Below, in pieces: positions 1-64,000 of a stretch of DNA of 64,000 nt. Origin of the DNA: Apostichopus japonicus (taxonomy: Eukaryota > Echinodermata > Holothuroidea > Aspidochirotida > Stichopodidae). Under the pieces are notes generated by a model. The model had not been told where the DNA came from. It saw only the letters and a program-made list of their open reading frames with translations, and did not search any database. The position numbers and the translations under genes were made by a program. The DNA lies in contig NC_092570.1 of assembly GCF_037975245.1 (NCBI RefSeq), positions 6,491,001 through 6,555,000 on the forward strand, read 5' to 3'. Within the stretch, counting starts at the first letter, position 1. Every line of letters starts with the position of its first letter.

Positions 1-3000
1 CGAAAAACACCCTAAATGTGCATCAATGAAGCTGAAATAAATACATGATGTAGTTAACAGACTCGACAATAAATATGTAGTCCATTTAGGGTCATACATT
101 ATCTCAATAATTGTTAAAAAAAGCTTAAAGTTGGTCATAAGTCGCATTTTTATGATTCCATACTAAAATGCCGTATTGAGCTGCCCTGAGGTGGAGCTAG
201 ATTTTAACCCCGAAAAACACCCTAAATGTGCATCAATGAAGCTGAAATAAATACATAGTGTATTTAATAGACTTGACAATAAATATGTAGTCCATTTAGG
301 GTCATACATTATCTCAATAATTGTTAAAAAAAGCTTAAAGTTGGTCAAATGTCGCAATTTTTACGATTCCATACTAAAATGCCGTATTGAGCTGCCCTGA
401 GGTGGAGCTGGGTTTTAACCCCGAAAAACACCCTAAATGTGCATCAATGAAGCTGAAATAAATACATAGTGTATTTAATAGACTAGACAATAAATATGTA
501 GTCCATTTAGGGTCATACATTATCTCAATAATTGTTAAAAAAAAGCTTAAAGTTGGTCAAATGTCGCATTTTTATGATTCCATACTAAAATGCCGTATTG
601 AGCTGCCCTGAGGTGGAGCTGGGTTTTAACCCCGAAAAACACCCTAAATGTGCATCAATGAAGCTGAAATAAATACATGATGTATTTAACAGACTCGAAA
701 ATAAATATGTAGTCCATTTAGGGTCATACATTATCTCAATAATTGTTAAAAAAAGCTTAAAGTTAGTCAAATGTCGCATTTTTTATGATTCCACACTAAA
801 ATGCCGTATTGAGCTGCCTTGAGGTGGAGCTGGGTTTTAACCCCGAAAAACACCCTAAATGTGCATCAATGAAGCTGAAATAAATACATGATGTATTTAA
901 TAGACTTGACAATAAATATGTAGTCCATTTAGGGTCATACATTATCTCAATAATTGTTAAAAAAAAAGCTTAAATTTGGTCAAATGTCGCATTTTTATGA
1001 TTCCTTACTAAAATGCCGTATTGAGCTGCCCTGAGGTGGAGCTAGATTTTAACCCCGAAAAACACCCTAAATGTGCATCAATGAAGCTGAAATAAATACA
1101 TAGTGTATTTAATAGACTTGACAATAAATATGTAGTCCATTTAGGGTCATACATTATCTCAATAATTGTTAAAAAAAGCTTAAAGTTGGTCAAATGTCGC
1201 AATTTTTACGATTCCATACTAAAATGCCGTATTGAGCTGCCCTGAGGTGGAGCTGGGTTTTAACCCCGAAAAACACCCTAAATGTGCATCAATGAAGCTG
1301 AAATAAATACATAGTGTATTTAATAGACTAGACAATAAATATGTAGTCCATTTAGGGTCATACATTATCTCAATAATTGTTAAAAAAAGCTTAAAGTTAG
1401 TCAAATGTCGCATTTTTTATGATTCCACACTAAAACGGCGTATTGAGCTGCCCTGAGGTGGAGCTGGGTTTTAACCCCGAAAAACACCCTAAATGTGCAT
1501 CAATGAAGCTGAAATAAATACATGATGTAGTTAACAGACTCGACAATAAATATGTAGTCCATTTAGGGTCATACATTATCTCAATAATTGTTAAAAAAAG
1601 CTTAAAGTTGGTCATAAGTCGCATTTTTATGATTCCATACTAAAATGCCGTATTGAGCTGCCCTGAGGTGGAGCTAGATTTTAACCCCGAAAAACACCCT
1701 AAATGTGCATCAATGAAGCTGAAATAAATACATAGTGTATTTAATAGACTTGACAATAAATATGTAGTCCATTTAGGGTCATACATTATCTCAATAATTG
1801 TTAAAAAAAGCTTAAAGTTGGTCAAATGTCGCAATTTTTACGATTCCATACTAAAATGCCGTATTGAGCTGCCCTGAGGTGGAGCTGGGTTTTAACCCCG
1901 AAAAACACCCTAAATGTGCATCAATGAAGCTGAAATAAATACATAGTGTATTTAATAGACTAGACAATAAATATGTAGTCCATTTAGGGTCATACATTAT
2001 CTCAATAATTGTTAAAAAAAGCTTAAAGTTGGTCAAACGTCGCAATTTTTATGATTCCATATACTAAAATGCCGTATTGAGCTGCCCTGAGGTGGAGCTG
2101 GGTTTTAACCCCGAAAAACACCCTAAATGTGCATCAATGAAGCTGAAATAAATACATAGTGTATTTAATAGACTTGACAATAAATATGTAGTCCATTTAG
2201 GGTCATACATTATCTCAATAATTGTTAAAAAAAAGCTTAAAGTTGGTCAAATGTCGCATTTTTATGATTCCATATACTAAAATGCCGTATTGAGCTGCCC
2301 TGAGGTGGAGCTGGGTTTTAACCCCGAAAAACACCCTAAATGTGCATCAATGAAGCTGAAATAAATACATAGTGTATTTAATAGACTTGACAATAAATAT
2401 GTAGTCCATTTAGGGTCATACATTATCTCAATAATTGTTAAAAAAAGCTTAAATTTGGTCAAATGTCGCAATTTTTATGATTCCATACTAAAATGCCGTA
2501 TTGAGCTGCCCTGAGGTGGAGCTGGGTTTTAACCCCGAAAAACACCCTAAATGTGCATCAATGAAGCTGAAATAAATACATGATGTATTTAACAGACTCG
2601 ACAATAAATATGTAGTCCATTTAGGGTCATACATTATCTCAATAATTGTTAAAAAAAAAGCTTAAAGTTGTTCAAATGTCGCAATTTTTATGATTCCATA
2701 CTAAAATGCCGTATTGAGCTGCCCTGAGGTGGAGCTAGATTTTAACCCCGAAAAACACCCTAAATGTGCATCAATGAAGCTGAAATAAATACATAGTGTA
2801 TTTAATAGACTTGACAATAAATATGTAGTCCATTTAGGGTCATACATTATCTCAATAATTGTTAAAAAAAGCTTAAAGTTGGTCAAATGTCGCAATTTTT
2901 ACGATTCCATACTAAAATGCCGTATTGAGCTGCCCTGAGGTGGAGCTGGGTTTTAACCCCGAAAAACACCCTAAATGTGCATCAATGAAGCTGAAATAAA

Positions 3001-3262
3001 TACATAGTGTATTTAATAGACTAGACAATAAATATGTAGTCCATTTAGGGTCATACATTATCTCAATAATTGTTAAAAAAAGCTTAAAGTTGGTCAAACG
3101 TCGCAATTTTTATGATTCCATATACTAAAATGCCGTATTGAGCTGCCCTGAGGTGGAGCTGGGTTTTAACCCCGAAAAACACCCTTTGCAAATACATAGT
3201 GTATTTAATAGACTTGACAATAAATATGTAGTCCATTTAGGGTCATTCATTATCTTAATAAT
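1..3262. repeat. Satellite array, ~211-bp monomer, ~15 copies
   Basis: Tandem head-to-tail copies whose equivalent points fall near 163, 374, 585, 797, 1008, 1219, 1430, 1640, 1851, 2064, 2277, 2489, 2701, 2912 and 3126, giving 210-214 bp per unit. The array starts before the window and its last unit breaks down after about 3180 and fades by about 3262. Each unit contains the inverted pair CCCTAAATG / CATTTAGGG, roughly 85 bp apart. Most units contain a minus-strand open frame of 64 codons. I do not read it as a gene: the unit length is not a multiple of three and the frame repeats only because the DNA does. Variants recur in a fixed order (see findings). Confidence 0.97.
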
Positions 3263-3590
3263 TGTTCAAATATGTTCATCAATATATTTTACACAACTCA
3301 GGTCACAATGAGACACCGTAGCACAGTTTCAAAACGGGGCGCGGCTTAACACAATGGTTTGACATAATTGAACATCATTATATGCACTGAGCTGGAGCTG
3401 TGCAAAGTTGTAACCCCTGATGCCATCAGCTGATATTTAAAGTACAGTTACAAATAAAAGTTGATGCAATATGTAATGACACAGCAATTTGAATCTGATT
3501 TCTTCCATGAAGTATCTTCCATGAAGTATTTTACTTTCAGAAGTATTTTACGGTGACATAATAATCGATAAGGAGAAAAGTCAGAAAACA
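3263..3590 (+). promoter_or_regulatory. Gap between satellite and ependymin-related gene
   Basis: About 330 bp of unique-looking AT-rich DNA separates the end of the satellite from the ATG at 3591. It must hold the 5' UTR and probably the core promoter. An AT-rich stretch around 3432-3440 (ATATTTAAAG) could serve as a TATA-like element, but no transcription start can be fixed from sequence alone. A short duplication, TCTTCCATGAAGTAT, lies near 3500-3530. Confidence 0.35.
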
Positions 3591-6500
3591 ATGAAGATTT
3601 CATCGCTAACCGTGTTTGTCTTTGTGATCCAGGCAGCCTATTCTAACCAGGCAGCACCTGATCCTTGTTGCACTGCGGAGCAATTCCAGATAAGCTTTGG
3701 TAATATTACAGTAAATAACTACCATATCAGTTAGTTATGCTTCAGCCGTTGGGTTGAGAGTGCACAACGATCGGTACACGGTGATACTGTATGTAAGGAC
3801 TGGTGTAGATAACAACGCCGTGTGTATCCACTAACGTAGAACGATTAGAACAATACATGGTAAACGAAGGGATAAGCCTAGGTTATATGCATTCATAATT
3901 GTATACACAGTTCAAGTCCAGGAGAGCTCACAGTAGAAAAATCCTATATTAGAAATATTGATATTGTAGAAGCTAAAATGGTTGGGGCATGCATATTAGG
4001 GGGTGAAGGGGGCTGCACTAGAAAGTGACCTGGGGCAGAGGAGAAGGTCGAGGTGGATATTTTTCTCGTCAATTTTGAGCTACAATTTCTTTTAATATTG
4101 CGCTGTTAAATGAATTTTCAGGAGGAAATTAAATAGTGTAGCTATTGCAGTCTCACTATCAATATAGTAAATGCATTATCTAAATGGTAGACTCAAAAGA
4201 GAAAGTTGTCAGAAAGAGGGGGGATGGGGGTGGGGAGGGTGGTAAAATGCATTACTTTTCTGTAGGCTACATGTATACTGGAATGCATATTTTTGGAGTG
4301 GAATAAATACATTGTATTAGTGGCTGCATGAAGGTCATATTGCCATTTTAATAGAAACAATCCAATTTTTCCCACTTTAGGTACGGTAAGTAATTTGTAT
4401 CTCATGAAGAAATAAGCATTTTTCTGCATGCATATGTTCAGACAAGATCACTCACTCCATTGTTGCCAGTTGTAAAGTTCAACAATAAAATTACAAAATT
4501 TCTATTAAAATCAGGAAACTTGATATGAACCTTTCTTGGTATGAATCAATGGAGTTCATTGATGTTTGATATTGCTGGCTGCCAAAACAGAAATGTTTTG
4601 TGTGACAATTTTCATCAATATGTATGCTTACTACAAGGTAGTAATTATAAAGTGTTGTTGCAAAGTGTGTAGCGATATCTGTTCAATATTTTCAACTAAT
4701 ATTTTGTCATATTTCTCTCATAACAGGTGGAACTGTGGCTCAGAGCATCGATGATCGACCAGAAAGTATACAGGAATTTTTCAATGGTGCATTTGACTTC
4801 AAGAGTCAACGTTATGGGTTGGATGTGTACATTCACAACTATACTGATGGAACAGACATGAGATACAAAGTTTATCAGCTAATCAATAAGGTACAGAATA
4901 CATGTGTATATGTATTCGGAGTGTTAGCTCAGTGGTTAACGCCGGTGCCTTCCAATCATAAGGTCCCCAGTTGTAGTCACTCCAAAGATTAATGTATGTC
5001 GTCCAGTTACAGAGTTGTTGACAATTGACAATTCATAATCATGGACGTTAGATATGAATCTAAGAGACTGACTTCAGTCAGCTTGCGGCTTTGATAAGCC
5101 AATGATGGCTTCTTCACGAGTTCCTGCTTGCAGGAGGATCTAAATTCATACAAATTACCAACTCAGGTAGATATATTCAATCTCCCCTGTTTTTAGCCCA
5201 AAACAGAGGACTCAGGTGGTATTTGCTATAGGCAAGGAAGATCGTAATGTGAAATGGGACATATTAGCCCAACCGCCATTGTTATGAAGTTATCCACATG
5301 GCAAGACTTTGTAAAGTATTTGATGATGTATGGAAGTGATGGAAAAGCAAACTTTAGCAACATTCAAGACACTTCTTAGCAGAACATTGAATATCTGTGA
5401 CAACCAGTTACTATCCACAAGCCTTGATATTTGGGCTTTTAATTGCCTTGGTAATCCCAGTAGATTGAACCATTTGCTAGTGCAAGATTTACATGGTTGT
5501 GGTATTAAATCAAGTGGGAATTTTATATAGGCCAGTAGATTTTTTTTATATGCATAGACATTTTTCAGCAAGTGGCTAAATTGTGAAATTCAAAGCCTGA
5601 TCCAACTAACAAATATTTCATATCTGTTTCTTTTTATGACTCTACTAGCTTGCTTTGGACTTTTCTTAAAAGTTGTCTGGTTGGATTATGTACTTTCCAT
5701 ATTTCCACTCTAATACTTCTAACTGAAGTACAAATTTCTGACCTGAAAGAAATTGTTAAATAAATTGCAACATTAAAGTAATAACAGATCTGTCATTAAT
5801 TTCTTACTGTATTCAGGGAGTCGAGTACATCGTTCTGAATTCACAATGTACCGAGGTACCACTCCAAGTTCCACCATCTCGTTGTGTTCCCGGTAAGAAT
5901 TAGAGCCAAACGAAACAGTGCATTGTGCATGTTATGTTATGTAAATTGTCTATATTGTCAGTGAAGCTTTTTTGCATATTGAGAATATTTAGACAGCCGT
6001 GTATTTCAATGTTATTTCTATGTTTAATTAGTTGTAGTAGCACAACTGTAATTGTTGTTAGCTTTGGATGGCATTCAAGTGCCGGGTCTTGAGTGAGACA
6101 CGTCGTAAATACATGTACGCAAGGCATGCAACACATCATGTATGTTTTTTTTTTATCTCTTTCGCTAAGCCTCGCTCCCCAGAAATGTCCTAACAGATAA
6201 GCCCAGACCCGTTTTACGCCATAACTACACACGTTACACATTGCACTACATTGTCTGACAGCCTGGTAGTCACAAGGTCCTTTACACATGATGTTTTTGA
6301 CCTGTGGTTACCTTTGACCCATGGTTCTTTGACCCTTGGCATTTTGACATATGGTTACCTTTGACTCTAGTTCTTTTGCCACCCTTGATATTTTGACCTG
6401 TACTAGTTACTACCCATGGTTCTTTGAAACTTGGTTTTTGTCATATGTTTTATGTAATCAAATGGTTGTTTCACTCATGATTGGTGTAAAGTAGAATCAA

Positions 6501-9102
6501 AAAATTAGAGTCTTTGATATTTTTTGTAACAAAAACCTCTAAAGTTCACAAACCGCATAAATTTACCAATGGTCCAATTACAAGCCAAATGTTCAAATCA
6601 AACTGTCTGTTACATTTTGGGGATTGACCGAAACCTGATCGTTTCATTGTGAGAATACAGTACTGGTTTTCTGGGGTTATTTTTTCTGTTCCATCTCTGT
6701 ATAAGTTTCTTCTTACTCTTCTTTAATACTTTTCCCTTTAGATTCAGCAACCTACGTCACTTCTTTTTGGCTCGGAGACCAAGCTCTGTACCTAGACGAC
6801 TGGAAGGTTAAGGGTTCCTCAGCAGGTTTCGTTGGTGAAGTTTACTCCACCACTGCCTCAAAGGATTGTACACCTGGTCCCACGAATGCAGTTGGAACAA
6901 TGGATGTACAGGGACAAAAAGGTTTGATCTGAAAACATTTTCATCAGTTTATTCCAGAAATTTTCAACCAAACCTCACTGGGTGTTTGCTCACACTTAGA
7001 TTGGGATTAATGAAACTAATATGTCCTCTATCAGATTTTGTTTTCACTCAAATTAACAGTAATGTAAAGTGAATATAAAATGGCTTTGGGCAAGTCTAGA
7101 AAAAAAAAAGTCTCCCACTTACTGTTTGCAAATGACTGTTCACATGAAAACATGACGAAAACAACGAAATGGAATATTGACGTTTTCTCTATTATGTGAA
7201 TTAATTGTTGATTAGCCATGCCAATGAACTGTATTATTTTTTTAATAACAGTGCCAAGTAGAAATGAAGAATTTCCAAAATCAGCATATTAAAAAGCCGC
7301 TTTAAGCTGTCATATATTGTTGCATTGTTGTCGTACCGGTCAAGCCGTTTGCTGTCATTTTCACACATGATTCGATACGCCTCAAGTCTAACTAACACAT
7401 CTAAGTTTTCCCTTTTGATTACTACTAAAATTTGGTAACACAAATGTGAAAAACAAATTTGTATCCTTAACATGTGATATTTTCTTGCTCCGTTTTCCCA
7501 AACGTTATAAATTGAGGGAAAGAAAATGTAAAGGTTTCAACTTTTTCAGTTGCAAGTATAAGTTTTGGAGAGATGTTCAGCACTGAGAAATGTCTAAAAA
7601 TGACTTTGTTTTAATTTGTATGGTATAAATGGTAACGTTTGAAAAGCAAGTGAGGTTAATGTTGATAGCCCTGTTTCATGCAACTCAACAGAACAAATAA
7701 TGCAGTGTAAAAATAAGTGAATCAGTCAAACAGATAAACAAAAAACCAAAGCTTTGTACGAATATATTTTTACATTCTTTGGCCTATTTTTATCAACTTA
7801 CTATGTGTTTTAGACCCTGTTTGTGTTTTCTGTACTGTGTACCTTTCATTTATGTCGCTGTGGGTTAAAGGCATTGAAGACTTACCCCAAACCGTGTGCC
7901 GCACTTTGAAAAGTTAAGTTGCCGTTGCTTGCAAATGGCGTTTTCTTCTTGTCACTACAAAATGCAGACAATAATGAAACGTGATAATTTGTTATCTTTT
8001 ATCTGGACCTGAGATGTCCACGCTGCTATGTACACTGTGTTGAGGGTATTGACTGTAGCTGTATGTACTGACTATACACTAGTGTCTAATTACCGACGGT
8101 AGCAAGCTGTGTCTGTATTTTCTAGGATCGATGGTGGTGTCAAACACTTCTGTTACACCTCATTCGAAAGTAGGTCATATACCGGCATGAGACGTTTCTT
8201 TGTGCGTGAGTCTCCACACCCTTTAAAGGTGTTAATTAGCCATCATTTTGATGACTTACCTATTGACTTTGGAAATTGTGGCCCCAGCAACCTTCAAGTG
8301 CAGTGTTAACAATGTGACACCATTTTCAATGCCACGATGGTGTTGCCATATTAGCATATTCTATGTAGGTCCTTTTGCTTCTAAAGTGTGAACGAATCTG
8401 TAGAGAAGTAAAGGGAGTCTGAAAATGCCATAAGAGTTTTTACTCTTGTGGAAAATTCATGTACCGTTGCGGTACAAGCAAATTCAATGTGCAGTGGGTT
8501 TGCAGGCAACCCATTCCACATATGGCTTGATGTTCTTTCATTCTTTTATTTCATTCTTTCATTCAATCTTTCAGTGAAGTTCATGTCACAAGGAACATAC
8601 ATGAATTTCACCAATTCAATCAGTGATCCCGACTACTGGTTCGTACCTCCGGCATCTTGCTCTAATGCAACACAGCAGCAGGTAGGTCTCTCAGGGCTTC
8701 TATCTATAACTGATAATTATTCCAATTAAGCCAATCATGGTATTGTTTGGCATGAACAGAAAAAATTGATAAATATTGGCAGCTGTGGCCAAATGCCGAA
8801 TAGAGATGAGAGCGAAACCCCATCTGCCAAATCATGTAATAACTTTCTCATGACTTGGTAAAGTGCTGAAGACTAAAATGTTACCATTTTATTGCATTAG
8901 GTAGTAGATTTGTTAAGTGCATACTATAGGTTTGAAGGGGACAGGTAAGAGAGGGAGAAAAAAAAGTAAAATAAATCGAGTCGAACTACATTTGCTTCTT
9001 ACTTACATTTCGTACTTTCATTTCTCTTGTTAGGTGTCAGAATCTTGGTTCCAACCACTCCATACGTTGAGACGGCTGCGAGCAACAAACTTTTTTCTGT
9101 AA
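3591..9102 (+). CDS. Ependymin-related secreted protein, six exons, complete
   Basis: Exons 3591-3699, 4727-4890, 5817-5892, 6742-6921, 8575-8681 and 9034-9102 join in frame with GT-AG introns and encode about 234 residues. Residues 1-20 form a signal peptide (MKISSLTVFVFVIQAAYS, then an Ala/Pro-rich mature end). Family hallmarks follow in order: a CC pair near the mature N terminus (DPCCTAEQF), the segment ending LINKGVEYIVLN with a Cys three residues later, RCVPG, a long beta-rich middle (VTSFWLGD) and an SDPDYWFVPPASC region near the end. Possible N-glycosylation sites are NYT, NFT and NAT. Ependymin-related proteins are secreted calcium-responsive glycoproteins; they have expanded in marine invertebrates and have been linked to sea cucumber gut regeneration. 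The exact paralogue and function here are unknown. A SINE lies 27 bp after exon 2 and a MITE in intron 4. Exon 6 is the least constrained call. Confidence 0.92.
4918..5151 (+). repeat. tRNA-derived SINE, copy 1
   Basis: The head resembles a tRNA gene: a TAGCTCAGTGG A-box near 4925 and a degenerate B-box about 40 bp later. A non-tRNA body of about 165 bp follows, ending in CAGGAGGATC. The copy at 27388-27620 matches along its whole length with scattered differences and preserves the B-box better (GGTTCAAGTC). It lies in ependymin-related intron 2, same strand as the gene. I do not call a functional tRNA: no acceptor stem closes, and homology continues well past the tRNA-like part. Confidence 0.9.
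6288..6440 (+). repeat. Degenerate short repeat of TTGACC and ATGGTTCTTTG motifs
   Basis: Intron 3 of the ependymin-related gene holds a run of diverged units built from TTGACC, GGTTACCTTTGAC and CATGGTTCTTTG. Spacing is irregular, so it looks like an old minisatellite. It shares the TGACC-rich character of the large repeat at 28449-30993, but I see no extended match between them. Confidence 0.45.
7865..8226 (+). mobile_element. TTAA-bounded MITE, copy 1 (piggyBac-like)
   Basis: A 362-bp block starts TTAAAGGCATTGAAGAC and ends with an imperfect inverted counterpart that closes in CTTTAA, so both ends carry TTAA. A copy in reverse orientation lies at 24732-25095. There is no coding capacity. 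TTAA at both ends is the target signature of piggyBac transposons, so a non-autonomous piggyBac-like element is likely; TIR sequence alone does not prove this. It lies in intron 4 of the ependymin-related gene. Confidence 0.8.
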
Positions 9103-9944
9103 GAGGAGAAAGGAAGCCTTTTGTTAGATTTAAACCTTCACTGCTAGCCTAAGTTGTAGTATTAACTGTAGGTAGGATATTGATTAAACATAAAATGATT
9201 TTAAAGAATCTTTCTTTTTCTTAGCATTGTGGGATTATTATGGATTGATCAATTAGTTAACTAACATGGGAAGATTTCGAGCCTAATGTCAAAGATTTGT
9301 ACGGTTGACCCTAGCAACTTGGGGTTTGTATTCATTCACTCTATGGTAGTTGATGGTGTTGTCACATTAGTGAATTAGTAGCCACATATGTCATTTCACT
9401 TGAGATACATGAAGGAACAAGATGGAAATCCACAGAGTTGCAGATCTCACCTCCTCCACACAGTTTAGGCCAATTTGACCTCTGACCCACATTGACCTTT
9501 GACCTCGACCCTTAACAACCACAAACATATAGAAGATCAATGTGGAAAACAGACTTGCAGCAACTCAGTACTTACATGAGTACTCTAGTCAAGGGCGGCG
9601 GAAGCACCTTTAATCTGGGGGGGCACCGACATCAAAGGGCACTTTGCAGAAATTCGATTGGACTGATGCAGCCTTATATTTAGTACCCTTTATAACTCTT
9701 ATTGTATTATCTTATTTGCGTATACTCATCACTCCATCAACACCCCCCCCCCTCAATGAAAAATGCATACTAGCACTGCAATATCCAATGTGCAAATTGG
9801 GAAACAAGGAATAAGTTTTCTTTTGAGACAAAATGAGGTGAAATCATGCTAGTTGCTAATGTAGGAATCTTCCGAATTAGAGTTTATTTCTTGTTAATAT
9901 CTGAACAATTTTTTTCCATTCGAAAGAGCTTTGAGTTTGACCCA
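9103..9944. other. Downstream of ependymin-related gene, no gene seen
   Basis: AT-rich DNA with no recognisable exon. A TGACC-rich stretch lies at about 9476-9515, and a block starting near 9594 (GGGCGGCGGAAGCACC, then a G-run) looks like the end of another TIR element but has no partner that I found. A C-run occurs near 9743-9752. No classic AATAAA was seen within the first 200 bp after the stop at 9102. Confidence 0.5.
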
Positions 9945-10072
9945 CAGGCGTAGCCAGGATTTGCAAAGTTGTATGCACGACTATCTGAGCGGAGCGCCAC
10001 CATCGGTTGGCGCGGAGCGTACAAGAAAATTTTTGGTTTTACAAACCCCTCAGATGGCCGGAATACTTTTCA
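9945..10072 (+). mobile_element. TIR-element fragment interrupted by LINE sequence
   Basis: It starts CAGGCGTAGCCAGGATTT, close to the terminal repeat of the element at 12930-14275. The block 9976-10056 is the reverse complement of 13997-14083 with scattered changes (core GCGCCACC, GGCGCGGAGCGTA and CAGATGGCCGGAA). Similarity stops where LINE-like coding sequence begins at about 10073, and no matching right end was seen, so this is a truncated copy. Confidence 0.7.
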
Positions 10073-10692
10073 AGCCCCGTTTCACTCTGTCAGAGATTCC
10101 AAGTTGCAATATTTCCAATTTCGCTTCCTCCATCGCATTATTGGAACAAACCACTGCCGTCATAAAATAGGGCAAAATCGATAACCCACGATGTTACTTT
10201 TGTGGCTGATATGATGAGACCCTGTTACATCTGTTTTGGGACTGCCCTATTATTTCGAACTTTATTTTAGACGTGGAGCAAGCTATTTTTGGCAGTCAAT
10301 TTATATTTTCGAAGAATGACATATGCTTCGGGTTTCATTATTCCGTGAATCACCCATATAATTTCTTAATTTTTCATCTCAAGTACTTCATCTTCAGTAA
10401 AAAAATTACAAACAAGGAAATGAGATGTAGGGATATTTTATATAAGTTAAAATTTGCCATGAAACTCGAGAAAGAACTCAAGCAAAGAGGCAAAGCTTTT
10501 ATTTCTTACGAGCAGTTAAAAGAATCATTAAGTAATTGCACTATACTGTTCAGTTAATTACGATGCATCATTGTTTTTGTATGCACTTATCATTACTTGT
10601 AAAAGGTTTTTGACCTTACTGTATCCCAATATATTCGATATGGCATAAGAATGATACCAATAAAGATACCAAGCGTGGTTAAAAAAATAAAA
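10073..10692 (+). pseudogene. 3' fragment of a non-LTR retrotransposon (L1/Tx1-like)
   Basis: Conceptual pieces fit the C-terminal part of a LINE reverse transcriptase protein: DSKLQYFQFRFLHRIIGTN, then after a frame change a CYFCG zinc-knuckle half and ETLLHLFWDCP, giving the C-x2-C...H...C pattern of the zf-RVT region. A further 94 codons or so follow to the stop at 10557. A frameshift near 10170-10185 and an in-frame TGA around 10212 break it. An AATAAAG and an A-rich tail (to about 10692) follow, as expected for a 5'-truncated copy. The HRI-GTN and HLFW-CP motifs resemble the L1/Tx1 group; the clade is inferred. Confidence 0.82.
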
Positions 10693-10925
10693 AATTATTC
10701 CGTGTAGTGTTTTTATATAACGGTCAAATTCATCATTTATGTTCGTATAGCAATTGCATACTGGGCTATATATAGACCTCTTAATTCGTGTGTTTAGGCC
10801 TTCGTGTGGAAATGAATAAATTGTGTAATTGAGTTGCGCTATAGCCTAACTAACGTTCAATAGACCACGGATTTTACGGAGTGCGCTTTGTTGATGAGCA
10901 CTCACTGTGAAATAACAAAATTATA

Positions 10926-10931
<6 letters not shown>

Positions 10932-10970
<39 letters not shown>
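10932..10970. repeat. (TA)n microsatellite
   Basis: Uninterrupted alternating T and A over about 39 bp in an AT-rich background. Confidence 0.95.
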
Positions 10971-10971
<1 letters not shown>

Positions 10972-11436
10972 CAACCACGGTCTCTGATTCACAATGAAGA
11001 TAAATATACATATAGGCTATTATACGGTGTGGTTGAAAGAAATGAAAAACAAATATTGGCCCAATACACTCTGCTTTTTTCACTATGAATAGTTTTGTTT
11101 GCTAATAATTTGAGCAAAATTTGCACGATTACTCGATCATATATATATATATGCCTAACACACACATAAAGTATTTCCTGTCTCGGATCATACGGTGATG
11201 TAACAAGACAGGATATGTATTCGTAAACTTGTGAGAAATACCCTTTTAAGTAGGTGACATGTCTTAAGGTCAGTATCGTACCACAATTAATTGTTCCATT
11301 GACTTTACACAATATATATTCGTCACATAAAGACCCATAGAGTATAGATAGAAATAATCAACTGAAATGCCCTACAAACATGCATATGATTGCTGCTGAT
11401 CAATTGGGCTATCACATCACATTCAACTTTTGCCGC

Positions 11437-11667
11437 TTAGATTTTTGAGTTAGAAGAGGCAACGGTTTTAGCACATAGCTCCCCAACCCGTCGGCCAGCT
11501 CTCACTGCGGAATCTTCTCGTCTTACCCAGAGCTTACTAAAATGCCGTAAATCACCTTCAATCCTCAAGATGTTTAGACCATCGGTCAAGTTTATCTCAT
11601 CCTCTTCAACATCGAGGCAGGAAAAATAGCCACTTGATAAGATCAATTTAGGGATATTTTTCGACAA
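11437..11667 (-). CDS. Unrecognised possible terminal coding segment
   Basis: A 76-codon frame with ordinary protein-like composition: an acidic stretch (CLDVEEDEINLTDG), then a basic one (KLWVRREDSAVRAGRRVGE), ending at a stop. It stands out from neighbouring chance frames, which are rich in Phe, Tyr and Ile. It could be the last exon of a minus-strand gene or part of an old mobile element. I recognise no family and found no partner exon; chance remains quite possible. Confidence 0.2.
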   Translation of the reverse strand: MSKNIPKLILSSGYFSCLDVEEDEINLTDGLNILRIEGDLRHFSKLWVRREDSAVRAGRRVGELCAKTVASSNSKI

Positions 11668-12555
11668 TGGTTATAAACTTTCAGGAGGACGTACACACTT
11701 TAATTTTGAGATGGTCCCTTAACTATATACTCATTGCAATTTACTGTAGGATGTACGAGACGATTCGATATGAATTTTCTACGGTGGTCCTTAAAAGACA
11801 TGAAAGATTTAAAGTTACTGGTTACAATAACAAGACCTCGCGATAAATATACATAGTTTTGTTGAGTTGCCAATTTTTAGTTTCCTCTTATACAACTAAA
11901 CACAAACTTGCACTGACCTTGGTATTATGTCAAAGATAACATGTTTTTCATTGATATGGTATTAATATGACACCTTGACTAAATTTGCATAAATATTGTC
12001 GAATTGCTGAATTACCCGATCTAGATAGATAAATCATAACAGGTCAAAAATTAACATTTGACAAACCATCCATTGCCATGTATTGTCGAAATGTTGCGTT
12101 ACATAGCAAATTTGACAACTTAAGAAACATGATATTTTCTTCAACATGACATCTTGATAAAAATTGTCAACCTATTCGCGATGTCTCGATCTGTTCTTTC
12201 ACGACCACCGTAGTTTTCAGCTTAAACCCAACTCCCAATTAGTAAATATACAGCAAACGGAATGGCTATTAAATTTGGTTACCCAATCGTGAAATGGAAT
12301 AGTGTATTTCAGATAAAAAGAATATTTGTATTGTCATAACTAACTTCGTTCTGTAACTTTACATTACAATAACCGATAGGAATATTCTTTATGAGCATTG
12401 TGAAGCTTTCAAGACAATAAATTAACACGAATACATAGCAAGGTTTCAACCACTGTATCATATGCCTATACCACTACACTGACAATCGTTGAAACTTTAA
12501 GGAAAAGGGAAACACTTGGACTATGCTGTCTCATCTGTTCAAATTGTTCTCACTC

Positions 12556-12563
12556 TGACGTCA
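12556..12563. promoter_or_regulatory. Perfect CRE palindrome beside the sulfotransferase start codon
   Basis: TGACGTCA lies 2 bp before the ATG at 12566. It matches the palindromic CREB/ATF site exactly. Its position means it is in the 5' UTR or at a very close transcription start. The start context CACCATGG is a strong Kozak match. Function is inferred only. Confidence 0.4.
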
Positions 12564-12565
12564 CC

Positions 12566-15455
12566 ATGGCGCTGCTTGCCATGACTCCAAGAAAGGCATG
12601 TCGTGGCGTTATACTTTGTTTTGTGGGATTTCTTTTATACGGTCTGCTCTTTTTACAGTCTAAAAAACCAAGGTAGGTTTGACAATCGTCATAATAGTTT
12701 TGCAAAGAGTTGAATTGCATGTCCATTGACTATGATACATGCCAGGTGATTCATTGTTGATATATTACAACTATAATAGGAATATAATATACATATTAAT
12801 ATGTTATAGCAAGTGCACGTAAATATCGAGTTGTGTAAAATTAATGCGGAAACTGAATTGGCTGATCATTCTTTAATGATCACTGGTACCACAGGGAACT
12901 AACATTATTAGGGGCTGAGTGGGATATAGCAGGGGCGTATCCAGGGGGGCGCAACAGGCGCGCGCCCCCCCTATTGGCCGTCACCAAAAAAAAAAAAAGT
13001 TTAGCAAAAAAAAAAAAAAAAAAAATTGATGACGACCTTTATGTGAGATGTCGGTGATCGCTCAACCCCCCCCCCCCCCCTCCCGTATGCTTTATTTTTT
13101 GTTTGCCAAACAAAGGTTCTGGCGAAGTTCGGCGGCATAATAGTTTTAGAAACATAGATGGTAATTGTGTTTGTATTATCACTATAAACACTAAATGACA
13201 TGCCAGCCATACTAAATTGTGCATTTTGTGTCCATATTTACTGGAAATGTTGCTTATTATTAAGGTCGAAAAATGGATCACATATGGCCATGGGCGGCGA
13301 TCCTGGGTGGAGGGGGGATATATCCCCCCATGAAAATGGGTGGAGGGGATGTAATGCACCGTATCCCCCCCCCCCCACCAAATGCCAGGGATAAGAATAT
13401 TTTCATGCCTACATTTATGCATCTTCGTTAATGTACGGCTCTTTTTTAGCTTCATTTCTCGCCTACCATAAACGCAGTGCGATCTTTTCAAATAAAGCGT
13501 CTTTATAAAGCAAAAATAGTTGACTGTAGGCTTCATTGGCCCTATAACAACAAAATGTATTATTGCGCCCACGGTATTGATATAGTACATATATGCATCC
13601 TCATAGTATTCATATAGGCCCTATAGTAGGCCTACACACGTACATGTTCCCTCGAACAGCTGAGAATCTCATGTAACCAGGGTAATGCTTAATACACGTT
13701 TCACCTGGATGCCCTAGCAATCGGTACCTAGGAATGTAACTATGTGTAATTGTGTATTGCATGTGTATAGGCCTATAATAGCCTGCATGAGGCCATTTTC
13801 TTCATCGAATAATATAACAGAGCTCTCGAACATTCTAACGTTGCGCCTGAAACAAGATTGACAGGGGCAATTTTCCCAAAATAACACCCGAAATTTAAAA
13901 AAAAAGTATTTTGGATCCTGATTATGAGATATTTCGGACATGACATCCCTATTTTAAAGTTGGGTATATGCCGCTTGGAAACCTCGGGAAGTGCCGTTTC
14001 CGGCCATCTAGAGGGTTTGTTAATCCCAAAATTTTCTCATACGCTTCGCGCCAACTCATGGTGGCGCTACGCTTAGATAGTCAACAAGGTCATATCCCCC
14101 CCCCCCCCCCACTCGGAAGTACGGATCGCCACCCATGCATATGACACCATTTTGCATTTCAGCCCTTCTTTGAAAGCAAAAATTGTACACCCCTCCCCTT
14201 AGACCCATCCCCCAGGACGGCGATCATTCATGCCCCGCGCCCCCCCCCCATTGGAAAATCCTGGATACGCCCCTGTATAGGGCCAGGACTGAGTACTGAC
14301 ATCAAGCCACTCCTCGTTCTTCACTTTCGTAACCTTGAGTAATATCTATAAGACCGTGCATGTTTTTGTTTTTGGAAATGATTTTACTATTATAATTACT
14401 CCTTTCCCTCCTGCAAGTTAATTATAGCTTATATACGGACTCAAAGGTTTGTAAAGGGCTTTCACTTTCTTTATTTCTTTTCCTTTTTCAGCTCACTCCA
14501 GCCAATCCAAATCGAGAAAGCTAGTTTAGTCGTACTGCATCGTAGAAATAATAACCAACCCAACACTTCCGATTTAGCATTGCCGATGTCAGTTCAACTG
14601 CGGAACTTCATACCGAATGCATATATCTATCCTAACACTACTAGCTCCTATAGAAAATCTATCCTAGCCTTTCTACATAGTCCGAAAAGTGGTGGACTCA
14701 GCGTGAGAGACTGTCTACTCAAGTTATACCGCATAGCGAAAAAAGATCGTCCTCTCGTCGTTGCATTTTCGACGGTATCTGAAGTTCAGGAGAATTTACT
14801 CAACAACATCAGTTCGCCCAATGATTACTATATGGGAGACTCAGTAATGGGAATTTGCGATCACGTGACCAACAGAGATTGTTCTTATTTCACAATGATG
14901 AGGGATCCATACGATAGAGCGATTTCTCATTATCTCTTCTGTCGAAGTGGTCGAGGCGGACAGACCCCATCCTGCAATACGACTTTGATTCAATACACCC
15001 TGTCACAGTGCAGCTTATATTTCCGCCAAATGACATCCCGCATGTTATGTTCCCATAGTAACGGTGACACCCAGTCCGGAAGTCAGACGTGGATTTGCGA
15101 TCCCAAACCAACGAGCATTGATCATTTACATCTCAACCGAGAGAAGAGAGAACAAGTCTTACATTATTTTCTTGATAACTTGGATAAAATATTTACTGTG
15201 ATTGGCCTGACTGAGGAGTTCGAAACCTCTCTCAGAATGTTTCAGAAAATATACGAAGAACCCTTTCAGCTCTGTAGAGGGAACCATGCAAATGCTGGTT
15301 CATATCTGGATGGTAATAAGGATGACATTCAAGAAGAATATAGAAAACAATTAATGGCAAATGACGACATAACTCGATGCTTACACGAAGATATTAAGCT
15401 ATATGAGAAGGCGACCGAAATTTTTCAGATCCAGGCTCGGAGTCTATCGTTGTAA
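12566..15455 (+). CDS. Golgi-type carbohydrate sulfotransferase, two exons
   Basis: Exon 1 is 12566-12672 and exon 2 is 14492-15455; they join in frame (35 codons plus 2 bases, then 1 base) to encode about 356 residues. Residues 12-31 form a signal-anchor membrane segment after a short basic cytosolic tail, the type II topology of Golgi sulfotransferases. The 5'-phosphosulfate-binding loop of the PAPS site is seen as FLHSPKSGGLSVRDCL and the 3'-phosphate-binding motif as MMRDPYDRAISHYLF (R-D-P-x-x-R-x-x-S-x-Y). Sequons NTT, NIS and NTT suggest a lumenal glycoprotein. This fits the sulfotransferase family 2 group that contains heparan sulfate 2-O- and uronyl 2-sulfotransferases; such enzymes move sulfate from PAPS to glycans. 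The acceptor cannot be told from sequence. The intron carries nested transposons. Confidence 0.9.
12930..14275. mobile_element. TIR DNA transposon relic in sulfotransferase intron
   Basis: Ends are perfect 16-bp inverted repeats: CAGGGGCGTATCCAGG at 12930-12945 and CCTGGATACGCCCCTG at 14260-14275. TATAG directly flanks both sides (12925-12929 and 14276-14280), a possible target duplication. The CAGGGGCG start is common among hAT-like elements, but hAT should give 8 bp of duplication, so the superfamily is uncertain. Interior C-runs, A-runs and a nested element leave no transposase frame. Confidence 0.85.
13290..14136. mobile_element. Second TIR element nested inside the first
   Basis: Inverted ends ATGGGCGGCGATCC (13290-13303) and GGATCGCCACCCAT (14123-14136) match at 13 of 14 positions. 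CATATG occurs just outside each end (13281-13286 and 14138-14143), a plausible remnant of target duplication. It lies wholly within 12930-14275, so it entered later or is an internal part of a composite element. The 183-codon minus-strand frame crossing its C-runs is not protein-like. Confidence 0.65.
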
Positions 15456-16088
15456 AGGAGTGCTTCAGAATGAATAGGGAGATGCAAATGCATTGTCCCG
15501 TGTGGGTAGGACTATGGCCGGGTTTAGAGACTAACTAACAGTGGAGTACTTACATAATTGGTACACGGCGGATCCTTCCTTTGTCACCTCGTGCAGGTGC
15601 CTAAGGGGTGTCCTCCCTCACCCTTTGAGAATTTTATGTTTTTGTAACGTGGCTTAGATTCAAAATGGTGCCATCTTTGACAAAGCTTTAATTGAACTGA
15701 TTATATTTTTGGAGGGCGGCTGTGGCATGGTACCCCCGTGGCTGGTAACCGGGCAGACCGGCCCACGCTTACTATACGCCACTGCTAACTAACTTTGTTG
15801 AGACAGACGACAATGACTGCTCAGGCCAGGATTCGAGGCTTGAAAAGTAAGGGGTCAACAAACGTAAGTTTGTTGTGTATGTTTGTGGGGTGAGAAGGGG
15901 GGAGGGTACGTATACGCGAACGGTAGCTTGGTTCATGCTTACAGCCGTACTAAGCCGTCAGGTTATGATTGGCTGAGACGGTCCTGTTTATTGGACCCTC
16001 GGGATCTGTCGCATTTTATCTCTTATTTTCTAGAAGCGATTTTTAAGTACAAACATACATGCCATAAGAGGAGTTACTAATTTCTTTG

Positions 16089-16094
16089 AATAAA
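16089..16094 (+). terminator. Candidate poly(A) signal for the sulfotransferase mRNA
   Basis: AATAAA about 630 bp after the stop codon, followed within 20 bp by TATATTTGTCGCTGTT, a T/G-rich stretch. It is the first canonical hexamer that I noticed downstream on this strand. Confidence 0.35.
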
Positions 16095-18033
16095 AAGGTA
16101 TATTTGTCGCTGTTAAAACACCTCCACCCCTCCCCCCCCCCTGTCCCCTTTTAATATCGACTTGAAATTGCCGTTCAGTAAGCTGTTTTCCTGATGCAAC
16201 GAGTGGAGTGCAATTTAATACCTTTCAATAACTTATGGCATAAATAGCAAGCTCGTATATAAAGTTCCCCTAATCGGGACAATGTTGACCTATGGAGCAA
16301 ACAACAATGTCAACGGTTTGGTACATTGATCGATGTAAACTAAGCGGATTTCCGTTCGGCGCAGCCCCATTCCCCCTCCGTTGTTTACGCCTAATGTATA
16401 CTTCAACTCTGATTCATCAGATATATGTGAATTTTATTTATCTCTTGAAAACACCCTATTCTGTCGTCTAAATGTCTGTATATATGTTTTCACGCCAAAA
16501 ATCCTCTGCATGCCGTGGGTATTTACAAACGACTATACGGGCCTGTCACGATTCTGCGATTGTACTTTCTTCATCTATCTACCCTATTTATTAGTGGTAA
16601 CATTTTACAACTGCGCCCTCATTACCATCCTCCTTGTCATCATCACCTCTACCTTTAAGATATATCCTTTATGTACAGCCATTTCTTGTAGCAATTTTCA
16701 ATCGCACTGGGAATCGCGCAGATACGAGTTAATAGGCGAGATATATGATGAGTGCAGCAGTAGGGTCGAGACAAGTAAGTGAGCAGGGGAGCAAATAATG
16801 ATTTAATTTGGCCAGAGTTAAAACCGTGTTTTTTGTGTGTTTTTTGTTCTGATAAGATATGAAACATTTTTGCCATATTATGTTAAGTGAATAAATTTTA
16901 AGGTCTTAATTAGTACCGTAGTTTATTACTTTGATAATGCTTGTTTTACCGGGTTTATCTTTTTATCTATAGACCTCAGTTTTGGTTTGCCAGTTTAGGA
17001 GTATTTCTAGAAAGGATAACATTGGACAGAAAACTGATGGTTGTTAATGAGTGCAAAGCGACCGATAGAGGTTTCCGAATCATCACTGCCGGACTTTAAA
17101 AGAAACTTTGTGGCAGAGTCACTAACGATTTTATTTTTAATAAGTCGGGATGCTGGTTTTACCTTTTTACACATCCGACAATCTAACTTGTATCAATATA
17201 GCTAGTATATTTATTTGTAGTTCTTTTCACGACAACAAATTGGTCTTCGCTTATCTTATGTCTTTGTAAAGTTGTTAACAATTTAACAGTGACTGTCAGT
17301 CTTTCGTTCATATTCAGAGCTAGTTTAGTTTATAATTCTGCTTTCACTCAGGGACGCAGCCACCTTTCTTCGTTCTCATGAGGGGGAGGGGGGGGGGTTA
17401 AGATGTCGTCCAGGCAGCCGGGTCTAAGAGTGTGCCCTCCCCTTTGGGAAATAGAGGTGCCTGCTATATATTTCACTTTTTGATGTTGAAAAATTTTCGA
17501 CTGTGTATCCGGGTTGTCCCGCATATACATGTTCAGATATAATTATGTCAACATACTGTGCAAAACGACTGTTATAATATCTGTCTGTAAGTGGGAAGGT
17601 GCTTAGCCACACCACGAGATTAAGTTGGGGGGCTATTTCTCCCCCCCCCCTCTTTTGTTGCGCCAATGATTTCCTTTCGATTTATGTTGTTTATTATTGA
17701 AATCCTATCTTCGGACTAAATTCACCTGCAATATTACAAATCACTTCATGAACCCCAACTGCCCAACGGGACTCCAGCATTTAATACACTTATCGTGATT
17801 CTAAAAATAGCAGGACTGTTGTAGCCCAATAAGTTCCATAATACACTGAGGGGCCCAGAAACATGTGGGTCGGCGGCTCTACATCCTCTGGAAAGTCATT
17901 GCTGTGAAAATCCTTGTCGGGCCTTGTCCTATAGTATAAGCCTTCATGTATTTCAACTAAGTTCTGGGGTCTCAAATGGTCTACGTCGCTCAAAATTCTA
18001 TGGTAACTATAAATAGAGAACACACATACGCAC

Positions 18034-18102
18034 GTGTGTGTGTGTGTATATATATGTATAATTATATATATATATATACATGTATATATATATATCTTAT
18101 GT
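18034..18102. repeat. TG/TA compound microsatellite
   Basis: A (GT)n run passes into TATATATATG and then interrupted (TA)n blocks. Simple-sequence DNA with no gene association. Confidence 0.9.
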
Positions 18103-20042
18103 ATATCGAATATCGTATATTATATATCGTATAATAAATATCTTTGACAATTTGAAGTATTACCGTACATGACAGACGTTAAGTAAAAGAGAAGTATATA
18201 TGCTATTTAACTTACATGAACGGTTCCCTTCACTTTCACTAAAATTTCGTTAGGCTGAAACTAAAAACCATTCAGAAAGATATGTCAGCAGGTCAGATTT
18301 CAAAGGAATGCGACAATGTTGCTCGTCAAGTTAAAATATCAAAGTATGTTCAATGAATTTGTACATATATACAATGTTGTCATCATATTCAAGTTTCCCG
18401 CTCTTTCGAAATAAACCAGCGACATATTGATCCGTGAAATGACCTTTATAATTGTCTTATTTAGCACTGTATTCTCGTCTTATTTAGCACTGTATTTTCT
18501 TCTTGTTAATTTAGAAGCGTTATACAGGCGACCAGAGCACCACGTTTACACCGAGCAGTATAAAACCAGACGAGTATAGGCCTATCATGCTAACTCGTCG
18601 AAACACAAATACATTCCATTGGTTATAGACAAAATCCTTTTCCTTTGTTATGCAGATTACGTTTCCTAGTCATCCGATTCAGTTATCGCAGTTCGCATAC
18701 CTTTCGCATTCAAACAGGCTTCCTACTTTATACGGATACTTCGATGGGAACTTAACTTATTAGCATTTTCTTAAAATCTTGGCGAACTTAAACTTCATGC
18801 CTGTTTTAAATTGAAACAGAGAGGTGTTAAAAATGAAGGGGAACTCTCTTTAGATACAAGACTGACAGGAGCCTAGTGTCCCTCATTCACAGTGACGTAG
18901 CTATTGTTTCAGAGTGAGAGGTGGGGCCCTTCATCCTTATTTTATGATTTAACTGCACTTGACAAAAAAAAATCATAGAATTGAAAACCACAAAGTTCTG
19001 TCCAGCCATCTTACTTGACAGATATATTGTTAACCGTTGGCTCAAAATGTCGGACCCGCAAACTGAGCCCTGGTTCAAGGAGCCATCAAAACCGTATATT
19101 GCTACGTGTAATGTATGCTCATGCACTCTCACATCCGATTATATTGCCATTTCATCAGTATTGAGTTGAAACCGGTGGATGATACAGGATTTCGCTTAGT
19201 CTTTGGAATCAAAATCGCTTGACGTTTCTCGACATGATCTATACAACATCAGTGGCTGATTGAAAGAAGGGTGCTACTCTGGCACGCACAAAAGTAAAAT
19301 AAGATATGTTGTAACTGTTAACAAAAACACTGCTAACATCTGATCAGACCAGATGGTATTTCCATATAGTCTTGTCTATAAAGAAAACAGGCTTTCCAAA
19401 AATGTTTAAACAACTGATGAACATCAATTCAAGCGACTGGACTACTTAGATCATGACAGAAGGTCAGTTACTCAGGTGCTGAACATATAAGACTTTCATG
19501 GCCCTAAATGACACGTTTACAATGCATTGTGACAAATTTGTCGAGAGCAATGATGATGTTTATTTTAATGTCAAAATGAACCAATTGTGCCCAGTCGTTT
19601 ATCTTCAGTTAAGAGAACGTATAAGCCTATTGGTTGAGAATGGAGAACTTCACCATCAAATAAGCATTAATGGAGCATCCAGAAAATTATTTCTATATGT
19701 AAGGTGAATATCTTACAAACCAAAATAGCTGAGGAAGATGCTTGAAAGTCTAGAGTCAAGTTGTGTTCAGAAAGTGTTATTATCTTACTTCTTACTCTTA
19801 GCAAATGTTGGAGAAACACTGATAATGTCAATACTATTACATAATTTCAACCAAATTATTTAATGTCTCTCCTTTGTCCTGTCTATTTCTTCCTTTTCTA
19901 GTTCTACCTTTAGCTTGTTGTCAGTAGAATAATTAGATTTTGCGATCAATACATGATTCTTTCTGTTAGAATCAAAGACCATTCCTTCACAAACGACTTA
20001 GAGGTTGAGACTAACCACAACGGCTGCAACGCAGGTTAGGTC

Positions 20043-20056
20043 ATTACCATAGTAAC
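20043..20056 (+). promoter_or_regulatory. RFX X-box upstream of PACRG
   Basis: ATTACCATAGTAAC fits the X-box consensus RYYNYY-N(1-3)-RRNRAC at every defined position, with a 2-base spacer. It lies 217 bp before the PACRG start. RFX factors binding X-boxes are a conserved switch for ciliary genes, and PACRG is a ciliary/flagellar protein, so placement and target agree. A pyrimidine tract ending TTCAG just before the ATG suggests an upstream exon, in which case the site could be in an intron or between promoter and exon. Confidence 0.6.
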
Positions 20057-20273
20057 TGATTGTTTACCGAATCACGGCCATATATTGTTGTACACGCCAT
20101 CTGCAGTATACAAAACCGTGCGAACACATAACTACGTAAATTACGCACGCATAAGTTACGTTGTTGTCGTTACATACAAGTGTGATACGGCTCAACAATC
20201 CAAAAGGCAAAGAGTAAAGACCATACATCAAGTCAGACAAATCTTCTAGGTTGCTTGTTATTTCTTGTTCAGG

Positions 20274-22447
20274 ATGCCACAGAATAAAATGACGGACAAG
20301 GCTAAAGAAAACAACAAGTCTCTTACTGCAGATGCCTTTTCTGTGAAATCACGATTGAAAAATTCTGTAGTGACACCTCCTCCTGCAGCCGGTGCTTTCA
20401 AGGCGAATCCATTAGTAAAACAGACAAGTTTCCGAAAATTCTACAACAGAGGCGACCTTCCAATTGCTTTGGAACACGATACCAAGGGAAACAAAATCGC
20501 ATGGAAGGTAAGTTAGTGATTTCATTTGTCCTTGTTTTCAAAATGTCTAAAGAGCATAATCTAGCTCAGGCTGATTAGGCCATTAGGGCCTAACCTAAAT
20601 AAGTTACATTGGTTCGATTGAGTAAACGAAGGACTAAACTACACAGGGCAAGCAGAACGTCGATTGTATCTTCGGTTGGCTAGTGAAGGCTACATTAACT
20701 ATAGAATAAGAAATGGAGTGTTGTAAGCATTCCAGAAAATTGGTCACTGGAGATTGAATTTGAAGTGTCCGACTGAAGCCTTTCATAGCGAACATGGTGA
20801 GAGCCTAGGCCTACATCACTTTATCATGTCAGATTTTCACCTTTCGAATGTAACACCAAAGAATCATTTTTACAGTGGCAACTCATGGCCACCCTTCATT
20901 TGTTGAAGGATATCATAGAACCGTAGCCTACCACAAAACAAATTCACATGAAGTTTATTCCTACTGTAATATGGTAAACAAACATGTCATCTTTTGACAT
21001 TGCAAGGCCACTGTAAAGAGATTTGCCAGTCATAGTAGATCTAAACCTAATCAAGCAGAGAATGTGAGCATTAAAAACGTGGGGTTTGACCCCCTAGCTA
21101 TTTATTATGATTTATTTTTTATCATAGTATAGAATTCAAATTGGTTTGTTATTTTACAATATATTGAATTGTACTTTCAGGTTGAAATTGAAAAACTGGA
21201 TTATCACCATTACCTCCCGATGTTTTTTGATGGCCTTCGAGAGACCAAGCATCCATATGGTTTCTTTGCTAGGCAAGGTGTTCATGACATGCTTGAGCAT
21301 GGAGGCAACAAAATCACAAGTGTCATTCCACAACTGATCATCCCTATCAAGAAGGCTTTAGAATTAAGAGAAGCTAAAGTAAGTAGCTTTCCTATTTTAT
21401 TGTCTTTCATCCTACAGTACAACCCCCCCCCCCCCCCCCCCAACTTCTGTTTTGTGCAAAATGGTACGCACATTTGTCAGGGAAGATTTAGATTTAACTT
21501 TGCATAGCAATATCAATGTTTGTTTATCGTAAAACAAAAATGAAACGCTAGTGTTCTATGTGTGTAAGGGTAGGCCTAAAACATCTTTTCATTTCTGTAG
21601 CAAGACCATGCTGCATTTTAGTTTCCTATGTGGTTATTGCTAGACCAAGTGGTCACTGTGTATGGCCCAAGCCACAATATAATTCATAGGTCTCACAAAG
21701 CTTACCACGGAATTCTGTGCCATACCTTTCATCTTACTCAAAGATATTTCAATAGCTAACACCATTATTGGTATAAATGATGGATTAAAGGCTTTCAGCA
21801 ATAAGTTGTGTATGTCAAGTTCACTGTGCTACATTTCTGCCAATTTTTGTGGAAGACTACTAGCCATCATCAATGTGAGCTGATTGTGTTGTTCATGAAC
21901 TATTACCATAGAGCATCTTTCACCCTTCAGATGGTTTGAAAAGATGTACAAAGTTTGCATAGTTTATCCATTTCTTTCACAGTCACACAACGACTAGAAC
22001 GTATAAATGTTTGATATTTCAGGAGTAAAAGGTGCACTGTCATTTACAGGGGTGGACCAGACCATAAAAGTGATACTGGCTCGGTGATCCAACCAGAGGC
22101 ACTTAATTACCTACATAGAAACAATGTTTTGATTATATCAATTTGGTTTGATTTCTCAACAGGTACTCTGTACAACACTTAAAGTCCTCCAGCACCTCGT
22201 TGTTTCAGCCGATTTGGTTGGTGAAGCGCTCGTGCCCTACTACAGACAAATTCTGCCCGTCCTTAATATTTTTATCAGCATGAATTGCAACTTGGGTGAT
22301 GGCATCGACTACGGACAACAGAGAAGAGAGAACGTCGGTACCTTGATTCAGGAGACACTGGAAGCCTTTGAAACATATGGTGGACAAGATGCATTCATTA
22401 ACATTAAATATATGGTTCCGACCTACGAGTCATGCCGCTTAAACTGA
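20274..22447 (+). CDS. PACRG: Parkin co-regulated gene protein (PACRG)
   Basis: Exons 20274-20507, 21181-21378 and 22163-22447 join in phase 0 and encode 238 residues, slightly shorter than the vertebrate protein (about 257) because the variable N-terminal tail differs. From about residue 38 ([20 protein letters not shown]) to the end ([13 protein letters not shown]) the product is nearly colinear with vertebrate PACRG, including [36 protein letters not shown] and [20 protein letters not shown] forms an alpha-helical repeat fold and is an inner-junction protein linking A and B tubules of the ciliary doublet. The ATG follows a strong acceptor-like TTCAG, so an upstream exon may add residues or only 5' UTR. 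In vertebrates PACRG is head-to-head with Parkin; I saw no Parkin exon upstream, but its first coding exon is too small to exclude. Confidence 0.97.
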
Positions 22448-24731
22448 TTCACCGAAAAATGATAAAAAATTGGCACTATAAAAGATGTAACTTCAAACTA
22501 CTTGGAATCTGCAATTAAATTTTGAATGAGCAAAAATGACTTCACAGTAAGACAATGTGTTATTGTTAAATCCATTACATTCACATTTATTTTAATATAT
22601 AGTGGTGCATTTCTACTTCCAAAACTGATTCCTTCAGATCATCTCTCCAGTATTATTCCTTCCATAAAATAAGTTTTAATATAGTTGCCCTTACAGTGAC
22701 ATATTTCCTATGCAAGATATGGTATGTATTTATTTCATATATATGAATGGCATTGAATTCACAAAGCATCAGCAGTGTCCTTAGGGCTACCTCACTTCTT
22801 GAACCTTCTCAAAAGAACTGTAAATATGTAAACAATGTCTTCGAAAGACTATCAAAACTAATTTTAGTTTACTTTTTTTCATTTTTTTTACTTGTGCGAA
22901 TGTTGTAAATAGAGTTTGTGGTCCATCTTGAGAACTTATCAGCTTGTTCAGTACATAATGAATGGAATTATAGTTCACTACTTGCTGTACATAATTAATT
23001 GCTTCAAACTAGTACCCTTTAATCCACTAGGGTGAGGAAAGTAGTAGAGAGTAGTCTACTGTGGTGTTTATATGAGTAACTTACATAGCAATACAAATAT
23101 AAAGTTTGTAACTCATTTACATGCTACTTCCATCTCACTGCAACCCTAACTAGGAGATAACCTCTCTCCTTTCTCATAACTTTTATACTTTCTGTATCTT
23201 TGGGTAACTATGGTAGCGTGAAATGAACCGTCGGGTGACATTGAGAGTAATGAATGATTTTTTGTTACTGTTGAAGTTTGGTATCCAATATGCCGCCATG
23301 GTTCGATGTCCCGTCCTTATTTCTGCGATGAAACAGTCTGCCATTTCGATCATTATTTGCAAGCGAGAGATTTCATAGTCAACTCGCTTTGAAGACTGGA
23401 AAACCTCCCTGAACGGTTTATCTTCGCACCTATCTCTCATTTTCTATCTCTATTTAAGGAATTTGCCTTTAATTGCTGCTGAACACTGATGGTGATGCTA
23501 TTTTGAATTTTCATGTACATAGTTTTGAGGTAAAACAACAAGTTACAAAAGCATGAAGGCATTTGTGACATAAAGTAGAGAGGAATGATAACCTTCAGCA
23601 TGAGAGCAGGATTTTCTTGTTTTTTTTTCTCTCTTTATTTTAATGTCTGTTTAAATTTACATTTTCATCTTGGAACTACTTATGGAAATGTTAAGTTACA
23701 GTAATAAACAATTACAAATAAAGTATTTCTTATCTTTGTTATTACTGTACTTTCTTTGCTCTTCAAGTTATTTTCAAAAGGAAGAAGCTCAATAGATGAC
23801 AGTCAAACAAGTTTGTCAAACTAGAAGTTTGACAGACTATAAATAATTTGAATCTTTCTTTGAGGCATTATTATTACATAAATAGTTTCTCTTGCAAAAT
23901 CTACCAAGTATTACCATGAGTGGCTTTTTCATATTTTGCATGCAAAACAAATAGTACGATCCATGTACCCTGTAATTCATAATGTCCAGAGTACATCTTT
24001 AATGTGAACAAAAATCAGAGTCGATTAATGCATAGCAAGAATCCTGTAACCGTTCTTTCAGTTTTGTATAATGATCACACGTTCGAAAACTTCGCTCCGC
24101 CCTTCCATTGAAACATTTTTCAAAAGAGACTTGAAACTTGCCTTACTAATTGCAGCTATGGATATTAAGTGTTGTTTTACCTGTTTTTCACCTATTTATG
24201 TACATTTTTTTGTTTTAACACAATTTGCAGCAGTCAAGGACTCAAGGTTGACTCGGATGAAGAATGAAGCAGAATATCTATGCATTTCTTACAGAATAAC
24301 TTTACAGAATATTCCACAAGAAATATCTCAAACACATTTAACAAAAGAAAAATATGAGAAAAAGTACTGTAGATAAATCCAAATTGCGGTTTTCTTATTC
24401 TATTTTGTAACCTCTTTTAGTTGTACATGTCCATATAAGCAGAAAGGATCAAAAGATAAATTGATAGGTAAATTAAAAAAAGTAAACAAGTGCAATTCCT
24501 TACCAATATGATGACATATCTACTCCCCATTTGTGTCATAGAGGAGTTCAATTCAATTGTATTCCAAATTCAATTAAATTGATTTATACCAACATCAAAC
24601 ATATCACAGACACATCAAATACATGTAAAAGAGATATTACAAGTTTTCTGAGGCAAATAAAACAAAAAAATTTATAGGTACTTGATGAGTTGGGGAGCCA
24701 GAAATAAGCAAGCTATTTTGAGTCTGGAACC
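22448..24731. other. PACRG 3' UTR and downstream intergenic DNA
   Basis: AT-rich sequence with no recognisable exon. Possible poly(A) signals for PACRG lie at 23703-23708 and 23717-23722. A 101-codon plus-strand frame at 24071-24376 has no recognisable motif. Confidence 0.5.
23703..23722 (+). terminator. Candidate paired poly(A) signals for PACRG
   Basis: Two AATAAA hexamers 14 bp apart, followed by a T-rich stretch (TATTTCTTATCTTTGTTATT). This would give a 3' UTR of about 1.3 kb. No transcript evidence is available. Confidence 0.35.
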
Positions 24732-25095
24732 TTAAAGGGAGTGAAGACGCGCGCACAAATAAACGTCTCATGCCTGTAATCTGACCTAGTTCGAATGAGG
24801 TGTAACAGAAGTGTTAGACATCACCATCGATCCCAGAAAATACACACACAGCTTGCTACCGTCGGTAATTAGACACTAGTGTACAGTCAATACATGCAGC
24901 TACGGTCAATACCCACAACACAAGTGTACATAGCAGCGATGGACATCTCAGGTCCAGATAAACGATAACAAGGTATCACGTTTCATTACTGTCTGCATTT
25001 TGTAGAAACAAGAAAATAACTTCACTTGCAAGCAACGGAAAGTTAACTTTTTCATAGGGCGGCACGCGGTTTGGGGCGAGTCTTCAATGCCTTTG
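24732..25095 (-). mobile_element. TTAA-bounded MITE, copy 2, inverted
   Basis: Reverse-complement copy of 7865-8226, about 364 bp. Its plus-strand left end is TTAAAGGGAGTGAAGAC; the right end reads GTCTTCAATGCCTTTGA, so the terminal TTAA has decayed to TTGA. The interior matches closely, for example the stretch containing GCTTGCTACCGTCGGTAATT. No coding capacity. Confidence 0.8.
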
Positions 25096-26470
25096 AGAGA
25101 AAGGGAACACAAACGCAGGTCAAACCCACAGGAACATGATGCACTGTACAATGATAATCAAATGTAAGTGGCCAATGAACTGAAACGATACATCTGAAGA
25201 GGTGGATTTGAAGGAATGAATAGCACTTTTACTTGTTATTTCACTGGGCAGTGAATTCCGTAGAGTTACACCATGGGAATTTGCCTTTTACTAACTTTTA
25301 TTCCAGTGGGGATCATGAAAATAACTTCTGGAGCGGGTATTATAACTACATAAAGTATTAAAAGCTCAAATATTTTGGAGATCGTAAGGTAAGAGCGAAA
25401 AAGGTGTATAATTAGAGAACACACCACTTAAGAAGGATCGATTAGTGATGTGCGAGTTGTGAAATGAACATATATTTGAAAAGACAGAAACAAAATCAAA
25501 ATTATTCCTATAAAAAATATATTCTCTGACACTGAAAAGCACAACATGTTTCACAACATTCACACATGTCTGTTTTTTAAAGGTATATTATACCTTTAAA
25601 AGTAAGGGGGAAAAAAAATCTGTCTTTTATCAGGTTTTTTCATTAAACCTAGTCCATAATTTCTAACAATTCCTGCAAAGAGCCTGAGACACATTTCTAA
25701 ACAAAAACTATTAATGAGAAAACAACACAGGGCTGACTTTTTTCATTAGGCAGATATTAAATTTGGATATGTTAGTCAGCAGGTGGGTGTGGGGAACTGA
25801 AGTACTGGAATATCGCCAAAATCATGAGTGTCTTTGTTCCATTTCTTGAAATGACAACTTTTGACGATGATTTGAGGTACAAACTGGGCATAACATTTGA
25901 ATCTGATCACAAAATTGATATGAAAATAATATCTCCTTTAACTTTAGGGATTTCAACTTTAATGACTGATCAATGACGATAACATAACTCATGCATGTTG
26001 GAGAATTTCATTTGTTCCGTGTAAACCAGGAAACTGCCTGGCTACTTGTTGAAATCATAACTTTCTTGTGAATTTGTTAAAATGTAAACTACTGTCAAAT
26101 TAATTCTGTATTAGGCACAGTGTCTAAAGAAAATGGCACAGTGGCTGCCAAACCACCCACCCCCCCCCTCCCCTCCCCTAAATCAATATCCAACGAAAGA
26201 GATTATCTCCGCAGCTCTACTATCAGTGAAGCCAGAAGGAAGACTGTTATATTCAGTGCTCTGTAACATTTGACTGACTCTTGAGATGAAGTGGCCATTC
26301 CAACTCCAACAGTTTCAATGACTATTTTACATAGCAAACTTTCAGTGTTTTTGTGTTACAGAATAACATTCTGAATATTTCAGACATAGAGAGTGTTTTC
26401 GGAGCTACTCATTCGGTGTTAGATTCATGTTTCCCAACCATAGTCGAATTACTCGAATAGAAGTATATCA
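25096..26470. other. Intergenic DNA, nothing recognised
   Basis: AT-rich unique-looking sequence. It holds a short inverted repeat around 25581-25601 (AAAGGTATA / TATACCTTT, separated by 3 bases) and a C-rich patch near 26150-26180. No exon or terminal repeat pair was seen. Confidence 0.5.
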
Positions 26471-26478
26471 GATATGAA

Positions 26479-26991
26479 CAGGGGCGCCGTTTCCCGCAGG
26501 GACACGGGGACGCGTCCCCACCAAAAATTTCAGAGGTGGGGACATGGTATACCATGTCCCCACCATCTTTTGAGTGAATTTGGAAGTCCGACTATCCATG
26601 ATATCCTGCTATACCGCGTTAGTCGTAAAGGTCTCAAGTACCCATTAGGCGTTATCAAAATAAGCAACAAAACTATTGAATGGCGGTGAAGGAAGGTGAA
26701 GATGGACTAATTTCTTGTTTTATATCGGATCATTATGATGTTTGTATTTGATAAATTTATCATCTGTAACTCTTATTCTTGTATTTTTTAATTACTACTT
26801 TTCGTGTAACATTTAACACCGTGAAATATTAAAATAAATGACCCATTTTTGTGTCTGGGAAATGCAAATTCCGGCAAACTGGGGGGTACATCTGTCAAAA
26901 AAAATCCTGGTACGCCCCGCGCGAACCCATTGTCGCGCTCCGCTTAGATAGTCACGTCACCACCAATTTTCAAAACAAAACGGCGCCCTTG
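26479..26991. mobile_element. Non-autonomous hAT-like element with 8-bp target duplication
   Basis: The 513-bp element begins CAGGGGCGCCGTTT (26479-26492) and ends AAACGGCGCCCTTG (26978-26991), inverted repeats matching at 13 of 14 positions. GATATGAA flanks both sides exactly (26471-26478 and 26992-26999). An 8-bp duplication with CAGGGG-type ends is the signature of hAT transposons. It encodes no transposase. Near its right end (26917-26953) it shares a module with the elements at 12930-14275 and 9945-10072. Confidence 0.92.
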
Positions 26992-27019
26992 GATATGAAT
27001 ATAGGTACTGTGCTTCCAT

Positions 27020-30000
27020 TCATCCCCTAAGTTGTAAAATATTATTCACCCAGGCACCATGAAGGTTTAACCACAGAAGAGATCTTACTAAGGCATACAA
27101 TGGAATATTAAGAAGGTGCCTCCAGGTCATCATGACGGAAGTTCCTTCTTTTCCGACCATTCTTCCCAGCCACCCGGAAAATGTCGAAATCTGGGAAAGG
27201 AAATAGAATGGCACTCAAGGTTAAGATGTGATACATTTTAACAAACTTAAGTCTGAGGATGATAAACGAAAAGGATTTGATCTCGTTCCTTGCTTCAGCA
27301 AATGGAAATGCATTTTAAGTTGTGCTCATTGAAATGAGAACGTGGGTCGACTGTTTTTTGAATTTCAGGCATATTTGAGTAATATAGGGAGTGTTAGCTC
27401 AGTGGTTAACGCCGGTGCCTTTCAATCCTAAGGTCCCTGGTTCAAGTCACTCAATGATTAATGTATGTCGTCCAGTTACAGAGTTGTTGACAATTAACAA
27501 TTCATAATCTTAGACGTTAAAATATGAATCTAAGAGACTAACTTCGGTCAGCTTGTGGCTTTGATAAGCCAATGATGGCTTCTTCGCAAGTTCCTGCTTG
27601 CAGGAGGATCTAAAATACATACATACCTACAAATATCACACTGTCAAGGTAACAATTTAAACCCATTCTTGACTTACTTATTATATCCAAGTGTCTTGAG
27701 AATATCTAGTCCAGTTTTACTGCGAATTCCACCGAGGCAGTGAAGGACAACTTTGGAATCGTCAGTCTCAGGTTTTTCTACCTTGTATCGGTCTTTGAAG
27801 TCATCAGCAGGAAGTGAAAAGGCACTGTAAAGGTCACCCACTGTATGAAATCAAACAAATAACATATCAACATCAGAACATTACCGGCCATTTATGATTC
27901 TTGATTTACAATATGTCACTCAGTTTTGCACCCCTTGCAAATATTTCAAGTTTTTCTTTTTCCAACATGAGAATCAGGACCTGTGAATATTAGCAAGTAC
28001 TAACAGCTGTAGCTATATAGACGCTCACACAATTACTCAATTACATGTTCAAAGTCCAAACAAGGCTTAGGTTTAATATGTGACAAATTACTTTGCCTTT
28101 GTACTTTCGAAACAACGACTTGTTAGGGGTACAATCAAAATACTGAAAACTTCTTGATGTAACTTAAAAGCTAAAAGCGTAATTTTTTTTCTTGAAATCT
28201 CTATGCAAACAAGTATAAAAACAACTGTAATAACAAGTCTTGTACATCATTGTTTAGGCCTACTTCACTTTTATTTTTACCAAATTTCTTAAGTTTCTTT
28301 ACTCTGTACACGCTTCTTAAATATTTAAAAAAAAACTATTTTATTAAGCATTATTAATGTATTTACGACTTCTTAAATCTTCATACTTTTTATATTATTA
28401 TTATTTGTCTTTTTTTAAAACTATTTTTTATTATGTCTTTTTTTTAAACAAGAGCCCAAGGGCACTGTGGTTCCTTGCTTGGGGTATATGACAATACACA
28501 TATTATCAAGCAAGATTGGGCTCAAATAGTCCAAGTAATTGTGGTCCTACATGTACGCATAAAGTAACCAACACTATAGCCAACACTTTTGTGATCACAA
28601 AGTGTGATCGGATTTTTGATCAAAAGGCACTTTTGAGATCTAAATATGGCGTCGAAAATGTAAGAAGTATAAGGTCACCTACAAGCGGGTCAACAGATAT
28701 GATAACATTGGTGACCACAGATGACATGACCTTTAAGTTTGAAAATGTTCCACCACCCCATTCACAACTTGTCCCAAATTATCAACCGTGGAAAACTGTA
28801 AAAATTCAAACATGTTTTCTTTGCCCATTTTCTCCCCCCAAACTACTAGTTTTTTAACATTAGCTGACCTTTGGTGACCTTGGATCACATGACCGCTAAG
28901 TTTGAAAATATTCCCCTATACCATTCGCATCTTGTCCAAAAAAATCAACCTTGTCACACCTTGGCACTGGGAGTTATTGCATGAAATGTCTGAAAATTAA
29001 CTTTGACCTCCTATAACTTCACACACAAAGCTCATCCAGGGGTCAACCTATTGACATTTATGATCAGAAGGTACCTTTAACATCTGAAAATAGCATCGAA
29101 ACTGTAAAAATCCCCAAAACACGAAAAGGTCACCAGAGGTCAAATTGAGGTCAAGGGTCACCCAGATGTGGGTGGACAATTGGATTACGTAGAAGCAACT
29201 CCCAACCCTAACTGACAATTCGTTCTCAAGTTATCGCAAAAATACTAGTTTTTTATCATTAATTGACCTTTGGTGACCTTGGATCACATGACCGTTAAGT
29301 TTGAAAATATTATCTTATACCATTTGCAACTACTCCAAAAATATCAACCGTGTCACACCTTGGAACTGGGAGTTATTGCATTAAATGTCTGAAAATTAAC
29401 TTTGACCTCGTATAACTTCGCACAAAAAGGTCACACGGGGGTCAACCCATTGACATTTATGATCAGAAGGTACCTTTAACATCTGAAAATAGCATCGAAA
29501 CTGTAAAAATCCACAAAACACAAAAATGTCACCAGAGGTCACCAGAGGTCAAATTGAGGTCAAGGGTCACCCAGATGCGGGTCGACAATTGGATTACATT
29601 GAAGCAACTCCCAACCCTAACGGACAATTTGTTCTCAAGTTATTGCAAAAATACTAGTTTTTTATCATTAATTGACCTTTGGTGACCTCGGATCACATGA
29701 CCGTTAAGTTTGAAATTATTCCCCTATACCATTTGCAACTTGTCCCAAAATATCAACTGCGTAATACCTTGGCACTGGGAGTTATTACACTAAATGTCTG
29801 AAAATTAACTTTGACCTCATATAACTTAACATACAAAGGTCACCTTGGGTCAACTTATTGACATTTTTGATCGGTGAGACCTAAATAGAGCATCAAACTA
29901 TACAAATTCAAACATTTTTTTCTTTGCCCATTTTCTCCTCCCAAATACTAGTTTTTTAACATTAATTGACTTTTGGTGACCTCGGATCACATGACCGTTA

Positions 30001-33000
30001 AGTTTGAAAATATTCCCCTATACCATTTGCAACTTGTCCAAAAATATCAACCACGTCACACCTTGGAACTGGGAGTTATTGCATTAAATGTCTGAAAATT
30101 AACTTTGACCTCGTATAACTTCGCACACGAAGGTCACACGGGTGTCAACCCATTGACATTTTTGATCGGAAGGTACCTTTGGTATCCAAATCTAGCATCA
30201 AAACGAAACATTTTCTTTTTTGCTCGTTTCCTCCCAAAATAAGCCCATTTTTTCTAATGTGACCTTTGACCTTTTGACCTTGGTTTCAGATGTAGTTTAA
30301 TCTCCTGATTCCAAAAAACAAAACGACAAGTCTGTGCAACCATCCTAACTCCGACCGAAAAACTTTGACCCCATATAACTTCGCACATAAAGGTCACACG
30401 GGGTCAACCTATTGACATTTATGTTCAGAAGGTACCTTTGACATCTGAAAATAGCATCAAAACTGTAAAAATCGCCAAAAACACGTAAAGGTCACCAAAG
30501 GTCAAATTGAGGTCAAGGGTCACCCAGGTGCGGGTCGACAATTGGATTACATTGAAGCAACTCCCAACCCTAACGGACATTTCGTTCTCAAGTTATCGCA
30601 AAAATACTAGTTTTTTATCATTAATTGACCTTTGGTGACCTTGGATCACATTACCGTTATGTTTGGAAACGATGCATTACCCCATTCACAACTACTCCCA
30701 AAATATCAACCATGTCGGACCCTGTCAATGGGAGTTATTGCTGTTTTTAATATATTGGTTTTTGGCATCTAACTGACCTTTGGTGACCTTTGCGGGCACC
30801 AAAAACAATAGGGATCTTCCTCTTACTATGGGCTATCCACCCAACAAGTTTCATCATGATACATCATTTCCTTATTGAGATATCGTGTACACAAGCCAAG
30901 CGTCACATACACACACACACACACGCACACACACACACACACGCCAAGTTGAACGCATAGGTTCCTTGCTTTGCAAAAAGCAAGGAACCAAAAAAAAATT
31001 TTTAAAAACTATTTTATTAAGCATTTTTTAATGTGTTTTTGACTTCTTAAATTTTCTTACTTTTTATATTATTATATGTCTTATCAGAGGGCCTCGTGGA
31101 AGATTAGCTATTGCTAAACGAGCTACCCTCTTAAAATAAAGTTGGAATAAAAATCATCTGACTTGCATAATCCAACTAACACCATCCCCAATGGTCTGAA
31201 ATCATTATCTCCTTTAACAATTTTAAAATATTATAACAATATTTTAAAATCAGCATGAATCTGAAGATCATTCCCAAAAACAACCCCATTACAACACATC
31301 TCTTTAAGGTTAAACTGTTTAACTTTCATCAAGAATCATGACATTTGATTCTATTTTGTGTTTTAGCTTGCTTTGGAACTAGGTAAGAAAGGAATCTGGC
31401 AGATTAATAGCCTATACTACATGGAATAATAAATTTCATGCTAATTAGCTATCTATCTACAAGTCCAAGACGTGCTTATGTCTGAAATTTGATAAAATTG
31501 CAGTCACAATTACCATTATGATCAGTGCATATTAGGGTTAGCAAGATGGCTGCAAAAGTCAGAGGTCAAAAGCAAACCCCAATTTGGACAGCGCAAACAT
31601 AGATATACGAAAAACATTCCACAATAGTTTTAATACAAGAAACCAGTGTAATGATTGTTAGGCCAATCTGTCAAAAGTAGGACGCTAAGGGGCTGCAGCA
31701 TCTTGCAGCTTGGCTGCATTGGGCATAATTTTTTGTGTTGTTTAGTTTCACACAATACATACTGCAGTTTGACAGGATTGGGGGGGGGGGGTGCCATACA
31801 GCAGTTTTGTTCATTTACAAATGTAGACAACCCCATTGTACTGTTTATTGGCTGTAATGGAATGGTTCACTGTTCATTACGAAGCTTCTTACCCTATGTT
31901 GCACCTAAACACTCCGTCATATCTTCCTCCTCACAGTTCTTTATATCTAAAATCATCTTCGTTTTCTTTTTCTGACTAAATAGTTCTGGCAATGCCAAAA
32001 CATGTCCTGTGTCCTTTCTCTGACTCAAGGTTTTATAAAAATACCATGTTAATACGCCCAGCAGCTTGAAGGGCAATTCAAGAGAAATAGAACTTAAAGA
32101 TATTAATTAATTGTAATTTAAATGAAACTTAGGCCACCCTACGAGGAATATTCACGGAGGCTCCAATCTGGCAGGTCTTTTCCAGCTCGGACCTCTCTCG
32201 GACGTCAACGATCAGAGTGTCACTTCTGTTTGAGAGTTCCTCCATTTCGGAGAAATGTACATCTTTCCAACTTTCAGAACCCTCATGGGTGGATGAAATC
32301 TCTCTTTTTGGCAGGTAATCTTTTCCTTTTAAAGATATTAAAACATCCATATAAAGTGTTATGGTTATCACAGTGCATGAGTGGAATATAACAAGTTAAC
32401 TACAGGCAATCCCCCAGATTCAGAAAGAGTGAGATTTTATTCCAAGGTACATTTTTTCACTTCCTGCTTCCCACAAAGTTTCCTTCTTAGATATGCTCCT
32501 TTCATTTATCACTGTAAATTTGAGGAAACACAAACAGATAAGTGATAAAATGCTAGTCTTTTATCCTGAGCAACTTCACTATACAGGGGAAGTGTAGGAA
32601 GTTGTGAAATAAAGGAGTGAGTGGTCTGTTGGATGGTGCTGGTCTCAGTAGGACACCCAAAATGCCAACAAAACTGCTAACAATTCATATCAAATGTTGG
32701 ATAAAAGATTGATCATTTTATATGTGTTGTTGAGTCACTGTGTCCAACAAATGCTTTTACTTGATAAATTACTTTTCACGAGTGCACGAGACGACATGAG
32801 CAAACTTTTCGCAGATAAAAGGCACATGCTGAGTACTTTCACCATTTGCACTGGATTTTGAAAGTAATTTCACTTCATTGATATAATGCATGTCTTGGGG
32901 AGGGGATTTTGAAATAAGCATATAACATACAAGACTTAATTTGCAATGGAAGATATTAGCATTCTTATTTTCAGCTTTCTAAAGCATTAACACAGGTCAT

Positions 33001-33457
33001 CAATATTACCTCACTCAAAAGTTGGCAAAAATATTAACTTTAATTTGATAAGTGTTATCCTACAGATTCTGTCAATTTTTGGGTATTTTTTATGAATGGG
33101 AGAACTAAATACATACCTGTCTCAATCAATAAGAGTACTTATTGGGAAGAGGCAGTGAAATGGTTCTCAAAGTGCTTAACAAATCCGAAGAGATCAAAAC
33201 ACTGATTACTTATCAACATTTTCACAAAATTTAATATTTTCAGAGCGGATTGTCTCACCTGAACCTGAAAGGATATTGCTGAATATTGCAGTGGATGACA
33301 CTTGGAGTGGTTGATGATGATAATGACGATGATATGTGGTTACATAACTGCAGGTGCTTGTTGGGCATGGTTTTCGACATGCCATTGCTGTTGTATATTG
33401 TGTAGTGAGCAGTTTCATAGTCCTTTGCAGGCTTCGAACTTGACAACGGAAAGCCAT
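27020..33457 (-). CDS. Rhodanese-domain protein, probably mitochondrial, four exons
   Basis: On the minus strand, exons 33457-33259, 32325-32143, 27840-27678 and 27083-27020 join in phase and encode about 202 residues. Exon 1 (66 codons) is rich in Arg, Lys, Ser, Thr and His with no acidic residue before codon 64, as in a mitochondrial presequence. Exon 2 carries the start of the fold (TLIVDVRERSELE, then GASVNIPL across the splice). Exon 3 carries the active-site loop HCLGGIRS, with the catalytic Cys and loop Arg, and LDILKTLGY. Exon 4 ends NLHGAWVNN, the usual closing segment. Single-domain proteins of the TSTD1/TSTD3 and Hsp67B2 type transfer sulfane sulfur between thiosulfate or persulfide donors and thiols. 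The acceptors of exons 2 and 4 have weak pyrimidine tracts and were chosen because only they keep phase. Intron 2 holds the 28449-30993 repeat and intron 3 a SINE. Confidence 0.85.
27388..27620 (+). repeat. tRNA-derived SINE, copy 2
   Basis: Same family as 4918-5151. It starts GGAGTGTTAGCTCAGTGG, has a clear B-box GGTTCAAGTC and ends CAGGAGGATC followed by a short CATA repeat that may be its tail. It lies antisense in the last intron of the rhodanese gene. Confidence 0.9.
28328..28410. repeat. Left flanking direct repeat of the 2.5-kb element
   Basis: About 83 bp containing AACTATTTTATTAAGCATT and GACTTCTTAAA. It recurs in the same orientation at 31004-31082 with a few differences. The pair brackets the repeat at 28449-30993. 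Confidence 0.8.
28449..30993. repeat. 2.5-kb interspersed repeat with ~405-bp internal monomers and AGGTCA arrays
   Basis: It begins near CAAGAGCCCAAGGGCACTG. GGTTCCTTGCTT occurs near its left end (28469-28480). At its right end a perfect hairpin has the same 12 bp as its arms (30960-30971 and 30978-30989). Inside, diverged units recur; the CTAGTTTTTTA mark falls at 28846, 29245, 29654, 29948 and 30607, consistent with a unit near 405 bp plus deletions. The units are dense in TGACCT/AGGTCA in direct-repeat arrangement (see findings). A CA microsatellite precedes the hairpin. No protein is encoded. The class is uncertain; the repeated end motif and hairpin suggest a non-autonomous DNA element. 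It lies in intron 2 of the rhodanese gene. Confidence 0.75.
30908..30943. repeat. (CA)n microsatellite
   Basis: Two CA runs separated by CG interruptions, just inside the right end of the 2.5-kb repeat. Confidence 0.95.
31004..31082. repeat. Right flanking direct repeat of the 2.5-kb element
   Basis: Matches 28328-28410 in the same orientation over about 80 bp, from AAAAACTATTTTATTAAGCA to TATATGTCTT. Confidence 0.8.
31083..32142. other. Rest of rhodanese intron 2
   Basis: AT-rich intronic DNA with no recognised element. A G-run of 12 lies at 31780-31791. Overlapping chance frames on both strands at 31630-31975 are not coding-like. Confidence 0.5.
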
Positions 33458-34243
33458 GTTGGAAAAATAACCATTCGTAGCAACAGTCAGTATATCTCTC
33501 TGCCTGTGAAAGAAAAGAAAACTATTTCAATGTACCAATGTCTTTAATTGTCAAAATTACCCTCGAACTTGCCTTCAGGACAAACAAAAGTGAAAGTATG
33601 AATGTAATTTCCTTCTACTGGCACACGATGATGTCGGAGGTCAGATTTCTCGGAGGTCAGATTTCTATCTGCGATTACCTTACCTTTAGCCAACCAAATC
33701 ACATGCTGCAGTTTGCCACCAATCACCTCAATACTTAATACTAGAACCTCCAATCGGACTTACTGGTAATCTACTGTACCATCGTATTACCAGAACTTGG
33801 CTTTTCAAAGATAATCATGTATATATATGTTCACTTCCGAGAAAGTCCAGAACAAATGAGACAACAAAATATGGCATATGCATGAATTCTGTTGTTGGGA
33901 AATAATGGTACTGTCCCCTGAGGAAGAAGAGTTTCATAATTTCATTACAGAGTACCTTGACAGCTCCTCTTCATGGTCAAAATAAAGAACAATGGTATGG
34001 AACATATAAGCAAATCATGGAATAATTGATTGTCTGAATATAGTGAAGAATTTTGTTTAGTCCAAGATATTGCATACACTTAAGTTTTGTGTAAAACGTC
34101 TGATAAATGTCATTGCATTTGAGCAGCAATGGAAATTTTAAACATTGGGGTTGCACTTTTACATGAAACGTAAGGTTCTGTCTTCAGTTAGAGTATAGTG
34201 CTCTCTTTTTCAAATCAATGTATCTTTATCTTTTCCCTGACAG

Positions 34244-34330
34244 CACATGGTGACCCATCCAGTTGATCCCTGGACAGCGGAGCAAAAAACCTTTGACCAC
34301 ATCCACCATGCCAAAAATGCATGCAACTAG
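34244..34330 (+). CDS. Possible terminal coding exon of an unrecognised gene
   Basis: A T-rich tract ending CCCTGACAG is followed by 28 codons and TAG in phase 0. The product contains THPVDPWTAEQKTFDHIHHA, whose composition (His, Asp, Trp, Pro) is unlike neighbouring chance frames and typical of a conserved C terminus. No plus-strand upstream exon was found between 33458 and 34230; it could be farther away. I cannot assign a family. Confidence 0.35.
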   Translation, partial: HMVTHPVDPWTAEQKTFDHIHHAKNACN

Positions 34331-34499
34331 TGAAGAATTTAGCCTGTGATTCATTCTTTGATGCTTCCTAAAGGCTGGTTTACAAAAAACGAATCAAAGC
34401 ATCAGACACTTTATTTGTACACACATTGAAAGCAGTAAGGAGTGAAGCAATTTCATGTTTCATTTCTGCTTCGAGGAAAGTTGCAAATGATAACACCAA

Positions 34500-34980
34500 T
34501 TTATATAAATATACTCTCAATCAAACCGCATAGGCCTACCTCTAAAACAACTCCACCCCCCATCCTCCCCAGGTTCAGCTGTACAACTTTCTCTTTCTGG
34601 CTAAAGTCCTATCAGACAGAACAACAAATTTGGGGTACATTTGACTAATCTGTGATTACACTGGTATTCAATGCAGCCTAGGCTAGCACAATTATAAATT
34701 AGCCTAGGCCTAGGCCTACTACAGGGTCCATGGTGGAACTTATTTAGGAGTAGCACTGTAGCCTAACCTTTTGACTCATTTACTAGGCCTGGGTCTACAG
34801 CTGGTCAATGACTTCTCGTGAACGTCACTTATTACATTGTCCTAAACTCCAGGTGGGTCTATCAACTACAGGTAGCCTTGGCTAGCCCTCGGCTATAGCC
34901 TAGGCCTAAAAATACAAGCACTATGTAGGCCTAACTAAAATAAGTTATATGTAGGTTAAACATGGTTTAGGCCTAGCCTA
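34500..34980. repeat. Cluster of TAGGCCTA-type palindromes
   Basis: At least six AGGCCT cores, most within TAGGCCTA or CTAGGCCTA, fall in about 480 bp, including near 34533, 34708, 34785, 34904, 34927 and 34970. The same word occurs singly elsewhere in the window (near 13631, 18578 and 50351). It is not a regular tandem array. Confidence 0.6.
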
Positions 34981-37900
34981 TAGGACTCGGATTAGGACCT
35001 TGCGTTGGGAGGTTAGTCGACCTTCTTAAACCTCACACTCACAGTCACAGTCACTCCTTTACGGTAACATTGGATGACATCAAGTAAGTTGAGAACCTGC
35101 ATATCTAACAAACTTGACTTACCAGTTAGAACTTAAAAGTCATTGACTAGGACAAGGCTTTCGTCCAAAGAACTTGATATATCCCGCACCGAACAACACA
35201 ACTTGCTGAAATTTGTTATTTTTAAAAGGATCGCTGAAGTTCGAGGGGGGTCATAATGTGCTCACGTACCAAACTTTTTGTGTTGCCAGATCGAATATCG
35301 AAAAGCTGGGATTTGTACAACACAGCAGTGTTACTAAAAAAGGCTCTGATCAGAGAGACACGCTCGCTGGGCTGGGTGATCCACAGGCAGGGTAGTAGGA
35401 AGCTTCCAAAAAGTGTGGGGGGGGGGGGACACAACATCAGAATGGTCACTTTCTGATTCCACGACCACCACTCGTTATGCTATAAACCGATAAACTGGCC
35501 AGCTCACTTAAATATATATGATATGATATATAGGGCACATTTGCTATTTTGGAAAAAAGTGGCCAGGGCACGTTCCCCAGTGCCCCTGGCCCCTACCCCG
35601 TCCACAGCACTAAAGCCTGAGACACAGGGAAGGAGGGATGAGAGTTGCATAGGTTAAGCGTAGGAAGGACTTGGGGAGTGTTAGGGAGAGGCACTGCTTG
35701 TGGTAAAGGTATGTTGGGTGAAGGGTGATGGTATGAGGAGTAATGGGTCCAAGCCTTCTGGTGATATCTGACAATGCAGTGCTAAATTTGCCATGCAAAT
35801 GAGGATGAAAACTTCGAGAGTGAAACAACGAACTAACTTTTTAGCATACCAACTTGAACTTGGGTGACAATTATATGATTTTCTTGTCACAAAGAAGGTA
35901 TTTATAAAGAACAATCACAGAAAATAATACACCAGTAATTTGTTTTTTAACTTTGGTTAACTATAGTGATATTTATTTGGAAGACAATTGACATACAAAC
36001 TTCTATAAACACAGCACAAAGGCACTACATCTTTTTTTTGTAATAGTGAAATTTTTCTTTTGTACTTTTTTTTGTGTGTGTGTTTCTTTCCATAAAATAT
36101 ATAAAATGGACCAGAAAAATCAAATAGAAAATAATATGTTCAGGAGAACGTTGTCAAATATGTTCTCTTTCGAAAACGATTAAGCAGTGAATACTTTACA
36201 GAGAATACAAGATGTGGTCTATTCACAGTTTTTCATGGGCTTGAAAATGCCATGCAAGAGCGTGAGAAAAGAATATTATGGACGATATCATAAGTATAGT
36301 AATACAAAAACAATTAAGCAAACTATTACGGAAAAAAAAATATTTACAACTGTTAGGAACGAGAAATCTGAATACACAGTAGCTAGCTTATTTCTCTGAA
36401 TACAATGAAATTGTGAAATTTATAAAGCAAAGAGCATAGTGTTCTGTATACAATAATTTGTGTAAAAGTACAATGAGTTTACCCAATGAGATGGCAAGAG
36501 GTGTAATGCTTGATTCTTTATATATAAAAAGGAATCATTTTCACTCCTATGTTTATAAAAAAAAAAAATCGCAAAGAGGTTTTTAATTTACTGATGTGTT
36601 AATTAAACTTGGATGATATAGATATGTATATATAATTTTAACCCTAGAGACCCCATTCAACATCCCGCACATTTTCAGGATTCCTTACTAATTTTATGTT
36701 CAGCGAAATATTATAGGCTCTGATTTTTTGCATCTACCTCAAAAAAGGAGGTCAGCTGGTTTTAATATCAAACTTTCTCTGCCTTTCATTTGTTTTTTAA
36801 CCCCTAGGCAATATAGACCCATCCTGACACTCTCTCACAGCTGTAAATTTCATGGTCACTAAATTTCATGGTCATTTCATGGTCACCCACAGGTGTCAAT
36901 TGGGTCCGACTACTGCATTGCCCAACCCACCCCCCCCCCCCAAACTCAATCTCAAACCATTAAATCATAAGGAGAACATGTTACAAGTTCACTGATCCTT
37001 TGCTCACATTTGAACTTTCAAACAAACCAACAATCTAGCTATGCTACCTCCTTGCTATCAAAACAAAACTTTGGAACACATCATTTTCTTTCATTCTTAA
37101 TCATACGCATTGGGTAAGTGCATGGGACGATATTGTTCAAAGTTGTGAAACACGTCTGTTCAACATTTTCCAAGTGGACACACATGACCTGTTTTGGACA
37201 CCATTTGGTATTTCCCCCTATGAAATGAAGAACTTGGGGCAGCAACGGTAGTGCCCCCTGACCAGTCCCAAGTTATATGCCAATATTTCTATTCCAATTA
37301 CACAAGTAACGTGTGAATGGTAACCAACATCTTCTGCACCGTACCTTCAAATTGCCTGGTTTCGAATCCTGCCTTCCAGCAGGTTTCTACCTGGTTTAAC
37401 TTAAAAGGTTGTCATGCAATCAACCAGAAACCAGCTAAAATGATTCCAATTTGTCAGAATTAGCCATTCCTAAATTATTTACCTATATTCCCTCAGGTAA
37501 AATTTCTGTAAAAACTGTGACCTCCCTATGTAACAGTACTGATCAGCAAGCTGGAGCAATGTGACCATCACCGGGCAGAACCTTCAAATGAGTACCATTT
37601 GTTCACTGGACAGAGTGTGTCAAGCATGGACTTGAGTGTCAATACCTTATCATGTTCACTCTCTCACATTCAAGTAAACTGGTTCCAGACATGGATAATT
37701 TTGTAATCTTATTTGCAATTTCTGTTTGTTGACACAGCTACAATCAGGTTTCAAGTACGAACATATTGTCCCCCATGGATAAGTGGATCATTCCACTCTC
37801 TCTCACACTCTCTTTCCCCATCATGTAAACTAGTTCTGGTTATCCATCATCTTATATTCTGAAATTTCTGCTTTGTCTTGGAAGTCCACAGACACAGTTG

Positions 37901-40900
37901 ACACAGTTATATTATAATACGTGTGAACATATTGTCTTACATACAATAAAATATTTACTCTCTCTCTCTGATAGTCCACAAATTCCCATCATTCCATGCC
38001 ACTCCACTCCACCCTACCATGTTCCTTCCATTTCTGTTTAGTTGATAAGATTTAAATCTAGTTCTCATTGAGCACAAATGGACTGGTTAAAACAAATTTT
38101 GTTAACTTTCACTAGAAAAAAAAAGAACATAGAAACAGCATTTCTCTGTAATAAGGCATCATGTGAATGTCACTTTTAAAGATTTAACTGATCAATGTAA
38201 TTATTAAGTAAATATCAAAATAGCATGATAAAATTTCTTGGGTGTAAGAACACTCATAAACTCATTTAAATTCAATTCTGTAATCTCTCTTAAAAAATAT
38301 TTCAAAGGCACATTTTGTAAAAGTTTATAGAACATAATACTTCTCAGGGTATTCCACACTAAATATTCATTTTCTTCAAATCAGCTCCATTGCATAGATG
38401 TGAGATAAGAATTTATTAACATTATTCGAGGTGTCATGCAACTGACTCTTAGAACAGGTGCAAACTAATTGAAATAACAAGTGCAAACTTGCCAAGAAAC
38501 TTTTAAAAAAATTTCTTAAGGCTGAGAATTCAGTATTCAAGCAACTTTAGACCAACAGCAACTGTTTCCAACTGAAAATTCACTGAATATTCAACTAGAA
38601 ACACAAACATTGAAAGGCATTTAACTAAAAACATTGAAACCAAAGAATAAAACAGCAGACCTGGTGAAATTGAATTTAGAAGAGCAAAAGATTCTCTTGC
38701 TAACAACATTTGTTTCTATAAACTTATTACAAGGCAGTTTCTATCAAAAAGTTCTTTGCACATGAAAAACTCACATGACCTGTTTTTCCTTTTTGGTTTC
38801 GTTACTTTTATTGTTGTCTGCACCAGATCTGCCGATAAACATTACCACCTTATCAAGCATTTTGATGTCAGTTGTGCAAAATGTATTAAGCAAAGCTTTC
38901 GCTCCATGGGCTGTCCTACTAGCTATATTTCATGCCAAAAGTCCACCCAAACAAAAATTGAAAGTACTCATTAGCATAACCTTGCATTTAAACCAGTTTT
39001 ATAGCCTAACGATACCTCAGAATACACTATATTCCAGACCCCTCCCCCCCCCTTTAATGGAGACGCTTAAACAACCTCAGGGCTAAACACCCTTTTCTTT
39101 TTAAATCTTTGATCAAGAGCACATCTCTCAATCTTTTCAAAGTGTAAAATTTCCTTTGTTTTGTTCAACTTTATTTGGTTCAAAGCTTAATTCCCATGGT
39201 GAATTTTTTGAGAGGGGGGTGGATTGGGGGGAGTGAGGGAGGTCCAAGTGGACACATGACTGGGGGAGAATAAATACAACAAATAGTAACTCGGACAACA
39301 TCAGCTAAAAATACAAACAGTGTCAAATTTATCTTAAGGAACCTAGTTATTCGACATATAACTACATTTTTGGTGTAAAAGAAAAGTTCTTGACAACGAA
39401 CTGGCCAATTTACCAAAGAGAAACCCTCCACATGGTTTGCAGATTTCAAAGGAAACTGTATCTTTAGGCCCAAGAAGCGTTTCCCTAGAAGTCAGAGGAT
39501 TTCTTAAGAGGCGGGAAGGCGGGATGAGCCTAACAATGCAGCATAGTTTCTATTCATCTCCACGTCCTACAACATCCCCTAAACATCAGGGACAGCTTAT
39601 CTGGAATTCTTTTTCCCAGTTGATTTTTTAATTAATTCATTAAGGCACTGTATTATCCTGTCCGGTGTTATTTAAAGTCCTGATATACGGATACTTTTTT
39701 GCATAAATTCTTGAATATTATTTACAAAATTAAAATTAAAAACAGAGAGCATATCAGCACTTTTCAAAACAAAATGATGAATTCCCAATAAAAAAAAAAA
39801 TTCAAATCAAAATTACCCCATTACATCGGGAAGGACAGATTCATTTTGTGCTGTCTAATTTCCTGCGCACTCCTGTTTAACGGAAAAAAAGGGTAAACCA
39901 AAAAAAATATCAAATTTTTTGACCCAAGGAGAATTAATTACCTGAATATTCCTTGCAGATTTAAAAAAATTCCATCAAAACTTTTATCCGTTTTTGATGG
40001 GATACACGTACATACAAATTTATGGAAAAAATAGTTTTCCAAGACACTATTGATGAATACATATTTTGAAAGAAAAACTAAATATTTTCCTGACTTTCCA
40101 AAACATATTACTGATGAATACATATTTTGAAGGGAAAAATTGTAAATATTTTCCTGAATAAACATTTTCCTCTTGGCAGTACTGGCATTTTGAAATCTTC
40201 CGTCTACAAAAGAACAATAACAAAAACATTAAAATTAAAAAACATTTCAAATAATAATTAATCTAAAATCTTCACTAAGAGATTAATGAATACATTCATT
40301 CTGGCTTCTGTGAATATCAAAAGCGACTAAATTCAATGCATTTGAGAATATAAAACTATGGGATATTCATATTTTCTGTATAAAAAAAAAACACACTTCA
40401 CAAACGGTATCTTCTAATCTTATCCACTGAATGAAGGATGTCAAAGAATACAAAATTTTAATCATCAGAAAAGTCATCAAACTAACTTTGCACCAACCAC
40501 CAAAATGGTTCTTTTTCCTGGTAAAATTAAAACATTTGTAATAAGTAATGTGCATGGATATTGCACCCTACCATAAAGCCAATTTTTGATATTTGACAAG
40601 ATAATCGATAGTTGATTCAAATCAAAAACATGATTCACCTTTCTCGCTCATGAAACTGGAGGGACTGTCCACGAACTGTCGCCTCAAATACAAAGTTCAT
40701 TTGTGGGGACTATAAGCAACAGAAAACACCTCAAGGTATACCGTCATTAAGTACCAAGTTTGAATCTTTGAGTCCTTATTTTATATGAACTTATAGTTGG
40801 TATACCTCATATTTTTAAACTTCTATGTTAATGCAACTCTTTTCTTATGTCATACATTGCATGTTAAATGCATGAGCTATGGACAGACCATAACCCTTCA

Positions 40901-42405
40901 CACTTCTTCTCAATATAAAGTCTCTAGCAGTTTTCGGCTTTCACACCATGTACACGTTGCCAGAGACTAACATTCACACACTGTTACAACATTGACGGCC
41001 AATTTCAAATAAAAGCTGACGAATAATCACGACTGCTTCTTACACAATTTTTTCGTTCAACAAATTCAAAATTATCTCCTCTACAATTTCAAGTTGAAAG
41101 AAATCCATTCTGCCATACTTACACTTCATACTGACAATTAATGTTAGTGCTTCACAAAAACAAAAAAAATGCATAATATACATAGCATAAAACTGTACAG
41201 TCTTTTGGCCACATTCTTGGCAGCAGTCTTCATCAAAAAGTACTTGATATCATGATGTGTGAAACCATTTTTTTCCTTCCCATTTGCAAAGTCAGTTAAA
41301 TACCAATCCAACCTCCATCCTGCTATACTTTCCAAACAACTACTCTCGCACTTGACACTGATCAAGAAATTTTTACTAAACCAGTCTGTAGTTCAGAATC
41401 TCGCAAAAGGTAGTAGTACCATTTCAAATGAACAATTCCAATTAAATTTCAGTCTTTACAACAACAAAAAGTTTGCGTGTAAGTAAAATTGATATACATC
41501 AAGCAAACTGTTTAAACTCCTGCCATGGTATCACAATAATCTCTCTGACCACAAACCTCAAGAATAAACCTCAAAGGAATAAGTTGATGATAGGATGACA
41601 ATTCGATGATGTGGTATCTTTTCTTGCATGTTTGCAAAGACATTTTCTCCCCTTTACATGTTTACATATAAAACATTTTCATCTTTCTAAGGCACCAAAA
41701 TGAAGGCAATAATTTATTCTTCTAATATCAAAATTCAGGTAAAATATGGGAAAAACGGCTACAAATGCAGTGAGTGAGAGTAATAAAGGTTAAAAGGTCT
41801 TCAAAACCGACACTTTCTTCTTCCTCATTCCAACTGGCAGAAAAGCTAAGCTGTGAAATCCAACGTAAAGCAAGCCTCTTCAAAACTAAATAATAAAACC
41901 AAAAAATTCCTTTCGTCTTACAACCCAAGCCAAAACCACTGAGAATAAATACATATCAGTTTCAATACAATTTTGAATATCCACAACCCAATCTCTCTCT
42001 CTCTCTATTGAACAATCTCATCGAAACTTCTCTTCATCTTTAGATAGCAGGAGATACTTGAGTTATCCAAATTTGACTCGACTAAAGCAAGCTTTTTTTA
42101 TACTTCATAAAAAGGTTGCTCATGCAACATTTTGCCTTCTGAGGAAGAAATGTTTACTGGATCAGTAGTTCCACAGTTTTCAACAAATTTAGCTCGTTAT
42201 TGACTGACTTTCCACATCATAGAACTGAACGGAGAGCTTTTCAATTTCGATCAAGTTGAATATCCCTGCAAACCAGATGACTTCAAAACCATTTCTGGTA
42301 ATAGACAGAAGCAAAATGTTTTTTTCTTTACAATTTGCCATACATCTGGATAATGGCCACTTTGCTTACTGCTGCCAAAAAATAACCAAGATGGAGATCA
42401 TCTCT
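34981..42405. other. Region downstream of YAP: 3' UTR and intergenic
   Basis: About 7.4 kb of AT-rich DNA with no recognised exon on either strand. The part nearest 42405 must be the YAP 3' UTR (minus strand). Minus-strand AATAAA candidates include one near 39173 and one near 35973, but neither can be chosen. Other contents: a G-run at 35417-35428, a C-run near 36931-36941, and a short direct repeat of TTTCATGGTCA around 36848-36884. Confidence 0.45.
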
Positions 42406-61691
<19,286 letters not shown>

Positions 61692-64000
61692 CTGTAGAAG
61701 TAAAAAAACGTTACTTAGGTTTCCAGCTTTTTCGGTTGAAAGTACAAGTATGTCAAGTTATATAACTCTTGCAGTGATACGGTTAATTCTTTTAGGCTAA
61801 TAAGACTCCAGTTATGCTTTCATGTTTGATTCCAAACATGTCTTTTCGGTCATAACTAGTCTAAACTGGAAATTAATCAGATACTGTTTAAACCACATAA
61901 CTGTTGTACTGTACAGCCGCAAGGATGTTAAAAAAAAATGTGACCGACAGTAAAATCGCTTACCTAGGCTCCCAAGAAGAGGAATGTTTTTCTTGTACAT
62001 TTCTTACAAAACTGAGAGAGCTCAAAGGTCACTGATAATGGCCTCAGATTTTAGCGCAAAAAATCAATGAGACATTCAAATGTTTCAAAATGCTTTTTGA
62101 AGGTGGCCGTTAAATGCATACATGTCAAAATCCTGTGACCAATCAGTTGACTTTCTCTATCATACAGTACTTGTGGGCAAAACACTGATGACGCTTAACA
62201 CATTGAGACTGGGCGGACAATTAAAACATGGCTGTTTATAAAGTCACCAAATACTACTAAACTTGCTTCAAAGAAAATCTTTGTGGTTCTGAAACTTCAT
62301 AAAACCAAAAAATCATTGGACCTACCATACAGGTAAATAGGATTGTTAACCTTATGATGTCCATGGTTGTCAGTAACTCCAAAGACAGGTTATCAATCGA
62401 TCTAGTTAATCTTTCTATCAATCCCACTTTCACTTTCATGAACTCTCTTCCCACTCTATCTCTCCCCCAACTGAACCTATCTACATTTTTCAATTACCCA
62501 AAGAGAATGTATACACAGCACTGATCTTATATTTCCTAAAGAAGGGCAGTAATTCTTTCAACTGGTTGCCCTTCAATCCCTCCCTGTACAGTAAGTACAT
62601 TCTATTCCAATTCTCAGATCATAAACAGTTTAGTACAGATCCTAGTGTCATATAAATTTGTTGTCAAATGAACCCAAACATTTTCTGATTTTCTGCTGGC
62701 ATATTTTCAGCAAATGCCATGCACACGACCTTATGACCCTATATGATATCAATACCAAGAATTGATCCTTGAGTGGTGACAGGGCAGAATTAAGAAGCAA
62801 ACATGTGTGCAAAGGGCCAATTATCCTAAACAGCAGACTAGCTCATGTTATCAATAGTTTCACAACATTATGAATAATACCATTATTTTTTTTTCTTTCT
62901 AAAAAGTTAAATTTAATGTTTTTGACTAGTACATATTGACAAAGCAAAACATATAAGGGCAAGACTCATGTTTTGTTTTTGTCTCCTTTTCACCACACTT
63001 TGCCTTCCACCAACTGGTACCTTCTTTCAACAGGACTTTTTTTTTTTGCCTCAGTGAAAAACATTTCCAATGATTTTATTCAGTTTTAAAGAAGGGGGAA
63101 TTTTAGGAAAATATGAACAGGTGGGGAAGTGCTTTTGTACGATAAAAGTCTAGAAGAATTTCTAGCTGGATACCTCCAGGAAGAATGTTTCTGATGCTGA
63201 AAGACACATCACTGTAAATGAGAAGTTTCCAAGGGAGATTATGGTGGTAACTAATTGAACCCCAGGGGAACATTACAGGAGGTCTGTCTCAGTATGCTAT
63301 TATGTAAGAGTTTGCTATAAGAATCCAGTGGATCCATAAGTCTAAGCAATAACAAAGAAAAGAGAGAAATTGGACAGACAACTAACTCCCTTTCAGTATA
63401 AATTTACATAAAAATTGTCTACACGAGTCACTCAGGATCATGTTAAACAATGGTTGATTTAAAAGGACATTGCCTATGTAGGCCATTTCTCACAGTATAG
63501 CCATCTTTACCACATAGTCCACATACATGCGTTACAGTCCTCCACAACCCACAGGTTATAAATGTGCTGACATAGTTTCGGCAAGCTATCAGTGTAACGA
63601 GTGCATACTTTCAGGTAATCTCTACAATATTTGAAGCATATCGCCGATTTTTTGACACTGGCATTCATTTCACAAATTACACACATCAGCAATGGTAACT
63701 AACTACAGGCCTGTATTAAGCTGCCATTTCTATTCAAACCCCAAATCTGTTTATAGCTCCATGGTTCTATCAATCGGAAATGAACCCTGTAAGGGAGGTT
63801 TCCGTACTTCATGCCTGTGGCTAGAATTCCTGATTTATAGGCATGCATTGTTCTAGAAAAGAATGCTAGGACAAAGTTGAGTGTGTACTGACTGACACTT
63901 AACTTCCGATCCATTCCTCAAAATAGTACAATGGTACACATGAGAATTATAAATTCCATACACAGAAAACTGCATCAGTGCAATTGACACTGTTTACTTG
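61692..64000. other. YAP intron upstream of the WW1 second-half exon
   Basis: The phase of the exon at 61691 requires a preceding exon ending with two bases of a codon, encoding the first half of WW1. I searched the minus strand of this stretch for a G-W-E then Y-F-[LI]-N exon followed by a donor and found none, so the exon is probably beyond the window. Confidence 0.5.

Follow-up and report, generated by a model that had tools for sequence, protein, structure and literature searches.

Within a window of 64 kb (the whole stretch of Apostichopus japonicus DNA analyzed), a preliminary description had singled out a transposable-type repeat at 28449-30993 that carries many DR4 and DR1 arrangements of the nuclear receptor half-site AGGTCA, and the locus therefore raises the question of what kind of element this is and whether its half-sites are placed there for receptors or by the element's own repeats. 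Our reading, which we hold with a probability of about 0.75, is that the block 28449-30998 is one copy of a HINE, a non-autonomous Helentron, lying in minus orientation in a T-tract within an AT-rich repeat of the host, and that its DR4s are a by-product of a sub-repeat. The parts of the element and its surroundings are given below.

28449..30998, minus strand, whole element, assigned to the HINEs by likening its layout to the descriptions of DINE-1 and Cg_HINE
Right side, within the T-tract (A-run 30990-30998 on the plus strand), 5' end of the element, boundary uncertain by about 9 bp
30978..30989, minus strand, 5' subterminal repeat GGTTCCTTGCTT, exact 12-mer
30960..30989, minus strand, hairpin of the 5' subterminal repeat and its inverted copy, 13-bp stem
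30904..30942, minus strand, microsatellite that reads (GT)n along the element and (CA)19.5 on the plus strand
28840..30790, central array of tandem units, 399-409 bp long apart from two shorter ones (about 294 and 260 bp)
28708-28790, diverged partial unit copy ahead of the central tandem repeats
28469..28480, minus strand, 3' subterminal repeat AAGCAAGGAACC, 12-mer match
28454..28463, minus strand, 3' palindrome GCCC-TT-GGGC, GCCCTTGGGC, read from the sequence, with no support from folding
28331..28448, left part of the AT-rich host repeat split by the element; 28331-28401 matches 31004-31075 at 90%
31004..31075, right part of the split host repeat, matching the left part

Read on the minus strand, a T-tract is followed by the 12-bp subterminal repeat with its inverted copy and by (GT)n; then come the central tandem repeats, the other subterminal repeat, a small palindrome and a T-rich flank. 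A HINE layout with these parts has been described for DINE-1 and oyster Cg_HINE (PMC4067079, PMC7492417). The subterminal inverted repeats (28469-28480 and 30978-30989) are identical at 12 of 12 positions, where at least 11 bp are expected of a HINE, and the inverted copy of the 5' repeat adjoins it at 30960-30971, as in HINEs. On both strands of the 64-kb window the exact 12-mer occurs only at 28469, 30960 and 30978; allowing one mismatch added one more place (27284), and five places were found with two mismatches. When 66 nt that include the hairpin were folded as single-stranded DNA, it had a centroid energy of -14.4 and a minimum free energy of -15.9 kcal/mol (z -5.0), and none of 200 shuffles was equally stable. 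The microsatellite sits between the 5' end and the tandem units, which lie on its left, as the HINE layout has it. In agreement with the non-coding nature of HINEs, the element contains a single stop-to-stop ORF of at least 120 aa, which is 121 aa long and gave no Pfam match when this ORF was scanned; one full element frame contains 45 stops. Scans of the 64-kb window for Rfam families (at the gathering threshold) and for tRNAs gave no hits. What leads us to this class is the presence, in HINE order, of the subterminal repeats, one of which has an inverted copy and a strong hairpin, the microsatellite and the central tandem repeats, and the earlier term "transposable-type repeat" can thus be replaced by a more precise name.

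Cg_HINE from the Pacific oyster, as described, has the same 5' subterminal repeat with inverted copy, microsatellite, short central satellite-like array, 3' subterminal repeat, palindrome and T-rich site, whereas its consensus monomers measure 138-181 bp (13 clusters) against about 400 bp here, so that the two are likened by layout, not by sequence (PMC7492417). DINE-1 and HINE-Mo are described with subterminal repeats of 12-15 bp, microsatellite or tandem repeats in some elements, a 3' stem-loop and a T-rich target, and in DINE-1 an inverted repeat is linked to the 5' subterminal repeat (PMC4067079). Thomas et al. count the Tsp elements of Strongylocentrotus purpuratus among the DINE-1-like elements (PMC4067079), a likeness of description with no sequence compared. 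The 3' end fits the HINE reading less well. Its subterminal repeat is 20 bp away from the element end, in contrast to 38-60 bp reported for mite elements, and its palindrome, unlike those described for DINE-1 and HINE-Mo, is short and unformed in the predicted fold (PMC4067079), in which other bases pair (z -0.52, 49/200 shuffles as stable). The HINE reading also rests on a single copy, and no other copies of the element were detected by blastn in the 64-kb window.

At the insertion site, nine T precede the element and TTT follows it on the minus strand, a T-rich setting that agrees, in this one insertion, with the entry between T and T expected of a HINE. Once joined, the flanks look like the uninterrupted host repeat nearby, apart from an additional A/T run where they meet. 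No target duplication was found beyond the A/T runs at the junctions, within which a few duplicated A/T would be indistinguishable. The perfect 12-bp inverted repeats close to both ends might also suggest a MITE-like TIR transposon instead of a Helentron, a classification to which we give hardly any credence: CACTGT on the left and the A-run on the right lie directly outside the repeats, leaving no duplication that abuts them, and one end has the repeat in both orientations with an adjoining microsatellite, as in HINEs. The same confusion has occurred before, DINE-1-like elements of sea urchin, Bombyx, Danaus and Rhodnius having once been misannotated as MITEs (Thomas et al., PMC4067079).

Comparison with the listed DR4 and DR1 sites showed that 11 of 11 were letter-exact. 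They belong to two kinds of block, A and B.

28865..28880, minus strand, DR4 of an A block, letter-exact
29264..29279, minus strand, DR4 of an A block, letter-exact
29673..29688, minus strand, DR4 of an A block, letter-exact
30626..30641, minus strand, DR4 of an A block, letter-exact
30774..30789, minus strand, DR4 beyond the clear units, letter-exact, with flanks of uncertain relation to the A block
29127..29160, plus strand, B block cluster of DR4, DR5 and DR1 sharing four half-sites
29526..29569, plus strand, B block cluster with one extra decamer ATGTCACCAG (29526-29535) in front
30489..30522, plus strand, B block cluster

The 64-kb window contains 8 perfect AGGTCA-N4-AGGTCA (3 on the plus and 5 on the minus strand), and each of them lies within the element. 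Among RGKTCA pairs in 28449-30993 we counted 10 DR4, 4 DR5, 4 DR1 and 1 DR2, and no other spacing among DR0-DR8. Absent from the earlier list were the DR5 AGGTCA-AATTG-AGGTCA, which connects each plus-strand DR4 with its DR1, and a TGACCT triple with different spacing at 30260-30280 in a diverged unit. The four AGGTCA-type half-sites of the B block start 10, 11 and 7 bp apart; the first two of these steps are near one helical turn.

AGGTCA is the most frequent 6-mer of the element and also heads the list within a single unit. On both strands of 28449-30993 it was found 33 times, compared to a mean of 1.34 and a maximum of 8 in 1000 dinucleotide shuffles, and much of this count is due to the tandem repeats copying themselves. 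The half-site richness nevertheless goes beyond chance, because one unit by itself (29240-29648) contains 7 AGGTCA when 0.22 are expected (2000 shuffles, maximum 3). Most of the sites, however, are copies of one A-block DR4 and one B-block cluster of four half-sites, carried along by the tandem unit of 399-409 bp, and so do not count as independent.

The spacing itself follows a shorter period. For same-strand AGGTCA pairs no more than 40 bp apart, start offsets were 10 bp in 8 cases, 11 bp in 3, 21 bp in 3, and 7, 8 and 15 bp in one each. DR4 spacing equals the period of a 10-bp sub-repeat, with which it arises automatically, and the copy number of the sub-repeat varies among units. The V2 unit (409 bp) is longer than the V1 unit (399 bp) by one decamer ahead of the plus-strand DR4, and V5 also lacks that decamer. 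The extra decamer ATGTCACCAG resembles AGGTCACCAG at 9 of 10 positions and adds no half-site itself. The preliminary description had allowed that the element's repeat unit might yield the sites as a by-product, and this is the better-supported reading, given the sub-repeat and a half-site conservation that does not detectably exceed that of the immediate neighbours.

The plus- and minus-strand DR4s are the arms of an inverted repeat, matching at 16/17, 16/17 and 17/17 positions in the three full units, and one may ask whether it is this pairing that is conserved, and not protein sites. B-block AGGTCACCAAAGGTCAA pairs with A-block TTGACCTTTGGTGACCT, a stem that belongs to the centroid fold of the unit, and might form a hairpin in a single-stranded transposition intermediate or seed unit duplication. 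We regard this as quite improbable, given that a single unit of the 400-bp type folds no better than shuffles (z -0.76, 22/100) and that the DR5 and DR1 members would stay unexplained; moreover, three units whose arms are nearly invariant offer no covariation.

Strings of this kind were also looked for elsewhere. DR4-containing core patterns gave 0 matches in viral_contigs and 0 in genome_contigs, two right-end-region patterns gave 0 and 0 in viral_contigs, and the element had no match to phages. Three looser half-site strings matched stretches of the collections searched, one of them 6, another 13 and the third at least 116; the 135 looser-string loci were rejected as relatives and treated as chance or heptamer repeats, since among the matches listed they span at most 38 bp at E values of 0.015 or worse. 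The set of at least 116, in prokaryote contigs, and the set of 6, in viral contigs, are occurrences of a TGACCTT heptamer array, which has DR1 and not DR4 spacing. Prokaryotes have no nuclear receptors, and since heptamer arrays occur in their contigs, such strings can arise without receptors.

Could the unit instead be a nuclear receptor docking array under selection, in which AGGTCA binders open germ-line or early-embryo chromatin for the transposition machinery and, secondarily, receptor-responsive enhancers are spread? Promiscuous AGGTCA binders such as COUP-TF, HNF4 and RXR partners would be candidates. The excess of half-sites per unit, the restriction of pairs to DR4, DR5, DR1 and one DR2, and the diverged unit with three TGACCT in another spacing all speak for it. 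So does the precedent of Alu with DR2/DR4 and HNF4 sites, likewise a mobile repeat bearing nuclear receptor half-site pairs, although Alu is a primate repeat for which receptor binding was shown by ChIP and the sites here are candidates (PMC1785376, PMC3252374). In open-licence literature (titles, abstract starts and term counts), no paper among the matches listed dealt with receptor sites in Helentrons or in mobile elements of echinoderms or molluscs.

Conservation among units bears on this proposal in both directions. In the three full units (V0, V3 and V4, which miss large unit parts, were excluded), half-sites (AGGTCA or GGGTCA) had 2 variable columns of 54 and the rest of the unit 59 of 337 (p = 0.004; 1/409 circular shifts as low), and after removal of CpG columns 2/54 compared to 41/303 (p = 0.025). 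With a mask of AGGTCA only, the values were 2/42 and 59/349 (p = 0.025), or 2/42 and 41/315 without CpG (p = 0.09), the latter weakening the case for docking. The A-region (five copies) gave 3/30 vs 54/191 (p = 0.023; 15/221 shifts as low) and the B-region (three copies) 0/30 vs 18/178 (p = 0.053; 11/218 shifts as low). These sets overlap, so the tests are not independent, and the motif was picked after being seen repeated, which biases the results in its favour. Within this one copy, then, half-sites vary less than the whole unit, but no excess conservation is detectable over bases at most 10 bp away (2/54 vs 7/80, p = 0.22; three units, little power). Eight A-type blocks were compared, two of which (at 30258 and 30774) are of doubtful homology: a perfect DR4 is present in five and one with a mismatch in a sixth, while a seventh has another arrangement and the last has lost the site. 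The DR4 at 30774 might have been a site preserved in an A block that has otherwise diverged (16/16 intact, flanks 39/59), but this support was dropped because 86 of 1000 shuffled flanks score equally. Altogether, we consider selection for receptor docking unlikely. Its broader form, in which central repeats of the Helentron lineage are selected docking arrays, with the four B-block half-sites and the inverted A-block DR4 recruiting orphan nuclear receptors and thereby directing the element to open germ-line or early-embryo chromatin, where it seeds receptor-responsive enhancers across an invertebrate genome, is very doubtful.

For the HINE with a by-product array, what is known of the family suggests that an autonomous Helentron at another genomic site would supply the Rep/helicase that recognizes the ends, and that this partner would move the element by rolling-circle replication. 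The centre is a short satellite-like array with a unit of about 400 bp, and in each unit the GGTCA/TGACC words lie in the 10-bp sub-repeat and its inverted counterpart; decamers probably originate by slippage, and on this reading tandem duplication of the unit multiplied a few DR4-type sites to the eleven listed. Receptors may bind here as to any AGGTCA, which on present evidence appears incidental and presumably without regulatory effect; a role of the half-sites as hormone- or lipid-responsive enhancers is possible, and they are candidates only.

As it stands, the element adds one to the HINEs that carry satellites, and it illustrates clearly how DR4 hormone response elements in a block can be mimicked by a 10-bp sub-repeat within a tandem unit. 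Were receptors to bind the half-sites, the Alu precedent would extend to rolling-circle elements of invertebrates, whose arrays would deliver many sites per insertion.

On its minus-strand layout, the block at 28449-30993 (whole element 28449-30998), earlier described as a transposable-type repeat, can be identified as a HINE, a non-autonomous Helentron. Read on this strand, a T-tract is followed by a subterminal repeat, its inverted copy, a (GT)n tract, tandem repeats, a second subterminal repeat, a palindrome and a T-rich flank.

Features of the element in minus-strand order
30989-30978, minus strand, 5' subterminal repeat GGTTCCTTGCTT
30971-30960, minus strand, inverted copy of GGTTCCTTGCTT
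30942-30904, minus strand, (GT)n
28480-28469, minus strand, 3' subterminal repeat AAGCAAGGAACC
28463-28454, minus strand, small palindrome GCCCTTGGGC

The same plan and T-rich targets are given for HINEs in PMC4067079 (Thomas et al., 2014) and PMC7492417 (Vojvoda Zeljko et al., 2020), and oyster Helitron/Helentron elements carrying satellite arrays are also treated in PMC8268682. GGTTCCTTGCTT and its inverted copy are predicted to fold into a hairpin with a 13-bp stem (z = -5.0 against shuffles), and no coding content was recognised in the element. Two features fit the plan less well: palindrome GCCCTTGGGC does not pair in the predicted fold, whose stability is no better than that of shuffles, and the 3' subterminal repeat lies 20 bp from the end, compared to 38-60 bp for mite HINEs in PMC4067079. 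Support for the assignment as a HINE is good but comes from a single copy.

A 72-bp direct repeat (90% alike) flanks the element on both sides and is read as a host repeat interrupted by the element, because it lies some bases off the element ends and a partial further copy stands between the repeat and the left end. The joined flanks resemble the adjacent uninterrupted host repeat and carry an additional run of A/T where they meet. No target duplication was seen next to the subterminal repeats, but one of only a few A/T could go unnoticed within the A/T runs; oyster HINEs are described as lacking a target duplication (PMC7492417).

The eight DR4 and three DR1 sites (direct repeats of the nuclear-receptor half-site with spacers of 4 and 1 bp) of the preliminary description were letter-exact in all 11 cases. 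The half-site is in excess over shuffled sequence, with 33 AGGTCA on both strands of 28449-30993 versus a mean of 1.34 and a maximum of 8 in 1000 dinucleotide shuffles. AGGTCA is the top 6-mer both across the whole element and within one unit of 409 bp, where it occurs 7 times (0.22 expected). Pairs of RGKTCA in 28449-30993 amounted to 10 DR4, 4 DR5, 4 DR1 and 1 DR2, with none at DR0, DR3, DR6, DR7 or DR8.

The window outside the element (61.5 kb) holds 47 AGGTCA; two of them, spaced 16 bp, belong to two perfect copies of the 16-bp unit TCGGAGGTCAGATTTC at 33634-33666. Outside the element, RGKTCA pairs at DR0-DR8 spacing occur only at 9476-9505, a tight cluster of four half-sites (TGACCTCTGACCCACATTGACCTTTGACCT) arranged DR1-DR4-DR1, which may be a better candidate receptor site than those of the element.

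The element is a tandem array with units of 399-409 bp plus two shortened ones (about 294 and 260 bp). Every full unit carries, in its B block, AGGTCA-4-AGGTCA-5-AGGTCA-1-GGGTCA on the plus strand and, in an A block about 100 bp further on, one minus-strand DR4, and therefore the eleven sites would descend from about three or four ancestral ones. Among eight A-type blocks (a count that includes those at 30258 and 30774, of uncertain homology), five hold a perfect DR4, one a DR4 with a single mismatch (29967) and one three half-sites at different spacing (30260-30280), while the block at about 28700 has lost its DR4.

Where two AGGTCA on one strand lie within 40 bp of each other, their starts are separated by 10 bp in eight pairs, by 11 and 21 bp in three pairs each, and by 7, 8 and 15 bp in one pair each. 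As a DR4 equals two 6-mers at a 10-bp offset, repetition of the decamer AGGTCANNNN yields DR4. Alignment of full units V2 (409 bp) and V1 (399 bp) shows that the surplus of V2 is one decamer, ATGTCACCAG, before the plus-strand DR4; it is also missing from full unit V5. The suggestion that the sites are a by-product of the element's repeat unit thus gains from the 10-bp offsets and the extra decamer and is our preferred account. ATGTCACCAG is 9/10 alike to the following decamer AGGTCACCAG but has no AGGTCA of its own and adds no half-site. Plus- and minus-strand DR4s within a unit form inverted-repeat arms (16/17, 16/17 and 17/17). These arms pair in the centroid fold of a unit, whose overall stability is unremarkable (z = -0.76). 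TGACCTT heptamer arrays, which have DR1 spacing, occur in at least 116 stretches of prokaryote contigs, including Calothrix and Nostoc isolates. Such prokaryotes are not known to have nuclear receptors, and therefore these strings can arise without a receptor; the argument covers DR1-type strings and reaches the decamer at most indirectly.

Across the three full units, half-sites (AGGTCA or GGGTCA) were variable in 2/54 columns versus 59/337 elsewhere (Fisher p = 0.004), and 1/409 circular shifts was as low in variability. With CpG columns removed the counts were 2/54 versus 41/303 (p = 0.025); an AGGTCA-only mask gave 2/42 versus 59/349 (p = 0.025) or, without CpG columns, 2/42 versus 41/315 (p = 0.09). 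Compared to non-half-site, non-CpG bases within 10 bp, the direction was the same at small numbers (2/54 versus 7/80, p = 0.22). In these alignments the half-sites sit inside a conserved stretch, within which three units are too few to set them apart; oyster HINE monomers have low-variability segments too (PMC7492417, legend of Fig. 3).

Other repeats of the window comprise a satellite array at 1-3270 (period about 211 bp, about 15 copies, self-matches 89-96%) extending to its left edge, two copies of a dispersed 364-bp repeat in opposite orientation (7867-8226 and 24732-25094; 89% alike) and an imperfect tandem region at 46918-47429 with overlapping self-matches of 70-79%. Two copies at 4918-5152 and 27388-27623 (91.6% over 237 bp) look by eye like a tRNA-derived SINE. 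TTAGCTCAGTGGTTAACGCCGG lies close to the start, and the right-hand copy (27388-27623) also shows GGTTCAAGTC beyond it and a tail resembling (ATAC); ARAGORN reported no tRNA in the window. On the plus strand, a 357-codon open frame (14382-15455) matches Sulfotransfer_2 (E = 2.2e-5), and the open frame at 21133-21507 contains a PACRG exon (Pfam ParcG, 1.4e-27) whose closest solved relative is PDB 8snb, presumably a sea urchin entry; it points to an animal host, perhaps an echinoderm or a related lineage.

Alu repeats carry DR2 and DR4 half-site pairs (PMC1785376), and HNF4 sites in Alu are backed by ChIP and reporter data (PMC3252374). Receptor heterodimers also bind in half-site mode and at several spacings (PMC6555819); therefore, binding in vitro would be unsurprising here and alone no evidence of function. 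Among the matches listed in the open-licence literature, no paper combining Helentrons with nuclear receptors was found. It is possible that the element acts as a putative receptor-responsive enhancer. The simpler account, which we prefer, is that a sub-repeat within the unit was multiplied through tandem duplication, which would have given rise to the many DR sites.
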